DNA of 64,000 nt from Shinella sp. SUS2 (GTDB lineage Bacteria > Pseudomonadota > Alphaproteobacteria > Rhizobiales > Rhizobiaceae). Below are positions 1-64,000 of this stretch, one piece after another; within the stretch, counting starts at the first letter, position 1; the number at the start of each line of letters is the position of its first letter. The notes beneath the pieces were generated by a model. It saw only the letters and a list, made by a program, of their open reading frames with translations. It was not told where the DNA came from and ran no database searches. Made by a program: the position numbers and the translations under genes. The stretch is from NCBI RefSeq assembly GCF_001262505.1, contig NZ_KQ410741.1, forward strand, positions 62,001 through 126,000, written 5' to 3'.

Positions 1-44
1 GACGTCGACAACGTCAGACAGGGACTGGAACGATTTTGGACACG

Positions 45-48
<4 letters not shown>
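1..48 (+). CDS. nrdI: NrdI flavodoxin-like protein, C-terminal end only
   Basis: Only the last 15 codons and the stop are present; the gene begins outside the window. Frame 1 reads [15 protein letters not shown] and then TGA at 46-48, which looks like the C-terminus of NrdI, the flavoprotein that helps activate the metal cofactor of class Ib ribonucleotide reductase. The TGA overlaps the ATG of nrdE in an ATGA junction, as expected for an nrdHIEF operon. Identification rests on this short tail plus position. Confidence 0.75.
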
Positions 49-3196
<3,148 letters not shown>

Positions 3197-3206
3197 AGGA
3201 GGATCC

Positions 3207-3223
3207 GGCAGGGTTTTCCCGCC
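3207..3223 (+). terminator. Possible terminator hairpin after nrdF
   Basis: GGCAGGG-TTTT-CCCGCC forms a short hairpin with one bulged A, 11 bases after the nrdF stop and before the end of the convergent LysR gene. There is no T-run, so it is a weak candidate. Confidence 0.35.
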
Positions 3224-3254
3224 AAGCCGCTCAAGGCCCCGATACCCAGACCTC

Positions 3255-4166
3255 TCAGGCTATCTTCCCCGGTTCGACGTTCAGTTGCTCGAGCAGGGCT
3301 CCGTGGTATTCCCAGAACCCTGCGATAAAGCGCTCCGCAAGCTGGTTGTCTGTTGCGTCGCTGCGGCGAATCGCCAGGAAGCCGGCATCGATGAAGTCGG
3401 TGAAGGGGCGGACCACGACGCCTCTGCCTCGATAGTCCGTGGCGGAGGAGGGGTCGATGATGGTGATGCCGACGCCTTCCGACACCAGCGTCAGCGCGGT
3501 GTGGGAGAGGCGTGTCTCGATCGTTGAAGCCCTCGGAATGCCCGCCAGTGCGACCTCCACGCGCATGGCAAACAACGTCCCCGGTTCCAGCGTGATCATG
3601 TGCTCGCCTTCGAGGTCTGCCGGCCCGATCCGGGATCGGGCGGTAAGTCTGTGGCCCTGCGGCATGGCGACCACGGCCGCAACGGGGCGGGATTCCGTCA
3701 GGAAACCGGGGCGGTCGAGCGGGCCGTCGGCGAAGCCGATATCGGCCTGGCCGGAAGCGACGGCTTCGATGACCATGGTCGAGGGGATGCCGCTCAGGGA
3801 GACATGAATGTTCGGGCGCTCGCGCAGGAAGCGTGCGAGGTAGCGCGGCATGATGCCATTGGCGAGCGCGGGCATCACGGCGATGCGCAGCATGCCGGCA
3901 TTCTGGCGGCCGATCTCCTCGGCGAAGGCCTTGATGCGGTTGAGCCCGACATAGGCACGCTCCACCTCCCTCAGAAGCGTGGTGGCCTCGGGCGTCGGGA
4001 CGAGTTGGTTGCCGCGCCGCTCGAACAGCCGCAGCTTCAGGTCGAGCTCGAAGTCGCGGATCAGCCGGCTCACCGCGGGCTGGGTAATCGCCATGAGCTC
4101 CGCTGCCGCGGTCATCTTGCCGGTGAGCATGACCAGGCGAAACGCTTCGACCTGCCGCAGGTTCAT
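3255..4166 (-). CDS. LysR-family regulator, OccR/NocR-like
   Basis: Transcription factor of 303 aa. The N-terminal winged helix-turn-helix is plain ([20 protein letters not shown] then [14 protein letters not shown]), followed by a LysR substrate-binding domain from about residue 90. It is divergent from a polar amino-acid ABC operon and an opine-oxidase-like gene set, the layout of occR and nocR in Agrobacterium. I therefore infer control of that operon in response to an opine or amino-acid derivative. Start ATG 4166 (GGAGAGG four bases upstream) is preferred to ATG 4178. A LysR-type box lies directly upstream at 4177-4191. Confidence 0.85.
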
Positions 4167-4176
4167 GAGCCTCTCC

Positions 4177-4191
4177 ATAATATTTGGTTAT
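4177..4191. promoter_or_regulatory. LysR-type operator box
   Basis: ATAA-N7-TTAT, containing the T-N11-A core of LysR-type sites, lies immediately upstream of the regulator start, in the 132-base gap between the LysR gene and the divergent transporter operon. This fits autoregulation plus control of the operon. No footprint data; seen as pattern only. Confidence 0.55.
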
Positions 4192-4298
4192 TCTCTACCC
4201 GTAATTTCGAATTTGACGGTATGGAGCGTCACCTGCCAAAGTCAAGCCCATAACGCGCCGACACGCTATCGGCGCAAGGGAACGGACCAGGTGGACGC

Positions 4299-5015
4299 GT
4301 GGGCGCTTACTTCGATTTGATGGGATTTGCCGATGGTGGCTGGGGCTTCGATATGCTTCGCGCCACCGCTATCACGCTTGCCGTGGCCCTTTGCGGTTTT
4401 GGGCTGGGAGCGCTTTTCGGCATGCTCTCGGCGGCCGCGTCGCTCTCGCCGGTTTCCTCGCTACGTTATCTTGCCGACGGGTATACGACCGTGCTGCGCG
4501 GCGTGCCCGATCTTCTCGTCATCTATCTGTTCTATTTCGGCGGCAGCGCCGTCATAACGCAGCTTGGCCACCTGTTCGGTGCGGAAGGCTTCGTAAGCGC
4601 GCCGGTGTTCCTGACGGGGGCTATGGCGATCGGCGTCGTGTCCGGCGCCTATCAGGCGGAAGTCTTTCGCGGTGCGGTGCTCGCGCTGTCGCGCGGCGAG
4701 ATCGAGGCGGCCAAGGCCTATGGGATGGGTGCATTCCTCCGCTTCCAGCGCATCATCCTGCCGCAGGCAGCCCGGTTTGCGATCCCCGGACTTGGCAATG
4801 TCTGGCAGCTGGTTTTGAAGGAATCGGCCCTTATTTCCGTCGTCGGTCTGGTCGAGCTCATGCGTCAGGCGCAGATCGGCGCCGGCTCGACCCGCAAGCC
4901 GTTCACCTTCTTCCTGACGGCCGGCGTGCTCTACCTGCTGATCAGCCTTGTTTCCGGTGCTGTCTTCCGGCGCGCCGAAGCCCGTGCGATGCGCGGCATC
5001 CGGAGGGCATCATGA
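4299..5015 (+). CDS. Polar amino-acid ABC transporter permease 1 (HisQ/OccQ type)
   Basis: Inner-membrane permease of 238 aa with several hydrophobic segments and the binding-protein-dependent transport signature [20 protein letters not shown] (EAA loop), where the ATPase docks. It is the first gene of an operon continuing permease-ATPase-binding protein. Start GTG 4299 has AGGTGG five bases upstream; ATG 4320 is an alternative seven codons in. The following permease starts inside its stop codon (ATGA), so the two probably form a heterodimer. By context the substrate is an opine-like or basic amino-acid compound; the sequence alone does not fix it. Confidence 0.9.
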   Translation: MGAYFDLMGFADGGWGFDMLRATAITLAVALCGFGLGALFGMLSAAASLSPVSSLRYLADGYTTVLRGVPDLLVIYLFYFGGSAVITQLGHLFGAEGFVSAPVFLTGAMAIGVVSGAYQAEVFRGAVLALSRGEIEAAKAYGMGAFLRFQRIILPQAARFAIPGLGNVWQLVLKESALISVVGLVELMRQAQIGAGSTRKPFTFFLTAGVLYLLISLVSGAVFRRAEARAMRGIRRAS

Positions 5016-5731
5016 ACCTCTTTGATATTCCCTTCCTCGCCGAGAGTTTCCTTGCCCTGTGTCGCGGCATTCCGCTCACGCTGCAACTGACCGCGCTCTC
5101 GGTCGCCTCGGGCGCGCTTCTTGCCATGCTTCTGGCGGGCTTCCGCCTCTCCGGCAACCGGGTGCTCGATGGTCTCGCGCGGGGCTATATCTTCGTCTTC
5201 CGCGGCACGCCACTCCTCGTCCAGCTCTACATCATCTATTACGGGCTCAGCCAGTTTCCGGAGCTGCGCAAGAGTGTCGCCTGGCCGTTCCTGCGCGAAC
5301 CCTACTGGTGTGCCGCGCTGGCGCTCTGTCTGAATACGGCCGCCTATAGCGCCGAGATCATTCGCGGGGGCGTCATCGCCGTGCCGCTCGGGCAGATCGA
5401 GGCCGCGAAGGCCTATGGCATGGGCCGGCTCACGCTTTTGCGCCGGATCATCGCGCCGCAGGCTCTTCGCCTGATGCTGCCAGCCTATTCGAACGAACTG
5501 ATCCTCGTCGTGAAGTCGACGGCGCTCGCCTCGACCATCACGATGATGGAAGTCACCGGCATCGCCGCCAAGCTGATCTCGGCCAGCTACCGGCCGGTCG
5601 AGATCTTCGTCTGCGCCGGCGCGATCTACCTTCTTCTGAACTTTTCCATCACGCGGTTGCTCCGGTTTGTCGAGCACCGGCTTTCCTGTGACCAGCGTCC
5701 CTTTGTCGTCGCGACCGGAGAACAGGCATGA
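5012..5731 (+). CDS. Polar amino-acid ABC transporter permease 2 (HisM/OccM type)
   Basis: Second membrane subunit, 239 aa, with the EAA loop [20 protein letters not shown] near residue 130 and about five membrane segments. ATG 5012 follows GGAGG and overlaps the first permease stop; the gene ends in another ATGA overlap with the ATPase gene. The same reading frame is open upstream to 4391, but that part is out of phase with the first permease and carries no transporter sequence, so I excluded it. It should pair with the 4299-5015 product. Confidence 0.9.
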
Positions 5732-6510
5732 CAGATCAGACCCGCATCCCGGCCGTGGAAATCGCACGCCTGGAGAAGTGCTACGGCCCGCTCAAGGTCC
5801 TGCATGACATTTCCCTCACGGCGCAGCCCGGGGAGGTCGTTTCCATCCTCGGTGCGTCCGGTTCCGGAAAATCGACGCTGCTGCGCTGCGTCAACATGCT
5901 GGAAGTGCCGAATGCCGGCACGGTCTCGATCTTTGGCGAGGCCTACAGACTGGATCAGCGCCCCAACCAGTCGGCACGCGTAATCGACCGGCGCCAGCTT
6001 CAAAGGCTCCGCTCCCAGGCGACGATGGTGTTCCAGTCCTTCAATCTCTGGTCCCACCTGACAATCCTTGAAAACCTGATCGAAGCTCCCGTCCACGTCC
6101 AGGGGCGAGATCGCAAGGCATGCATCGCCGAGGCAGAGGCGCTTCTGGAGCGCGTCGGCATCGCGGACAAGCGCCATGCCTATCCGGCCCATCTTTCCGG
6201 TGGCCAGCAGCAGCGGGCGGCCATCGGCCGGGCACTCGCGATGCACCCGAAAATCATGCTGTTCGACGAGCCGACCTCCGCGCTCGATCCCGAACTGGTC
6301 GCAGAGGTCCTCAAGGTCATGCGGGACCTGGCCGCAGAGGGCCGCACGATGCTCGTCGTCACCCATGAGATGGGCTTTGCCCGCGACGTCTCCAGCCGGG
6401 TCGTCTTTCTTCACAAGGGTTACATCGAGGAGGACGGCACGCCTGCGGACGTCTTCACCCATCCTCGCAGTGAACGTTTCCGGCAGTTCATTTCGACGCA
6501 CGCCCATTGA
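5728..6510 (+). CDS. Amino-acid ABC transporter ATP-binding protein (HisP/OccP type)
   Basis: Cytoplasmic ATPase of 260 aa that powers the two permeases. Walker A is GASGSGKST, the signature is LSGGQQQR, and Walker B with D-loop is [15 protein letters not shown], followed by the switch histidine in VVTHEMGF. The insertion between Walker A and the Q-loop ([20 protein letters not shown]) is characteristic of the HisP subfamily, which supports a basic or opine substrate. ATG overlaps the preceding stop; the binding-protein gene follows after 27 bases. Confidence 0.94.
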
Positions 6511-7362
<852 letters not shown>

Positions 7363-7378
7363 CGTCGCAGCGCAATTC

Positions 7379-7405
7379 CAGCAAAAGCGCGAAGCGGTTT
7401 TGCTG
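7379..7405. repeat. Intergenic palindrome resembling a common Rhizobiales repeat
   Basis: CAGCAAAAGCGC-GAA-GCGGTTTTGCTG, a 12-bp stem with one mismatch, lies 16 bases after the binding-protein stop. From memory, very similar palindromes recur between genes in Rhizobium and Agrobacterium genomes. It could stabilise the 3' end of the transporter mRNA. Confidence 0.55.
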
Positions 7406-7454
7406 TGAAAAAACAGGCGCATTTTTGCAAATCGAAAAAAGCGAAAATGTTCTG

Positions 7455-7482
7455 GCGCCCATCCCGCCTTGCGGGCGGGCGC
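7455..7482. terminator. Two-step stem-loop between transporter and oxidase genes
   Basis: GCGCCC-AT-CCCGC-CTT-GCGGG-C-GGGCGC folds as an inner 5-bp and an outer 6-bp stem. There is no T-run after it. It may attenuate transcription into the oxidase genes or protect the upstream mRNA. Confidence 0.45.
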
Positions 7483-7516
7483 TCTCCTTTCCCTTTCAAC
7501 AGCACAGACTGCGGGT

Positions 7517-8638
7517 ATGCGGACCTTACCGGATCAGGAAATCGTCGTCGTCGGAGGCGGCCTTGTCGGCGCGGCCATCGCATGGGGGCTGGCGCGCAGA
7601 GGGCTGGCGCCGCTTGTTCTCGACGGAGAGGATCTGTCGCACCGTGCGTCACGAGCGAATTTCGCGCTGGTCTGGGTTCAGGGCAAGGGTGTGGGCGCTC
7701 CGCACTATGCCCGCTGGACGATCGCGGCCGCTCGCCGATGGTCGACGTTCTCGGCCGATCTGATGGAGACGTCAGGGATCGATGTCGGCCTTCGACAGAG
7801 GGGCGGCTTCACTTTCGCGCTTGCCGAAAGTGAGATGGCGACGTGGACGGAGGAGGTCCGTTGCGTGGCCGAAGCGCTAGGCACGGATGCACCCGACCAC
7901 GCCGTGCTCGACCATGTCGAGACCGCGCGCATGCTGCCTGCGATCGGCAGGGATGTCATCGGTGCCATCTACTCGCCGCTCGACGGGGACGTGAACTCCC
8001 TTCGCCTCCTGCAAGCGCTGCATGTCGGCATGCTCAATCTCGGCGCAGGTTACCGAGCGCACTGCGATGTGACCGAGATCGTTCCTGATGCAGGCGGGTT
8101 CCTCCTCAAGGGAACCTGGGGCGAGGCCCGTGCCGGCCGGGTTGTGCTCGCGGCCGGAAACGGCAACACGCGGCTTGCGCCGATGGTAGGGCTTTCGGCC
8201 CCAACCCTCCAGAGCAAGGGGCAGATCCTGGTGACCGAGAAATGCGCACCCTTCTTTCCTTATACATCGACCACCCTGCGACAGGCCGATGAGGGTGGGG
8301 TGATGATCGGCGACAGCCAGGAGGCCGACACCCGCTCGATCGCCACCGACCAGGATATCAGCAGCGTGCTTGCCGACAGGGCGATCCGCACCTTTCCGCA
8401 GCTGGCGGCGGTGAATGTTCTGCGCAGTTGGTCCGGCTTCCGGGTGAAGACGCCTGACGGATTGCCGATCTACGAGTGCTCGCCCACCCATCCTGGGGCC
8501 TGTCTGGTCATGTGCCATTCCGGCGTGACGCTGGCCCCGAACCACGCCCATCTTGTCGCCGATGCGATCGCTTCCCGAAACCCCGTGCTGGCCGATGGCC
8601 TCTTTCCCGGCGGGAGGTTTCATGTTCCGGCGCATTGA
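7517..8638 (+). CDS. FAD-dependent imino/amino-acid oxidase, OoxB/NoxB-like
   Basis: Flavoprotein of 373 aa of the DAO family, with an N-terminal dinucleotide fold (IVVVGGGLVGAAIAWGLARR, about residues 9-28). The segment NFALVWVQGKGVGAPHYARW is close to what I know of octopine/nopaline oxidase subunit B and hydrogen cyanide synthase subunit C. It probably dehydrogenates a secondary amine (opine, D-amino acid or imino acid) to an imine. Start ATG 7517 is chosen over a frame opening at 7469, which would place the start inside the hairpin. The small iron-sulphur gene overlaps its end by 17 bases, so the three oxidase genes are co-translated. Confidence 0.83.
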   Translation: MRTLPDQEIVVVGGGLVGAAIAWGLARRGLAPLVLDGEDLSHRASRANFALVWVQGKGVGAPHYARWTIAAARRWSTFSADLMETSGIDVGLRQRGGFTFALAESEMATWTEEVRCVAEALGTDAPDHAVLDHVETARMLPAIGRDVIGAIYSPLDGDVNSLRLLQALHVGMLNLGAGYRAHCDVTEIVPDAGGFLLKGTWGEARAGRVVLAAGNGNTRLAPMVGLSAPTLQSKGQILVTEKCAPFFPYTSTTLRQADEGGVMIGDSQEADTRSIATDQDISSVLADRAIRTFPQLAAVNVLRSWSGFRVKTPDGLPIYECSPTHPGACLVMCHSGVTLAPNHAHLVADAIASRNPVLADGLFPGGRFHVPAH

Positions 8639-8924
8639 ACCCCCGAAGGACCACGTGACCATCGTCATCGATGGCAGCAAAATCGAGGTCGATGCCACGG
8701 CAAGCGTCGCGGCCGCGCTTCTTGGCGCAGGCATGACCACGCTGCGGCGTAGCGTGGTCAACGACCAGCCGCGTGCACCCTATTGCCTGATGGGCGTCTG
8801 CTTCGAATGCCTGGTGACGATCGATGGCGTGCAGAACCGCCAAGCCTGCATGGTTCCCGTCCGTGATGGAATGACGGTTGCCTTGCAACGCGGTGCGCGG
8901 ACGACAGAAGGAAACGATCGATGA
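8622..8924 (+). CDS. Small [2Fe-2S] ferredoxin-like oxidase subunit
   Basis: 100-aa protein with the cluster-binding pattern C-x4-C-x2-C-x12-C in YCLMGVCFEC...QAC (residues about 49-68), matching the small subunits of octopine/nopaline oxidase-type and hydroxyproline dehydrogenase-type complexes and HcnA. It should pass electrons between the two flavin subunits encoded on either side. ATG 8622 has GGGAGG just upstream; the frame is open further back, but only over the coding region of the preceding gene. The stop overlaps the next start as ATGA. Confidence 0.85.
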   Translation: MFRRIEPPKDHVTIVIDGSKIEVDATASVAAALLGAGMTTLRRSVVNDQPRAPYCLMGVCFECLVTIDGVQNRQACMVPVRDGMTVALQRGARTTEGNDR

Positions 8925-10387
8925 CGCTGACGACACTCCGCAATGCCGACGCCCTTGCCGTCCGCTACGACATCGCGATCGTCGGCGCCGGCCCCGCTGG
9001 TATGACGGCGGCGAGCGAATGCGCAAGGCTGGGCCTTGCGGTTGTGGTGTTCGACGAGAATGCCGAGGCGGGTGGGCAGATCTATCGCGCCATCGAAAGA
9101 AACACGCGTACCAAGCGCCCGTATCTCGGAAGTGATTATGCGCACGGGGCCGCCCTTTGGGAGGCCTTTTCCACGGCGACAGCCACCTATGTGCCTTCCG
9201 CCATGGTCTGGAGCCTGGAGCAACAGGAAGAGGGTGGGGAAGCGATGGCCGAGCTGCGGGTTTCCGTGGCCGGCCGCAGCCGGATCGTTTTCGCAAGGCG
9301 CGTGATCCTTGCAACGGGCGCAACGGAACGGCCTATGCCGGTCCGGGGCTGGACATTGCCGGGCGTCATGTCCGTCGGCGCCGCGCAGATCGCCCTCAAA
9401 GCCTCCGCTCTTCTGCCGCAAGGGCCGGTCGTTCTCGCCGGCAGCGGCCCGCTGCTTTATCTCTATGCGGACCAGGTGCTTGCGGCCGGCGGCGCAATCG
9501 ATGCGATCCTCGAAACCACGCCGCGCCGCAACTGGCTTCGCGCCGCCCCGCATGTTCTCTCCTTTTTTGCATCCCCCTATGCGTGGAAGGGCCTTGGTCT
9601 GATGCTTCGGGTAAGACGGGCGCTCCAGGTGTTCCGTGCCGTGACGGCGCTGGAAATCAACGGTACCGACCGGGCAGACGGCGTGACCTTCGTGACCGGC
9701 GGCAAGACGGTGTCGCTGCGGGCAGGGAGCATTTTTCTCCATCAGGGCGTCATTCCCCATACCAATCTGGCGAATGCCGCGGGCTGTGCGCTGGTCTGGA
9801 AGGATCGGCAGATGTGTTTTGCGCCGGTCGTGGACGAGGAAGGGCGCAGCAGTAAATCTGCGATTTTCATCGCGGGCGACGGCAGCGGCATCGGAGGCGC
9901 CGTCGTTGCGGCGCTTGACGGCCGGATCGCTGGGATCGCAGCAGCACAGGAGATTCTGGGCAGGCAATCGTCCGAGGCGTTGCGCCACATTGTTCGGTCG
10001 CGAAAAAAGGCGCTGCGCGGACGGGACTTTATCGACCTTGCCTATCAACCGGCCCTGGCATTTCGGGCGCCGCAAGCCGACGACATCGTCGCCTGCCGAT
10101 GTGAAGAGGTTTCCGTCGGGGCCGTCCGAGAGGCCGCTGCGCGCGGCGTCGCAGGGCCGAACCAGCTGAAGACTATGCTGCGCTGTGGCATGGGGCCGTG
10201 TCAGGGCCGCATGTGTGCTGCGACCGTCACGGAGCTGCTCGCCGATGCACAGCAGCGCCCCCCTGCCGATGTCGGCACCTATCGCCTTCGCCCGCCGGTC
10301 AAGCCCGTGCCGCTCTGCGAGATCGCCGCACTCCCCCATACATCCGAAGCGGTTTACGCCGTGACGGGTGGTCATTCCGGACACTGA
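8921..10387 (+). CDS. FAD/NAD(P) oxidoreductase with C-terminal Fe-S domain, OoxA/NoxA-like
   Basis: 488 aa. Residues about 12-45 form an FAD dinucleotide fold (IAIVGAGPAGMTAASECARL), with ATGATERPMPVRGWTLPG in the middle of the pyridine-nucleotide disulphide-reductase fold. The C-terminus has a BFD-like [2Fe-2S] motif: CRCEE near residue 395 and RCGMGPCQGRMC some 35 residues later. This architecture matches the A subunit of opine oxidases and HcnB. It should form the electron-accepting half of the oxidase with the two upstream products. Confidence 0.83.
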   Translation: MTLTTLRNADALAVRYDIAIVGAGPAGMTAASECARLGLAVVVFDENAEAGGQIYRAIERNTRTKRPYLGSDYAHGAALWEAFSTATATYVPSAMVWSLEQQEEGGEAMAELRVSVAGRSRIVFARRVILATGATERPMPVRGWTLPGVMSVGAAQIALKASALLPQGPVVLAGSGPLLYLYADQVLAAGGAIDAILETTPRRNWLRAAPHVLSFFASPYAWKGLGLMLRVRRALQVFRAVTALEINGTDRADGVTFVTGGKTVSLRAGSIFLHQGVIPHTNLANAAGCALVWKDRQMCFAPVVDEEGRSSKSAIFIAGDGSGIGGAVVAALDGRIAGIAAAQEILGRQSSEALRHIVRSRKKALRGRDFIDLAYQPALAFRAPQADDIVACRCEEVSVGAVREAAARGVAGPNQLKTMLRCGMGPCQGRMCAATVTELLADAQQRPPADVGTYRLRPPVKPVPLCEIAALPHTSEAVYAVTGGHSGH

Positions 10388-10406
10388 ACCACGAAAGGTA
10401 TCGAAA

Positions 10407-10751
10407 ATGGTCCAACGATTTCTGCGAACGCCGATCATGCACAGAGTAGTCGAGCACAACGGTATCATCCACGTCGGTGGCACGACCTGCGACGACGAGA
10501 GCCTTGATATGGCCGGCCAGACCCGTGAGATCCTCGCGAAGCTGGACCGCTACCTGGCCGAGGCGGGTACCGACAAGACAAGGCTGCTCTCAGCCAGCAT
10601 CTTCGTCACCGATCTCGGCAAGAAGCCGGAAATGGATGCAGTCTGGAAGGAATGGCTGTCGCCGGAAACCTTGCCGACCCGCGCAACGGTCGGTGTTGCT
10701 GACCTTGGCGGCGATACGATGATCGAAATCGTGGTTTCTGCGTATAAGTAG
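10407..10751 (+). CDS. RidA-family imine/enamine deaminase
   Basis: 114-aa RidA/YjgF-family protein. The family signature is visible in IHVGGTTCDD near the N-terminus and in PTRATVGVADLGGDTMIEI near the C-terminus, with the Arg that binds the substrate carboxylate. RidA proteins hydrolyse reactive 2-imino acids to 2-oxo acids and ammonia. Placed directly after an amine-oxidising complex, it probably deals with the imine product. ATG 10407 follows GAAAGG; it is the last gene before a strong hairpin. Confidence 0.88.
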   Translation: MVQRFLRTPIMHRVVEHNGIIHVGGTTCDDESLDMAGQTREILAKLDRYLAEAGTDKTRLLSASIFVTDLGKKPEMDAVWKEWLSPETLPTRATVGVADLGGDTMIEIVVSAYK

Positions 10752-10772
10752 AAATACAGACCTCTCAGTCCA

Positions 10773-10810
10773 GATGAAACCGTCTGCCAGCGCTGTCAGA
10801 CGGTTTCATC
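10773..10810 (+). terminator. Hairpin ending the oxidase operon
   Basis: A perfect 14-bp inverted repeat, GATGAAACCGTCTG and CAGACGGTTTCATC, separated by 10 bases, begins 21 bases after the RidA stop. It lacks a T-run but is the longest perfect stem in this part and separates the operon from the copA promoter. Confidence 0.7.
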
Positions 10811-10834
10811 GATGCGCTCGGCGGGACCGGGGTG

Positions 10835-10865
10835 TTGACCTTCCCCTTGCGGGAACCTTTAGGCT
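10835..10865 (+). promoter_or_regulatory. CueR/HmrR-type copper-responsive promoter of the copper ATPase gene
   Basis: -35 TTGACC (10835-10840), a 19-base spacer and -10 TAGGCT (10860-10865). The spacer CTTCCCCTTGC-GGGAA pattern is nearly that of the E. coli copA promoter, where the over-long spacer is twisted into register by the MerR-family regulator CueR bound to copper. No cueR gene is adjacent. The promoter also shows that translation cannot start at the upstream in-frame codon 10832. Confidence 0.85.
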
Positions 10866-10894
10866 CGGGTGACGTGAAGTGCGGAGCCTGCGAC

Positions 10895-13402
10895 ATGAGC
10901 AACGATCATATCCACCACGATCACGAGCGCCACACATCGCTCGTGCCGGCAGCCGAGGCGCATGCGGATAGCGGGACGGCTCTGCGCGACCCGGTCTGCG
11001 GCATGATCGTCGATCCCGCTGCGGGCAAGCCGATGCTCGACCATGCCGGCCACCGCTATCATTTCTGCAGCAGCGCCTGCCGCGACAAGTTCAAGGCGGC
11101 GCCCGACATCTACGTCAGTGCCAAGGATCCCGTTTGCGGCATGGATGTCGCCTGCGACACGGCCCGACATTTCCTCAAACATGAGGGGCGTGGCTATTAC
11201 TTCTGTTCGCCAGCCTGTGAGGGCAAGTTCACTGCCGAGCCGGCACGATATCTGTCCGGTACGCCCGCGGCGCAGGCCATGCCAAAGGGCACGCAATATA
11301 CCTGCCCGATGCATCCCGAGATCGTCAGGGACACGCCTGGTTCCTGCCCGATCTGCGGCATGGCACTCGAACCGGTTATGCCGGGCGCCGATGACGGTCC
11401 TAATCCCGAGCTGATCGACTTCACCCGCCGCTTCCGCGTCAGTGCAATCCTCTCCATCCCGCTTCTTGTTATCGCCATGGGGCCAATGGTCGGCCTGCCG
11501 GTTCGCGACTGGATCGGCGAGCCGCTGGCCGCCTGGCTTGAGCTTGCCCTGGCGACACCGGTCGTACTGTGGGCGGCATTGCCGTTCTTCCACAGGGGGC
11601 TGGATTCGTTCCGCAACCGCAGCCCCAATATGTGGACGCTGATCGCGCTGGGCGTCGGCGCGGCCTATCTCTATTCTGTGGTCGCAACCCTCTTTCCCGA
11701 CCTGTTCCCCAACCAGTTCCGTGGCCATGGCGGTTCGGTACCGGTCTATTTCGAGGCGGCCAGCGTCATCGTCGCTCTGGTCTTCCTCGGCCAGGTGCTC
11801 GAACTTCGGGCACGCGAGCGCACCGGCTCGGCGATCCGCGCGCTGCTCGATCTTGCGCCAAAGACTGCCCGTCGCATTGCCGGTGACGGTTCCGAAAGCG
11901 AAGTGCCGCTTGATGCCGTTGTCGGTGGCGACCGCCTGCGCATCCGTCCGGGCGACAGCATTCCGGTTGACGGTCTGGTGCTGGAGGGACGTTCCTCCGT
12001 CGATGAATCGATGATCACCGGCGAGCCCGTTCCTGTCGAGAAGACCGAGGGTGACAGGCTCACGGGCGGCACACTCAACAAGAACGGATCGCTTGTCATG
12101 CGCGCGGAGCGCGTCGGCAGCGAGACCGTTCTGTCGCAGATCGTCGACATGGTCGCAAAGGCCCAGCGCAGCCGTGCGCCCATCCAGGGGCTGGCTGACC
12201 GGGTCTCTTTCTATTTCGTCCCGGCCGTGGTGCTCATCGCCGTCGCTGCCTTCATCGTCTGGGCGCTTGTCGGACCCGAGCCGAGCATGGTGTTCGCCAT
12301 CGTCTCGGCGGTCTCTGTGCTCATTATCGCCTGCCCCTGCGCCCTCGGCCTCGCCACACCCATGTCGGTGATGACCGCCACCGGGCGCGGTGCCCAGGCC
12401 GGGGTGCTCATCAAGGACGCCGAGGCGCTGGAGCGCTTCGCCCGCGTCGACACGCTCATCGTCGACAAGACCGGTACGCTGACGGAAGGGCGGCCGACGC
12501 TCACCGATGTGATCACCGCTGTAGGCGTCGAAGAAGCCGACCTGCTGTCGCTCGCCGCCGGGCTTGAAAAAGGCTCCGAGCACCCGTTGGCCGAGGCCAT
12601 TGTCGAGGGCGCGGCAGCGCGCGGCGTTCCAGCCCCTGACGTCCATCATTTCCAATCGATTACCGGCAAGGGTGTTACAGGTGCCGTCAGCGACCGCAGG
12701 GTTGCGCTCGGCAACGCGGCCCTCATGGCCGACCTCGGCATCGATTTCGGCGATCTTACCGCCCGTGCCGATGCGTTGCGTGAGGAGGGAAAGACAGCGA
12801 TGTTCGTTGCTCTCGATGGCCGGCGGGCTGGCCTGGTCGCCGTTGCCGACCCCATCAAGGCCTCGGCTGCCGCCGCCATCCGCGAGCTGCACGCCCTTGG
12901 CCTGCGCATCATCATGGCCACGGGCGACAATGTCCGCACCGCCAGGGCAGTTGCTCAAAAGCTTGGCATTGATGAGGTCCGGGCCGACATGCTCCCCGAA
13001 AGCAAGAAGGCGCTGGTCGACGAGCTTTGCGCCAAGGGGCAGGGTGTCGCCATGGCCGGCGACGGTGTCAACGATGCGCCGGCCCTTGCCGCGGCCGATG
13101 TCGGTATCGCCATGGGCACCGGCGCCGATGTTGCCATGGAAAGCGCCGGCATCACGCTGGTCAAAGGGGACCTTGGCGGGATCGTGCGCGCCCGCAAGCT
13201 CGCCCAGGGTACCATTCGCAACATCAAGGAAAACCTGTTCTTCGCCTTCGTCTACAATGTGCTGGGCGTTCCTGTTGCCGCTGGCGTCCTCTACCCCGTG
13301 CTGGGCACACTTCTCTCGCCGATGCTCGCAGCCGCTGCGATGAGCCTGTCCTCGGTATCGGTCATCGGCAACGCGCTGCGGCTGCGGGCGATCAAGCTCT
13401 GA
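10895..13402 (+). CDS. copA: Copper-exporting P1B-type ATPase with two YHS domains
   Basis: 835-aa inner-membrane pump. The N-terminus is His-rich (HIHHDHERH), then come two YHS-type metal domains ([11 protein letters not shown] about residue 31, KDPVCGMDV about 77) and a heavy-metal-binding motif (YTCPMHPEI...CPICGM). It has eight expected membrane segments, the CPC metal site [13 protein letters not shown], phosphorylation motif [21 protein letters not shown] and [21 protein letters not shown]-terminal YN and [14 protein letters not shown] fit the Cu(I) subgroup. It lacks the usual HMA domains. ATG 10895 has GGAG nine bases upstream and lies downstream of the CueR-type promoter. Confidence 0.94.
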
Positions 13403-13437
13403 ACCATGGCTTTTCCCCGTGCCGGACGACAGAGCGG

Positions 13438-13459
13438 GGAGGAGGGCCGCGGCACACAA
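13438..13459. terminator. Bidirectional hairpin between convergent genes
   Basis: CGCGGCA-N8-TGCCGCG lies between the end of copA and the end of the convergent saccharopine-dehydrogenase-like gene. It sits inside a larger 9-bp inverted repeat (GAACCATGG at 13401-13409, CCATGGTTC at 13476-13484). Confidence 0.5.
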
Positions 13460-13482
13460 GCATGCCGCGACTAATCCATGGT

Positions 13483-14493
13483 TCATGCGGCGCGGACTGT
13501 GACGCCGTAGCCTTCCAGACGCTTGACGAGATGAGCCGGATCCACGAGCGTCTCGGGCAGGAACAGGCCCTTTTCAGGGCGATCCCGGCCTGCAAGACCA
13601 AGCAGGGTTTCGATTGCGACGGCCGCGCCGCGTGCACTCATGGCCGCGTAGCCTTCGGGATCGATCAGTTCATAGCGGAAGCGGCCGGATGTGCCGTTCT
13701 TCTGCGTGCCCGTAATCTCGATGATCACCTCGTTGGACGGTCCGCGGCCCTCCTTGCTCGACGCGACCAGTCCCATCGCAAGGTCGATCCGGACACGGGC
13801 TGCGCGCGTCGCAGTGCCAAGGCTGAGAACATCCTGCAGGCCCGCGGCCTGCGCAGCGTGCGGAGAACCATCGACGCTTGTGATGAACCGCCCGGACAGC
13901 GGTGCACGCGCCCATTGCCACTGCCCGTCTTCCTTGACCAGCGGCAGCGGACCGATCTTCTCGATCCGCTCCAGATCCTTGCCCGATACCGCACCGAAGG
14001 GATCGCCGGGGTCGAAGAGGATCGCGATTTCCACGGCCTCGACGGTTTCGAAATCACGAGCGAAATGCAGCGCCGCCAGGGTTGGAGAGCCGCCGTTGCT
14101 GTGTCCGAGCAGGAGGATGGGGGAGGCCTGCGGATGGTAGGCGTGGTGGGCGACGATCGGGCCGAGCTCGAACACGCCGTCCGAAAGGGCGATATAGGGA
14201 ATGCCTCGGGCCTGAGCGTAGCGCAATGTGTTGAGCGAGTGGTCCCTCAGCGCTGTCACGACGATGCTGTAGCGGGCGCTGGGATCAAGACCGAGATCGG
14301 ATGCGGTGATGTCCAGTCTGGCGATCGTGGCGTTCCCGACCTCGGAAGCGAGCGCTGCCGCCTTTTCCATGTCGCGAGCGCCAATCGTGATGGATAGATC
14401 CGGATGGAGCTTGCGCAGCATCCTGGTGGTGCGGGAGCCGAGGCTTCCCGTCGCGCCGAGGATCAGGACGGAGGAATTGATTGTATCGGTCAT
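13483..14493 (-). CDS. Saccharopine-dehydrogenase-like NAD(P)-binding protein, copy 2
   Basis: 336 aa. An N-terminal Rossmann fold is clear (VLILGATGSLGSRTTRMLRK) and the rest resembles the saccharopine dehydrogenase family, reductases often annotated only by fold. It is a paralogue of the upstream gene 14505-15509: both share ATGSLG or GGSGIV folds, SLNTLRYA or TLNSLRYA, HPQAS or HPDRAP, and VDGSPHAA or VDGVPLDA at matching positions. AGGAGGATCGAC precedes ATG 14493; only 11 bases separate the genes, so they are co-transcribed. The substrate cannot be told from sequence. Confidence 0.75.
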   Translation of the reverse strand: MTDTINSSVLILGATGSLGSRTTRMLRKLHPDLSITIGARDMEKAAALASEVGNATIARLDITASDLGLDPSARYSIVVTALRDHSLNTLRYAQARGIPYIALSDGVFELGPIVAHHAYHPQASPILLLGHSNGGSPTLAALHFARDFETVEAVEIAILFDPGDPFGAVSGKDLERIEKIGPLPLVKEDGQWQWARAPLSGRFITSVDGSPHAAQAAGLQDVLSLGTATRAARVRIDLAMGLVASSKEGRGPSNEVIIEITGTQKNGTSGRFRYELIDPEGYAAMSARGAAVAIETLLGLAGRDRPEKGLFLPETLVDPAHLVKRLEGYGVTVRAA

Positions 14494-14504
14494 GTCGATC
14501 CTCC

Positions 14505-15509
14505 TTAGCGGGCCACGTCGAAGCGGGCGCCGATTGCCATCATTTCACCGACGAAGTAGCTCGGATCGATCAGCAGTTCCGGCAGGTACAGCCCCGCAGC
14601 CGGTGCATTCGCGCGCAGGCCGAGCAAGGCCTCGAGGCCCAGAACGACACCCAGCGCGGTCAGCGGTGCCTGGCCGCGTGGATGCACGATCTCGATGTGC
14701 GAGGATGTTTCCGTGCCGTCCTTGGCGCGCCCGACAATGTCGATGATGATTTCGGTCGAGTAACTCTCTCCGCGACGGCGGCTGGCCGACTGGCCGTAGG
14801 CGAAGTCGAAACGGATCGATTCGGCGTTCGTAGCGGCCCGCAGGCTCAGGACGTCGAACGGAGAATAGGCCCGAGCGTCGAGGGGCACGCCGTCGACGCT
14901 CGTCACCGTGGTTCGTCCCTGCTCTGCTGTCAGCCAGAGATCCTTGCCCTGGTGAACGGTCAACGAGGCCGGAGCGGCCGAGGTCAGACGATCGTAGTCG
15001 GCTGCTGCCGCCGGGCCGCCCATATCCTGTTCGTCGAAGACTGCGCCGATGCGGATCGAGGTGATGCTTTCGTATCGGGATGCGGCCTGCAAGGTCGGAA
15101 AGACAGCGGCGCCGGCCAGCCACTGGCTTGCCAGAAGGACGGGTGCACGGTCGGGATGATGGATGAAGAGAGCCGCTTCAGGGCCGATCTCGAAGGCGCC
15201 GGTGGAAATATCGATATACGGGATCTTGTGGTCGAGAGCGTATCGCAGGGAATTGAGGGTTTGGTCCTTCACGAAGATCGCGATCGCGCCGAAGGTGGCA
15301 TGGGCAAGGCCGAGGTCTGAACGCGAAAGATCTACGGCCGTCGCGGTGGCGTTGCCGATCTCGGCGACGGCCTTCTGCGCCCGGCCGATATCGCGGCCAC
15401 CGATGGTGATGGGCAGGTCCGGATATCGGCGGCGCAGTTCTCTGGCAGCCTCGAGGCCGACGATGCCGGATCCTCCGATCAGGAGCACGGGTCGTTGTGT
15501 CTGTGGCAT
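14505..15509 (-). CDS. Saccharopine-dehydrogenase-like NAD(P)-binding protein, copy 1
   Basis: 334 aa, with an N-terminal Rossmann fold (VLLIGGSGIVGLEAARELRR) followed by the saccharopine-dehydrogenase-like region. It is the first gene of a two-gene operon with its paralogue and lies divergent from a TetR regulator across a 125-base gap containing an operator-like inverted repeat. GAGGATAGGAAAC precedes ATG 15509. The pair may form a heterodimer or act on related substrates; this is inference from the tandem arrangement. No catalytic assignment is possible here. Confidence 0.75.
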   Translation of the reverse strand: MPQTQRPVLLIGGSGIVGLEAARELRRRYPDLPITIGGRDIGRAQKAVAEIGNATATAVDLSRSDLGLAHATFGAIAIFVKDQTLNSLRYALDHKIPYIDISTGAFEIGPEAALFIHHPDRAPVLLASQWLAGAAVFPTLQAASRYESITSIRIGAVFDEQDMGGPAAAADYDRLTSAAPASLTVHQGKDLWLTAEQGRTTVTSVDGVPLDARAYSPFDVLSLRAATNAESIRFDFAYGQSASRRRGESYSTEIIIDIVGRAKDGTETSSHIEIVHPRGQAPLTALGVVLGLEALLGLRANAPAAGLYLPELLIDPSYFVGEMMAIGARFDVAR

Positions 15510-15572
15510 GTTTCCTATCCTCTTTGACGATATCTTGCAGGTGGATGTTGCACCTGATAAGCTACTATCCGT

Positions 15573-15591
15573 AACTTACGATTGGTAAGTT
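15573..15591. promoter_or_regulatory. Operator-like inverted repeat for the TetR regulator
   Basis: AACTTAC-GATTG-GTAAGTT, a perfect 7-bp inverted repeat with a 5-base centre, lies between the divergent saccharopine-dehydrogenase-like operon and the tetR gene. Size and symmetry fit a TetR dimer site. Confidence 0.65.
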
Positions 15592-15634
15592 GGGTATGCG
15601 CCATTGGTTCCGTCAAGGGGGCGTTCTGAAAAAG

Positions 15635-16243
15635 ATGATCGGCGTGACAGCAAACGAGAAGAGCGAGGCGAAGCGCCGCCTCACGAAGGAAGCGCGCCGC
15701 GAGCAACTGATTGAAAACGCGTTCGATATCGTGCGCGAATTGGGAGCTGATGCCCTGACACTGAGCGTTCTTGCCGAGAGGGCGGGGGTCAGCAAGCCGA
15801 TAACCTACGAGCATTTCGAGACCCGGTCAGGTCTGCTTGTCGCGTTGTACCGGCGGATCGACCAGCAACAGGTCAAGGTGCTGCAGGAAAGCCTGTCGAG
15901 GGCGGGCGGGCAGCTAACCGAAACTGTACGCCTTATCGCGAACGCCTACATGACCTGCCATTCGGCTTCGGGGTCGGAAGGCCATGCGATTTCGGCGGCC
16001 TTGATGGGGGACCCGCAGATGGGGGCAGTCCAGCAGGAACTGATGGACAACTGCGTCGGCATTTTTGCAGACGCTCTGGCCCCGTTCTCGCGACTTTCCC
16101 ACGAGGCGCTCCAGCAGCGTTGTATCGGCATTGTCGGCGCTGCGGAGGCGCTGTCTCTCGCGATGACGCGCGGCCGGATGAGCCAGGCCGCGGCCATCGA
16201 AAACCTGTCTGCCTTGTTGCTGATCGGTATCGAACCGGGTTGA
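15635..16243 (+). CDS. TetR/AcrR-family transcriptional regulator
   Basis: 202 aa with an N-terminal TetR helix-turn-helix (ARREQLIENAFDIVRELG through ADALTLSVLAERAGVSKPIT, then YEHFETRSGLLVALY) and a variable ligand-binding C-terminal domain. It probably represses the divergent dehydrogenase pair and itself. Start ATG 15635 has GGGGG 13 bases upstream. An in-frame ATG at 15596 would begin only five bases from the operator and has no ribosome site, so I prefer 15635, without certainty. Confidence 0.85.
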   Translation: MIGVTANEKSEAKRRLTKEARREQLIENAFDIVRELGADALTLSVLAERAGVSKPITYEHFETRSGLLVALYRRIDQQQVKVLQESLSRAGGQLTETVRLIANAYMTCHSASGSEGHAISAALMGDPQMGAVQQELMDNCVGIFADALAPFSRLSHEALQQRCIGIVGAAEALSLAMTRGRMSQAAAIENLSALLLIGIEPG

Positions 16244-16292
16244 TATGCCGGAAAGGCCCTCTGCACGTGCGACAGCGCTTGCCGGGCGGATG

Positions 16293-17546
16293 TTAGTGTG
16301 CGTTGACCTTCAGCTTGGCCTGTTCGAGCGACCAGTATTCCATGTCGAAGAGATCCGCCTCGCCGATGGGTGTGAAGCGACCGTAGGCTTCTGCGGCATT
16401 GATAGCCCGGGTTGCCTGCTCGCAGAGATCTCCGCCGATCTTGGCGGCCTTGTTGCTGGCGCCGAGGGCGTAGATTCCCTGTCCACGCACCAGCACGACG
16501 CGGGGATAGACGTCGAGCATCTGCTTCGGTTCGCTGGAGCGCGTCGCATTTCGTGCGAAGTAGACCCGGTAGCGGTCGGCATAGGCGGCAAGCGCCGCCT
16601 CGATCGCGGCTTCGTCCGCATCCGGCTCGATGATGAGCGGCCAAGGTTTGATGCGGATGACGTGATCCGGCGTGACGGTCCCGCGCAGGCTGATTGCCTC
16701 CACATTGTCTTTGGCGGCATGTTCGCGGATCGCCGCGGTGGAGCGGTAGTCGAGGAACGCACCTTTGGCGAAGGGCGATCCTTCACGGACGAGGGCTTTC
16801 TCCAGCCGCGCCCGCAGCGCCATGTCCTCGGTGCCATCACTTAGCTGCGGGCCGGAGAGCGCAACGCCCTTACGGGCAAGCTCGCTCTCGGCCATGGTGA
16901 CGAATTCGATCATCAGCTCGTAGGAAAGACGGGCATCATCGGCGAAGGTGAAGAGGCCGTGATTTTCCAGCCAGAGACCCTGGCAGCCTGGATGCTCACG
17001 GTAAATGCGGTCGGCAACGATGGAAAGATCGAAACCGGGCATGACATAGGGCACGTAGGCGAGGCGATCTCCATAGATATGCCTGACGGTCTCGCGCATA
17101 TCAGGCTGGTCGGCAAGCGCCAGGATCGCCGTGGCATGTGTGTGGTCCACGAAGGCGAACGGCAGGAAGGCGTGCAGCAGCGCCTCGACGGAAGGATTGG
17201 GCGCGTCCGCTTCGATCAGGCTGGCGCGCAGCAGCGAGACCATGTCCGGATCCGAGAGCTTCGGGCCGTCGCGGGTCTCCAGAAGCGGCACAAGGCGCAC
17301 CGCTGGCAGGCCCGGCGCTTCGATCGTGTCGAGATCCCAGCCGCTGCCCTTGATGTGCATGAGCGTTTCGCCGCCAGCGGACGTCACCTTGACGGACGTA
17401 TTGCCGCCGCCATGCAGCACGAGGTCGGGATCGCCACCGATGATGCGGGAGGTGTAGATGCGAAGGCCGAGGGCCTCGCTTTGTCCCGCCGCGCGCGCGG
17501 CCTCTACGTAGCGGGCTGCATCCCCGTCGTTCCAGCGGCTTTTCAT
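16293..17546 (-). CDS. Class II aldolase in the AI-2 locus (RhaD-like aldolase half)
   Basis: 417 aa of the class II aldolase/adducin fold, resembling the aldolase half of the bifunctional rhamnulose-phosphate aldolase/SDR proteins of rhizobia, but ending where the SDR half would begin. The zinc site is intact: Glu in PSVEALLHAFLP, the H-x-H in FVDHTHATAI and the third His in LENHGLFTF. It lies downstream of lsrB on the same strand, where E. coli has lsrF. I infer a retro-aldol cleavage of a phosphorylated AI-2 breakdown product; a separate sugar role is possible. ATG 17546 replaces an upstream frame opening at 17732 that runs through lsrB. Confidence 0.8.
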   Translation of the reverse strand: MKSRWNDGDAARYVEAARAAGQSEALGLRIYTSRIIGGDPDLVLHGGGNTSVKVTSAGGETLMHIKGSGWDLDTIEAPGLPAVRLVPLLETRDGPKLSDPDMVSLLRASLIEADAPNPSVEALLHAFLPFAFVDHTHATAILALADQPDMRETVRHIYGDRLAYVPYVMPGFDLSIVADRIYREHPGCQGLWLENHGLFTFADDARLSYELMIEFVTMAESELARKGVALSGPQLSDGTEDMALRARLEKALVREGSPFAKGAFLDYRSTAAIREHAAKDNVEAISLRGTVTPDHVIRIKPWPLIIEPDADEAAIEAALAAYADRYRVYFARNATRSSEPKQMLDVYPRVVLVRGQGIYALGASNKAAKIGGDLCEQATRAINAAEAYGRFTPIGEADLFDMEYWSLEQAKLKVNAH

Positions 17547-17565
17547 GCGTGTCGTCCTGTCCTTG

Positions 17566-17602
17566 AAAAAAGAATTCGGCGGGCAGCCGGAGCCGCCCGC
17601 CG
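17566..17602 (-). terminator. Intrinsic terminator after lsrB
   Basis: Read on the minus strand, CGGCGGGC-N10-GCCCGCCG is followed by AATTCTTTTTTC. An 8-bp GC-rich stem plus six T residues is the most canonical terminator in the window. It sits between the lsrB stop and the aldolase gene, so the aldolase would be made by read-through or its own promoter. Confidence 0.8.
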
Positions 17603-17613
17603 TCCATGCGTGA

Positions 17614-18645
17614 TCAGAAGTCGAAGTTTGCGATGTTGTCCTTCGTGAAGACGGTGCGTTCCGGCAGGAGGATGATTCCGTTGCCGTCGGCTTCGTAATC
17701 GTAGCCCTGCACCTTGTTGGCCGAGACCTCAACGGTGCCGATGCCGGGCACTTCCAGCTTGTCGCCGACCTTCATCGGGCCGTTCTTCAGGACGTGATCG
17801 GCAACGAAGACCGAAATCTTGCCCTGCTGGGTGACGTCCCACAGGCCGAAGCGCTGGATCGTGCCGCGTTCGATATAGGGGCGCATGACGTTCGGCGTGG
17901 AGAAGCCGACGATGGTGACGCCTTCTGCGCGCTTCAGGTTTTCCGCAGCCTGAGCGGCGGCCGGCAGGGCATTGGCGTCGGGCGCGATGATCGCGTCGAG
18001 ATCCGGATAGGTCTGGAGGATGCTTTCTGCCGTCTGCAGCGACTTCTGCGCATCATTGTAACCGTACTGGGTGGTGACAATTTCCCAGCCCGGGTGCTCC
18101 TTGGCGATCTTCGCCTTGGCCGCTTCCGCCCAGGCGTTCTGGTCGGTCACGGTGGGGCTCGAATAGAAGAAGGCGACCTTGGCCTTTTCCTTCGTCACGC
18201 CCTCCGCCGCCATGTCGACCAGAAGGCCGCCGAGCTGCTCGGGCGTACCCTGGTTGATGTAGTAGCTCCGGCAATCCGGGTTGACGTCGCTGTCCCAGGT
18301 CATGACGAGCACGCCGCGGTCCATGGCGCGCTTCAGTGCCGGGCACAGGCCGTCCGGAGAGACGGAGGAGACGATGAGCGCGTTGTAACCCTGGTTGACG
18401 AAGTTGTTGATAAACTGAACCTGACCGGAAACACTGGGCTCGGTCGGGCCGTCATAGGTGACCTTCGCGCCGACTTCCTCGCCGGCCTTCACGGCGCCGG
18501 CGCCGCCGGACGTGAAGAAGCCGACACCCACCAGCTTGGGGATGAAGGCGATCTGGTTTTCGGCATGTGCCGTGCCCGAAGCGAGCATGGTGCCGGCAAC
18601 AAGGGCCGCGGCGAGGGCGCTGGATTTCAGTACAGTCTTGATCAT
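17614..18645 (-). CDS. lsrB: AI-2 periplasmic binding protein LsrB
   Basis: 343-aa sugar-type binding protein with a signal peptide (cleavage near THA-ENQ). Its mature part closely follows the E. coli LsrB sequence as I remember it, including [57 protein letters not shown] and [11 protein letters not shown], which line the AI-2 pocket. It captures the furanosyl autoinducer AI-2 for import. AGGAGGAGA is best spaced for ATG 18645; ATG 18651 is two codons upstream. A strong terminator follows. Confidence 0.95.
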
Positions 18646-18647
18646 TC

Positions 18648-19661
18648 TCATTCTCCTCCTGAAGTGACTGCCGCCCGGGCTTGTTTTTTTTGCCGGGCGA
18701 CGGCGATGAAATCAGTCAACATTGCGCTTCCGTGGCGCAATGCGACCGCGACAACCAGCAACCCTCCCGAAAGTGCGCTGGAAATCTGGCTGGGCACGCC
18801 GGCTGCCTGCAGGCCTTGCTGCAGGTAGCCGATGACGAAGGTGGCGATGAGCGTGCCGAGGATGGATCCCTGGCCGCCATAGATGGAGGCACCGCCGAGC
18901 ACGGCCGCGGTAACGGCCGGCAGGAGCGTCGCCGAGCCGAGATCGACACGCGCGGAGCCGAAATAGGCTGACATGACGAGGCCGGCGATGGCGGCAGAGA
19001 CACCCGTGATGACATAGGTGATCGTCTGCACGCGGCCGACCGGGATGCCGGCGAAGCGCGCCGCGCTTTCCGACTGGCCCGAGAGGAAGATGGCACGGCC
19101 GAAGCGCGTGAAGTGCAGCAGCACGACCAGCACGAGGGAAAGGGCAAGGAAGAGGGCGAGAGGTGCCGGCAGGCCGAGAATTTCGGCATAACCGAAGGCA
19201 TTGAAGGCCTCCGGGAAGTTGCCGATGCCCTCATAGCCGCCCGCCCCCACGAGGCCGGAGGCGACCGTTGCCGTGCCCTGGAAGAGATAGAGGCTGCCGA
19301 GCGTGACGACGAGCGGCTGGATCTTCGACAGATGGATGACGGTGGCGTTGAGAAGGCCGCAGAGCGCGCCGGAGACGAGCGCAAGCGCAATCGAGAGCGG
19401 CAGGGGCACGCCATAGAAAGTGGCAACGCCGAAGACGATGGCGGCAAGACCAATCACGGAGGCGAAGGAGACGTCGATGCCGCCGGCGATGATGACGAGG
19501 GTCAGCGGCAGGGCGACGAGGCCGATCTGCACGAAATCCGACGTGCCGTAGATGAGGTTCGCGACATTGAGGAAGCGCGGATTGACGAGGCCGAAGATGA
19601 CGAGCTCGGCGACAAGCATGGCGAGGAGGGCGGTTTCCCAGCGGAAGATCAGCTTCTTCAT
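18648..19661 (-). CDS. lsrD: AI-2 ABC transporter permease LsrD
   Basis: 337-aa inner-membrane permease of the ribose/RbsC family with about eight to ten hydrophobic segments; the conserved segment [20 protein letters not shown] lies near residue 58. It forms the membrane channel for AI-2 together with LsrC. Its ATG overlaps the lsrC stop (ATGA) and its stop touches the lsrB start region, giving the order lsrA-C-D-B as in enteric bacteria. Assignment as LsrD rather than C rests on order and adjacency to lsrB. Confidence 0.88.
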
Positions 19662-20689
19662 CGGCCTGCCTCCACAGTGCGCGCCGTCGTCGTTTCGGTG
19701 GATGGGACAGGGCTGCGCTCGTGCACGGCGTAGCGGCGGGCGCGGATGCGGCGGTCGATGATCTGGCGGATGCGCCCGTCGAGCAGCAGCACCGACAGCA
19801 GGATCGCGCCGGCGATGAAGTCGTTCCAGTAGGCGGGAATCTTCAGGAAAACGAGGGCGCTGTCGATCGAGGTGATGAAGATGACGGCGGAAAAGACACC
19901 GGCGACAGAGCCCGTGCCGCCGAGCAGACTTACTCCGCCGAGCACGTTGACGGCGATCGCCTTCAGTTCGATACCACTGCCGGCCTGATTGGGAATGAAG
20001 CCGATCTGGGCGGCGAAGACGAGGCCGGCGAGCGCCGCGCAGAGGCCCGTCGCAATGAAGGCGGTAAACTGCACGCGCTTGACGGGTACGCCAAGATGGT
20101 GCGCGGCCGCGCGATTGTCGCCGACGGCATAGAAGTAGCGACCAAAGCGCGTCTTGCGCAGCACCAGCCAGGCAAGCACGACGAGAACGAGAACGACGAT
20201 CGTCAGCGCCGAAAAGCCGAGGCCGAGATTGGCAGCGAGCCCCTTCAGGTCTTGTGGCAAATCCTCGATCCAGCGACCACCGGTCAGGACCAGCATGATG
20301 CCGCGATAGAGGCCGAGCGTGCCGAGGGTGGCGACGATGGAGGGGATGCCGAGATAGGCGACCATCAACCCGTTGAAGGCACCGGCGAGCGCGCCGGTCG
20401 CAAGGCAGAAGGCGATGGCGAGTGGCAGGCCGATGCCCGCATTGAGCGAGAGGCCGAGCACAGCGGCGCTGAGGCCGAGCACCGAGCCGCTCGACACGTC
20501 AATGTTCCGTGTCAGGATGACGATCATCGTGCCGAGGGAGATCAGCATCAGGACGAGGCTGTTGGAGAGGACGACCGAGGCGGTGGCGCCGGAGAGGTAG
20601 CCGGGTGCCGCAGCGCCGATGGCGACATAGGCAATGGCAAGGACGACGATGAGTGTTGCGACGCGGTTGCGCGCGAAAAGGTCAAGCAT
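19658..20689 (-). CDS. lsrC: AI-2 ABC transporter permease LsrC
   Basis: 343-aa RbsC-family permease, with the conserved stretch [20 protein letters not shown] near residue 54 and VYHLGVP-like EAA equivalents around [19 protein letters not shown]. It should pair with LsrD. Start ATG 20689 overlaps the end of lsrA by eight bases; the frame is open upstream only within lsrA sequence. The hydrophilic C-terminal extension (about 25 residues) is unremarkable. Confidence 0.88.
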
Positions 20690-22184
20690 GGCGGGCCTCC
20701 GAGGCGCCGAAGGCGAGGCGGGCGATGGCATCGACCGAGATGTTTTCCGTGAGCTCCCCGCCGGATTGGCCAAACGCCATGACCTCGACGCGGTCGGCGA
20801 GCTGCTCGATCTCATCGAAATCGGACGAAATGAGAATGATGGCCACACCGTCGGCGGCGAGCTGGCGAATGAGGGTGTAGATGTCGTTGCGGGCCGCAAC
20901 GTCGACACCGCGCGTCGGCTCGTCGAGGATCAGCACCTTCGGCCGGGCCGAGAGGCACTTCGCCAGCAGCACCTTCTGCTGGTTGCCGCCGGAAAGGCCA
21001 CGGGCCTCCTGGCTGGCGCCGCTGCATTTGATGCCCATGCGGCTGCGGAATTCGTCGAACACTTTCCGCTCCGCGCCGGGTCTCAGGAAGAAGGGCAGGC
21101 GGTGAACGAGATAGGATGAGACGTTCCAGAAGAGCGGTGCCTCCAGGAACAGCCCGTGCTGCTGGCGGTCCTCCGGCAGATAGACGAGGCCGCGGTCGAT
21201 GCACAGTCGCGGCGACCGCTTCTTCAACTCCGCGCCGTCGTAAACGACGCTGCCGGCCGTCTGGGGGCGCAGGCCAAAGAGCGTCTCGGCGAACTCCGTG
21301 CGCCCGGCGCCCACAACGCCGGCAAGACCAAGGATCTCACCGGCCCGCACGTCAAGGCTGATATCGCGAAACCCTTCGCCGCTGAGCCGGCGCACGCTGA
21401 GGCGCGGCTTGCCAATTTGCGCGACCTTGCGGTCGGCGCGGTCCTTCCCGGAAGCGTCAGTGATCTGCACACGGCTCATCGCGTCGATGACCTCCGCGTC
21501 GGTGTAGCCATCGAGCGGGCCGGAAAGCACGATGACGCCGTCGCGCAGCACACTGATTGTTCCGCAAATCTCGCGGATCTCGCGCAGCTTATGCGAGATG
21601 AAGAAGATGCCGACGCCCTGCGCCTGCAATTTGCGCACGCGCTGGAAGAGGGCGCTCGTTTCGAACGGGGTGAGGGCGGAGGTGGGCTCATCGAGGATCA
21701 GCACGCGCGCATCACGCACGAGGCCGCGCAGGATCTCGACGATCTGCCGCTCGGCAATTTCCAAGGCGGCGGCCTGCGCATCCAGATCGAGCGATACCGA
21801 AAGTTCGGCGACCAGCTGTTCGACGCGCGGACGCAGCGCCCGAGGCGAGGCGGCAAGGCCAAGGCAGATGTTTTCCAGAACGCTCTGATTGGGCAGGATA
21901 TGCGCTTCCTGCGGCACGAGGTAGAGGCCAAGTTCCTGGGCATGGGCTGGCGATGCATGGGAAAGCGGCCGGCCATTGATCTCGATCGCACCGGAATTGG
22001 CTGGAATCACGCCGGACATGATCTTCATGAGGCTCGACTTGCCGGCACCGTTGCCGCCGAGAAGCGCATGCACCTCTCCAGCCTGCAAGGCAAGGGAAAC
22101 GCCCTTCAGCACCGGAACGGCGCCGTAGGACTTCCAGATGTCCGTCAGCTTCGCGACCCTCCCGGTCGTCGGGCTCCCAGTCAT
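20682..22184 (-). CDS. lsrA: AI-2 ABC transporter ATPase LsrA
   Basis: 500-aa tandem ATPase of the sugar-importer (RbsA) type. The first half has Walker A GGNGAGKSS, signature-region IAERQIVEILRGL and Walker B LILDEPTSALTPFE; the second has a degenerate Walker A region GVVGAGRTE, signature LSGGNQQKV and LILDEPTRGVD. This degeneracy is normal for the family. It energises AI-2 uptake through LsrC and LsrD. AGGTG lies seven bases before ATG 22184; ATG 22199 is an alternative. It heads the minus-strand operon, divergent from lsrR. Confidence 0.92.
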   Translation of the reverse strand: MTGSPTTGRVAKLTDIWKSYGAVPVLKGVSLALQAGEVHALLGGNGAGKSSLMKIMSGVIPANSGAIEINGRPLSHASPAHAQELGLYLVPQEAHILPNQSVLENICLGLAASPRALRPRVEQLVAELSVSLDLDAQAAALEIAERQIVEILRGLVRDARVLILDEPTSALTPFETSALFQRVRKLQAQGVGIFFISHKLREIREICGTISVLRDGVIVLSGPLDGYTDAEVIDAMSRVQITDASGKDRADRKVAQIGKPRLSVRRLSGEGFRDISLDVRAGEILGLAGVVGAGRTEFAETLFGLRPQTAGSVVYDGAELKKRSPRLCIDRGLVYLPEDRQQHGLFLEAPLFWNVSSYLVHRLPFFLRPGAERKVFDEFRSRMGIKCSGASQEARGLSGGNQQKVLLAKCLSARPKVLILDEPTRGVDVAARNDIYTLIRQLAADGVAIILISSDFDEIEQLADRVEVMAFGQSGGELTENISVDAIARLAFGASEARHA

Positions 22185-22219
22185 TCTGCACCTGTTCATA
22201 TGTAATTCACTGCAATCAT

Positions 22220-22400
22220 GTGATCATAGTGATTGGTAGCCGTCAATATGCTCAGAACATAATCCGAGGCGATGGAGTGCCGATATTGCGCTGCAAAATA
22301 TGATTTATCAGCGGAAATCAATGAATTGCGGTCAACAAGAATTTTTCACCGCGTTGACGCGTTGACGTATCAAAAGTTTTTTTGCTATTCAAATGATCAC
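22220..22400. promoter_or_regulatory. lsrA-lsrR divergent control region with paired TGATCAC sites
   Basis: Two inverted copies of ATGATCAC (22220-22227 as GTGATCAT and 22393-22400) flank the intergenic region. For lsrR a promoter TTGACG (22362-22367)-N18-TATTCA (22386-22391) is visible, with the second site two bases downstream of its -10, where a repressor would block transcription. The first site lies about 36 bases upstream of the lsrA start. These are candidate LsrR operators; LsrR of E. coli is released by phospho-AI-2. Confidence 0.55.
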
Positions 22401-22424
22401 AAATGGACCGAGGGAGCCGCTTGC

Positions 22425-23372
22425 ATGGCGTCGGACAACGGGGAATGGAGCTACGCCGATACGGACGAGGAGATCCTCACCCGCATCGCTTGGTATTACT
22501 ACAACGACGGCCTCACGCAGAACGAGATCGGCGAGAAGCTCAACATGTCTCGCATCAAGGTGTCGCGCCTGCTGGAGAGTGGCCGTCGCTCGGGCATCAT
22601 TCAGGTGCGCATCAATTCGCGCTATCAGGGATGCCTTGCGCTGGAGCGGCAGATCAAGGAGCGCTACGGGCTGCTCGAAGCCTATGTGGTGCCCCAGCTC
22701 CCCGATCAGGACCCGAGCGACCGGCTCGGCCAGGCGGCCGCGCAATTCCTCATGCAGCGGTTGCAGACGAACGATCTTCTTGCTGTCGGCTGGGGCGCGA
22801 CAGTCTCGAACACCATTCAGCGGCTGGGTCATCTCGCCAACGAGCGTAATATCGGCCTCGTCAGCCTTACCGGCGGTGTCGGCACCTACGTCGACGGCAT
22901 GCGCACGGCCAATTGGGGCAGCGGCGTGCATCTCGTGCCCGCGCCGCTTGTCGTGCGCGACCCGGATGTGGCGCGTAATCTTTCTTCCGAGCCGGCGGTC
23001 GCAAACCTCCTCGACATGGCGCTAAACGCCACCTACCAGCTCGTCGGCATCGGCGAACTTTCCTCCGCTTCGACGGTGGTCCGATCCGGCTATGTCAGCC
23101 CCGACGAGGTGGAGCCGCTGCGCCGCAAGGGTGCCGTTGGCGACATTCTCTGCCAGTTCTACAACGAGCGCGGCGAGCCGCTTGACCTGCCCCTGCACGA
23201 CCGGGTGATCGGCGTGAAGCTTGCGGCGCTGTCGCGCGCGGAAAAGGTTGTGGCGGCGGCAGGCGGCGTCCAGAAGGTGCAGGCCATCCACGCGGCGCTG
23301 CGCGGAAAGTTCGTCGGCATCCTCATCACCGACGAGACAACGGCCGCCGGCCTCATCGAGATCAAGGACTGA
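22425..23372 (+). CDS. lsrR: SorC/DeoR-family repressor LsrR
   Basis: 315 aa, the length of enteric LsrR. An N-terminal helix-turn-helix is clear (LTQNEIGEKLNMSRIKVSRL, residues about 32-51), followed by the SorC sugar-phosphate-binding domain (LLAVGWGATVSNTI, SLTGGVGTYV). It should repress both lsr operons and be released by phosphorylated AI-2. Start ATG 22425 follows GAGGGAG; the frame is open to 22272 but that part covers the promoter and operator. lsrK begins three bases after its stop. Confidence 0.92.
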   Translation: MASDNGEWSYADTDEEILTRIAWYYYNDGLTQNEIGEKLNMSRIKVSRLLESGRRSGIIQVRINSRYQGCLALERQIKERYGLLEAYVVPQLPDQDPSDRLGQAAAQFLMQRLQTNDLLAVGWGATVSNTIQRLGHLANERNIGLVSLTGGVGTYVDGMRTANWGSGVHLVPAPLVVRDPDVARNLSSEPAVANLLDMALNATYQLVGIGELSSASTVVRSGYVSPDEVEPLRRKGAVGDILCQFYNERGEPLDLPLHDRVIGVKLAALSRAEKVVAAAGGVQKVQAIHAALRGKFVGILITDETTAAGLIEIKD

Positions 23373-23375
23373 ACC

Positions 23376-24938
23376 ATGACGACTTCCTATCTGCTGGCCG
23401 TCGATGCCGGCACCGGCAGCGGCCGTGCCGTGATCTTCGACGAAAACGGCAACCAGATCGCCAGCGCCCAACACGAATGGTGGCACAAGACCGATCCGCG
23501 GTTTTCCGGCTCGATGGACTTCGATGTAGAGGGCAACTGGTCGCTCCTATCGCGCGCCATCCGGCAGGCGATCGCCGAGGCAGGCATTTCGGCCGCCGAT
23601 ATCCGCGCAGTCAGTGCCACCAGCATGCGCGAGGCCTTCGTCGCCTATGATCGCAACGGCCGTGAGATCTGGGCCTGTGCCAACGTCGACAGCCGTGCCG
23701 TCAGCGAAGTGCGCGACCTCAAGCGCGATTTTCCCGGCCTCGAGCGCGACCTCTACGTTGAGACCGGCCAGACCTTCGCACTTGGCGCGCTGCCGCGCCT
23801 TCTCTGGCTCAAATGCAACCTTCCGGATGTTTATGCGCGTATCGACCGGATCAGCATGCTCTCCGACTGGGTGCTCGCGCGGCTTTCCGGGGTCATCGCC
23901 AGCGATCCCTCCAATGCCGGCACCACCGGCCTCTACAGCCTGACAAAGCGTGGCTGGTTGCCAGAGGCGATGGCAAAGGCCGGCATGCGTGACGACATCT
24001 TCCCCGAGAGCGTCGAACCCGGCACGGTTATCGGCCGGGTGACTGAAAGGGCGGCGGATGAGACCGGCCTCACAGCCGGCACGCCTGTTGTCATGGGAGG
24101 CGGCGACTGCCAAAGCGGCGCGGCGGCGATCGGCGTCGTCAATGAAGGCGATTGCGCCGTGCTCGGCGGCACTTTCTGGCAGCAGGTCGTGAATGTCGGC
24201 CCGTCCGTCTCCGACCCGTCGATGGATTTGCGCATCAATCCGCATGTTGTGACCGGTCTCAACCAGGCCGAAGCGATCAGCTTCTTCGTCGGCATCGTCA
24301 TGCGCTGGTTCCGCGACAGTTTTGGCGCGGAGGAGGTGGCCGCGGCTGGCCCAGGCGGCGATGCCTACCGGTTGCTGGAAGAAAAGGCGGCGGGTGTGCC
24401 CGTCGGCGCCTATGGCATCATTCCCGTCTTCTCCGACGTCATGCGCTACGGCAACTGGTACCATGCCGCGCCGTCGCTGCTGAACCTTTCCATCGATCCG
24501 CAAAAGTCGGGCAAGGCCGCGATTTTCCGCGCATTGCAGGAGAACGCAGCCATCGTGGCGGCCCGCAACCTTTCGGCCATCTTCAAGCTCTCCGGCAAGA
24601 CGCCCGACAAGATCGTCTTCGCTGCAGGTGCATCGAAATCTGCCCACTGGTCGCAGATCCTGTCGAGCGCCACCGGGCTTCCGGTCGTCACGCCCGTCGT
24701 CAAAGAAGCGACTGCGCTCGGCTGTGCGGCGGCGGCAGCGATCGGCATCGGCCTGCGCCGGGATTTCGTCGAGGCGGCAGAGGGCTGGGTGCGCTGGGAC
24801 AAGCGCTTCGAGCCGGATTTTGCGCACAAGGCCATCTATGACGAGGCGGGGGAACGCTGGGCGCGAGCCTATGCGCTGCAGCGCCAGCTCGTCGACGAAG
24901 GTGTCACCACGGCCATGTGGAAGGCGCCGGGCCTCTGA
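23376..24938 (+). CDS. lsrK: Autoinducer-2 kinase LsrK (FGGY family)
   Basis: 520-aa sugar kinase. The FGGY N-terminal phosphate-binding segment LLAVDAGTGSGRAVIFDENG is plain, with catalytic Asp context ALGALPRLLWLK and DPSNAGTTGLYSL, and the C-terminal ATP region VFAAGASKSAHWSQILSSAT. It phosphorylates AI-2 after import, trapping it and making the LsrR inducer. Only three bases separate it from lsrR and 38 from lsrG. Family, length and locus together make the assignment firm. Confidence 0.93.
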   Translation: MTTSYLLAVDAGTGSGRAVIFDENGNQIASAQHEWWHKTDPRFSGSMDFDVEGNWSLLSRAIRQAIAEAGISAADIRAVSATSMREAFVAYDRNGREIWACANVDSRAVSEVRDLKRDFPGLERDLYVETGQTFALGALPRLLWLKCNLPDVYARIDRISMLSDWVLARLSGVIASDPSNAGTTGLYSLTKRGWLPEAMAKAGMRDDIFPESVEPGTVIGRVTERAADETGLTAGTPVVMGGGDCQSGAAAIGVVNEGDCAVLGGTFWQQVVNVGPSVSDPSMDLRINPHVVTGLNQAEAISFFVGIVMRWFRDSFGAEEVAAAGPGGDAYRLLEEKAAGVPVGAYGIIPVFSDVMRYGNWYHAAPSLLNLSIDPQKSGKAAIFRALQENAAIVAARNLSAIFKLSGKTPDKIVFAAGASKSAHWSQILSSATGLPVVTPVVKEATALGCAAAAAIGIGLRRDFVEAAEGWVRWDKRFEPDFAHKAIYDEAGERWARAYALQRQLVDEGVTTAMWKAPGL

Positions 24939-24976
24939 TCGACTAACCGAAGATTCAACACAGCAGGGATTAAGAC

Positions 24977-25282
24977 ATGCTCATCCAGATGGTCAGCATC
25001 AACGTCAAGCAGGGCCATGCCGCAGAATTTCTGGAGGCATTCCGCATCAACTACGAAGGAACCCGCCGGGAGCCCGGCAATTTGCGCTTCGACGTGCTGC
25101 GCAACCCGGAAGACGACCACAGCTTCACGATCTATGAGGTCTTCACGTCCTCCGAAGCGCTCGACGAGCACCGTAAGACCCCGCATTATCAGGAATGCGT
25201 GCGCCGGATCGACCCGATCCTCGCCGGCCCGCGCACCAAGACGTTTTATGAGGTCGAGATGGCGGATTTTCTCAGCACCTGA
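24977..25282 (+). CDS. lsrG: Phospho-AI-2 isomerase LsrG (ABM family)
   Basis: 101-aa antibiotic-biosynthesis-monooxygenase fold protein. INVKQGHAAEFLEAFRINYE, the GNLRFDVLRNPED segment and TPHYQECVRRIDPIL match LsrG, which isomerises phosphorylated DPD so that the thiolase LsrF (in E. coli) can cleave it. CAGGGA precedes ATG 24977. It is the last gene of the lsrR-K-G operon; the next gene is convergent. No lsrF homologue lies nearby. Confidence 0.92.
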   Translation: MLIQMVSINVKQGHAAEFLEAFRINYEGTRREPGNLRFDVLRNPEDDHSFTIYEVFTSSEALDEHRKTPHYQECVRRIDPILAGPRTKTFYEVEMADFLST

Positions 25283-25312
25283 TGCTGGCAGCCGTCCCGG
25301 CGGCGTGCCGAC

Positions 25313-26101
25313 CTATCCGCGAATGCGGGCAAGGACACGATCGAGCGCCCCCAGTGTCGCCCGACTGCCGCCGTTCGCTTCGAAATCGCGGAAGACCTGC
25401 TCGTTCAGGCCGCCCTTGGTGGCAAACTCGTGGCTCATCTCGATGAAGGCAATGTCCTTGCCGCCAAGGAGGGCCGTATCGGACAGGCCGGCAAAAAGCG
25501 GAGCGAGATAGGCTCGCCCTTTTTCTTCCGGCAGGCCGTTTTGCGCAAGCCATTCCGTCGTGCGGTGCATGATGCCGAAATAGGTAGCCATGAGGGCGCT
25601 GGCGGCAGCGAGGAGGTCGTATTCCTCCTTCGTCTCGCATTCCACGGCATTGCCGAGCACATTGAAGAGGGCAGCGGTGCCTGCATCCGGTGGATAGATG
25701 GCGGTGACGCCCTTGCGGCGGGCGACGAAAGGCAGGGGGATTGCATGCGAGAGCTTCACATCGCCGCCGATCCAGCGAAGGAGAGCGGAGCGGCTGGTTG
25801 CAGCGACGACGCTGACTACGGCTTGGCCATCCCGGAATTTCAGCGGACGGACAACTTCCTCGGCGATTTGCGGGCGGATGGCGAGCACCACGGTGTCGCA
25901 CGCATCGACAATCGCCTGATTGTCAATGGAAACAGATACCTGCGGGAAGTCGACTGCAAGTTTCGCCGAAATCTCGGCACTGCGCTGGGAGACCACGACA
26001 TGCGGTACCGCCGCGGGGTCGCTGAGCAATCCACGCACCATGGCGTCGGTGATGGCGCCGGTTCCGATGAATCCAATTTTCTGGGACAGGGGCATGATCA
26101 T
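25313..26101 (-). CDS. ProC-like pyrroline-carboxylate reductase family protein
   Basis: 262 aa with an N-terminal NAD(P) fold (IGFIGTGAITDAMVRGL) and a ProC-type body (VVLAIRPQIAEEVV). True proline-biosynthesis ProC has a conserved C-terminal helix dimer motif; here the C-terminus reads MSHEFATKGGLNEQVFRDFE, which retains the GGxNEQ signature. It is co-transcribed with the GntR regulator (ATGA overlap) and divergent from a hydroxyproline-type cluster. A role in reducing a pyrroline intermediate of that pathway is my inference; it may also be a housekeeping-like paralogue. Confidence 0.8.
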   Translation of the reverse strand: MIMPLSQKIGFIGTGAITDAMVRGLLSDPAAVPHVVVSQRSAEISAKLAVDFPQVSVSIDNQAIVDACDTVVLAIRPQIAEEVVRPLKFRDGQAVVSVVAATSRSALLRWIGGDVKLSHAIPLPFVARRKGVTAIYPPDAGTAALFNVLGNAVECETKEEYDLLAAASALMATYFGIMHRTTEWLAQNGLPEEKGRAYLAPLFAGLSDTALLGGKDIAFIEMSHEFATKGGLNEQVFRDFEANGGSRATLGALDRVLARIRG

Positions 26102-26817
26102 TCCGCAGCAGCAAGAGGGCCGAAGGAGACGTCGGTCGTATAATTCTCGCGCAGGAACGCGATGAAATTGTCCTGAAACTGCCGGGTGTGTGCATGGGCC
26201 AGCTCGTCGGCAAGTTCGACGTTCTTTGTACGGATCGCCTCCAGCATCAACTCGTGCTCGTCCGTCAGCAGATATCCGTCACCGGTACGCTCCAGATACT
26301 CGAAATGCAGGTGCAGCATACGCTGGCCCTGATTGAGAAGCCGCTCGTAGAAGGACGCGAGATAGGCATTCTTGCCGGCATAGGCGACGGCCATGTGAAA
26401 CTGTTTGTTGGCTTCCGACATCTTCAGGTGCTGGCCGGTCCTCACCGCCGCTTCGAATTCCTTCTGGCGCTTGGCGATGATCTTGAGGTCCGCCTCCGTG
26501 CGCAGCGCCGCGGCCAGACGCGTGTTCATGCGCTGGGCGACGTCGAGCGCCTCGACATATTTCGGAAAACTCGCGACCTCGATCGGCGCGACGATGGTGC
26601 TGCGGTTGGAGAGCGTCACCACCAGCTCCTCCCCGGCCAACCGGATCAGCGCCTCGCGGATCGGTGAGCGCGACATGTCGAAGCGCTCGGCCAGCGTGGT
26701 TTCGTCGAGCAACTGGCCGGGCGGCAGGGTGAGTGCCAGGATTTCATTGCGCAGCGTGTCGTAGACGCTTTTCGAGCCCGTGCCGCGCACGCGTTTCGAT
26801 TCAATTTCCTCAGACAC
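26098..26817 (-). CDS. GntR-family (FCD) regulator, HypR-like
   Basis: 239 aa. N-terminal winged helix (LTLPPGQLLDETTLAERFDM then SRSPIREALIRLAGEELV) and C-terminal FCD ligand-binding domain with metal-ligand-type His residues (FHMAVAYAGKN, HEL). It is divergent from the transporter operon and has two candidate operators there. By analogy with hypR of Sinorhizobium meliloti it should repress hydroxyproline genes. The start is GTG 26817, with AGGG seven bases upstream. Confidence 0.87.
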   Translation of the reverse strand: MSEEIESKRVRGTGSKSVYDTLRNEILALTLPPGQLLDETTLAERFDMSRSPIREALIRLAGEELVVTLSNRSTIVAPIEVASFPKYVEALDVAQRMNTRLAAALRTEADLKIIAKRQKEFEAAVRTGQHLKMSEANKQFHMAVAYAGKNAYLASFYERLLNQGQRMLHLHFEYLERTGDGYLLTDEHELMLEAIRTKNVELADELAHAHTRQFQDNFIAFLRENYTTDVSFGPLAAAE

Positions 26818-26888
26818 TTACATCCCTTTCCGCATTTCGCGGCCATTGGGCCAGAAAAACCGGCATGCAGCAATCGTAAATTTTCCGC

Positions 26889-26942
26889 TTGACTTTGTCG
26901 ACATGGAAACGACATAAATTATCTAGTCGACATGGAGCCGAC
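26889..26942 (+). promoter_or_regulatory. Promoter with two GntR-type operators
   Basis: -35 TTGACT (26889-26894), N18, -10 CATAAA (26913-26918). Two near-identical 17-mers, GTCG-N9-CGAC (26897-26913 and 26926-26942, 14 of 17 bases the same), start 29 bases apart; each begins with the GTCGAC core typical of FCD-type GntR sites. The first fills the -35/-10 spacer and the second covers the expected start of transcription, a clear repression layout for the divergent GntR product. Confidence 0.7.
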
Positions 26943-27017
26943 AAAAGAAGACGCAAGAAACGGCCAAAGCCGACGGGTGGAACCGCGCTTTCAGCGCTCA
27001 AAAATGGGGAAATGCAC

Positions 27018-27848
27018 ATGCTTTCGAATGTGATGACGTCCGCTCTGCGGGCGACGGCGGCGCTCACGCTGATGGCCGGGCTTTCGACCGCGGCGGTGGC
27101 GGAGACGGCAGAGGGCTATTGGCAAGGTGTTCAAAAGAGCGGCACGTTGCGGTGCGGCGCCGCGGTTGCACCGCCCTATGTGATGCGCGATCCGGCAAGT
27201 GGCGAGTATTCCGGCTTCTATGCAGACCTCTGCCGTGAGTTTGCCGAGGTGCTGCAGGTAAAGCCTGAATTCGTCGATACGACCTGGGACAACATCGTGG
27301 CAGGCCTTCAGGCCGGCAAATGGGATGTCTCGCTGGCGCTGAACCGAACGCCCGCCCGGGCCATGGCGGTTCAGTTCTCCATTCCGGCGATGGAGTACCA
27401 GATCTCGCTCGCCTACAACAAGGACAACCCGAAGGTCCCCGCAGGAGCCACGTCTGTCACCGATATCGACAAGGCCGATGTGACGCTCGCCGTCATGTCC
27501 GGCACAGCGCAGGACAAGGCGATCTCCGCCGCGGTCAAAACCGCGACGATCCTGCGCCTGCCGACCAATGACGAGACGCGCCTCGCGCTCGTCTCCCGCC
27601 GTGCGGATATCCTTGTCGATGCCTCCGACACCAACCAGCTTTTCACCCAGTCGAACCCGGATTGGGCAGTTGCGCTGAACCCGACGCCGGCACTTGCCAA
27701 ACAGGGCGTTTCCTTCGGTCTGCCACACCAGCTTTCCGCTGCCGATGTCGAAGTGGTCGATATCTTCCTTGAGGAGCGGGTCGCCACCGGACATGTCGAG
27801 GGCCTGATCAGGAAGGCGGTCGACGAAGTCCTCAAAGCCAGCAACTGA
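27018..27848 (+). CDS. Periplasmic amino-acid-binding protein of the hydroxyproline-type cluster
   Basis: Family 3 solute-binding protein, 276 aa, with a signal peptide (cleavage near AVA-ETA). TLRCGAAVAPPYVMRDPASG and GFYADLCREFAEVL are the usual opening of the mature fold. It begins the transporter operon under the double operator. ATG 27018 has GGGGA seven bases upstream, better than ATG 27012, where spacing is one base. A 10-bp hairpin follows the stop. The ligand (hydroxyproline or a related imino acid) is inferred from the downstream enzymes. Confidence 0.88.
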   Translation: MLSNVMTSALRATAALTLMAGLSTAAVAETAEGYWQGVQKSGTLRCGAAVAPPYVMRDPASGEYSGFYADLCREFAEVLQVKPEFVDTTWDNIVAGLQAGKWDVSLALNRTPARAMAVQFSIPAMEYQISLAYNKDNPKVPAGATSVTDIDKADVTLAVMSGTAQDKAISAAVKTATILRLPTNDETRLALVSRRADILVDASDTNQLFTQSNPDWAVALNPTPALAKQGVSFGLPHQLSAADVEVVDIFLEERVATGHVEGLIRKAVDEVLKASN

Positions 27849-27855
27849 GCCGAGC

Positions 27856-27879
27856 CGGAGCCGCTCCACAGCGGCTCCG
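27856..27879 (+). terminator. Stem-loop after the binding-protein gene
   Basis: CGGAGCCGCT-CCAC-AGCGGCTCCG, a perfect 10-bp stem with a four-base loop, starts eight bases after the stop. Without a T-run it is more likely an mRNA-stabilising or attenuating element inside the operon than a full stop. Confidence 0.6.
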
Positions 27880-27907
27880 CTTGCCTGTCTGAAGGAGGAG
27901 AGTTCGC

Positions 27908-28681
27908 ATGATGTCGGCTGCTGCACCGCTGGTTCGGATCGAAGGACTGCACAAGAGTTACGGCGGCGTCGTCAAGGTGCTGCAGGGTCTCGATATCGAG
28001 ATGAAGGCCGGCGATCGCGTTGTCGTCATCGGTCCGTCCGGCGGCGGGAAGTCTACCCTCCTGCGGGTGCTGATGGGGCTTGAGCAGATCGACAGAGGCT
28101 CCGTCGTCTTTGGCGGCAAGCCGTACATTTCCGCCGACGGCAGCGGCAAGACCACGATCGACCCCAAGGTCCGCCGCTCGATCGGCATGGTGTTCCAGCA
28201 CTATACGCTGTTCCCACATCTCGACGTGATCGGAAACCTGGTCCTGGCCCCGATGAAGGTGCGGGGCGAAGGGAAGGCCGATGCAGCAGCGCGTGCCATG
28301 GGGCTCCTCACGCGCTTCGGCCTTGCACAGAAGGCGAACGCCTATCCCGCCCAGCTTTCCGGAGGCCAGAAGCAGCGTGTAGCGATCGCCCGGGCGTTGA
28401 TGCTTGATCCAAAGCTCATGCTCTTCGACGAGGTGACATCTGCGCTCGATCCGGAGCTCGTGGCCGAGGTCGAGCAGGTGATCCTGCAGCTTGCCCAGCA
28501 GCAGATGCCGATGGTCATTGTGACCCATGACATGTGGTTTGCCAGAAACATCGCCTCCCGCGTGATCTTCTGTGCAGGCGGCGTCGTGGTCGAGGACGGG
28601 CCACCGGAACAGGTGCTCGGCTCCCCGAAGGAGGAGCGCACGCGTGAATTCATCGAGCGGGTGTTCCACATCAAGCATTGA
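27908..28681 (+). CDS. Amino-acid ABC transporter ATP-binding protein
   Basis: 257-aa ATPase: Walker A GPSGGGKST, signature LSGGQKQR, Walker [17 protein letters not shown] and switch His VTHDMWF. The D-E-V variant in place of D-E-P after Walker B is slightly unusual but common in the amino-acid group. GAAGGAGGAGAG precedes ATG 27908. It is flanked by the binding protein and two permeases of the same operon. Confidence 0.93.
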   Translation: MMSAAAPLVRIEGLHKSYGGVVKVLQGLDIEMKAGDRVVVIGPSGGGKSTLLRVLMGLEQIDRGSVVFGGKPYISADGSGKTTIDPKVRRSIGMVFQHYTLFPHLDVIGNLVLAPMKVRGEGKADAAARAMGLLTRFGLAQKANAYPAQLSGGQKQRVAIARALMLDPKLMLFDEVTSALDPELVAEVEQVILQLAQQQMPMVIVTHDMWFARNIASRVIFCAGGVVVEDGPPEQVLGSPKEERTREFIERVFHIKH

Positions 28682-28692
28682 GGGAAGGGGTC

Positions 28693-29361
28693 ATGACCTA
28701 CAGTTTCGACTTTGCATCCGTCTTCCGCAATCTTGGCCCCCTCTGGGATGGCCTCATCGTCACGATCCAGCTCACCATCGCGGCGAACGTTATCGGCCTG
28801 ACGCTCGGCTTTGCCCTGGCGCTGCTCGTCATGAGCCGGTGGGCGATGATCCGCCTGCCGGTGATGCTCTTCATCGAATTCTTCCGCTGCACGCCAGCGA
28901 TCATTCAGATCGTCTGGTTCTTCTATTGCGTGCCGATGTTGTTCAATGTGTTCCTCGGCTCGGTCACCATGGGCATCCTGGCGCTCGGGCTCAATCTTGC
29001 AGCCTTCAATGCGGAGGCCTATCGCGCCTCGATCCAGGCGGTGCCACGCGAGCAGCTCGATGCGGGCATCGCACTCGGCCTCAGCCCCTTCCAGCGCATC
29101 CTCCACATTACCCTGCCGGCGGCGGTGCGAAACTCCATTCCTGTGCTCCTGACCAATGGCATCGGCACCTTCCAACAGAGCGCGCTGGTGGCGATCGTTG
29201 CCGTCCAGGACCTTATGTACCAAGGCAAGACGCTTGCCACGCAGACCTATCGTCCTATCGAGACCTTTACGGTTGTCGCCATCGTCTATTTCGCCGTGTC
29301 TTTCCCGGTCTCTCAGGTCGTTGGCTATCTTGAACGCCGCCGCGAAGCGCTAGCGAGCTGA
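28693..29361 (+). CDS. Amino-acid ABC transporter permease 1
   Basis: 222-aa inner-membrane subunit with hydrophobic segments and the EAA loop EQLDAGIALGLSPFQRILHI, where the ATPase binds. ATG 28693 has GGGAAGGGG upstream; the frame is open from 28678 but that start would overlap the ATPase gene. The next permease begins 11 bases on, so the pair probably forms a heterodimer. Confidence 0.9.
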   Translation: MTYSFDFASVFRNLGPLWDGLIVTIQLTIAANVIGLTLGFALALLVMSRWAMIRLPVMLFIEFFRCTPAIIQIVWFFYCVPMLFNVFLGSVTMGILALGLNLAAFNAEAYRASIQAVPREQLDAGIALGLSPFQRILHITLPAAVRNSIPVLLTNGIGTFQQSALVAIVAVQDLMYQGKTLATQTYRPIETFTVVAIVYFAVSFPVSQVVGYLERRREALAS

Positions 29362-29372
29362 GGAGACGAGCG

Positions 29373-30038
29373 ATGACCTTCAACTTCGCCATCGTGCTCA
29401 AATACCAGGAGGCGCTTCTTCTCGGCCTCTGGATGACGCTCAAGCTGACCTTGATCTGCATCCTGCTCGGCTGCGCCCTTGGGTTCCTGCTTGCGCTCGC
29501 CCGCACCTCGAAGAGCGCGATCCTGCGGGGCGCATCGAGCGTCTATGTGGAATTCTTCCGCGGCACGCCCGTGCTGGTGCAACTGTTCTGGATCTTCTTC
29601 TGCCTGCCGCTGGTGCTGGGGGTCGAGCTCTCCAATCTTGCATCCGGCATTATCGCCCTCACGCTTTATATGGGCGCGATCAGCAGCGAGACGTTTCGTG
29701 CGTCGCTGAAGGCTGTCGGCCGTGAGCAGCTGGACGCCTGCGTGGCGCTGGGGCTTTCCCCCTTCGTGCGCACGACAAGCGTCATCCTCCCGCAGGCGAT
29801 ATTGCGCGCTGCGCCGACACTCTTGTCCAACTGCGTCAGCCTTTTCAAGGAAAGCGCACTCGTCTCGGCGGTCGGCATGGCGGATCTCATGTTCGTCGGC
29901 CAGAACATTTCCAACAACACGGCCCGCCCCATCGAGGTGCTGAGCGTCGTCGCCCTCATTTATTTCGCTATTGCCTTCCCGCTGACGCGCGCCGTCACGG
30001 TCATCGAACAACGTATCCTCAAGCGGCTGGCCGTGTGA
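29373..30038 (+). CDS. Amino-acid ABC transporter permease 2
   Basis: 221-aa permease with the EAA loop EQLDACVALGLSPFVRTTSV and the FFRGTPVLVQLFW segment typical of HisM/GlnP-type subunits. GAGGAGACG precedes ATG 29373. It completes a four-part importer (27018-30038) placed directly ahead of catabolic enzymes, so uptake and breakdown are transcribed together. Confidence 0.9.
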   Translation: MTFNFAIVLKYQEALLLGLWMTLKLTLICILLGCALGFLLALARTSKSAILRGASSVYVEFFRGTPVLVQLFWIFFCLPLVLGVELSNLASGIIALTLYMGAISSETFRASLKAVGREQLDACVALGLSPFVRTTSVILPQAILRAAPTLLSNCVSLFKESALVSAVGMADLMFVGQNISNNTARPIEVLSVVALIYFAIAFPLTRAVTVIEQRILKRLAV

Positions 30039-30070
30039 CGCGCCCGCCCGATCCTCGAATGGAGACTTCC

Positions 30071-30949
30071 ATGAAACTGTCAGGCGTCATGCCCGCCCTC
30101 GTTACCCCCTTCGATGCCAATGGCCACATCGATTTCAAGGCCTTCGAAAAGCTGCTCGCGCATCTGCGCGACGCCGGCGTGACCGGCTGGGTGCCGAACG
30201 GTTCGACCGGGGAATACTTCAGTCAATCGACGGAAGAACGCCGCGATGTCCTCCAGTTCGTCAAGGATTTCGCAAAGCCCGGCGAAGCCTTGATCGCCGG
30301 TACGAATGCGCCTGCAACGCGCGAGGTCATCGAACAGACCGCCATGGCGAAAGACATCGGTTACGACACGGTTCTGCTCGCGCCGCCCTTCTATACCCGC
30401 CCGACCCAGGCCGAGCTCGTCAAGCACTACGAGGCCGTGCTTGCCGCCGTTGATATCGATCTCGTGCTCTACAGCTATCCCGCGAAGGATGGATCGGACA
30501 TCGGCTTCGAGCTGATGGATCACTTCGCCGCCAATCCGCGCGTTATCGCCATCAAGGAAAGCTCGGGAGTGCTGCAACGCGCGATCGACATTGCCAGCCG
30601 CTATGAGGGCCGGATCCAACTTGTTTCGGGTTCGGACGACATCGCGCTCGATTTTATGTTCTGGGGCGCAGACAGCTGGATCTGCGGCCCGTCGAACTGC
30701 ATGGCGAGGGCCTGCTGCGATCTCGACAGGACCTATAGGTCAGGCGACCTCCGCAAGGCGCGCGAGATGATGAAGACGCTCTACCGGGCAATGAACATCC
30801 TCGAATCCGGCAAATTCGTTCAGAAGATCAAGTATGGCTGCGAATTGCAGGGATTGCCCGTCGGGGAATGCCGTGCCCCGCTCGGCCCGCTGACGGACGA
30901 GGAAAAGGCCGAATTCCGCGCTGCCATGCAGCCCATCCTCAACTGGTAA
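30071..30949 (+). CDS. DapA-family lyase/deaminase (HypD-like)
   Basis: 292-aa TIM-barrel of the dihydrodipicolinate synthase family. Visible are the GSTGEY phosphate/carboxylate loop (PNGSTGEYFSQSTEERRDVL), the active-site Tyr in LVLYSYPAKDG and the Schiff-base Lys in VIAIKESSG. In hydroxyproline catabolism a member of this family (HypD) converts 1-pyrroline-4-hydroxy-2-carboxylate to 2-oxoglutarate semialdehyde. That role fits the neighbours but other DapA-family reactions are possible. ATG 30071 follows GGAGA; the frame opens 12 codons earlier inside the permease gene. Confidence 0.85.
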   Translation: MKLSGVMPALVTPFDANGHIDFKAFEKLLAHLRDAGVTGWVPNGSTGEYFSQSTEERRDVLQFVKDFAKPGEALIAGTNAPATREVIEQTAMAKDIGYDTVLLAPPFYTRPTQAELVKHYEAVLAAVDIDLVLYSYPAKDGSDIGFELMDHFAANPRVIAIKESSGVLQRAIDIASRYEGRIQLVSGSDDIALDFMFWGADSWICGPSNCMARACCDLDRTYRSGDLRKAREMMKTLYRAMNILESGKFVQKIKYGCELQGLPVGECRAPLGPLTDEEKAEFRAAMQPILNW

Positions 30950-31006
30950 GCCGGTGTCGACCGGCGGAAGGCCGCCCGGCCGCAACCAGCAGCGGGAGAG
31001 AAGAGC

Positions 31007-32239
31007 ATGACCACCGTCGTTGTCGGCGCGGGCATTATCGGCACGACCATCGCCTACGACTTGCAGAAACGGGGCCGGCAGGTCGTGCTTCTCGACAAGG
31101 GCGAGGTCGGGCGTGGTGCGTCCTATGGGAACATGGCATCGATTGCCGTGACCGAATTCATGCCAGCCTCGCGCCCCTCCATCTGGAAGCAGATTCCGGG
31201 CTGGATGCTCGATCCCGAGGGGCCGGTGTGTGTTCGCCCTGGCTACATGCCGAAACTTCTTCCCTGGTTCGCCCGCTTCGTCGCCGCATCGCGGCCGAAC
31301 AAGCTGCGCCAGCTGGAGGCGGACGGTGCAGCCCTTTGCGGGCGCGTCTATGACGACCTCCTGCCCCTCTTGCGGGAAACGGGCCTGGAGGGCGAACTGA
31401 CGGAGGAGGGGTGCCTCTCGCTCTACCGTGATGAGGCGGAGTTCCGTGCCGACCGTGAGCACATCGAAATCCTGGAGCGCTTCGGTTTTCCGCACCGGCG
31501 GCTGTCGGGTGCGCAGGCACGCGAGCTGGAGCCCGTGCTGTCCGAAAGCATCGGTATCGCAGTGCTATTTCCTCAGAACCGTAGCTTGCGCGACCCGTTC
31601 CGTCTTGTGACGCGCCTTGCGCAGCGCTTCCTTGCACAGGGTGGCGAAATCCGTCGTGGTGATGTTGCCGGCTTCGAGCGGTTGGGCCGCATCACCGCTG
31701 TGCGCCTCACGGACGGCGATCGCATTGCTGCCGGCGACGTGGTGATCTGCGCAGGCGCCTATAGCGGCCTGCTCTCGAAAATGTTGGATGAGCCGATGCC
31801 GCTGGAAACAGAGCGCGGCTATCACACGCAGATCATGTCCCCCGGCATTGCCATGCGTCATTCGATCATCTGGCCCGCTAAGGCCTTCATGGTCACACCG
31901 ACGGCCGGCGGCATCCGCGTGGGCGGCACGGTTGAAATGGCGGGCCTCGACGCCGTACCCGACTACCGTCGCGCGAAGACAACCGTGCGACGGGCGCAAA
32001 CGGCCCTGCCGGATCTACGCTGTGAGGATTTCTCCGAATGGATGGGCCATCGACCGGCTCTTCCCGATGCGCTTCCAGTCATGTCGGCTTCGGCGAAGAC
32101 GCCAGGCGTCTTCTACGCCACCGGACACGGCCATCTCGGCGTCACCCATGCCGCAACGACCGCGCGCCTGATGGGTGACCTCATCACGGGCGTGGCGCCG
32201 CCCATCGACATGCGTCCCTATCGCGTCGACCGCTTCTAA
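31007..32239 (+). CDS. FAD-dependent D-amino-acid dehydrogenase-like protein (HypO-like)
   Basis: 410-aa DAO-family flavoprotein with the N-terminal fold VVVGAGIIGTTIAYDLQKRG (residues 4-23) and the C-terminal FAD-contact ATGHGHLGVTHAATTARLMG. DadA-like enzymes oxidise D-amino acids; in the hydroxyproline route the equivalent (HypO) oxidises cis-4-hydroxy-D-proline made by the epimerase. Ribosome site GGGAGAG. It sits between the DapA-like and aldehyde dehydrogenase genes, consistent with successive steps. Confidence 0.87.
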   Translation: MTTVVVGAGIIGTTIAYDLQKRGRQVVLLDKGEVGRGASYGNMASIAVTEFMPASRPSIWKQIPGWMLDPEGPVCVRPGYMPKLLPWFARFVAASRPNKLRQLEADGAALCGRVYDDLLPLLRETGLEGELTEEGCLSLYRDEAEFRADREHIEILERFGFPHRRLSGAQARELEPVLSESIGIAVLFPQNRSLRDPFRLVTRLAQRFLAQGGEIRRGDVAGFERLGRITAVRLTDGDRIAAGDVVICAGAYSGLLSKMLDEPMPLETERGYHTQIMSPGIAMRHSIIWPAKAFMVTPTAGGIRVGGTVEMAGLDAVPDYRRAKTTVRRAQTALPDLRCEDFSEWMGHRPALPDALPVMSASAKTPGVFYATGHGHLGVTHAATTARLMGDLITGVAPPIDMRPYRVDRF

Positions 32240-32275
32240 CGCGCGGTCGGCAAACCCATTCCTTTTGAGGACACT

Positions 32276-33745
32276 ATGCAGAACAAGCTTTTCATCGACG
32301 GACAGTGGATTGCTCCGATTGAGGGAAACACGCTTCCCGTGATCGATCCGGCAACAGAGGAAATCTTCCATCACATCGCCGCCGCCGGCGTTGCCGAAGC
32401 CGATGCGGCCGTGAAGGCGGCCCGGGAAGCCTTCGACAACGGACCCTGGCCACGTCTTTCCGGCAAGGAGCGTGCCGGATATCTTCGCGCCATCGCGCAG
32501 GGCATCCGCGACCGTCTGCCGGAACTCGCGCGAATGGAGACCCGGGACAACGGCAAGCCTCTGGCCGAGTCCGAATGGGACCTCGCGGATGCTGCGGGCT
32601 GCTTTGATTTCTACGCCGATCTTGCTGAGGAACTGGATGGCGAGATCGAGACGATCAAGCTGGCAGATGCACGCTTCGTCTCAAAGGCCGTACGCGAGCC
32701 GCTCGGCGTCGCGGTCGCCATCGTTCCCTGGAACTATCCGCTTTTGATGGCCTCGTGGAAGGTCGCCCCGGCGCTCGCGGCCGGCTGCACCATGATCCTG
32801 AAACCCGCCGAAACCACCTCGCTGACGGCGCTCGAACTCGGCGTCATCGCGGAGGCTGCGGGTCTTCCGAAGGGCGTGCTGAACATCCTCTCCGGCAAGG
32901 GTTCCGTCGTCGGACAGGCGCTGGTCGATCATCCCGCGGTCGACAAGGTCGCCTTCACCGGTTCAGGGCCGGTCGGCTCGCGCATCATGGCTGCCAGCGC
33001 CAGGGACATCAAACGCATCAGCCTGGAGCTTGGCGGCAAGTCGCCCTTCATCGTCTTCGCCGACAGCGATATCGAGAAAGCCGTCGAATGGATCATGTTC
33101 GGCATCTTCTGGAACCAGGGCCAGGTGTGCTCGGCGACCTCGCGCGTCCTCGTTGAAGCCCCGCTATATCTAACGCTGCTGGAGCGGCTGGTCGAAGAGG
33201 CAAAGAAGATCACGATCGGCAACGGCCTCGATGCGGGCACGCTGCTCGGCCCACTTGTCAACGAGGGGCAGTATGCAGATGTACTGCGCCATATCGACCG
33301 CGCCGTCGAGCAGGGCGCAACCATCGCCTGCGGCGGCCGGTACGATGGTTTCGACAAGGGTTTCTGGGTCGCTCCGACCATCCTTACCGGCATGGCGCTC
33401 GACAGCGACGCCTGGGTGGAGGAGATCTTCGGTCCGGTCGTCTGCATCCGGCCTTTCGAAACCGAGGCGGAAGCGATCCACCTTGCCAACGATTCCCGCT
33501 TCGGCCTCGCCGCCGCCGTCATGTCGGCGGACGACGCGCGGTGCGAGCGCGTCGCCAGTGCCTTCCGGGCTGGCATCGTCTGGATCAACTGCTCGCAGCC
33601 GACCTTCACCGAAGCACCCTGGGGTGGCTACAAGCAATCCGGCATAGGCCGTGAGCTCGGGCGCTGGGGCCTCGACAACTATCTGGAGACAAAGCAGATC
33701 ACGCGCCTTGTCAGCGACGAACCCTGGGCATGGTATCTGAAATGA
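32276..33745 (+). CDS. NAD(P)-dependent aldehyde dehydrogenase
   Basis: 489 aa, complete: cofactor loop FTGSGPVGSRIM, general base Glu in LELGGKSPF and catalytic Cys in NQGQVCSATSR, plus C-terminal WGGYKQSGIGRELG. In a hydroxyproline pathway it would oxidise 2-oxoglutarate semialdehyde to 2-oxoglutarate. However, the sequence style (C-terminal RELGRWGLDNYLETKQI) is closer to betaine- or amino-aldehyde dehydrogenases than to the longer HypH type, so the substrate is open. The next gene starts in its stop codon (ATGA). Confidence 0.9.
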   Translation: MQNKLFIDGQWIAPIEGNTLPVIDPATEEIFHHIAAAGVAEADAAVKAAREAFDNGPWPRLSGKERAGYLRAIAQGIRDRLPELARMETRDNGKPLAESEWDLADAAGCFDFYADLAEELDGEIETIKLADARFVSKAVREPLGVAVAIVPWNYPLLMASWKVAPALAAGCTMILKPAETTSLTALELGVIAEAAGLPKGVLNILSGKGSVVGQALVDHPAVDKVAFTGSGPVGSRIMAASARDIKRISLELGGKSPFIVFADSDIEKAVEWIMFGIFWNQGQVCSATSRVLVEAPLYLTLLERLVEEAKKITIGNGLDAGTLLGPLVNEGQYADVLRHIDRAVEQGATIACGGRYDGFDKGFWVAPTILTGMALDSDAWVEEIFGPVVCIRPFETEAEAIHLANDSRFGLAAAVMSADDARCERVASAFRAGIVWINCSQPTFTEAPWGGYKQSGIGRELGRWGLDNYLETKQITRLVSDEPWAWYLK

Positions 33746-34773
33746 CCTTCGACAAGACGCTCGATATCCTGCTCGTCCATTGCGAGGGCGAGAGCGGCAA
33801 CGTCCTCATCGGTGGCGCTCCCGAAATCCCGGGGGCCACCATTCTCGACAAGATGAACCATCTGAACGCCGTCGATCCGTCGTTGCGCCTGTTCCTGACG
33901 CGCGAACCGCGGGCGCAGGTCGTACACACGACGAACCTCGTCCTGCCGCCCACCCGGCCGGATGCCGACGCAGCTTTTATCGTGCTGCAGCCCGACCGTG
34001 CCCATCCGATGTCCGGCTCCAACTGCATTTGCGTGGTGACCGCACTGCTGGAGACAGGGCGCATCGCGATGGTGGAGCCTGAGACGATCGTGCGGCTGGA
34101 CACGGCAGCCGGGCTGATCGTTGCCCGTGCGCGCTGCGAGAATGGCCACTGCCTGTCGGTCAGCCTCGACAACGTGCCGGCCTTCGTACACGCACTCGAT
34201 GTCACAATCGACACGCCGAAATGGGGCCGGATCATGGGGGATATCGCCTTTGGCGGCGTTTTCTATGCCCAGATCGATGTCGACCGTGTCGGATTGCGCA
34301 TCGTACCCGAAGCGGCCCGCGCGCTCGCCGAGGCAGGCACGGAGATCAAGGCGCTGCTGGCCGACGAGGTTTCCCCGGCGCATCCGGAAATACCCGGCTT
34401 CGACGAGATTGCCTATGTGATGTTCCGCGACCATCAGCCGGACGGTTCGCTCGTCACCTGCACGACGCTGAAGCCTGGCCGGGTGGACCGTTCGCCCTGC
34501 GGCACGGGATCCTCGGCCCACCTTGCGATCCTTCATGCGCGGGGCCTGGCGAGAACCGGCGACAGGCGCATTTCGCGCAGCATCATCGGCGGCACGTTCA
34601 CCGCTGAAATCCTCGGTGAGGTTACCGTTGGCGGCCGCCCGGCGGTGCTGCCGCGCATCACGGGCCGGGGCTATGTCTTCGGCCGCCAGCAATTGCGGCT
34701 CGATCCGCAGGATCCGTTCCTGCAGGGGTTCGCCCTGTCGGACACCTGGGGATTGCAGGTGGGGGATCTATGA
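33742..34773 (+). CDS. Proline racemase-family protein with Ser/Cys active site
   Basis: 343 aa of the proline racemase/4-hydroxyproline epimerase/trans-3-hydroxyproline dehydratase superfamily. The second catalytic Cys is present in DRSPCGTGSSAHLA. At the first catalytic position the usual MCGH is MSGS (MSGSNCICVVTALLETG), so Ser replaces Cys. In this superfamily Cys/Cys enzymes racemise or epimerise, Thr/Cys enzymes dehydrate trans-3-hydroxyproline, and Ser/Cys members have been described as mixed. Epimerase or dehydratase function therefore stays open. ATGA overlaps on both sides place it firmly in the operon. Confidence 0.87.
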   Translation: MTFDKTLDILLVHCEGESGNVLIGGAPEIPGATILDKMNHLNAVDPSLRLFLTREPRAQVVHTTNLVLPPTRPDADAAFIVLQPDRAHPMSGSNCICVVTALLETGRIAMVEPETIVRLDTAAGLIVARARCENGHCLSVSLDNVPAFVHALDVTIDTPKWGRIMGDIAFGGVFYAQIDVDRVGLRIVPEAARALAEAGTEIKALLADEVSPAHPEIPGFDEIAYVMFRDHQPDGSLVTCTTLKPGRVDRSPCGTGSSAHLAILHARGLARTGDRRISRSIIGGTFTAEILGEVTVGGRPAVLPRITGRGYVFGRQQLRLDPQDPFLQGFALSDTWGLQVGDL

Positions 34774-35522
34774 AACTTTCCGGGCAAAACATCCTCGTCA
34801 CCGGCGCGACAGGCGCCATCGGGCAGGCGGTCTGCCACGCTCTCGTGGCGGACGGCGCAAATGTCGTCGTGCATTGCAGCCGCAACCGCGATACCGCCGA
34901 AACGCTTGTGAAAGCGCTGGATGGCAGAGGTTGGTGCGTGTCGGCCGACCTGTCGGATCCCGCCGGCCCACAAGTCCTGTGGGACCAGGCACTGGCCGTT
35001 GCCGGCCGGTTGACCGGTCTCGTCAACAATGCCGGCATTCGCTCAGAAGTAGCGGTCGACGCGCCGATGGAGGAATGGCAGCAGGTCTGGGCGCGCGAAA
35101 TGCAGGTCAATTTCCTGTCGGCCGTCGACCTGTCGAAACTCGCCATCCAGCATTTCCGGACCCATGGCGGCGGGCGGATCGTCAACATGGCGAGCCGGGC
35201 CGGCCAGCGCGGCTACTCTTCCAGCGCCATGGCCTATGGCGCTTCCAAAGCCGCCCTGATCAACCTGACAAAGTCCATCGCGCAGAGCCATGGGCACGAG
35301 GGGGTGACGGCGGTGGCACTGGCACCCGGCTGGGTGCGTACCGAAATGGCCGAAGCCTACATCGCCGAGCATGGCGAGGCAGCGGCCCTGGTCGGCATTC
35401 CCATCGCCAGGATGGCCGACCCGCAGGAAATCGGCGAGATCACCGCCTTTGTCTTCCGTCCCTCGCAGGCCTCTCTGAACGGCGCCGTGCTGGATGTGAA
35501 TGGCGGCAGCTACATGAGGTAA
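34770..35522 (+). CDS. Short-chain dehydrogenase/reductase 1 of the cluster
   Basis: 250-aa classical SDR: cofactor motif TGATGAIGQ (residues 11-19), NNAG, and active-site Tyr-Lys in AYGASKAALINL with the Ser in MASRAGQRG. It starts within the stop of the racemase-like gene. SDRs are not part of the standard hydroxyproline route, so it may handle a related hydroxylated or keto substrate, or a side product. The substrate cannot be deduced. Confidence 0.88.
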   Translation: MKLSGQNILVTGATGAIGQAVCHALVADGANVVVHCSRNRDTAETLVKALDGRGWCVSADLSDPAGPQVLWDQALAVAGRLTGLVNNAGIRSEVAVDAPMEEWQQVWAREMQVNFLSAVDLSKLAIQHFRTHGGGRIVNMASRAGQRGYSSSAMAYGASKAALINLTKSIAQSHGHEGVTAVALAPGWVRTEMAEAYIAEHGEAAALVGIPIARMADPQEIGEITAFVFRPSQASLNGAVLDVNGGSYMR

Positions 35523-35527
35523 TTTCG

Positions 35528-36280
35528 ATGCGTTTCAAGGACAAAGTCGTCATCGTCACCGGCGCTGCCGGGGGCATCGGAGGCGCGATTAGCGCCCGGT
35601 TCGCGGCAGAGGGCGCGCAGGTCATCGCCACGGACATGAACGGCGATGGTGCGAAGGCGACGGTCGCGCAGATCGCTGCCGAAGGCGGCAAGGCGCGGGC
35701 ATTTGCCAGCGACATCTCGGCCGCAGAGGGTTGCAGGGCAATCGTCGACGATGTCATCGCCGTGGAAGGCCGCATCGACGTGCTCTGCAACAATGCCGGT
35801 CTCAACAGGCGCGGCAATCTTCTCGCGCTGACGCCCGAGGACTGGCGGCTAAGCTTCGCCGTCAATATCGATGCGATGTTCCACCTGTGCCAGGCGGCGC
35901 TGCCCCACATGATTGGGGCCGGTGGCGGTGCCATCGTCAACACCGCCTCTCAATGGGGGCTTCACCCGGCTCCGAACCATATCGCCTACAATGTGACGAA
36001 GTCGGCCGTGGCGAGCTTCACCCAGAACCTTGCCCGCGACTATGCGCCGGACAAGATCCGCGTCAACGCCGTCTGCCCGGGCGAAATCCACACGCCCATG
36101 CTGGAGGCCGGGGTGAAGCGCTCCGGGCGCACCATCGCCGATCTAGACAGGCTCGTACCCTTCGGCCGGATCGGCAGGCCCGAGGAGGTCGCCGCCCTCG
36201 TTGCGTTCCTTGCATCCGACGAAGCCGCGTTCATGTGCGGCTCACTCGTCGAGATCACCGGGGCGCAGGCTGTCGCGTGA
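35528..36280 (+). CDS. Short-chain dehydrogenase/reductase 2 of the cluster
   Basis: 250-aa classical SDR with VTGAAGGIGGAI (residues 10-21), LCNNAGL, catalytic Ser in NTASQWGLHP and Tyr-Lys in AYNVTKSAVASF. It lies five bases after SDR 1 but is not a close duplicate of it: the Rossmann regions differ and the C-termini diverge. Start ATG 35528; the frame is open upstream to 34523 across the other genes but has no SDR sequence there. Last gene of the long operon that begins at 27018. Confidence 0.9.
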   Translation: MRFKDKVVIVTGAAGGIGGAISARFAAEGAQVIATDMNGDGAKATVAQIAAEGGKARAFASDISAAEGCRAIVDDVIAVEGRIDVLCNNAGLNRRGNLLALTPEDWRLSFAVNIDAMFHLCQAALPHMIGAGGGAIVNTASQWGLHPAPNHIAYNVTKSAVASFTQNLARDYAPDKIRVNAVCPGEIHTPMLEAGVKRSGRTIADLDRLVPFGRIGRPEEVAALVAFLASDEAAFMCGSLVEITGAQAVA

Positions 36281-36597
36281 TCCGCCCGCGTCATTCACGG
36301 CCGCTGGAAAAACCGGACAACATCTGAGGGGCAGGAGGCTGCAGGCGCTGCGTCACGCCCGGCACGTTGGATTCGATCCACATTTACGGTGTGCACTCTG
36401 CTTTGCCGAATCCACAGAAAGGCGGTGAGCCCCATTCCAAACTTTCCGTAACCCCTTGTCCCTGATGGGCGCACGCCCTAGCTTCCCTGGCGATTTCAGC
36501 GCGCTTGGCCTGTATCGGCCCGGGCTCGCCCCTTCCGATGAGAGCGCTGTGGGTCAGAACATTGGGAACGTAGGCGTTTCCGATCGTGGAGGACGGT
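36281..36597. other. Gene-free stretch upstream of the phytochrome genes
   Basis: 317 bases with no supportable gene. It contains an 8-bp inverted repeat, TGGATTCG (36368-36375) and CGAATCCA (36407-36414), 31 bases apart. It should carry the promoter for the heme oxygenase operon, but I see no convincing -35/-10 pair. Confidence 0.5.
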
Positions 36598-37155
36598 TTG
36601 GGTCACAGTGAACGACGGTTCGATCTTAGAAGGCGGACACAGCATGCGCATGAACGGCTCGACGCTGCCGTTGGCGATTTTCATACGCAGCAGGACTATC
36701 GCCGCTATGTTGCACGGCTCGGCGCATTCCGGTCCGCCATGGATACAGCACTCGGCGGGATCGTCTGGCCGTCGGGCTGGCTCTGGCAACCGACGGTCAT
36801 TGCCGGCGCCCTTGCCGCTGACGCGGCAGACCTCGACCTGCCACCGGCATTACCGAGGGGAGCGGATTTCGACCTATGTGACACAAGCGTTCTCCTTGGC
36901 GCCCTCTACGTGCTGGAGGGGTCCACGCTCGGCGCGCGGGTGCTCCGCCAGCGCGCGGCCGCGCTCGGATTTGACGAGACGTTCGGTGCCCGGCACCTTG
37001 CTCTTATGTCAAAGGACATAGCGCAATGGCAGTCCTTCCTTCTATTGTTGGATGGCGTTTCGGACTTTGAAGCCGAGCGGGCCGCCGCGTCGGCCAATGC
37101 CGTTTTCGCATTCGCGTTGCGTTGCTTTGAAAGTGATCGTGTTGCCGCCGTCTGA
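36598..37155 (+). CDS. bphO: Biliverdin-producing heme oxygenase (BphO type)
   Basis: 185-aa bacterial heme oxygenase. Proximal His region LRRRTQHAHERLDA lies close to the N-terminus, distal helix glycines appear in LYVLEGSTLGARVLRQ. It opens heme to biliverdin, the chromophore of the phytochrome encoded immediately downstream. The start is uncertain: GTG 36586 or TTG 36598. I chose TTG because GGAGGA lies five bases before it and would be inside the coding region otherwise. The 3' end overlaps the phytochrome gene in another frame. Confidence 0.86.
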   Translation: MGHSERRFDLRRRTQHAHERLDAAVGDFHTQQDYRRYVARLGAFRSAMDTALGGIVWPSGWLWQPTVIAGALAADAADLDLPPALPRGADFDLCDTSVLLGALYVLEGSTLGARVLRQRAAALGFDETFGARHLALMSKDIAQWQSFLLLLDGVSDFEAERAAASANAVFAFALRCFESDRVAAV

Positions 37156-39376
37156 ACCCGTTACGCTCGACACCTGTGATCGCGAGCCGATCCACATTCC
37201 CGGAAGCATCCAGCCGCACGGGTGCCTCATCGCGTGCGACATCGGCCTCACGACCATCGAGCGTGCCTCTGCAAATGCCGCTGCCATCCTTGAGTGCGAG
37301 GCAAGCCTTCCAGGCCGAAGTGTCGTGGACGTGTTGGGGCATAGGCTGCTGCATGACCTTCGCAACGCGCTGGCGACGACCAACACGGCGTCGCGGCCGG
37401 CGCTGTTGCTGGACGTCGCCTGCGGCGACCGCATGTTCGACATCGCGATCCATCATCACAAATCCGCGGTCATCATCGAGTTCGAACCTGCCCCCTCGGT
37501 CGGTCAGCCCCTGCATATCGCGCGCGAGATGATCGGCCGCATCAGCGATATCACGGATGTCGATCGTCTCGTGCAGCGCGCCGGACGTATCGTTTCTGGT
37601 GCGACGGGTTATGATCGCGTGATGATCTACCGCTTCGAGCAGGACGGCTCGGGCAAGGTGGTGAGCGAAACGAAGCGCGCGGATCTCGAGAGCTTCCTCG
37701 GGCAATACTTCCCTGCGAGCGATATCCCCCAGCAGGCACGCGCGCTCTACCTCCAGAACACGATCCGCGTCATTTCGGATGCAGACGGCGCGCGCGTGCC
37801 GATCGAACCGGTGCTCGATGCGTCCGGGGAACCGCTCGACCTCAGCTTCGCGCATCTGCGCAGCGTCTCTCCCATCCATTGCGAGTATCTCCGCAACATG
37901 GGGGTCGGCGCGTCCATGTCGATTTCGATCATCCTCGATGGCATGCTCTGGGGGCTCATCGCATGCCACCATTATTCACCGCGCGCTCTGCCCATGGCAC
38001 AGCGTGTCGCAATGGAGGTGTTCGGCGAGTTCTTCTCCCTGCACCTGAAGTCGCTTAAGGAGCGCCGCCGCGTGGCAGCGGTCGCTGGAACACGTGAGGC
38101 ACTCGATCGCTTCCTCATCCTGTCATCCCACCACGAGGATGTCGGCGAACTGCTGCGCCAGAGCCTGCATGAGTTCTCGCGGCTTTTGCAAAACGACGGC
38201 ATCGGCATAATGTTCGACGGCAAGTGGACCGGCCTCGGCGCGACCCCGCCGGACGCGGCCGTGCCCGACGTCCTGGATTTCATCCGAACGGTCAGCGACG
38301 GCCGTGTCTGGGCAACGCACGCCCTGTCACAGAAGCTGCCTGAAGCCGCCGCCTATAGCGACCGCGTATCGGGCGTCCTTGCCATTCCTCTGTCTCAGAC
38401 CGGTTCGGATTGCCTGGTGTTTTTCCGTAAGGAGCTTGTACAAACACTGAACTGGGCGGGAAACCCGGAGAAAACCTACGAAACAGGCCCCTTTGGCGAC
38501 CGGTTGACGCCGCGCAAGAGCTTTGCGATCTGGAAGGAGACCGTCAAGGGGCAAGCACAGGCCTGGGCAGACGCTGAGCGCGAGATCGCCGAGATCGCAC
38601 GGATGGCGATCGTAGAAGTCGTGCTCCGCCATAACGAACTGATGGCCGGCGAGCGACGCAAGTCCGAGGTTCGTCAGCGCATGCTGAACCAGGAACTCAG
38701 CCACCGCGTGAAGAACATTCTCGCAGTCATCAAGTCGCTGGTGACAAGCCCGCAGCACCACAAGAACACGCTGGAGGACTATGTCGCAACCCTGCAGGGC
38801 CGTATCGAGGCACTGTCGATCGCCCACGACCAGGTGGTGCGTGGCGACGGCGGCGGCATCCTCGTCGATCTCCTGGAAGCCGAACTTCAACCGTACCGGT
38901 CGCGGGCATCAACAATCAGCCTTGCCGGACCGGATGTCTGGCTCGATAGCCGCGCATTTTCCGTGCTGGCACTGGTTTTGCATGAGCTTGCGACCAATGC
39001 TGCGAAGTATGGCGCACTTTCCGTATCGACGGGTATGGTGACGATTTCCTGGACGATGACCGAGGGACGAGGCTGCGAGATCTTGTGGCGCGAAAGCGGC
39101 GGCCCGCTCGTTGATGTGCCTTTGCGCAGGGGGTTCGGCAGTGCGCTCATCGAGCGCAGCGTACCATACGATCTTGGCGGCGAGAGCATGGTCCGCTTCG
39201 AGGCATCCGGTCTTGAGGCCAGCTTCCGGATTCCCTTGCCACATGTGAAGCTCACCGTGTCCAGCACGAAAGCGGCGGTGGCGATGGCGGACAATGGGGG
39301 GGGCGCAGACAGGTACGCTTCGCGGGTTGGATCCGGCAGTCCTCATCGTCGAAGACCAGATCCTGATCGCCCTTGA
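37097..39376 (+). CDS. bphP: Bacteriophytochrome histidine kinase of the HWE family
   Basis: About 759 aa: PAS domain with the biliverdin-attachment Cys in DTCDREPIHIPGSIQPHG (about residue 28), GAF with PASDIP and SPIHCEYLRNMG, PHY with the PRKSF tongue motif, and an HWE kinase: H-box QELSHRVKNILAVIKSL, N-box HELATNAAKYGAL, and W-x-E in ILWRESGGP. It senses red/far-red light. The start is uncertain: ATG 37097 overlaps bphO by 59 bases; GTG 37133 or 37139 also fit. The last 30 or so codons overlap the response-regulator gene and look non-native (see the G-run finding). Confidence 0.9.
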   Translation: MPFSHSRCVALKVIVLPPSEPVTLDTCDREPIHIPGSIQPHGCLIACDIGLTTIERASANAAAILECEASLPGRSVVDVLGHRLLHDLRNALATTNTASRPALLLDVACGDRMFDIAIHHHKSAVIIEFEPAPSVGQPLHIAREMIGRISDITDVDRLVQRAGRIVSGATGYDRVMIYRFEQDGSGKVVSETKRADLESFLGQYFPASDIPQQARALYLQNTIRVISDADGARVPIEPVLDASGEPLDLSFAHLRSVSPIHCEYLRNMGVGASMSISIILDGMLWGLIACHHYSPRALPMAQRVAMEVFGEFFSLHLKSLKERRRVAAVAGTREALDRFLILSSHHEDVGELLRQSLHEFSRLLQNDGIGIMFDGKWTGLGATPPDAAVPDVLDFIRTVSDGRVWATHALSQKLPEAAAYSDRVSGVLAIPLSQTGSDCLVFFRKELVQTLNWAGNPEKTYETGPFGDRLTPRKSFAIWKETVKGQAQAWADAEREIAEIARMAIVEVVLRHNELMAGERRKSEVRQRMLNQELSHRVKNILAVIKSLVTSPQHHKNTLEDYVATLQGRIEALSIAHDQVVRGDGGGILVDLLEAELQPYRSRASTISLAGPDVWLDSRAFSVLALVLHELATNAAKYGALSVSTGMVTISWTMTEGRGCEILWRESGGPLVDVPLRRGFGSALIERSVPYDLGGESMVRFEASGLEASFRIPLPHVKLTVSSTKAAVAMADNGGGADRYASRVGSGSPHRRRPDPDRP

Positions 39377-39686
39377 TCTTGAGGCAATGCTCTCCGAGGA
39401 AGGCCTGTCCAGGGTTTCGACCGCAAGCTCGGTGCGTCAGGCCATGGCCGCGATCGAAGCGGGCGCTCCGGACCTTGCGATACTCGATATCAACCTCGGC
39501 TCTGGCAATTCCTTTCCTGTCGCCGACGAGCTTCGCCGCAGGGGCATACCCTTCGTCTTCGCGACTGGATACGGGGAGGGCGCCGAATTGCCGGAAGGCC
39601 TGGCCAACACCCTGATCGTGCGCAAACCCTACAGCGGAAAGGCCATCATCGCAGCCCTTGTCGCGTTGACGGAAACGCGCTCCTGA
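39294..39686 (+). CDS. Response regulator receiver domain linked to the phytochrome
   Basis: 130-aa single receiver domain, complete: acidic pair in VLIVEDQILIALDLEAML, phospho-acceptor Asp in LAILDINLGSGNSF, Thr in FVFATGYGE and Lys in IVRKPYSGKAI. There is no output domain. It overlaps the end of bphP by 83 bases, in the +1 frame, and its ATG runs straight into eight G residues. In Agrobacterium Agp2 this receiver is fused to the kinase. So it is either a separate overlapping gene or the displaced end of a fusion protein. Confidence 0.82.
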   Translation: MGGAQTGTLRGLDPAVLIVEDQILIALDLEAMLSEEGLSRVSTASSVRQAMAAIEAGAPDLAILDINLGSGNSFPVADELRRRGIPFVFATGYGEGAELPEGLANTLIVRKPYSGKAIIAALVALTETRS

Positions 39687-39923
39687 GGCTTCTTCAATTT
39701 CGGTGAGCAGCGTAAAAAATCGCGGGGAGCTGCGGTCACGGCTTCTGCGCCTTGAGGCGGTACGAAAAAGGCGGATGTGTAGAACCGGTCAAATCCCGCC
39801 GTCCAATCTCGGAGATCGATCGGCAAGGTCAACGGTCCGTTGCCCGCGGCAAGCCCATGCCCCGGTGTGCCATACAAGCAAACATGTGAACAGAGGACGG
39901 GGCGTAGGGTCGCGTGACGCGGC

Positions 39924-40964
39924 CTATGAAGACCGCCTCGCAAACTTTAGTGTCGGCTCCTGCCTGGATGCCCTCCGGGCTCGCCATTCGGTTGGGCTCA
40001 CGCCCGTTACGCGACGGAACTCACGATTGAAGTTCGATTTCGTGAGAAAGCCGGCATCGTAGGTGAGGGTGGTGATGGGAATGTCGGCATTCTCCAGCAG
40101 CCGGCAGGCCTCGGCCACACGGAAATCATTTATGAATTGCGACAGGTTGCGCCCGCAAACCCCGTTCACGGCCTGGGACAGCAGACGGGCAGGGATCCCG
40201 GCTTTGCGGGCAAGCCTTTGGAGCGTCAGGTTGTGATCGCGATAGAGTTGCTGCTCCTCGATCAGAGCGATGAGCGTCGCGACGACGGCACTATCCGAAT
40301 CGGGCACCAGCCGCGGTGTCTCGCCCTTTTCAGGAGGTGTCGTGTTTCGTGAGGCAATGGCCGCCCCTATCCCGAGAAGCAGGATAAGCGGGACCGTCGC
40401 GGCACTGACAATGATGGCGGCAAATGCGCCCTCGAACCACCGAATGCTTACCGATATCAGGCTGTCCGCGATCGCCGCCAGAAGAAGCGTCGCGGCCATT
40501 GCCTGCAGTGCCCGGTGAACCAGAGGAGCCTCCTCGATGCGGGCCAGATCGAGCGCATCCGAACCGCGCCAGGCAAGACGCGCCAGAAGGACGGCATACC
40601 ACGCGAAGATGACGATCAGGGTCACGTCGAGCCACTGGGGCCTGGCGATCGCGAGCACGCCAATCAGCGCCGTTGGCAAGGCATGAGGCCAAAGGCGGCG
40701 GACGTTTTGGCTTTCCTGCCGCGAGACAAAAGCCGCAAAACCGATCCAGGCGAGGGGGCCGACAGCGGAAGCGAACAAGGCCTGAACCGGTAATAGCCGT
40801 TCAGTGCTGTAGCCCCATCGTATGCCGATCAAGACAGACAAGGCTGCAAGCAGAATGACGAGAGACCGAAAGGAGCGGTTCGCGGTGGGCTCTCGCAGAC
40901 TCATTTGCGCCAGAAGGACAAGCAGCAGGAGTGCGGCGACAAACGGCAGCGGGATAAAAAGCAT
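39924..40964 (-). CDS. AraC-family regulator with N-terminal membrane domain
   Basis: 346 aa. The first 200 or so residues carry about seven hydrophobic segments (VALLLLVLLAQ, LVILLAALSVLIG, LIVIFAWYAVLLAR, IIVSAATVPLILLLGIGAAIA); the C-terminus is an AraC DNA-binding domain with two helix-turn-helices (LTLQRLARKAGIPARLLSQ and ITTLTYDAGFLTKSNFNREF). Such membrane AraC proteins probably sense envelope or lipophilic signals. It is divergent from a secreted hydrolase gene, the likely target. The 39687-39923 gap before it shows nothing recognisable. Confidence 0.85.
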   Translation of the reverse strand: MLFIPLPFVAALLLLVLLAQMSLREPTANRSFRSLVILLAALSVLIGIRWGYSTERLLPVQALFASAVGPLAWIGFAAFVSRQESQNVRRLWPHALPTALIGVLAIARPQWLDVTLIVIFAWYAVLLARLAWRGSDALDLARIEEAPLVHRALQAMAATLLLAAIADSLISVSIRWFEGAFAAIIVSAATVPLILLLGIGAAIASRNTTPPEKGETPRLVPDSDSAVVATLIALIEEQQLYRDHNLTLQRLARKAGIPARLLSQAVNGVCGRNLSQFINDFRVAEACRLLENADIPITTLTYDAGFLTKSNFNREFRRVTGVSPTEWRARRASRQEPTLKFARRSS

Positions 40965-41093
40965 CGGGTCGATCCTGTTTGACGCGAGTATTGACCGGAT
41001 CGTGATCCAAGACGACCTCGAACATGATCAAGGTCTCGATTGTGCCCGGAGTACACCACGGTGCCCCGCGACATTCCAACCGAGGCAACCTTG

Positions 41094-42089
41094 ATGACCA
41101 TACCTAGACTTCTGCTTTGGCTTCTCCTCCAGTACCTGCTCTTCGCGTCCTCCCCGACCCTTGCTGGCGTCGGTTTCCAGGAGATGGAAATCCCCGATCC
41201 GTCCCGTGGCACGATGCAGATACTTATCTGGTATCCCTCGACGGGCGAGCCACGACTGCAAAAGCTTGCGGCCTATGAGCAACGGATTGCGCAAAGCGGC
41301 AGGATTGACGGTGGTCCGTTGCCCCTGGTGGTCATATCGCACGGCACGGGCGGCAGTGCGCATGGTCATCACGACACGGCATGGGCATTGGCCGATGCGG
41401 GCTTTGTCGTCGTTGCCTTGACGCATCCCGGTGACAATTATGCTGACACACGCCACTACGCCAGACGCGAGCAACTGACGGAACGGCCTCGGCAGGTCTC
41501 CCGTGTGATCGACTACATGCTGGGCGCCTGGCCGGACCGCCGGGCGGTCGATCAGGGCCGGATCGGGATTTTCGGGTTCTCGATGGGAGGATTCACCGCA
41601 CTCGCCAGCCTCGGGGGACGGCCGGAGACGTCCGGCCTCGTGGCGCAATGCAAGGCAATGCCCCGCAAGGCGGCCTGCCTGGCACTGGGCAGCGCGCAGG
41701 ACGTCCGCCGGAAATTCGGACAAGCCGCACTTGGCGTCGTGCCCGATCCGCGGCTGAAGGCGGCATTCGTTGCAGCACCGGCCCTGCCGGCCCTGTTCCT
41801 GCCGGATGGCCTGCGTGACCTGCACAAGCCGGTGGAGTTGTGGGCGGCAGAACTGGACGAGCTGGTGCCCTTGGATCCCGATATTCTCATCGTCAGGGAC
41901 GGGCTGCCTGTCCCGCCTGCCCGTCATATCGAACCGGGTGCGGGGCATTATTCGTTCCTGGCGCCGTGCACGGAGGCGCAAAAAGATGCTGCACACGACA
42001 TCTGCGCCGACGGTCCGGGCTTCGATCGCGCTGCCTTTCACAGGCGCTTGAATGCCGCAGTCGTCGCATTCTTCAGGCGGAACCTCTGA
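41094..42089 (+). CDS. Exported alpha/beta hydrolase (dienelactone hydrolase/PAF-acetylhydrolase-like)
   Basis: 331 aa with a signal peptide (IPRLLLWLLLQYLLFASS, cleavage near TLA-GVG). The oxyanion segment VVISHGTGGSAHGHH and the nucleophile elbow GFSMGG are typical; a late His in HIEPGAGHYSFLAPC would complete the triad. The substrate is unknown; an ester or lipid in the periplasm is likely. ATG 41094 follows GAGG at seven bases; the frame opens at 41040 but earlier codons do not encode the signal peptide. Divergent from the AraC-type regulator. Confidence 0.8.
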   Translation: MTIPRLLLWLLLQYLLFASSPTLAGVGFQEMEIPDPSRGTMQILIWYPSTGEPRLQKLAAYEQRIAQSGRIDGGPLPLVVISHGTGGSAHGHHDTAWALADAGFVVVALTHPGDNYADTRHYARREQLTERPRQVSRVIDYMLGAWPDRRAVDQGRIGIFGFSMGGFTALASLGGRPETSGLVAQCKAMPRKAACLALGSAQDVRRKFGQAALGVVPDPRLKAAFVAAPALPALFLPDGLRDLHKPVELWAAELDELVPLDPDILIVRDGLPVPPARHIEPGAGHYSFLAPCTEAQKDAAHDICADGPGFDRAAFHRRLNAAVVAFFRRNL

Positions 42090-42124
42090 CCATTCTGAAA
42101 CGCATCCGACTGGCACAGGAATTG

Positions 42125-42153
42125 GCCGAGCGGCGCCATGGCGCTCGCTCGGC
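42125..42153. terminator. Strong bidirectional terminator hairpin
   Basis: GCCGAGCG-GCGCC-AT-GGCGC-T-CGCTCGGC: 13 base pairs with a single bulged T and two-base loop, located between the ends of the convergent hydrolase and cupin genes. Confidence 0.75.
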
Positions 42154-42170
42154 AATGGGTGGGGCCTGAT

Positions 42171-42545
42171 CTATGCGGTCTTGAGCTCAACAAAAAATTT
42201 GCGCAGCCGCCGCGGCATCACCCACAGGCCGCGGAACTGCTTTTCTATGATGAACAGGTCTCCGGCCTTAAAAGCGTCCTGTTGGCCGCTTTCGTCGACG
42301 AGGCTCACCTCGCCTTCGACGATGATGCACAGTTCGTCGAACGGGTAGGGGTCGAAGCGCAGGGTGCCGGACTCGGATTCCCAGATGCCGATCGTCGCCT
42401 GCGAAAGCGGTCGGTCGTAGAAGATGTGGGCTTTCTCCTGTGGGTTTCCCTCGAGCACGAGGTCGGGAAAGGACAGGCCGATGTCCTGCATGCCCTTCAC
42501 GATGTCGCCGTGCTGGTGAAGGCGATGAAAAGATGGTTTGCTCAT
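42171..42545 (-). CDS. Small cupin-domain protein
   Basis: 124-aa single cupin. The first cupin motif is weak (DPYPFDELCIIVEGEVSL); the second follows (FKAGDLFIIEKQFRGLWVM). Several metal-ligand His residues expected in cupins are absent; FDEL keeps the acid. It resembles the DUF861/EutQ-like group with no firm reaction. It lies 13 bases after the amidase gene and is presumably co-transcribed. Confidence 0.75.
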   Translation of the reverse strand: MSKPSFHRLHQHGDIVKGMQDIGLSFPDLVLEGNPQEKAHIFYDRPLSQATIGIWESESGTLRFDPYPFDELCIIVEGEVSLVDESGQQDAFKAGDLFIIEKQFRGLWVMPRRLRKFFVELKTA

Positions 42546-42558
42546 TGGCGGACTTTTT

Positions 42559-44001
42559 TCAAGGGTTCCAGGCGCTGACCGGCGGCTTGCGACCGATCCA
42601 GGGCATTGCCTGCTCGATTTGACCGGCCAGACGAAAGAGGGTGTCCTCCGCCCCGAAGCGACCGGTAAACATGATGCCGATGGGCAGGCCGCTCGAATCG
42701 TGATGAAGCGGGAGCGTCATCGAAGGCAGGCCGGCCGCGTTGGCGAGTGGGGTAAACGGGATAAACGCGAAGTATCGCTCAATGTAGCGGCGCCAGTCGG
42801 GATCGTTGGCGGTGATGACCCCATGCTTTATCGGCGGTGCGCCGAGGGTGGGCGTCAGCCACAGGTCGTAGCGCTGGAAGAACGGCGCGACCTGCCGGGC
42901 AAGGGAGCCGAAATACTCCAATGTCGCGAGCAGCGTCGTGGCGGGCAGGCTGCGACCGTATTCGCTAAGATTGAAATGGGCGCTTTCGATGATGCTTGCC
43001 GATGCCGTACGCCCTGTCGCGGCGGCAAGCTGATCGATGCCGTGGGCCAGATGGATGGCGAGGAGATTTGCGATGTGGCTGGCCAGTTCCTGCCCGCTGT
43101 AGTTCGGGGCGTCCTCCTCCACCTCGTGTCCGAGGTCCCGGCAGAGCCGGGCCGCTTTTTGCACCGCCTCGATGCAGGGTGGATCGACCATCGTACCGGC
43201 AGGTGAAATGGTGGACACGGCAATTCGCAGCCGCCCGGGCGGTGTCGAGACGTCCTTGAGGTAGGGACCGGTTTTACCGGGTGCGGCATGGCTCGAACCG
43301 GGCTCCCATCCATCCGATGCGTCGAGGAGGGCGGCACTGTCACGTACGGTGCGGGCAATCGCATGCTGGACAACAAGCCCGTTCCAGTATTCTCCGTCGA
43401 CAGGGCCTGTCGGCGTACGGCCGCGTGTCGGCTTGAGGCCGAAGCAGCCGGTGCAGGAGGCCGGTATGCGGATCGAGCCGGCGCCGTCATTGGCATAGGC
43501 GACGGGCACCATACCGCTCGCAACGGCCGCGGCCGAACCGCCGGAGGAGCCGCCGCTGGTGTGGCCAAGATCCCAGGGGTTGTTGCAGGCGCCCTTGGCG
43601 ACGGGCTCGGTGGTCACACTTGCCCCGAATTCCGGCAGGTTTGATTTCGCGGTGATAAGGAGGCCGGCCGCCCGGTAACGCTGGATCAGGGTGGAGTCAT
43701 AGGGGGCCGTCGTACCCTCGCCGAGCCGGCTGGCAAAATCACAGGGAAAGCCGAAATAGAAGAGGTACTCGTCCTTCAGCGCGATGGGTACGCCTTTGAA
43801 CGGTCCGTCCGGGAGCCCCAGGCGGATGTCCCTTTCGGCAATGCCGCGCATCGATGCAACGATGGCGTTGATGCGCGGGTTCAGTTTCTCGATCGTGTCC
43901 CAGGCCGCGTCCAGCACTTCGCTTGGATGGACCTGCCTGGTCTGAACCAGCTCGGCAAGACCCAGTCCATCGTAGTTGGCGTAGTCAGAAAACAATTGCA
44001 T
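42559..44001 (-). CDS. Amidase-signature family hydrolase
   Basis: 480 aa with the complete Ser-cis-Ser-Lys triad: Lys in GVPIALKDE (about residue 78), cis-Ser in [16 protein letters not shown] and nucleophile Ser in [12 protein letters not shown]. The N-terminus ([18 protein letters not shown]) recalls the 6-aminohexanoate-cyclic-dimer hydrolase group, so a linear or cyclic amide is likely, but the substrate is not fixed by sequence. GGAGGG precedes ATG 44001. Divergent from a PaiB-like gene across a short region with a perfect inverted repeat. Confidence 0.88.
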
Positions 44002-44013
44002 TGCCCTCCATTT

Positions 44014-44040
44014 ATTGTATTTCTTATCTGTAAATACAAT
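44014..44040. promoter_or_regulatory. Operator-like inverted repeat between amidase and PaiB-like genes
   Basis: ATTGTATTT-N9-AAATACAAT, a perfect 9-bp inverted repeat, lies 12 bases upstream of the amidase start and 16 upstream of the PaiB-like start. It is a candidate site for the GntR regulator encoded at 44788-45711. Confidence 0.65.
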
Positions 44041-44056
44041 TTATGCAAGGGCCACG

Positions 44057-44710
44057 ATGTTCACTTCCACCAGCTTTGGCGAGGCCGACGAGCGGGAAAT
44101 CCGAGACCTGATCGGCCGATACGGATTGGCCACTCTTGTGTCGCACAGTCCTTCGGCGGGCTTGCAGGCGACGGCTCTTCCTGCGCTCTTCGATCCCGAC
44201 GATCCGTCAGGGCAAACCCTTATCGGCCATATGGCGAGGGCCAATCCCCATTGGCGCAGCATCATGGACGGGGATGCGGTGCTGCTCCTGTTCCGAGGGC
44301 CGGACGCCTATGTATCGCCGGGTCACTACCGGGCGGAGGAGGATGTTCCGACCTGGAACTACTCCGCCGTGCAGCTGCGTGGCCATTTGCGCCACGCTCC
44401 GGACGCGGCGGAAAATGACCGTGTACTTCTGCGAACCGTCGAGCATTTCGAGGCGCAGCTTGGCCAAGGCTGGCGCCTCGGCGATATCAGTCCCGAAACG
44501 GTGAAGATATATTCGAAGGGGACGGCCTCGTTTTCGATTGCCGTAACGTCGATCGAGGCCGCCCACAAGATGAGCCAGGACAAGCGCCGGACCGATGTCG
44601 TTGCCGTCATCGAAGGTTTGGCCACCTCCGACGATGAACAGGCCCGCGCCGTGGCAGAAACCATGGAGCGCATAACCTTGCGCCCCGGGCGCCACCGGCC
44701 CGATTCGTAG
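44057..44710 (+). CDS. PaiB-like FMN-binding protein (putative negative regulator)
   Basis: 217-aa protein of the PaiB family, flavin-reductase-like split-barrel proteins often called FMN-binding negative transcriptional regulators. The hallmark SPGHYRAEEDVPTWNYSAV is present near residue 85. It lacks a helix-turn-helix; several relatives bind flavin and may be enzymes. AAGGG precedes ATG 44057; an upstream opening at 44015 overlaps the operator. GntR follows on the same strand after 77 bases. Confidence 0.82.
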   Translation: MFTSTSFGEADEREIRDLIGRYGLATLVSHSPSAGLQATALPALFDPDDPSGQTLIGHMARANPHWRSIMDGDAVLLLFRGPDAYVSPGHYRAEEDVPTWNYSAVQLRGHLRHAPDAAENDRVLLRTVEHFEAQLGQGWRLGDISPETVKIYSKGTASFSIAVTSIEAAHKMSQDKRRTDVVAVIEGLATSDDEQARAVAETMERITLRPGRHRPDS

Positions 44711-44787
44711 TTGATACAGACCGATTGCCGTGGCCGCCCGGCGGCGCAACGCTTGAAACAGACGGGCAGGTGCGCATAAAACAGCAC

Positions 44788-45711
44788 ATGCCCGATGAAC
44801 CCGATGTTACCGAAACCGCGACCGCACTCGAACTGGATATCGCCGACAGGATTCTCGCCTTCGCCCATGGCTCAAGACTGCCTGTCGGGGCGCATCTGAC
44901 CGAGGCGGCCTTGTCTGCGGAATTCGGCGTATCGCGCACGCCGGTTCGCGGGGCACTCAACCTCTTGAAGCGCCGCGGCCATGTCGAACGCATCGCCAAT
45001 CGCGGCTACTTCCTCACCGTCGATGTTTCCAGGATGCAAGCACCGGAAATCAGGCAGGAGCGACAAAGCGACCTCATCTACGAAGGCATGATCGGCGATT
45101 ATCTCGGAGGCCGGCTGGAGGGGAAGGTGAGCGAAGCCCATCTCCTGCGGCGGTACAATGCCGACCGCCCTGCACTGGTGGAAGCGCTGGCGCGCCTGCA
45201 GGCTGAAGGCATCATTCGCGCCAATCCGGGCTATGGCTGGCAGTTCGAGGATCTGCTGCGTACGCTTGGCGCCAGCGACGAGAGCCAGCACTTTCGCCTG
45301 ATCCTGGAGCCCGCGGGATTGCGGCAACCGACCTTTCGCATTGATCGCAAGCGGCTTCTGGCGTGCAAGAAGGAGCAGACGCATCTCCTGCAAAACCTCA
45401 GCGACAGGACACGCCCCTCGGATATCTTTGCCGCCAGCGTGCGCTTTCACGAACTGCTCGCCGAACTCTCGGGCAACCGCTTCATCCTGCAGGCTATCCA
45501 GCAGCAAAGCCGCACGCGGCGCCTCGTCGATTATCGCAGCTACCAGGACCTGGAGCGCGTTCGCAGCTTCTATCGGGAGCACGTCGCCATGATCGACCTC
45601 GTACTGGAGGGCCGGATGGAAGAGGCTGCGATCCTGATGGAGAAGCACATCCTCGACGTCGTCCATTTCAAGCCTGGCGCTTTCTCCGCCACCACGTCCG
45701 GCAATCCGTAA
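44788..45711 (+). CDS. GntR-family regulator with two tandem winged helices and FCD domain
   Basis: 307 aa, longer than usual FCD-type GntR proteins (about 220-250). Residues about 15-80 hold the ordinary winged helix (LPVGAHLTEAALSAEFGV, SRTPVRGALNLLKRRGHVER). A second GntR-like block follows around residues 95-155 (LLRRYNADRPALVEALARL and QAEGIIRANPGYGWQF). The rest is an FCD domain with FHELLAELSGN and HVAMIDLVLEGRMEEA. Regulates probably the amidase and PaiB-like genes. GTG 44770 is an alternative start. Confidence 0.85.
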   Translation: MPDEPDVTETATALELDIADRILAFAHGSRLPVGAHLTEAALSAEFGVSRTPVRGALNLLKRRGHVERIANRGYFLTVDVSRMQAPEIRQERQSDLIYEGMIGDYLGGRLEGKVSEAHLLRRYNADRPALVEALARLQAEGIIRANPGYGWQFEDLLRTLGASDESQHFRLILEPAGLRQPTFRIDRKRLLACKKEQTHLLQNLSDRTRPSDIFAASVRFHELLAELSGNRFILQAIQQQSRTRRLVDYRSYQDLERVRSFYREHVAMIDLVLEGRMEEAAILMEKHILDVVHFKPGAFSATTSGNP

Positions 45712-46177
45712 GCCGTCGATCAGACATCCAGGCCACCAACGCGGCGGTCGTCGGGTTTCTTGCGCCCTCGGTATCGGACTCCGCGGAAAATGGTTGTTGT
45801 GCCCGCTGAAGATTCCTGAGGAGGTGCAATACAGGCATTGTTTTTTTCAAGATAAAAGTCTGCGAATTGCTCGCATGAAGCCTGAATGACACGTGTCGCC
45901 CGCTAGGTCATCGCCTCTGTATGCGGTTGCCCGCGCCGGCGAGGCGCAGGTCTCATTGATTGACACCATAAGATGACCGGTGCTGCGGTGCAGATTGCCG
46001 AGAGAAATATATGGACACATCGGCCGTATCGAGTTGCAATGCGCCGCCAGTCGCTGAGCTGGACAACAGGTCCTCCACCTTGCGACATCGTCTATAGAGC
46101 GCTTTCTCGTGGCGATATGGTGTCTGCCTGCTGCAGCTGATGTCGCGGGCCGCGAGCGCCGGCAGGCCGAAGACGGG
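45712..46177. other. 466-base gene-free region
   Basis: No supportable gene. Features seen: a seven-T run at 45841-45847 after a weak CCTG/CAGG stem, which may end the GntR transcript, and a perfect 10-bp palindrome GACACGTGTC at 45888-45897. A 61-codon opening on the minus strand (45903-46088) has no recognisable sequence. Confidence 0.5.
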
Positions 46178-47002
46178 TCAGGCAGTGTCCCGATAGCTTG
46201 CGGCTTCGGGTGCAGGTGGGCTGGAGCGGAATCGCGCGCCCTTCAGCCAGAGCTTGAGCGCCTCCCAATGGATGCCGGCGATCACCTTCAGAGTCATGAA
46301 AGGAAAACGCAGGAGGCAGCGGGCGAGGTTGGCGTCGGTCAACGGCGCAGCATCCGCGTTGAACGTGGCGGCCAGCACGGGCTCCTTGCCGGCGGTCTCA
46401 TGGATGCGCACGCGAACCGTTTTGCCCGGCGGCAGGATGCGGAAATGGTAACGCAACCCCATGTCCATGAAGGGCGAGACGTGAAAGATCTTCGTCCGTG
46501 TCTGGCGGATGCCGGCAGCGCTCCCTTCCCCCGCAAGTACCGGCGCCACATAGCTGTGCCGCTCGCCGAAGGTGTTGCGCACCGCGTAGATGAGCGCGAC
46601 CAGCCGATCTTCTTCATCATAGGCGAAGTAGGTCGAGAGCGGGTTGAAAACGTAGCCGAACATGCGCGGATAGGCGAGCAGAAGGATGCGCGCGGCAGGC
46701 CTTTCAAGCCCGGCATGCGCCAGCAGACGGTCAGCGAACCGGCGCAGCGTTTCGTCCTCCTCTTCGACATGATCTCGCTCGTGGACCGACAGGATACCGG
46801 CCCGGTTGACCGAGAGCAGGCGGGTGAGTTCGGCAAGCTCGCCAAGGCGGTCGATATCCACCAGCAAGGAGAAAACGCTGTAGCTGAAACGGTGGCCAAA
46901 GGGATTGAGCCTCTGGTGCATGACCTTCCCGAGATAGAGCGTGCCGGCGGCTGGAGGCGGCGGGCCGTTCTCTGCCATGCTGGTGATGCGGGCTTCCCTC
47001 AT
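46178..47002 (-). CDS. DUF1365 family protein of the lipid-modification island
   Basis: 274 aa. MHQRLNPFGHRFSYSVFSLLVDIDRL, FGYVFNPLSTYFAYDEED and the VSPFMDM segment are the DUF1365 landmarks. The function is unknown; the family is repeatedly seen next to flavin amine oxidase and cyclopropane-fatty-acid-synthase-like genes, as here, so a role in modifying unsaturated acyl chains is inferred. AAGGGG lies about seven bases before ATG 47002. It is 22 bases from the DUF2147 gene upstream on the same strand. Confidence 0.85.
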   Translation of the reverse strand: MREARITSMAENGPPPPAAGTLYLGKVMHQRLNPFGHRFSYSVFSLLVDIDRLGELAELTRLLSVNRAGILSVHERDHVEEEDETLRRFADRLLAHAGLERPAARILLLAYPRMFGYVFNPLSTYFAYDEEDRLVALIYAVRNTFGERHSYVAPVLAGEGSAAGIRQTRTKIFHVSPFMDMGLRYHFRILPPGKTVRVRIHETAGKEPVLAATFNADAAPLTDANLARCLLRFPFMTLKVIAGIHWEALKLWLKGARFRSSPPAPEAASYRDTA

Positions 47003-47024
47003 GCCTTACCCCTTGCCGAAACCC

Positions 47025-47405
47025 TCACCGCGCCAGCTGCCAGTGGACGTTCCTGCACAACACACCGCCCAGAATGCAGCCGCGCGTAAGAAGGGACCTG
47101 TCCGAAACCTGAACGGTAATCGAATAGGTGCGGTCGCGTTTGGCGTCGTAGGCGGTGCCGGCCAGCGTGTCGGGCGATTTGGGCTTAAGCGACATGACCA
47201 GGCGGTCGCCGGCTTCCTCTCCCTTGCTGGTATCACGGATCCAAAGATTGGTGGCGCAGATGTTACTGCCACAAGGTGCGATGCGCACGCGCGCGTTCCC
47301 GTCGTCCCGTAGCCAGACACCGCTCGGATCGGCGGATTGCTGTGCGTAGGAGGCGGTGGCAGTCGACATCACCGCGGCGTATGCAGCCAGAATGGCTAGC
47401 CTCAT
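47025..47405 (-). CDS. DUF2147-like exported protein
   Basis: 126 aa with a signal peptide (cleavage near SYA-QQS). DPSGVWLRDDGNARVRIAPCG, ICATNLWIRD and the late GCILGGVLCRNVHW with paired Cys suggest the DUF2147 family of small periplasmic proteins of unknown role. It precedes the DUF1365 gene by 22 bases. Confidence 0.78.
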   Translation of the reverse strand: MRLAILAAYAAVMSTATASYAQQSADPSGVWLRDDGNARVRIAPCGSNICATNLWIRDTSKGEEAGDRLVMSLKPKSPDTLAGTAYDAKRDRTYSITVQVSDRSLLTRGCILGGVLCRNVHWQLAR

Positions 47406-47466
47406 CGGTCCATCCTCGTCGCTTTTGGTGAAATACGCACCGGCGGGCCGATCGGTTCACTCAAGG

Positions 47467-47496
47467 TGATCCGTCATGGCGAGAAAATCGTAGAAA
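47467..47496 (+). promoter_or_regulatory. ECF11 (RpoE/ChrR-type) promoter for the DUF2177 gene
   Basis: TGATCC-N18-TAGAAA, matching the RpoE consensus known from Rhodobacter sphaeroides (TGATCC about 17-18 bases before TAAG). It lies 30 bases upstream of ATG 47526. The same pattern occurs twice between the sigma gene and the amine oxidase gene. Confidence 0.7.
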
Positions 47497-47525
47497 ATGC
47501 CGGGTACATCATCGGAGATATCGGC

Positions 47526-47927
47526 ATGAAAACCGCCATCGCAGCCTATCTGGCAACCGGCATCGCCTTTCTGATCGTCGATGCCATCTGGCTTTCGACG
47601 ATGGCAGACGTGCTCTATCGGCCGCTTCTGGGCGACAAGCTCGTACCGCAGTTTCATCTGATCCCGGCGATCGCCTTCTACCTGATCTATGTCGCCGGCA
47701 TTGTGTTCTTCGCCGTCTTGCCGGCTCTCGAGAGCGGTGGCCTCGGCAGGGCTGCGCTGAACGGTGCAGTGCTTGGGCTCGTGGCCTATGCGACCTATGA
47801 CCTTACCAACCAGGCGACCTTGAAGGACTGGCCGCTTTCCATCACCCTCGCCGACATCCCCTGGGGTGCCTTCGTGACCGCTGTCGGCGCATCAGCGGGC
47901 TTTTTTGTCGCCAGCCGCGTCGGTTGA
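47526..47927 (+). CDS. DUF2177 membrane protein
   Basis: 133 aa with four hydrophobic segments (AAYLATGIAFLIVDAIWL, LIPAIAFYLIYVAGIVFFAV, GAVLGLVAYATYDLTNQATL, AFVTAVGASAGFFVAS). YDLTNQATLKDW is a DUF2177 landmark. Function unknown. CGGAGA precedes ATG 47526. It has its own ECF11 promoter, so it belongs to the ChrR-controlled regulon. Its last 36 bases overlap the end of the convergent gene. Confidence 0.82.
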   Translation: MKTAIAAYLATGIAFLIVDAIWLSTMADVLYRPLLGDKLVPQFHLIPAIAFYLIYVAGIVFFAVLPALESGGLGRAALNGAVLGLVAYATYDLTNQATLKDWPLSITLADIPWGAFVTAVGASAGFFVASRVG

Positions 47928-48491
47928 TTGTTCGGCCTGCGCCAGGAGGCTGGAGAACATGAGGGCGACGAAAGCGGTAAGTGCGCCTGCGCTGATGACG
48001 TTGAGCCGCGCCAGCGCGGCATATTCGGCGGCGTCGTACCGTGCAAGGGGTGGTCCATAAGCGTCGGGTAACCCCAGGAAGACGCCAAAGGCGAGGGCGG
48101 TGAGCATCAGGCCTGCCCAGCGTTCGCCCGGGCGGAACAGCAAGAGGGCAAGCACCCCGCAGGGAACAAGAAAGATCTCGACCGCCGATGCTGCGCCGAA
48201 CAGCCATGTCGAAACCACGGTGTTACCGATACCCGCCAGAGGCAGAAGTCCCCGGCCGGCGACGGTGTTCCATCGGGCGATGGCCGGTACGGCGAGAAAG
48301 AACGGTGTCGACAGGAACGTGAACCAGGCGGGGGTGATGTCGGGGCTTACAAGCCAGAAAAGATAGAGCGGATAGAAAGGCTGGTTCGAGGCGACGAGCA
48401 GTGCGATCACATTTGCCGCAGCGACACGCGGATCCGGATGGCGGGCGTAAGCCTGTACCGTCTTGATCAGAGCAGGGAACAGGGAGATCAT
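47892..48491 (-). CDS. Integral membrane protein of unknown function in the ECF operon
   Basis: 199 aa with five or six membrane segments (AAANVIALLVASNQPFYPLY, FTFLSTPFFLAVPAIARW, GLLPLAGIGNTVVSTWLFG, FLVPCGVLALLLF, LMLTALAFGVFLGL, ISAGALTAFVALMFSSLLA). I do not recognise a family. ATG 48491 overlaps the stop of the CFA-type gene (ATGA), so it is the last gene of the operon that starts with the ECF sigma factor. Confidence 0.7.
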   Translation of the reverse strand: MISLFPALIKTVQAYARHPDPRVAAANVIALLVASNQPFYPLYLFWLVSPDITPAWFTFLSTPFFLAVPAIARWNTVAGRGLLPLAGIGNTVVSTWLFGAASAVEIFLVPCGVLALLLFRPGERWAGLMLTALAFGVFLGLPDAYGPPLARYDAAEYAALARLNVISAGALTAFVALMFSSLLAQAEQSTDAAGDKKAR

Positions 48492-49525
48492 GGCCCCGCG
48501 CCGGCGGGTCGGAGGCGGTAGTGACTGACGCCCCATTCTTCGCCGCCGGCATGGCCGAAAAGCCCGGCGGTTGCGAGAAAGAACATCCGCCATCGGCGTA
48601 TCCAGAGCGCCGCCTCCTGTCCATAAGTCGCATTGAAGATGGTGCGGATGGCCTCTCGGTTGCGGTCGAAATTGTCGAGCCAGTCAAGCGCCGTGCGTTC
48701 GTAGTGCTTGCCGTTCCAGCGCCAGTCCCTTTCGACGGTGAAGCTGTCGCTGAACTCCCGCAGCAGACCGTGGCTCGGCATGACGCCGCCTGTGAAGAAA
48801 TACTGGGCGATCCAGTCCGCCTTGTCGGCGTGGTCGAAGCGGTAGGCGGTTTTGCGATGGGAGAAGACGTGCAGGAAGAGCCGCCCGTCCGGGCGGATCC
48901 AGCTGCTTGCCCGCTCGAGAAGCATCTGCCAGTTGGACATATGTTCGAACATCTCCACCGAGACGATCCGGTCAAACCTGCTGCCAGGGGAAAAACTGTT
49001 CATGTCGGCGGTGATGACGGTCAGATTTCGCAGGCCGCACCGCTCAGCTTCTCTCTCGATAAAGGCGCGCTGCGACGATGAATTCGACACGCTGACGATA
49101 CGTGCAGCCGGGTAGCGCTCGGCCAAGAACAGGGAGAGGGAGCCCCAGCCGCAACCGAGCTCCAGAATGTCCTGACCATCCGCAAGGTCTGCATGGGCGC
49201 AGGATTCGTCCAGCGCCGCAATCTCGGCCTCCGCAAGCGTGGTGCCGGGTGAGGCATAAAGACAGGAGGAATACTTGCGGCGCGGACCGAGCGTCAGCGA
49301 AAAGAACGCCGCCGGAAGCTCGTAGTGCTGGGCGTTCACTTCATCGGTGTGAACGGCAATCGGCCATTCGGTCATTGATCGCGCAAATTCGCGGTCAGTC
49401 GGGCCTCCGTCCTGCGCCAGCAGGCGGCGCGTGCGGCTTACAAGTCGGTTGATGCCAAAGCGCACTGCGTGATCGGGCAGTGGCAGGCGCTCGGCGGCAG
49501 TGATGGCGGCAACGGCAAGGTTCAT
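48488..49525 (-). CDS. Cyclopropane-fatty-acid-synthase-like methyltransferase (UfaM-type candidate)
   Basis: 345-aa SAM-dependent methyltransferase acting on unsaturated acyl chains. Substrate-entry motif NAQHYELPAAFFSLTLGPRRK, SAM site ILELGCGWGSLSLFLAE, then VEMFEHM and HVFSHRKTAYRF are visible. It is shorter than E. coli Cfa (382 aa) and lacks that N-terminal domain. In Rhodobacter a ChrR/RpoE-controlled relative (UfaM) methylates vaccenate on the way to furan fatty acids; cyclopropanation is the alternative. Product overlaps DUF1295 upstream by ATGA. Confidence 0.88.
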   Translation of the reverse strand: MNLAVAAITAAERLPLPDHAVRFGINRLVSRTRRLLAQDGGPTDREFARSMTEWPIAVHTDEVNAQHYELPAAFFSLTLGPRRKYSSCLYASPGTTLAEAEIAALDESCAHADLADGQDILELGCGWGSLSLFLAERYPAARIVSVSNSSSQRAFIEREAERCGLRNLTVITADMNSFSPGSRFDRIVSVEMFEHMSNWQMLLERASSWIRPDGRLFLHVFSHRKTAYRFDHADKADWIAQYFFTGGVMPSHGLLREFSDSFTVERDWRWNGKHYERTALDWLDNFDRNREAIRTIFNATYGQEAALWIRRWRMFFLATAGLFGHAGGEEWGVSHYRLRPAGAGP

Positions 49526-50337
49526 GTCATCCTTCCCTTCTTTTGGGGGCCAGGCCAGAAGGCATTGACACGTTCGACATAGGCAGCAAAAGCGACGCCA
49601 CGCGAGCGCATCATATGTGCCTCAAGCGGCGGAATCCCCGAGACATGGACGAGCAGCCAGTACATGAAGGCGGGCCCCGCAAGTGCCGTCCAGCCCCAGC
49701 CCCAGACGCCCGCGGGACCGATGGCGATGACCGCGTAGCCTGCCCATCCAAGCCACTGGAAAAAGTAGTTCGGATGACGCGAAAGGCTCCAGAGGCCATG
49801 ATCGCAGACCTTTCCCGTGTTTGCAGCTTTACTGCGGAACTGCGCCAGCTGCGTATCGGCGACACCTTCTCCGATCACGGCTATGACGAGAATGGCAATA
49901 CCGGCAGCATCGCTCCAGTGAAGACCGTTGGCAGGGTTTCGAGCGGCAATGAAAATCGTCGCAGTCAGGAGGAGCGCAGCCGCTGCCTGGACTTGAAGGA
50001 ACAGGAAGAGGCGCGAACGCCAGCTTTCCTCCCATTGCTCGCGTAAGCTGGCGTAGCGCGGGTCCTCCCCGCCGTGCAGCGTGCGTCGCAGGATATGAAT
50101 GCCGAGGCGACAGGACCAGACCCCCGCGATGGTTGCGACGAGGAGGCGCCGCCGGTAATCGCCATCCCAGCCGTCGACATGCGTGAGCGCCGCGACCATA
50201 CTGGCAGCACCGACAAGAAAGGACCAAACCGCGTCGACCCAGCCGGATACCGCACCCTTGACCACGGTGAGCCACACCGCGGTCATTGCGAGGGAGACAG
50301 CGGCCGCCAGGAGGATGGAAAGCGCCGCCGCCGTCAT
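49522..50337 (-). CDS. DUF1295 membrane protein (steroid 5-alpha-reductase-like fold)
   Basis: 271 aa with several membrane segments. The C-terminal region SRHPNYFFQWLGWAGYAVIA, containing the R-H-P-N-Y hallmark, is shared with isoprenyl methyltransferases and 3-oxo-5-alpha-steroid reductases. It probably reduces or modifies a lipid double bond, but no reaction is established for this family. Lies between chrR (four bases away) and the CFA-type gene in the sigma-factor operon. Confidence 0.83.
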   Translation of the reverse strand: MTAAALSILLAAAVSLAMTAVWLTVVKGAVSGWVDAVWSFLVGAASMVAALTHVDGWDGDYRRRLLVATIAGVWSCRLGIHILRRTLHGGEDPRYASLREQWEESWRSRLFLFLQVQAAAALLLTATIFIAARNPANGLHWSDAAGIAILVIAVIGEGVADTQLAQFRSKAANTGKVCDHGLWSLSRHPNYFFQWLGWAGYAVIAIGPAGVWGWGWTALAGPAFMYWLLVHVSGIPPLEAHMMRSRGVAFAAYVERVNAFWPGPQKKGRMT

Positions 50338-50340
50338 GGC

Positions 50341-50994
50341 TCAGATGCCGAAGAGCGGCTGCAGCATGCGGCCGATGACGTTCTTGAAGCGCATCTTGCC
50401 CTCCATGGCGGCAAGGCAAATGCAATAGCCGTCCTTGTCGACAACAGGCTGGTGTTCGGCCTCCTCGTCCATTTCCGCCAGATCTCCGGGGCGAAACGTG
50501 CCGAACCGGTCGGAGAACGAGCCTGAGACGATATAGGTCAATTCGGTGCCGACATGTCCGTGATCGGGCAACGCCCGGCCAGGCGCCACCTTGAGCAGAA
50601 TGAGATTGGCATCCGGATCTTGCGGCACACCGACACGACTCATCTTCATGCCCGGGCCGATCCAGCGCCAGTGCCCGATATCGCAGCCGCGCAAGGCCTC
50701 CGGCAAGGGAACGCCCTCTATCTCCACCGGCACCAGAGGCGCCGTGGCGACGGGCGACACGCCCTCCTCTTCGTCGAGCATTGCAAGCACATCGTTCAGT
50801 GCCGTTGCCGAAAGCGGCGTGGATTCAGCCGTTTCCAAAAGAGCGCCACCGAGCGCCTCGTATTCGCCGACCCGGGTGCGGCAGACAAGGCAGCTTGCCA
50901 GATGCGCTTCGACGACGATGGCGGGGCCTGCAGCAAGCGTGCCGGCGGCATAATGCATCAATGTTTCGTCTTTTGCGTGATGTGTGATGGTCAT
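50341..50994 (-). CDS. chrR: ChrR-type zinc anti-sigma factor with cupin domain
   Basis: 217 aa. N-terminal zinc-binding anti-sigma domain with H-x3-C-x2-C in EAHLASCLVCR (about residues 30-40), preceded by a first His (HAKDETLMHYAAGTL). C-terminal cupin-like domain (HGHVGTELTYIVSGSFSD, FRPGDLAEMDEEAEHQP) that in Rhodobacter ChrR senses singlet oxygen or organic peroxide. It binds and silences the sigma factor encoded just before it; the genes overlap as ATGA. Confidence 0.93.
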   Translation of the reverse strand: MTITHHAKDETLMHYAAGTLAAGPAIVVEAHLASCLVCRTRVGEYEALGGALLETAESTPLSATALNDVLAMLDEEEGVSPVATAPLVPVEIEGVPLPEALRGCDIGHWRWIGPGMKMSRVGVPQDPDANLILLKVAPGRALPDHGHVGTELTYIVSGSFSDRFGTFRPGDLAEMDEEAEHQPVVDKDGYCICLAAMEGKMRFKNVIGRMLQPLFGI

Positions 50995-51629
50995 GTTTGG
51001 TCTTCCAGCAGCGCGCGCAAGCGGTTCATGGCCAGACGTGTTCTAGATTTCACGGTCCCCAGGGGAATACCCAGCTCATCGGCGATTTCGGTTTGCGATT
51101 TCTCGCCGAAATAGGAGAGACGGATGATCGTCTGCTGTTCCATCGAGAGCGCGGTGAGCGCATGGCGCACCCGCTCGTCCCGTTCCGCCCCGAGCAGGTC
51201 GTCCTCGAGCGTTTGCGGCCCACCCTCCGGGTCGGGCGGCAAGATCGAGGGATCCCGCTGCCTGCGCAAGTGATCGATGCGGATGTTGCGTGCGATGGTG
51301 AAGACCCATGTCGCGACACCCGCTCGCTCAGGATCGAAATAGGAGGCCTTGCGCCAGACATTCAGCATCGTCTCCTGCACGAGGTCTTCCGCAACGACGG
51401 ACGAGAGAGACCAGCGAAGAAAGAAGGTCTTAAGCTTCGGCCCGAAATAGCCAAAAAGCAGCGCGAAGGCCTGACGGTCACGGCCGTGAGCGACCTGCCC
51501 AACCATCTCGGCGAGAGCATCGGGCGAAGGTGTGTCTTGTGCTTCCTTTGACCTCACGACGGCAAGCCGCCGGCCTGTCGGCACGCTTGGTTTGTGCTCA
51601 ATCTCGATAGGGCTTGAAGCTTCATTCAT
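50991..51629 (-). CDS. rpoE: ECF sigma factor of the RpoE/ChrR (ECF11) group
   Basis: 212 aa, with region 2 (FALLFGYFGPKLKTFFLR, AEDLVQETMLNVWRKA) and region 4 (EQQTIIRLSYFGEKSQTEIA, IPLGTVKSRTRLAMNRLR). Directs RNA polymerase to TGATCC-type promoters when ChrR releases it, usually on singlet-oxygen stress. AAGGAGG precedes ATG 51629; the frame is open to 51818 but those codons lie in the divergent gene. An ECF11-like promoter overlaps this ribosome site (see findings). Confidence 0.92.
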   Translation of the reverse strand: MNEASSPIEIEHKPSVPTGRRLAVVRSKEAQDTPSPDALAEMVGQVAHGRDRQAFALLFGYFGPKLKTFFLRWSLSSVVAEDLVQETMLNVWRKASYFDPERAGVATWVFTIARNIRIDHLRRQRDPSILPPDPEGGPQTLEDDLLGAERDERVRHALTALSMEQQTIIRLSYFGEKSQTEIADELGIPLGTVKSRTRLAMNRLRALLEDQT

Positions 51630-51634
51630 GCCTC

Positions 51635-51664
51635 CTTCTACGCGGCGTTCTCCGAGACGGATCA
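51635..51664 (-). promoter_or_regulatory. ECF11 promoter for the sigma-factor operon (autoregulatory)
   Basis: On the minus strand TGATCC-N18-TAGAAG. The -10 overlaps the AAGGAGG ribosome site, so a transcript from here would start at or just before the ATG. A second, plus-strand copy of the motif lies 27 bases away for the amine oxidase gene. Confidence 0.55.
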
Positions 51665-51690
51665 CATGTATCGAAATAGGCCGTCCAAAG

Positions 51691-51720
51691 TGATCCGCCA
51701 GAGGCCCGCGCCCGTAAAGG
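51691..51720 (+). promoter_or_regulatory. ECF11 promoter for the flavin amine oxidase gene
   Basis: TGATCC (51691-51696)-N18-TAAAGG (51715-51720), about 46 bases before ATG 51766, leaving room for a leader with AAAGGA. This is the best consensus match of the three ECF11 sites in the window. Confidence 0.75.
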
Positions 51721-51765
51721 GTACTAATTGCTTCCTGTGATTTCGAGTGCCGCAAAAGGATCGAT

Positions 51766-53097
51766 ATGCGCCATTTTCCCACATCGGACCGGCCCCTGAA
51801 AATCGCCGTCGTCGGCACGGGTATCGCCGGCCTTTCGGCTGGATGGCTTCTAGCACAACGTCATGACGTGACCGTTTTCGAGGCGGACAACCGCATCGGG
51901 GGGCATTCTCACACCGTGCAAGCGGGCGGCGCTCCTGTCGATACGGGATTTATTGTCTATAACGAGGCGACCTATCCCAACCTGACAGCGTTGTTTGCAC
52001 ATCTCGGCGTCCCGACCAAGGCGTCGGACATGTCCTTTTCCGTTTCGATGGATGACGGTCAGCTGGAATATGCGGCAACAAACCTTGCAGGTCTGTTTGC
52101 CCAGCGCAGCAATCTCGCAAGCCCGCGTTTCTGGTCGATGCTGCGCGACCTCGTGCGCTTTTATCGACATGCACCGAGCGGCGTGAGAAATCTTGATCCA
52201 GCCGCAAGTCTCAACGACTATCTCGACAGCGCGGGTTTCGGCCGGGCGTTTCGGGAAGATCACCTTTATCCCATGGCGGCGGCAATCTGGTCGACGCCGG
52301 CCCTCGAGATCGGCAATTATCCGGCGCTTTCCTTCGTGCGCTTCTGTGAAAACCACGGTCTTCTGAAATTCGTGCGCCGGCCGGTCTGGCGCACGGTGGA
52401 TGGCGGTAGCCGCGCCTATCTCGAGCGGCTGACCACGCCCTTGCGCGAGCGTATCCGTGTCAATGCGCCGGTCAAATCGATCCGTCGTGTAAACGGTGCC
52501 GTGGAAATTTCCGTGCTGGGGGCGGAGCCCGAATGGTTTGATCACGTCGTTATTGGCGCTCATGCCGATCAGGCGCTTGGCATGCTTGCCGACCGATCGA
52601 AAAAGGAGGCCGCGCTCTTGAGCGTTTTTTCCTATGGCGACAATGAAACGGTCCTGCACAGGGATGAACGCCTGATGCCAAACCGGCGGCGCGTATGGGC
52701 GAGCTGGAACTATCTGGCGCGGTCCGGGCGCGACGGCACAGCACCCCGCAAACCTTGCGTGACCTACTGGATGAACCGATTGCAGGGGATCGAGGATCCG
52801 CGTCCGTTCTTCGTGACGCTGAGCCCGCTGCACGCCGTGGCGGAAGACAAAGTCATTTGGCGTGGAGTGTACCAGCATCCCTTGTTCAATGCCGAAACGC
52901 TTGCGGCACAGAAGCAACTCTGGTCACTTCAGGGTGAAGACAATACCTGGTTCTGCGGCTCCTACTTCGGCTCCGGCTTTCATGAGGATGCAATACAGGC
53001 TGGGCTTGCGGTTGCTGAGAGCCTTGGCGGTATGGCCAGGCCATGGTCCGTCGAAGGGGAATCGGATCGCATTTTCCGGACCTTGCAGTCTGCCTAG
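51766..53097 (+). CDS. FAD-dependent amine-oxidase-family protein (UfaD-type candidate)
   Basis: 443 aa: FAD fold IAVVGTGIAGLSAGWLLAQR, GG motif EADNRIGGHSHTV, and C-terminal FAD contact WFCGSYFGSGFHEDAIQAG. It is not a true amine oxidase by context. Such proteins accompany CFA-type enzymes, and in Rhodobacter the RpoE-controlled counterpart UfaD desaturates methylated acyl chains. Own ECF11 promoter upstream. AAAGGA precedes ATG 51766. Confidence 0.88.
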   Translation: MRHFPTSDRPLKIAVVGTGIAGLSAGWLLAQRHDVTVFEADNRIGGHSHTVQAGGAPVDTGFIVYNEATYPNLTALFAHLGVPTKASDMSFSVSMDDGQLEYAATNLAGLFAQRSNLASPRFWSMLRDLVRFYRHAPSGVRNLDPAASLNDYLDSAGFGRAFREDHLYPMAAAIWSTPALEIGNYPALSFVRFCENHGLLKFVRRPVWRTVDGGSRAYLERLTTPLRERIRVNAPVKSIRRVNGAVEISVLGAEPEWFDHVVIGAHADQALGMLADRSKKEAALLSVFSYGDNETVLHRDERLMPNRRRVWASWNYLARSGRDGTAPRKPCVTYWMNRLQGIEDPRPFFVTLSPLHAVAEDKVIWRGVYQHPLFNAETLAAQKQLWSLQGEDNTWFCGSYFGSGFHEDAIQAGLAVAESLGGMARPWSVEGESDRIFRTLQSA

Positions 53098-53230
53098 CGC
53101 TCGTGTTCCGTTCGCAGTCGCTCCTTGTTTCAAGCAGAGGAGAAAGGCTGCCGCGGATAAGGCAGACCGATCCACTATGTCCCGAAACCTCAAAACTCGG
53201 CTTCGCCAAGCCCAGGTTCATACATCGAAA

Positions 53231-53929
53231 TCAGGCGACCATTCGCTCCAGCGCTTCTGCCACCGCATTGGTCGTGCGTTCGATATGGCTGCGGATAACA
53301 TCTATGGCACGGGCTGTATCCCGGTCGAGCGCAGCATCGAGGAGGGCACGGTGCTCCAGATGGATGTCGCGTGTGAACACCGTCTTGATGCGTGAAAGAC
53401 GCCGATACCGTTCGTGGTGGCGGAACATCATTTCGCGCATGCGCAGCACCCAGGTCGAGGGACAGGCTGCCACCAGCGCTTCGTGAAAGTCGTTGTTCAG
53501 TCGCTCCCAGTCCTTCAGGCGGTCTGCACCCTGATTGTCGGAAAGTTCGATCCGTTCGAGGCGGTGGTAGGTGGTAATGACCTTCTCCTCCCACAGCCGG
53601 TCCCCCTTGGGAATGGACTGGGAGAGGGCGTCCGCCTCGAAGATCTTGCGCAGGTGCCCGATTTCCCGCGCATCCGATACGGACATCGGCGCGACGACGA
53701 AACCGCGCTGGCCAAGCAGGGTCACCAGATACTCCCCGGAAAGACGCGCAAGCGCCTCACGCAGCGGCCCCGCGCCGATATCATAGCGGTCCCGCAGGAC
53801 ATCAATCTTCAGCTTCATGTCCGGCGCAAGCGCGCCCGACACGATGTCTTCCCGCATGAGCCTGTATGCCTTTTCCGCCTGGGTCTTTTCGTCCCCGGTT
53901 TCCAGAACGTCCTGCTGCGTTTTCGACAA
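53231..53929 (-). CDS. GntR-family (FCD) regulator of the TRAP/aromatic cluster
   Basis: 232 aa. Winged helix (MKLKIDVLRDRYDIGAGPLR then EALARLSGEYLVTLLGQRGF) and an FCD domain with FHEALVAACPSTWVL and HRALLDAALDRDTARA. Divergent from the TRAP operon, which it should control. The start appears to be TTG 53929 with GGGGAG nine bases upstream; no ATG or GTG fits. The helix-turn-helix has GAGPLR where most relatives have VSRTPVR. Confidence 0.85.
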   Translation of the reverse strand: MSKTQQDVLETGDEKTQAEKAYRLMREDIVSGALAPDMKLKIDVLRDRYDIGAGPLREALARLSGEYLVTLLGQRGFVVAPMSVSDAREIGHLRKIFEADALSQSIPKGDRLWEEKVITTYHRLERIELSDNQGADRLKDWERLNNDFHEALVAACPSTWVLRMREMMFRHHERYRRLSRIKTVFTRDIHLEHRALLDAALDRDTARAIDVIRSHIERTTNAVAEALERMVA

Positions 53930-53953
53930 AGATGCGAGCTCCCCTTTTTTGAT

Positions 53954-54027
53954 TTTCGATATTTATTCCATTTTCTAAAAAACATCAATTTAGAAATTGA
54001 CTTTCAAATAATATCGATATTTTATCC
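53954..54027. promoter_or_regulatory. Candidate GntR operators upstream of the TRAP operon
   Basis: Two near-copies of TCGATATTT-W-T-CC (53955-53968 and 54014-54027) in an A/T-rich gap of 116 bases. The second overlaps a perfect 12-bp palindrome AATATCGATATT (54010-54021) just upstream of the DctQ start. Fits a dimeric GntR repressor. Confidence 0.5.
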
Positions 54028-54045
54028 GTCGCGGGAGGAATATCG

Positions 54046-54651
54046 ATGCTATCGTCACAAAACAATCCATCCGTCAACCATCTCGAGGCGCAGCCAAAGG
54101 CCTTCGGCGCCGGCATGCTCATGGTTGCCAGCCGTAAAATCGCTGCCTGTGAAGCATGGTTGGCGGGCGCGTTGATCTTCCTGATCTTCCTGCTGCTGCT
54201 CGCCAATGTCGTTTGCCGGACCCTCGGTCTACCCCTTATCTGGGCAGACGAGCTGGCGGTGCTGCTGATGGCCTGGGTCGCCTTTGTCGGCGCGTCCATG
54301 GGGCTGGCCCACCGCCAGCATATCGCGGTGACGCTGCTTGCCGATGCAATGCCAGCTGCCGCACGCCGACGCCTCGCGCTTCTGGTCGATGGCCTGCTGC
54401 TCGTCTTTCTTGCGGTGCTGATCGTCCAGTTGTGGAACTGGTTCGATCCGATCGGCCTTTGGCGCGCTGGATCAGTCGATGCCTTCTCCTCCTCCGCTTT
54501 CAATTTCATCTACCAGGAGCCCACAATTACGCTTGGCGTTCCGAAATTCTGGTTCTGGCTGGTTCTCCCGATCTTCTGCCTGACTTCGGTTCTGCACGTC
54601 GTCGCATCGCTTCTGGCCCGCTACAACGCTCCGGCGGAGACCGCACAATGA
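54046..54651 (+). CDS. dctQ: TRAP transporter small membrane subunit (DctQ)
   Basis: 201 aa with four membrane segments (AGALIFLIFLLLLANVVCR, ADELAVLLMAWVAFVGASM, LLVDGLLLVFLAVLIVQLW, FWLVLPIFCLTSVLHVVA). The DctQ pattern W-A-D-E-L and HRQHIAVTLL is present. It couples the binding protein and DctM in sodium-driven uptake of an organic acid. GGGAGGA precedes ATG 54046; DctM starts in its stop (ATGA). Confidence 0.9.
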   Translation: MLSSQNNPSVNHLEAQPKAFGAGMLMVASRKIAACEAWLAGALIFLIFLLLLANVVCRTLGLPLIWADELAVLLMAWVAFVGASMGLAHRQHIAVTLLADAMPAAARRRLALLVDGLLLVFLAVLIVQLWNWFDPIGLWRAGSVDAFSSSAFNFIYQEPTITLGVPKFWFWLVLPIFCLTSVLHVVASLLARYNAPAETAQ

Positions 54652-55919
54652 TTGCTACTGCTTCCTTTGTCGGCCTGATCGCCGTCGGCATGCCAATCGC
54701 TTTCGCGCTGGCCGCACTTGCGATGATCTATATCTTCACCAGTGGCAACACCGTGCTCCTCCAGTCCTATGGCCAGCAGATGTTCGGCGGCCTGGAGAAC
54801 TACGGGTTGCTTGCACTTCCGCTTTTCATCCTGCTCGGCGAGTTCATGAATGCCGGCGGCATCGGCCGGCGCCTGATGGGGCTGGCACTTGCGCTGCTTC
54901 GTCCGCTGCGTGGCGGCCTTGCCTATGTCAATCTCGTCGCGAACATGATGATGGCCTCCATCCTCGGTTCCACTGTCGCGCAAATCACCATCATGTCGCG
55001 CCTCGCGGTCCCGGAAATGGAGCGCAATGGGTACCCGCGGGATGTGTCGATGGCGATCACGGCGGCCGGCGGCCTGCTTGCGCCGATCATCCCGCCCTCC
55101 ATGCTCTTCATCATCTTCGGCGTCATTGCGCAGATCCCGATCGGCGACCTGTTCATCGCAGGCATCGTGCCCGGCTTCCTTATCTTCTTTGCCTTCATCG
55201 CCGTCATAGCGTGGCTTGGTCACCGGCATCGGTTCCCGATGACGCCACCCATGCCGATGAGGGCCCGTCTTGCCGCGGTGAAGGACGCGCTTCCGGCCGC
55301 GCTGATCCCGATCATCATCGTGGGTTCGATCCTGGGGGGTATCGCAACGCCGACGGAATCGGCCGCCGTTGCCAGCCTCGCGGCAATTGCCATCGGCATG
55401 TTCGTCTATCGCGAGCTCGACGCCAAAGACATCCTGCCTGCCTTCGCCAATGCCGCGAAAGGGGCGGCGAGCGTTCTCTTCCTCATCGCCGCCGCACAGG
55501 TCTTCAGCTGGGTCATCACCTTTGAAAACCTGCCGGCGATGGTCGCCGAATCCATGCAGACGATGACCTCCTCGCCGACGATCTTCCTCCTGCTGCTCTG
55601 CGCCCTGCTTCTGGTGGTCGGCATGATCACGGATCCCATTCCGGCGATCATCCTGATCGTGCCCGTCTTCCTGCCGGTCGCGACCAATGTCTATGGCATC
55701 GACCCGTTCCATTTCGGCATCATCGTCTGCCTCAACCTGACGCTGGGTCTCCTGACACCTCCGGTGGGAACCGGACTGTTCGTCGCCTCGCTGATGGGCA
55801 ATGTGCGGGCGGAGCGCCTTTCCGTTCTCCTTCTGCCGTTCTTCGCCGCAGTGCTCGTCGTTCTCGCTCTTCTGGTGTTTTTCCCGGTGCTCTCCATCGG
55901 CCTGAAGGAGCTGCTGTGA
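54648..55919 (+). CDS. dctM: TRAP transporter large membrane subunit (DctM)
   Basis: 423 aa, the transporter channel, with about twelve hydrophobic segments. The DctM landmarks are the N-terminal GMPIAFALAALAM, FILLGEFMNAGGI, ITAAGGLLAPIIPPSMLFI and the C-terminal LTLGLLTPPVGTGLFV. The frame is open back to 54156 but only over DctQ in another phase. It moves the acid captured by DctP across the membrane. Next gene overlaps the stop by one base. Confidence 0.92.
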   Translation: MIATASFVGLIAVGMPIAFALAALAMIYIFTSGNTVLLQSYGQQMFGGLENYGLLALPLFILLGEFMNAGGIGRRLMGLALALLRPLRGGLAYVNLVANMMMASILGSTVAQITIMSRLAVPEMERNGYPRDVSMAITAAGGLLAPIIPPSMLFIIFGVIAQIPIGDLFIAGIVPGFLIFFAFIAVIAWLGHRHRFPMTPPMPMRARLAAVKDALPAALIPIIIVGSILGGIATPTESAAVASLAAIAIGMFVYRELDAKDILPAFANAAKGAASVLFLIAAAQVFSWVITFENLPAMVAESMQTMTSSPTIFLLLLCALLLVVGMITDPIPAIILIVPVFLPVATNVYGIDPFHFGIIVCLNLTLGLLTPPVGTGLFVASLMGNVRAERLSVLLLPFFAAVLVVLALLVFFPVLSIGLKELL

Positions 55920-56872
55920 TGGCGAATGTCTGGATCCTGGGCGGCGGCCTCATCGGCTGCGGATGGGCAGTCGCCTTTGCGGGGGCAGGCCACAAGACCG
56001 TGGTGATCGATCCCGATCCGGCGACTGAAGATCGTCTCGCGGCCACCTGGAGCACGGGCCGACCCGTTGTGGAACGGCTCGGGCAGCTCTCTCCTGCCGC
56101 CGTACCTCCACGATGGAGCACAACGGCCGCAACGGCGGGGGCGAAACCGGAGCTGTTGCAGGAATGCCTACCGGAGCGGATGGCGTTGAAGATTGAAGCC
56201 CTGCAAGCACTCGAACCCTTTTTGCACCCCGATACGATCATCGCCTCTTCATCGTCCGGGCTCGATCCGGACCAGATGGCCGAAGGATTGGCCCGGCCGG
56301 AGCGCTTGCTGATCGCCCATCCCTGCAATCCCCCCTACCTGATGCCGGTGGTGGAGCTTTGCGGTGGTTTGGAAACTTCTGCGACCACGATCGAATGGGC
56401 CCAGCGATTCTATGAAGCGATGGGCAAGACGGTGTTGAAACTGTCGCGGCCGATGCCCGGCCACCTCGTCAATCGCCTGCAGACGGCCCTGTGGCGGGAG
56501 GCAGTTTACCTCGCGCGCGAGGGCGTTGCGAGCGTCGGCGATATCGAACGGGCGGTGACGGCCGGGCTTGCACCGCGCTGGTGCTTCGTCGGTCCGACCG
56601 GGGTTTTTCATCTCGCGGGCGCCGAAGGCGGCATTGCGCGGTGCATCGACCAGCTCGGTCCGCAGATCGAGCGCTGGTGGGAAAGCCTCGGGGCCCCTGC
56701 GCTGGACGAGAAGGCACGCCGTCTGCTCGCAAGCGGCATGGAAGCGCACGACCCACGGCCGGTGGAGGCGATTGCCGCTGACCGCGACGACAAGCTGGCC
56801 AGCCTGATGACATTTCTGGCGGAGGAAGCCGCCGGTTCCAAACACATCCAAACGGGAGGAAACAACGGATGA
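55919..56872 (+). CDS. 3-hydroxyacyl-CoA dehydrogenase-family dehydrogenase
   Basis: 317-aa NAD-dependent dehydrogenase of the 3-hydroxyacyl-CoA/L-gulonate/carnitine dehydrogenase group. N-terminal NAD fold VWILGGGLIGCGWAVAFAGA and the catalytic His and Ser region ASSSSGLDPDQM and LIAHPCNPPYLMPVVEL. Size fits single-substrate hydroxyacid or carnitine dehydrogenases rather than fatty-acid oxidation. It sits unusually between the TRAP membrane subunits and the binding protein, so it probably acts on the imported compound. Start ATG 55919; GTG 55916 also possible. Confidence 0.82.
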   Translation: MANVWILGGGLIGCGWAVAFAGAGHKTVVIDPDPATEDRLAATWSTGRPVVERLGQLSPAAVPPRWSTTAATAGAKPELLQECLPERMALKIEALQALEPFLHPDTIIASSSSGLDPDQMAEGLARPERLLIAHPCNPPYLMPVVELCGGLETSATTIEWAQRFYEAMGKTVLKLSRPMPGHLVNRLQTALWREAVYLAREGVASVGDIERAVTAGLAPRWCFVGPTGVFHLAGAEGGIARCIDQLGPQIERWWESLGAPALDEKARRLLASGMEAHDPRPVEAIAADRDDKLASLMTFLAEEAAGSKHIQTGGNNG

Positions 56873-57840
56873 AAGCAGCAAAATTCCTGGCCGCGGTGGC
56901 AACCATCGTGGCGGGCCTTCATTCAGCGCCGGCCCTCGCCGAGCAATACCGGCTCGGCCTGATCACGCCGCCGCCGCATCAATGGAGCAAGAGCGCTGAA
57001 AGCCTTGCAAAGAAGATCAAGGATGCGACCGAAGGGCGTGTCGACATCTCGATCTTTCCGTCCGGCCAGCTCGGCAGCGAGGCACAGATGCTGCAGCAGC
57101 TGCAGACTGGTGCCATCGACTTCGCCTTCCTGACGCTCGGCGAATTTGCCAATCGGGATCCGAACTATGGTGTCTTCCTGGCGCCCTATATCGTCAAGGA
57201 TGCCGCCGGCGCGCAGAAGCTGCTGAAGGGAAAAGTGGCGGAAAAGCTCGTCGCCGGCCTCGACAAATTCGCTCTCAAGGGCTTCGGCTGGGGCATGGCC
57301 GGCATGCGCGAGATCGTCATGCGCGGCAAGATCGCTTCGGCCGCCGACCTCTCCGGCAAGAAGGTACGTACGGTGCCTTTTGCGCAGGAGCTGTTCTTCT
57401 GGCAGCAGCTGGGCGCCGCCCCCACGCCGATGCCGCTGCCCGCGCTCTATGACGCCTTTGCCAACGGTCAGGTCGATGGCATGCAGATCGACTTCGAAGG
57501 CACCTGGAACTCGAAATATTACGAGCATGCGGGTACAATCCTTGCGTCCAACCACATGATGTTCCCGATGATCGCGGTCGGTTCGGCGCGCAAATGGCAG
57601 GGCATTTCCGAAGCGGATCGCGCGGTGGTGGAAAAGCTGATGGCGGAAGAACTCGACGCAGTCGTCGGCGCCTATTCCTCCATCGACAATGACTATCTCG
57701 AAAAACTCAAGTCGACGGATGTACCCGTCGTGGTTGCGGACCGGGCGTTTTTCAGTGCAGCAGTCGATGCCTGGTACGCCGAATGGCGCAAGAAGACGCC
57801 ACTTCTGATCGAATTGGAAGCAGAAGCCGGCGCGCTTTGA
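56869..57840 (+). CDS. dctP: TRAP transporter periplasmic binding protein (DctP)
   Basis: 323 aa with a signal peptide (cleavage near ALA-EQY) and the DctP fold: LGLITPPPHQWSKSAESLAK, FPSGQLGSEAQMLQQLQTGA and the central Arg in KKVRTVPFAQELFFW that binds the substrate carboxylate. The ligand is probably an aromatic or organic acid, by context. ATGA overlap with the dehydrogenase gene. A 9-bp hairpin follows. Confidence 0.92.
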   Translation: MKAAKFLAAVATIVAGLHSAPALAEQYRLGLITPPPHQWSKSAESLAKKIKDATEGRVDISIFPSGQLGSEAQMLQQLQTGAIDFAFLTLGEFANRDPNYGVFLAPYIVKDAAGAQKLLKGKVAEKLVAGLDKFALKGFGWGMAGMREIVMRGKIASAADLSGKKVRTVPFAQELFFWQQLGAAPTPMPLPALYDAFANGQVDGMQIDFEGTWNSKYYEHAGTILASNHMMFPMIAVGSARKWQGISEADRAVVEKLMAEELDAVVGAYSSIDNDYLEKLKSTDVPVVVADRAFFSAAVDAWYAEWRKKTPLLIELEAEAGAL

Positions 57841-57859
57841 GCGCTACCGGCATTGACGG

Positions 57860-57885
57860 AAGGGTGCGTCATCCGGCGCACCCTT
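57860..57885 (+). terminator. Stem-loop after dctP
   Basis: AAGGGTGCG-N8-CGCACCCTT, a perfect 9-bp stem, lies between dctP and the first VOC gene, 19 bases after the stop. No T-run; probably attenuates or stabilises the transcript rather than ending it. Confidence 0.6.
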
Positions 57886-57897
57886 GAGGAGATGAAA

Positions 57898-58758
57898 ATG
57901 ACTGCAATCTACCGAGACCTTCGATACCTGCGCCTGCCGGTGCCCGATCTTGCTGCCGCCGCTGCCTTTGCCACGGAGATCTTTGGCCTTCAGGCGGGTG
58001 ACCGCGACGAGGATCATGCCCGCTTTCGATCCGATGCGCGAAACTACGCGCTTTGCTACAGCAAGACGGGCGACACCGCGGTCGCTCTGACGGTCGCGCG
58101 GGCGGAAGACCTCGATACGGCTGAAAGCCGCCTGGCGAAGTGGTCTCCCGTCCGTCTCGACACAGATGCATGCAGGATCCGCCAGATCAAGAAGGGCATC
58201 GCGGTCAAGGCACCGAACGGTGTAACGGTGGAGCTCGTCTGGCGGCCGCTGACGTCGGGCTGGCGCTATCATGGGCCGCGCGATGCAGGCATTACCGGGT
58301 TCCAGGCAGTACAGCTCGCCTGCACCGATATCTCCGCCAATGAGGATTTCTGGACGCGCGGCGTCGGGCTGGAGGTTTCCGACTGGATCGGCGATGCAAC
58401 TTTCCTCCGCCTCGATGAGGCGCATCACCGTGTGGCTCTCTATCCTTCCGAGCGCGATGGGGTGCTGGGGGCGAGCTGGTCCGTCGAGGGTGTCAACAAC
58501 GTGATGCAGGGCTGGTATTTCCTGCAATCGCGCCAGGTTCCTGTCGTTCACGGACCGGGGCGTCACGCCGCGTCCGAAGCGGTTTTCGTCACGGCCAAGG
58601 GGCCGGGCGACATCTACTATTCCTATGCAGCCGATACCAAGACCGGCCCCCAGATCGCCATCCGGGGTCCACGCCAGTTTTCCGACACCGCCCGGTCGCA
58701 TTGCACCTGGGGTTCGCCCTGCCTCGCGCCGGAATTCCTTGGAGGAGAAGAACGATGA
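57898..58758 (+). CDS. VOC-family protein with incomplete metal site (extradiol dioxygenase paralogue)
   Basis: 286 aa, two vicinal-oxygen-chelate repeats, similar to the next gene. Aligned with it, the first C-terminal metal ligand is lost (ITGFQAVQLACTD against ITGFSHVGLCTTD, His to Ala), the middle His is kept (EAHHRVALYP) and the Glu is lost (IYYSYAAD against TFEYSTGV, Glu to Ser). It therefore probably lacks extradiol dioxygenase activity and may be a partner subunit or a different isomerase/hydrolase. GAGGAGA before ATG 57898. Confidence 0.83.
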   Translation: MTAIYRDLRYLRLPVPDLAAAAAFATEIFGLQAGDRDEDHARFRSDARNYALCYSKTGDTAVALTVARAEDLDTAESRLAKWSPVRLDTDACRIRQIKKGIAVKAPNGVTVELVWRPLTSGWRYHGPRDAGITGFQAVQLACTDISANEDFWTRGVGLEVSDWIGDATFLRLDEAHHRVALYPSERDGVLGASWSVEGVNNVMQGWYFLQSRQVPVVHGPGRHAASEAVFVTAKGPGDIYYSYAADTKTGPQIAIRGPRQFSDTARSHCTWGSPCLAPEFLGGEER

Positions 58759-59612
58759 TCGAGCTCAAAGACGTTGTCTACTGCCGCTTGGGCACGACCG
58801 ACCTTGCCGGCGCGGAATGGTTCGCAGTGAACATCCTCGGCCTCGAGGTCTCGGAGCGCCGCCGGGATGCGACCTATTTCAAATCGGATGCTCGCGAGCA
58901 CACGCTGTGCTACTTCGAGGGCGATCCACAGGATCAGGTAACGGCCTTCGAGATCGGTTCTTCCGACGATCTTCAGCGCGCCGCCGCCACGCTCGAAGGT
59001 CTCGGCCATCGCGTGCACTACGGCTCGGCACAGGAATGCGACGCACGCCATGTTCGCGAGTTCATCCGGTTCAACGATCCGACCGGCAACGGCATCGAAT
59101 TCGTCGTGCGCCCCGAAATGTCGGGCAAGCGCTACCATGGTACCCGCGATGCCGGCATTACCGGTTTTTCCCATGTGGGCCTCTGCACGACGGATGCCGA
59201 GCGTGACGAGTCCTTCTGGACGCAAGTCTGCAACGCCCGCGTTTCCGATCGGATAGGCGATGCGCCACTGATGCGGCTCGGCACGATCCACCATTCGATC
59301 GCGCTGTTTCCTTTTCACAAGGCCGGGATCCAGCACATCAACCACCAGGTTGAAAGCACAGACGATATCCAGCGTTCCTTCAGCCACGTGCGGGACAATC
59401 AGGTCAACATCACCTTCGGGCCGGGCCGGCATCCGACCTCCTCGGCCCAGTTCCTCTACTTCACCGGGCCCGAGGGCATGACGTTCGAATATTCGACGGG
59501 CGTTTGCGAGATCCACGACGAGCCGCTGTGGCGCGACCGGCAATTCCACTTCGAACCCAAGGGCTTCTGCCACTGGGGGGCGAAGCCGAACATCGCCGCC
59601 TTCAAGGACTGA
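58755..59612 (+). CDS. Extradiol ring-cleavage dioxygenase (VOC family, intact His-His-Glu)
   Basis: 285 aa, with all three iron ligands: His in ITGFSHVGL, His in TIHHSIALFPF and Glu in GMTFEYSTG. Type I extradiol enzymes cleave catechol-type rings next to the two hydroxyls. With the dehydrogenase, hydratase and aldolase genes downstream it forms a meta-cleavage pathway, perhaps for homoprotocatechuate or a relative. Overlaps the preceding paralogue as ATGA. Confidence 0.88.
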   Translation: MIELKDVVYCRLGTTDLAGAEWFAVNILGLEVSERRRDATYFKSDAREHTLCYFEGDPQDQVTAFEIGSSDDLQRAAATLEGLGHRVHYGSAQECDARHVREFIRFNDPTGNGIEFVVRPEMSGKRYHGTRDAGITGFSHVGLCTTDAERDESFWTQVCNARVSDRIGDAPLMRLGTIHHSIALFPFHKAGIQHINHQVESTDDIQRSFSHVRDNQVNITFGPGRHPTSSAQFLYFTGPEGMTFEYSTGVCEIHDEPLWRDRQFHFEPKGFCHWGAKPNIAAFKD

Positions 59613-59616
59613 CGGC

Positions 59617-60294
59617 ATGACAAACGAAATCGCAATCGCAGTGCGGGTGGCCGCCCGCGCCCTTGGTCGTGCCGGTCTCGTGCACGCCTACGGTCATTGC
59701 TCTGCCCGTATCGACCAGCAGCACTTCCTGACTTGCCCACCCCGGCCGATGGCCCTGGTCGAGCCGGGCGAACCTTGCACCCTGGTACCGGTGACGGGTG
59801 ATCTACCGGCCGGTGTTCTGGGTGAGGTGCGCATCCACCAGCAGATTTATGCGGCACAGCCATCCGTCGGTGCAGTCATCCGCTTCATGTCCCCGTGTGT
59901 CATGGCACTCGCAGCACTCGGCCGTCGGCCACAGATGCGGCACGGCTTCGGCACCTACTTTGCGCCTGGGGTCGGTTTCTGGGACGACATCCAGCTGATC
60001 CGTGATGACGGGCGGGCGGAAGGCGTCGTCACGGCCATGGGCGACAGCGCGGGCGTCTTGATGCGCGGCAACGGCGCGGTCGTTCGCGGCGGAACGATCG
60101 AGGAGGCGCTGATGCTCGCCTGGTATCTGGAAGACATGTGCCGCGTCGAGCTTGCCGCCCTTGCTGCGGGATTGGCCAACGAAGCGCCGGTCATAACGGC
60201 GGCGGATGCCGCGCAGCGTGCGACGCTCGGCGGCGGCATTGTGGAACGGATGTGGGACTACCTGACGGCCGGCGACCCCGAGCGGGCGGCCTGA
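59617..60294 (+). CDS. Class II aldolase-fold protein without zinc ligands
   Basis: 225 aa of the class II aldolase/adducin fold. The conserved Glu remains (GEVRIHQQIYAAQPSVGA), but the canonical H-x-H is RFM (AVIRFMSPCVMALA) and the third His, usually in RNHG, is Asn in LMRGNGAVVRG. All three zinc His are missing, so aldol chemistry is unlikely. Some relatives act as decarboxylases in aromatic pathways, but those keep metal ligands. It lies between the dioxygenase and the dehydrogenase genes. Confidence 0.82.
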   Translation: MTNEIAIAVRVAARALGRAGLVHAYGHCSARIDQQHFLTCPPRPMALVEPGEPCTLVPVTGDLPAGVLGEVRIHQQIYAAQPSVGAVIRFMSPCVMALAALGRRPQMRHGFGTYFAPGVGFWDDIQLIRDDGRAEGVVTAMGDSAGVLMRGNGAVVRGGTIEEALMLAWYLEDMCRVELAALAAGLANEAPVITAADAAQRATLGGGIVERMWDYLTAGDPERAA

Positions 60295-60322
60295 CGGAAG
60301 CGGTCATGCGAAAGGACAAGAT

Positions 60323-61777
60323 GTGAAGACCTATCTCAATTTCATCGACGGCAAGTTCGTCCGCGGCAGCGCCGAGACCTTCGCCAATCATTTCCCGAGC
60401 ACCGGCGAGGTGATCGGCGAGATTTCCGCCGCCGGCCGGACCGAAGTCGATGCCGCGGTTGGCGCGGCGAGGGCGGCCTTGAAGGGGCCGTGGGGCCGCA
60501 TGCCGCTTGCAGAGCGCGTCGCGCTGCTGCGCAAGGTCGCCGATGGCATCAATGCACGTTTCGATGAGTTCCTGGCGGCTGAAATCCACGATACGGGCAA
60601 GCCCCGCTCCATCGCGTCACATATCGACATCCCTCGCGGCGCCGCGAACTTCAATGTCTTCGCAGACCAGATCCTCACGGCCTCGACGGAGACGTTCGAG
60701 ATGGCGACGCCCGACGGCGCCGGCGCGCTCAATTATGCGCTGAGGCTGCCCCGTGGTGTCATAGCCGTCGTCTGCCCCTGGAACCTGCCACTTCTCCTGA
60801 TGACGTGGAAGGTCGCGCCGGCGCTCGCCTGCGGCAATACGGTCGTCGTCAAGCCATCCGAGGAAACGCCGGCAACGGCAACGCTCCTCGGCGAGGTGAT
60901 GAATGCGGCCGGAATCCCGCCGGGCGTCTACAATGTGGTGCATGGCAAGGGGCCGGGTGCTGCCGGCGAGTTCCTGACAAGCCATCCGGATGTCGATGGT
61001 ATCACCTTCACCGGCGAGACGCGGACCGGCGAGGCGATCATGCGCGCAGCGGCCGGCGGCATTCGCCCCGTCTCGCTGGAGCTCGGCGGCAAGAATGCCG
61101 GCATCATCTTCGACGACGCCGATCTCGACGCCACGCTGGAAGGGATCGGACGCGCCTGCTTCGCCAATACGGGGCAGGTATGTCTCGGTACGGAGCGCCT
61201 TTATGTGCAGCGCGGCATCTTCGAGCGGCTGGCCGAGGGCCTTGCGCGCAAGGCAAACAGCTACCGGTTCGGCGATCCTTTTGATCCGGCGACGACGATG
61301 GGCCCGCTCATCAGCGCCGAACATCGGCAAAAGGTCCTGTCCTACTATGACAAGGCGCGGGCCGAAGGCGCGACGATCCTTGCCGGTGGCGGGGTGCCGC
61401 AGCTTGCCGGCTATGAGAACGGCTATTGGGTGGAGCCAACCGTCTGGACCGGCCTTCCACAGCACGCGCCCGTCATCACTGACGAGATTTTTGGACCCTG
61501 CACGCACATCACGCCCTTTGACACGGAAGAGGAGGCCGTCGTGCTGGCAAATGACAGCCCCTACGGGCTGGCAACCTCGATCTGGACCACGAACCTGTCG
61601 CGCGCGCACCGTGTATCGCGGCAGATCGAGGTCGGCATCGCCTGGGTCAACTGCTGGTTCCTTCGCGATCTCAGAACACCCTTCGGCGGATCGAAAGCCT
61701 CCGGCATCGGCCGGGAAGGGGGCATCCATTCGCTCGAATTCTACACCGAGCTGCGCAACGTCTGCATCAAACTCTGA
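60323..61777 (+). CDS. 2-hydroxymuconate/carboxymethyl-hydroxymuconate semialdehyde dehydrogenase
   Basis: 484-aa aldehyde dehydrogenase: FTGETRTGEAIM cofactor loop, Glu in LELGGKNAGI and catalytic Cys in NTGQVCLGTER. The segment AANFNVFADQILT and the C-terminal LEFYTELRNVCIKL recall XylG/DmpC and HpaE enzymes that oxidise ring-cleavage semialdehydes. GTG 60323 follows AAAGGA and is the only good start. It takes the product of the VOC dioxygenase. Confidence 0.88.
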   Translation: MKTYLNFIDGKFVRGSAETFANHFPSTGEVIGEISAAGRTEVDAAVGAARAALKGPWGRMPLAERVALLRKVADGINARFDEFLAAEIHDTGKPRSIASHIDIPRGAANFNVFADQILTASTETFEMATPDGAGALNYALRLPRGVIAVVCPWNLPLLLMTWKVAPALACGNTVVVKPSEETPATATLLGEVMNAAGIPPGVYNVVHGKGPGAAGEFLTSHPDVDGITFTGETRTGEAIMRAAAGGIRPVSLELGGKNAGIIFDDADLDATLEGIGRACFANTGQVCLGTERLYVQRGIFERLAEGLARKANSYRFGDPFDPATTMGPLISAEHRQKVLSYYDKARAEGATILAGGGVPQLAGYENGYWVEPTVWTGLPQHAPVITDEIFGPCTHITPFDTEEEAVVLANDSPYGLATSIWTTNLSRAHRVSRQIEVGIAWVNCWFLRDLRTPFGGSKASGIGREGGIHSLEFYTELRNVCIKL

Positions 61778-61791
61778 AAGGCCCCTTGATC

Positions 61792-62574
61792 ATGCTGAAC
61801 GAAGAACAACGCGCGCGCTGTGTCGCGAGCCTGCTGGAAAGCCACCGTACCAAGGTGCAGGGGCCGCGTCCCTCGGAGATGTATCCCGAGATCGAGATCG
61901 CAGATTCCTATGCGATCTCCTCCGCCGTGGCAGAGGCTAAAATCAAGGCCGGCGTGAAGATCATCGGCCACAAGATCGGCCTGACGTCAAAGGCCATGCA
62001 GGCCGCCTCGAAGATCGATGAGCCCGACTACGGCTATATGTTCGACGACCTCGTGCTGGCAGATGGCGCGAAGGTGCGGTTCGAGGACTTCTGCGTGCCG
62101 CGTGTCGAGCCGGAACTGACCTTCGTGCTCAAGGAGCCGCTGAAGGGACCGAATGTCGGCCTCGTCGATGTTTTGCGTGCAACAGAATGGATCATCCCGT
62201 CCATCGAGATCATCGACGCACGCGTTACCGAACCGCGGAGGATTTTCGACACGGTCGCCGACAACGGCGCGGCCGCCGGACTGGTGCTCGGCGGGCGGCC
62301 CGTTCGACCGACGGATGTGGACCTGCGCTGGGTCGGCGCGATCTTCTATCGCAATTCGGAAATCGAGGAGACGGGACTGGCCGCCGGCGTTCTCGGCCAT
62401 CCGGCGATGGCGGTCGCCTGGCTTGCCAACAAGCTCGCCCCATTCGACGTGACGCTGGAGCCGGGCCACATGCTGCTGTCCGGCAGCTTCACACGCCCCG
62501 TCTGGGCCAAGAAGGGCGATACCCTTCACGCCGATTTCGGCCCGCTCGGCTCGGTCGCCGTGCAGTTCGTGTGA
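61792..62574 (+). CDS. hpaH: 2-keto-alkene-dioate hydratase (HpaH/DmpE/DmpH family)
   Basis: 260 aa of the fumarylacetoacetate-hydrolase-related hydratase/decarboxylase group. HKIGLTSKAMQAASKIDEPD, the metal ligands in PRVEPELTFVL and EIIDARV, and the C-terminal GSFTRPVWAKKGDT are landmarks. In the homoprotocatechuate route HpaH hydrates 2-oxohept-4-ene-1,7-dioate; adjacency to an HpaI-type aldolase favours this over catechol pathways, though substrate is not proved. AAAGG precedes ATG 61792. Confidence 0.87.
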   Translation: MLNEEQRARCVASLLESHRTKVQGPRPSEMYPEIEIADSYAISSAVAEAKIKAGVKIIGHKIGLTSKAMQAASKIDEPDYGYMFDDLVLADGAKVRFEDFCVPRVEPELTFVLKEPLKGPNVGLVDVLRATEWIIPSIEIIDARVTEPRRIFDTVADNGAAAGLVLGGRPVRPTDVDLRWVGAIFYRNSEIEETGLAAGVLGHPAMAVAWLANKLAPFDVTLEPGHMLLSGSFTRPVWAKKGDTLHADFGPLGSVAVQFV

Positions 62575-62578
62575 GGCG

Positions 62579-63349
62579 ATGATGCAGGCTCCCCGCAACA
62601 CGTTCAAGCGCCGGCTCCTTGCCGGCGATACGCAGAACGGGCTCTGGCTGTCCCTCGGCAGCCCGATTTCCTCCGAGGCTCTCTCGCTTGTTGGCTTCGA
62701 CTGGCTGCTGTTCGACACCGAGCATTCCCCGATCGACCTTGCCAGCGTCCAGCCCCTGTTGCAGGCGGCGGCCGTGGGCACGGCCCAAGCCGTCGTCCGC
62801 CCCGCCTGGAACGACAAGGTGCTGATCAAGCGTGTACTCGATATGGGTGCGCAGACCCTGCTCGTTCCCTTTGTTGAAACTCCCGAGGAGGCGGCGGCAG
62901 CCGTAGCCGCCACACGCTACCCGCCCAAGGGGCTTCGTGGCGTCGCTGGCGCGACCCGGGCAAGCCGCTACGGCCTGACATCGGACTATTTTGCCGTCTC
63001 CGACGACGAGATCGCCGTGCTCGTGCAGATCGAAACCACCAATGCCCTTGCCAGGCTGGAGGAAATCGCGGCTGTTCCGGGCGTCGACGGCGTCTTCATT
63101 GGTCCCTCCGATCTCTCCGCCTCCATGGGTTTTCTCGGTCGCGCCGGAGCGCCGGAGGTCCAGGCCGTGCTTGAAGATGCGGCACGCCGCATCGTCGCCA
63201 CCGGCAAGGCCCCGGGCATCCTCGCCACCAACGCGGCCGACGCCGTCCGCTACAGGCATTGGGGCTACCGCTTCATTGCCGGTGCGGTCGATCTCGGCCT
63301 CCTGGTGAAGGCCGCCCAGGGTGTACTCAAGGATCTGGCGGACGGCTAA
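62579..63349 (+). CDS. hpaI: 4-hydroxy-2-oxoheptanedioate aldolase (HpaI family)
   Basis: 256-aa class II pyruvate aldolase: LWLSLGSPISSEALSLVGFD, FDTEHSPIDL with the catalytic and metal residues, VVRPAWNDKVLIKRVLDMGA and LLVPFVETPEEAAAAV. HpaI releases pyruvate and an aldehyde, the last step of homoprotocatechuate breakdown. AGGCG precedes the ATG pair 62579/62582. It overlaps no gene; 5 bases after the hydratase. Confidence 0.9.
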   Translation: MMQAPRNTFKRRLLAGDTQNGLWLSLGSPISSEALSLVGFDWLLFDTEHSPIDLASVQPLLQAAAVGTAQAVVRPAWNDKVLIKRVLDMGAQTLLVPFVETPEEAAAAVAATRYPPKGLRGVAGATRASRYGLTSDYFAVSDDEIAVLVQIETTNALARLEEIAAVPGVDGVFIGPSDLSASMGFLGRAGAPEVQAVLEDAARRIVATGKAPGILATNAADAVRYRHWGYRFIAGAVDLGLLVKAAQGVLKDLADG

Positions 63350-63443
63350 GCCGATCAGTGGGCCTGCCGCTGCCCGCACGCCAACGGCAGGTGCTTGTGT
63401 TTGCACTATCCGCGTGCTGGCACGCAGGCTTCCAGGCGAGGCC

Positions 63444-63482
63444 GATGAAGGGCTCTCAAGGAGAGGAGGGGCACCCTTCATC
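63444..63482. repeat. Nested hairpin in the intergenic region
   Basis: GATGAAGGG (63444-63452) pairs with CCCTTCATC (63474-63482); inside, CTCTC-AAG-GAGAG (63453-63465) forms a second stem. Lies between the aldolase and the agmatinase genes; function unknown, may help end the long operon. Confidence 0.5.
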
Positions 63483-63512
63483 GCAGGTGCCACGCTTGGC
63501 TTCACCTGATGT

Positions 63513-63547
63513 CACGGCGGCAGCCGCTGTCCAAGGCTGCCGCCGTG
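63513..63547. terminator. Strong hairpin between convergent aldolase and agmatinase genes
   Basis: CACGGCGGCAGCC-N9-GGCTGCCGCCGTG, a perfect 13-bp stem, lies 16 bases downstream of the agmatinase stop on the minus strand and 164 bases after the aldolase stop. No T-run, but placement fits a bidirectional terminator. Confidence 0.65.
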
Positions 63548-63562
63548 CGTTCAGCGGTTGTT

Positions 63563-64000
63563 TCAGCGCGCGTGTTGTGCGCGGGCGTCGAAGACGAAAC
63601 CGAGGAAGTTGAGCAGAACCTGCGCGGCGAGAATGGCGGTCCCGCCAGTATGGTCATAATCCGGTGCAACCTCGACAAGATCCATGCCGACCACCTCGTT
63701 GCGACGCGCCAGGCCTTGGAGCATCTCAAGCACCTCATAGTAGAGGAAGCCACCGTGGCTGGGTGTGCCGGTGCCCGGAGCGATCGAGGGGCAGAAACCG
63801 TCGATATCGAGCGTGACGTAGACGCGTGCATTTTCGGGAATACGGTCGATCACACCGCGTGCGCCAAGCCCTCGCGCCTGCCGGACGGAGAGGATGTCGG
63901 ATCCCATGCTGCGGGCTGCGTCGTAGCCATCCTTCGCCGTTGACGAAACGTTGCGGATGCCGACCTGCGTCAACCCGCTCACCCACGATTTTTCCGCTGC
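63563..64000 (-). CDS. Agmatinase/arginase-family ureohydrolase, C-terminal part
   Basis: The last 145 codons only; the gene continues beyond the window end. The frame reads AAEKSWVSGLTQVGIRNVSS, then YVTLDIDGFCPSIAPGTGTP with the D-x-D metal ligands, and EVLEMLQGLARRNEVVGMDL with the usual family ending. The canonical D-P after D-x-D-x-x is C-P here, a small departure. Family members release urea from guanidino compounds (agmatine, guanidinobutyrate and others). Confidence 0.87.
   Translation of the reverse strand, partial: AAEKSWVSGLTQVGIRNVSSTAKDGYDAARSMGSDILSVRQARGLGARGVIDRIPENARVYVTLDIDGFCPSIAPGTGTPSHGGFLYYEVLEMLQGLARRNEVVGMDLVEVAPDYDHTGGTAILAAQVLLNFLGFVFDARAQHAR

Follow-up and report, generated by a model that had tools for sequence, protein, structure and literature searches.

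The lsr operon of E. coli and Salmonella comprises lsrR, K, A, C, D, B and G with a divergent regulator and the order A-C-D-B, and in E. coli K-12 lsrF, the gene for the CoA-dependent thiolase of 3-hydroxy-5-phosphonooxypentane-2,4-dione, lies directly 3' of lsrB. That S. meliloti and Rhodobacter, though luxS-negative, carry lsr loci is already in print (Rezzonico and Duffy 2008, PMC2561040, where the word aldolase is absent from the accessible text). AI-2 uptake by a luxS-less rhizobium is not new, having been published for Sinorhizobium meliloti; what is new is a class II aldolase, here called ALD, in the place of lsrF, and the absence of LsrF from those loci. Open-access literature gave us no link between ALD and AI-2, a weak negative given that most subscription papers fall outside that literature and that the sources were partial texts. 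The "putative Lsr system in Rhizobiales" of PMC3420918, as far as its accessible part describes it, was considered and set aside; it resembles an operon of the L101 type (FGGY-type kinase, LsrF-like protein and fused aldolase), not the locus described here.

Gene content of the locus

The window (the whole 64,000-nucleotide stretch of Shinella sp. SUS2 DNA that was analysed) contains at positions 16293-25282 lsrR-K-G on one strand and, divergent from them, lsrA-C-D-B and a stand-alone ALD, with all eight genes present (Table 1). The S. meliloti pSymB AI-2 locus has the same eight genes in the same order, ALD after lsrB included, and we found no difference in gene content between the two; the S. 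meliloti 1021 LsrB and ALD are 96.5% and 81% identical to those of the window. Reportedly, a response of S. meliloti to AI-2 was described by Pereira et al. in 2008. Compared with the E. coli/Salmonella operon, the window lacks lsrF, carries ALD after lsrB, has lsrG beside lsrR and lsrK, and belongs to a genome without luxS.

Table 1. Features of the lsr locus, in window coordinates
Feature	Position	Strand	Remarks
ALD, stand-alone class II aldolase, 417 aa	16293..17546	-	occupies lsrF place
GC-rich hairpin with T-rich tail, between lsrB and ALD	17577..17602	-	hairpin recurs here in most other loci
lsrB, AI-2 binding protein	17614..18651	-	NCBIfam 636 bits, cut-off 384; PDB 3ejw; ligand residues
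lsrD, permease	18648..19661	-	best NCBIfam model LsrD, 386 bits, under cut-off 500
lsrC, permease	19658..20689	-	NCBIfam LsrC 389.5 bits, cut-off 388 (full length; narrow pass)
lsrA, ATPase	20682..22199	-	NCBIfam 728 bits, cut-off 586
Divergent lsrA-lsrR intergenic region, presumed operator/promoter	22200..22424	.	position only
lsrR, SorC/DeoR-type regulator	22425..23372	+	best NCBIfam model LsrR, 318 bits, under cut-off 486
lsrK, AI-2 kinase	23376..24938	+	NCBIfam 845 bits, cut-off 528; PDB 5ya0
lsrG, phospho-AI-2 isomerase	24977..25282	+	best NCBIfam model LsrG, 108 bits, under cut-off 135; PDB 2gff, 3qmq

The first-pass annotation had read lsrA-C-D-B and lsrR-K-G from the DNA alone, and the best NCBIfam models agreed, with LsrB, LsrA, LsrK and LsrC over their cut-offs. 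LsrB is near-identical to the crystallised S. meliloti LsrB (PDB 3ejw) and retains all six AI-2 ligand residues (K39, D120, D170, Q171, P224 and A226), at the positions known from Salmonella/E. coli LsrB. The locus thus has an LsrB with ligand residues alongside LsrA-C-D (LsrD under its cut-off), and LsrK and LsrR divergent from the transporter (LsrR under its cut-off). For the processing of phospho-AI-2, LsrG was found (under its cut-off) and LsrF was missing from both locus and genome, which makes the locus an Lsr variant without LsrF. The assembly has a contamination rating of 5.39%; since LsrB also occurs in 6 further genomes of the same genus in our sample, the lsr locus is not a stray contaminant.

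The predicted absence of luxS and lsrF was upheld by searches of the whole genome: LuxS had 0 matches, and the top match to the LsrF model (NF006081) scored 105 bits against a cut-off of 297, with none over the cut-off. Of four PF01791 proteins considered as a hidden LsrF, three were scanned against NCBIfam and all fell far under the LsrF cut-off; the fourth (L002) is presumably deoC-like, in a nucleoside-salvage cluster. A distant DeoC/DhnA-type protein encoded elsewhere, such as L001 or L003 (105 and 95 bits against the LsrF model), might nonetheless be the terminal thiolase, with ALD as an auxiliary. We consider this improbable, as both proteins lie outside the lsr locus, stay far under 297 bits and are better matched by 2-amino-3,7-dideoxy-heptulosonate synthase models, and as the LsrF model found nothing at E<=0.001 in 8 of 22 LsrB-positive Rhizobiaceae. 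An lsrF homologue elsewhere under the same regulator had been named as the observation that would speak against the first-pass reading; this genome has none over the cut-off, while in 3 of the 22 LsrB-positive Rhizobiaceae LsrF does occur elsewhere, each time in a different operon from lsr, and G699 combines ALD with a distant LsrF. K-12 (L096) was the positive control for LsrF; the E. coli among 14 control genomes scored under the LsrB and LsrF cut-offs, so those controls were not positive.

Occurrence of the aldolase in lsr loci

Among the best 80 of 363 confirmed stretches, ALD lay directly 3' of lsrB in 45 loci, as it did in 4 plasmid loci, and LsrF occurred within the fetched flanks of none of the 80. 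This is the place taken by lsrF in K-12, and in our plasmid collection lsrF adjoins LsrB in all 11 Enterobacteriaceae records with LsrB at 80% or more. Of 394 Rhizobiaceae genomes, searched with few candidates scored per genome so that misses are possible, 22 had LsrB and 17 had ALD at >=73%; all 17 were among the 22, and all had ALD about 70-80 nt after lsrB. A class-wide LsrB search put only 1 of 385 over the cut-off and is of no use for counting. ALD was also found in lsr loci of other Hyphomicrobiales and beyond, where the first-pass annotation had suggested looking in other Rhizobiales, and this apparent swap of LsrF for an unrelated sugar-phosphate aldolase recurs in many alphaproteobacteria. 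The same eight genes recur in tens of genomes and so are not a chance set.

In the alphaproteobacterial lsr loci that we examined, ALD is constantly present as the eighth gene, though 5 of the 22 LsrB-positive Rhizobiaceae (G459, G465, G535, G559 and G597) have no ALD beside lsrB, which means that it is dispensable or replaceable. G465 is a contig of 3.6 kb, G459 has 1.7 kb to the contig start, and G559 retains a 51-aa remnant of ALD. By crude gene calls, the 4-kb flanks of 46 loci had no further gene widely in common (L030, L031, L049, L060, L061 and L067 were left out of this comparison).

Some loci bear on the possibility that ALD acts on another sugar phosphate (e.g., a 5-deoxy sugar) sharing the transporter, with phospho-AI-2 merely isomerised. 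In four loci of Rhodobacterales (L062-L065) and one of Rhizobiaceae (L107), a stand-alone ALD (50-54%) occurs without LsrG and next to a kinase that resembles LsrK at only 37%, so AI-2 is not the sole association of stand-alone ALD; in addition, the Shinella genome already holds a fused aldolase-dehydrogenase paralogue clustered with MtnK and MtnA. We nevertheless regard a different substrate as rather unlikely for the window, because the position of ALD in the lsr operon is conserved and ALD remains associated with LsrG and LsrK when the importer differs: a Stappia locus (L060) and two Rhizobiaceae loci (L106 and L108) have LsrR, LsrK, LsrG and ALD together with a different ABC transporter and no LsrB in the locus.

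Among 50 loci with lsrB and ALD adjacent, the gap holds an unbroken stem of >=7 pairs in 45 and a bulged one in 4, L051 being otherwise; a T-rich tail follows 17 of the 45 unbroken stems (window included) and none follows 28. Terminator-like sites in the stretch numbered 7 against 6.7 expected from shuffles. We did not accept the hairpin as a firm operon end, though it may be one; with a terminator-like hairpin in the window and T-rich tails in 17 of the 50 loci, co-transcription of lsrB and ALD is no more than putative.

Residues, fold and kinship of the aldolase

The stand-alone class II aldolase claimed downstream of lsrB does have an intact metal site, H135/H137/H196, together with the catalytic E121. 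These residues and N49, S68, G69 and S119 align with the metal, base and DHAP-phosphate positions of E. coli FucA and RhaD, the roles of single residues being those generally ascribed to them in class II aldolases. ALD therefore has what marks the class II (aldolase II) DHAP aldolases, namely three His metal ligands, a catalytic Glu and DHAP-phosphate residues, all invariant across 43 sequences; the neighbouring FucA S72 corresponds to V120 of ALD and to I or V of its fused kin. Its only Pfam match was Aldolase_II (PF00596), its AlphaFold model had a pLDDT of 90.9, dN/dS was 0.06-0.26 over seven pairs, and the window copy is nearest to the ALDs of Shinella.

A fold search gave as top structural match an aldolase domain (3m4r, 35% identity). 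Also matched was DrdA (PDB 6btd), a 5-deoxyribulose-1-phosphate aldolase of the same class II fold that cuts a phosphopentulose to DHAP (PMC6079011, accessible part); unlike ALD, it is a manganese enzyme of 203 residues in the structure, with 17% identity in the structural alignment. Pyruvic oxime dioxygenase, NovR and TqaM were among the matches as well, which would suit an oxygen-using member of the aldolase II fold cleaving the diketone oxidatively; with an aldolase domain as best match and the DHAP-phosphate and base residues retained in ALD, we think such a role very improbable.

The closest relatives outside the lsr loci are bifunctional aldolase/short-chain dehydrogenases (PRK08324 families, RhaD-SDR type, with MtnK and MtnA), whose aldolase half is 44-49% identical to ALD, with the same metal and DHAP residues and the same logic of kinase, isomerase and aldolase. 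All 26 loci that could be classed among relatives at <=49% identity had the dehydrogenase fusion, and MtnA was near 21 of them, with MtnK as well in 15; by analogy, fused kin with MtnA nearby would cleave 5-deoxypentulose-1-phosphate. In contrast, ALD is placed with LsrK and LsrG, and MtnK and MtnA, which would mark a DHAP shunt, were in the cluster in 0 of 52 lsr-ALD loci. A C-terminal short-chain dehydrogenase domain is absent from ALD, which in lsr loci ends 0-3 residues past the aldolase match (254-259 in fused kin) and whose best score against the bifunctional model was 464 (cut-off 639).

Only 7 alignment positions separate lsr-ALD from the fused enzymes. Left out of the alignment and tree were L008, which is a copy of the window; L067 and L083, truncated at contig ends; L084, whose contig runs only 17 codons past the match; the damaged relic L057; and L010, L011 and L101. 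In a rooted tree of 22 of 55 stand-alone rows, 14 of 27 fused rows and two outgroups, the root that implies loss of the dehydrogenase half is weak (support 69/91, very long outgroup branches). Most likely ALD descends from the aldolase half of a fusion acting on 5-deoxy- or 5-methylthio-ribulose-1-phosphate, or the two have a common ancestor.

A proposed last step of AI-2 breakdown

By homology, and in line with what is known of these protein families, LsrB-A-C-D would import AI-2, LsrK would phosphorylate it, LsrR would respond to phospho-AI-2, and LsrG would isomerise phospho-AI-2 to 3-hydroxy-5-phosphonooxypentane-2,4-dione (P-HPD), which is the 4-oxo analogue of 5-deoxy- and 5-methylthio-ribulose-1-phosphate. 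The final step, that of LsrF in E. coli, would here fall to ALD. From gene content, conservation, position, residues and kinship we infer its substrate and products: the locus is probably an operon by which a soil bacterium of the Rhizobiaceae, itself without luxS, scavenges AI-2 made by other bacteria, and ALD would split the LsrG product into DHAP and acetate. LsrF and ALD would then share operon position, substrate and the DHAP product; they differ in that LsrF has an unrelated fold, a class I aldolase-type barrel (PMC2728841, accessible text), depends on CoA and yields acetyl-CoA where acetate is proposed for ALD.

A breakdown chemistry different from CoA-dependent thiolysis, as the first-pass annotation suggested, is plausible. 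Its plain retro-aldol we set aside by reasoning, since the LsrG product (products as named in the available part of PMC8016206) is a beta-diketone and its cleavage needs a hydrated (gem-diol) or a reduced form. With the gem-diol, acetate would be released and not an aldehyde: the ALD metal would hold the C3 and C4 oxygens of P-HPD as it does those of the DHAP enediolate, E121 would be the base, and with water at C2 the C2-C3 bond would break in a hydrolytic retro-Claisen reaction to DHAP and acetate. No aldehyde being released, a dehydrogenase half would be superfluous. We know of no retro-Claisen activity in the class II aldolase family. We count in favour of the proposal an aldolase II-domain activity that yields DHAP from a 3-oxo-4-phosphate (PMC12540250, accessible part), with conserved metal and base residues; that enzyme releases CO2, not an acyl group.

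The reduced form would require an oxidoreductase encoded elsewhere to convert P-HPD at C2 to 5-deoxypentulose-1-phosphate, from which ALD would then release DHAP and acetaldehyde by a plain retro-aldol reaction, the chemistry of the DHAP shunt. The fused kin in MtnK-MtnA clusters have DHAP and an aldehyde as expected products (PMC6079011, accessible part), in agreement with such a route, but in them the dehydrogenase is part of the aldolase polypeptide, a part that ALD lacks; furthermore, 46 lsr loci had no dehydrogenase widely in common within 4 kb, and the most frequent one recognised by eye, a short-chain dehydrogenase, was in 5 loci (2.8 kb off in one example). We judge prior reduction unlikely and favour direct hydrolysis.

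More tentatively, 5-deoxypentose salvage may have supplied alphaproteobacteria in general with a metal-dependent class II aldolase for the end of AI-2 breakdown, one that hydrolyses the C2-C3 bond of P-HPD to DHAP and acetate after loss of the dehydrogenase half, with LsrK-LsrG-ALD as a movable module joinable to different importers. If true, this would give alphaproteobacteria a named gene, substrate and products for the last step of AI-2 breakdown, tie signal quenching to 5-deoxypentose salvage, and show two unrelated enzymes performing one pathway step from the same place in the operon; modelling of AI-2 removal by root-associated bacteria would change, because acetate and not acetyl-CoA would be made. 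The hydrate could instead be cut at C3-C4, giving phosphoglycolate and hydroxyacetone; an early report of phosphoglycolate from LsrG is cited in the accessible text of PMC2728841.

The lsr locus of the window

The first-pass annotation had placed a complete AI-2 uptake locus in the window, with a class II aldolase (hereafter ALD) at the position of the thiolase gene lsrF, and gene calls, NCBIfam models and structure matches agreed that the locus is real and complete, with all eight genes where they had been called.

Genes of the lsr locus in the window and their NCBIfam support
Gene	Position	Strand	NCBIfam result
lsrA	20682-22199	minus	LsrA, over curated cut-off
lsrC	19658-20689	minus	LsrC, narrowly over curated cut-off
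lsrD	18648-19661	minus	LsrD best match, below cut-off
lsrB	17614-18651	minus	LsrB, over curated cut-off
ALD, class II aldolase, 417 aa	16293-17546	minus	
lsrR	22425-23372	plus	LsrR best match, below cut-off
lsrK	23376-24938	plus	LsrK, over curated cut-off
lsrG	24977-25282	plus	LsrG best match, below cut-off

LsrB was near-identical to the solved LsrB of S. meliloti, PDB 3ejw, and had all six AI-2 ligand residues, at positions we take to be those of the Salmonella structure; LsrG and LsrK matched solved LsrG and LsrK chains. The predicted absence of luxS and lsrF also held: the genome (7.0 Mb, 109 contigs, contamination rating 5.39%) gave no LuxS match and, at the locus or elsewhere, no LsrF over the cut-off (best NF006081 score 105 bits versus 297).

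S. meliloti is reportedly responsive to AI-2 from other bacteria, going by the title of a 2008 study by Pereira and co-workers. The same eight genes lie on pSymB of S. meliloti 1021 (81% identity to ALD, 96.5% to LsrB), and Rezzonico and Duffy (2008, PMC2561040) reported lsrBDCARKG from S. meliloti and Rhodobacter sphaeroides, both luxS-negative, for which they proposed eavesdropping. Eavesdropping by luxS-less bacteria is thus already known, and AI-2 capture without luxS is no new claim. The word "aldolase" occurs nowhere in the text of PMC2561040, and the listings and passages of open-access literature that we searched held no mention of ALD as an LsrF stand-in.

ALD and LsrF across lsr loci

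In E. coli K-12, whose locus we inspected, the next gene past lsrB is lsrF, and lsrF adjoined the LsrB gene in all 11 E. coli, Salmonella, Enterobacter and Klebsiella plasmid-collection records with LsrB of at least 80%. Among 80 fetched loci with ALD relatives (the best 80 of 363), 47 were lsr-type loci with a stand-alone ALD, which lay directly 3' of lsrB in 45; gene arrangement differed in the other two (L060, L061). The rest comprised 26 dehydrogenase-fused relatives, four stand-alone ALDs outside lsr-type loci (L062-L065), a damaged copy with no lsr genes (L057:10001-11019, Rhizobium sp. 18065) and two loci left unclassed at contig ends (L083, L084). An E. coli LsrF query found nothing within the fetched flanks of these 80. 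Where a family was named, lsr-type loci came from Rhizobiaceae, Kaistiaceae, Devosiaceae, Aurantimonadaceae, Stappiaceae, Thalassospiraceae, Paracoccaceae and Roseobacteraceae. Within 4 kb beyond the ends of 46 lsr loci, as far as contigs reach, no further gene was common to more than eight loci (that largest group being ABC ATPase-like by eye), leaving ALD as the sole constant eighth gene. ALD is under purifying selection (dN/dS 0.06-0.26, seven pairs) and was the fastest-changing of the eight proteins in every pair. Between lsrB and ALD lies a hairpin (window 17577-17602). Where the two genes are adjacent (50 loci), it forms an unbroken stem of at least 7 pairs in 45 and a bulged one in four, and L051 folds otherwise; its sequence varies among families, and a T-rich tail follows in 17 loci.

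Of 394 Rhizobiaceae genomes, 22 carried LsrB (E≤1e-120), none of these with LuxS. ALD of at least 73% was found in 17 of the 394, all among those 22 and each about 70-80 nt past lsrB. Two of the remaining five, G535 and G597, belong to a different lsr subtype in which lsrG precedes lsrA, and have no ALD beside lsrB; G459 had none in the 1.7 kb between lsrB and the contig start, G465 none beside lsrB on a contig of only 3.6 kb, and G559 a 51-residue remnant after lsrB (L104:8629-8781). An lsrF elsewhere under the lsr regulator had been named as the counter-case: the Shinella genome lacks one over the cut-off, and three of the 22 (G535, G597, G699) do have one, always outside the lsr locus. Of the ALD-less genomes, two thus have LsrF elsewhere and three have neither enzyme; of the 17 with ALD, one also has LsrF. 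This distribution leans toward substitution, on small numbers. A domain scan of G535 identified DhaK and DhaL, together with a short-chain dehydrogenase, as neighbours of LsrF; in G597 the neighbours were DhaK- and DhaL-like genes (by eye), and in G699 a fused aldolase-dehydrogenase with an FGGY-type kinase.

LsrF homologues beside DhaK and DhaL, far from lsr, lie at L098:5923-9318 (with a short-chain dehydrogenase) and L100:7761-10365 (neighbours by eye), 70-72% to E. coli LsrF, so an LsrF over the curated cut-off need not have an AI-2 role. At L101:1049-9418, in a same-genus genome, one accompanies a fused aldolase-dehydrogenase, an ABC transporter and an FGGY-type kinase; the "putative Lsr system in Rhizobiales" of PMC3420918 may be such an operon.

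Active site, fused kin and predicted cleavage

The ALD model (mean pLDDT 90.9) matched best, among solved structures, the N-terminal aldolase domain 3m4r (35%), followed by aldolase II protein 3ocr and FucA and YgbL entries; lower-ranking matches included RhaD, DrdA and some oxygenases that share this fold. In an alignment to FucA, RhaD and YgbL of E. coli, the metal ligands correspond to H135, H137 and H196 of ALD, the catalytic base to E121 and the DHAP-phosphate site to N49, S68, G69 and S119, presumably with these roles; all eight are invariant across 43 sequences. Just seven positions, at the thresholds used, separate lsr ALDs from the fused enzymes. All 26 classed relatives at ≤49% identity continue C-terminally into a dehydrogenase part 254-259 residues long, and lsr ALDs stop 0-3 residues past the match end. 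Stand-alone ALDs (51 lsr and four others) split from 27 fused rows (26 and the Shinella genome's own) with support of 100/99, the four non-lsr rows nesting with L060 and L061 inside the stand-alone group; since two fused outgroups reduce that group to 70% of bootstrap trees, loss of the dehydrogenase half by ALD, rather than gain by the fused enzymes, is likely but not firm.

Of the 26 fused genes, 21 had MtnA nearby, 15 of these with MtnK as well, and neither was found in any of 52 lsr ALD loci (models scanned in L066 and L074). The Shinella genome has its own such cluster (L105, C17:50000-69000), in which MtnK, MtnA and a fused aldolase-dehydrogenase are joined by a SorC-type regulator and an ABC transporter, likely a 5-deoxypentose DHAP shunt. 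According to PMC6079011 and PMC6302742, MtnK and MtnA yield a 1-phospho-pentulose, from which a class II aldolase releases DHAP and an aldehyde; in PMC8016206 the product of LsrG is named in its hydrated form, P-TPO, which LsrF and CoA convert to DHAP and acetyl-CoA. NCBI's LsrF name uses the unhydrated form, 3-hydroxy-5-phosphonooxypentane-2,4-dione (P-HPD). Drawn side by side, P-HPD and 5-deoxyribulose-1-phosphate differ, by our reasoning, at the fourth carbon, where P-HPD has a ketone. LsrG makes the phosphate-adjacent ketone bound by DHAP aldolases, which is absent before that step; kinase, isomerase and aldolase steps would therefore run parallel in both pathways. With a ketone in place of the hydroxyl, cleavage would need water and release acetate, and a product that is no aldehyde would account for the loss or lack of a dehydrogenase half in ALD. 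Cleavage of this kind on the other side of C3 could instead give phosphoglycolate and hydroxyacetone. OtnC, in the same family as ALD, already forms DHAP from a 3-oxo compound, by decarboxylation (PMC12540250). Of the proposal that ALD replaces LsrF, the conserved genomic association is well supported; the reaction itself we infer.

ALD with other importers

LsrR, LsrK, LsrG and ALD occur together with a different ABC transporter and no LsrB in L106, L108 and Stappia L060, so that this core is a module independent of the importer. These loci also encode an RbsD-like protein, immediately before lsrG, and an LVIVD-repeat (beta-propeller) protein adjoining lsrK (L060:3437-4699, L106:15650-16966, L108:6947-8206), scanned with models in L060 and assigned by similarity in the others; a further LVIVD-repeat gene adjoins lsrB at L103:1041-2294, and the copies are 67-85% identical to that of L060. 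A stand-alone ALD of 53-54% was present in three more of the 394 Rhizobiaceae (L106, L107 and L108), outside the 22 with LsrB. L107 resembles L062-L065: LsrG is absent, the kinase is 37% like LsrK, and a protein similar to 2-hydroxyacid dehydrogenases (model scan in L063) is encoded, with detailed gene lists for L062, L063 and L107; this operon perhaps belongs to a sister pathway that handles a different diketo sugar or deoxy sugar. The stand-alone ALDs of L062-L065 and L107 are at 50-54%, and the L062 and L063 operons also hold a VOC-like protein.
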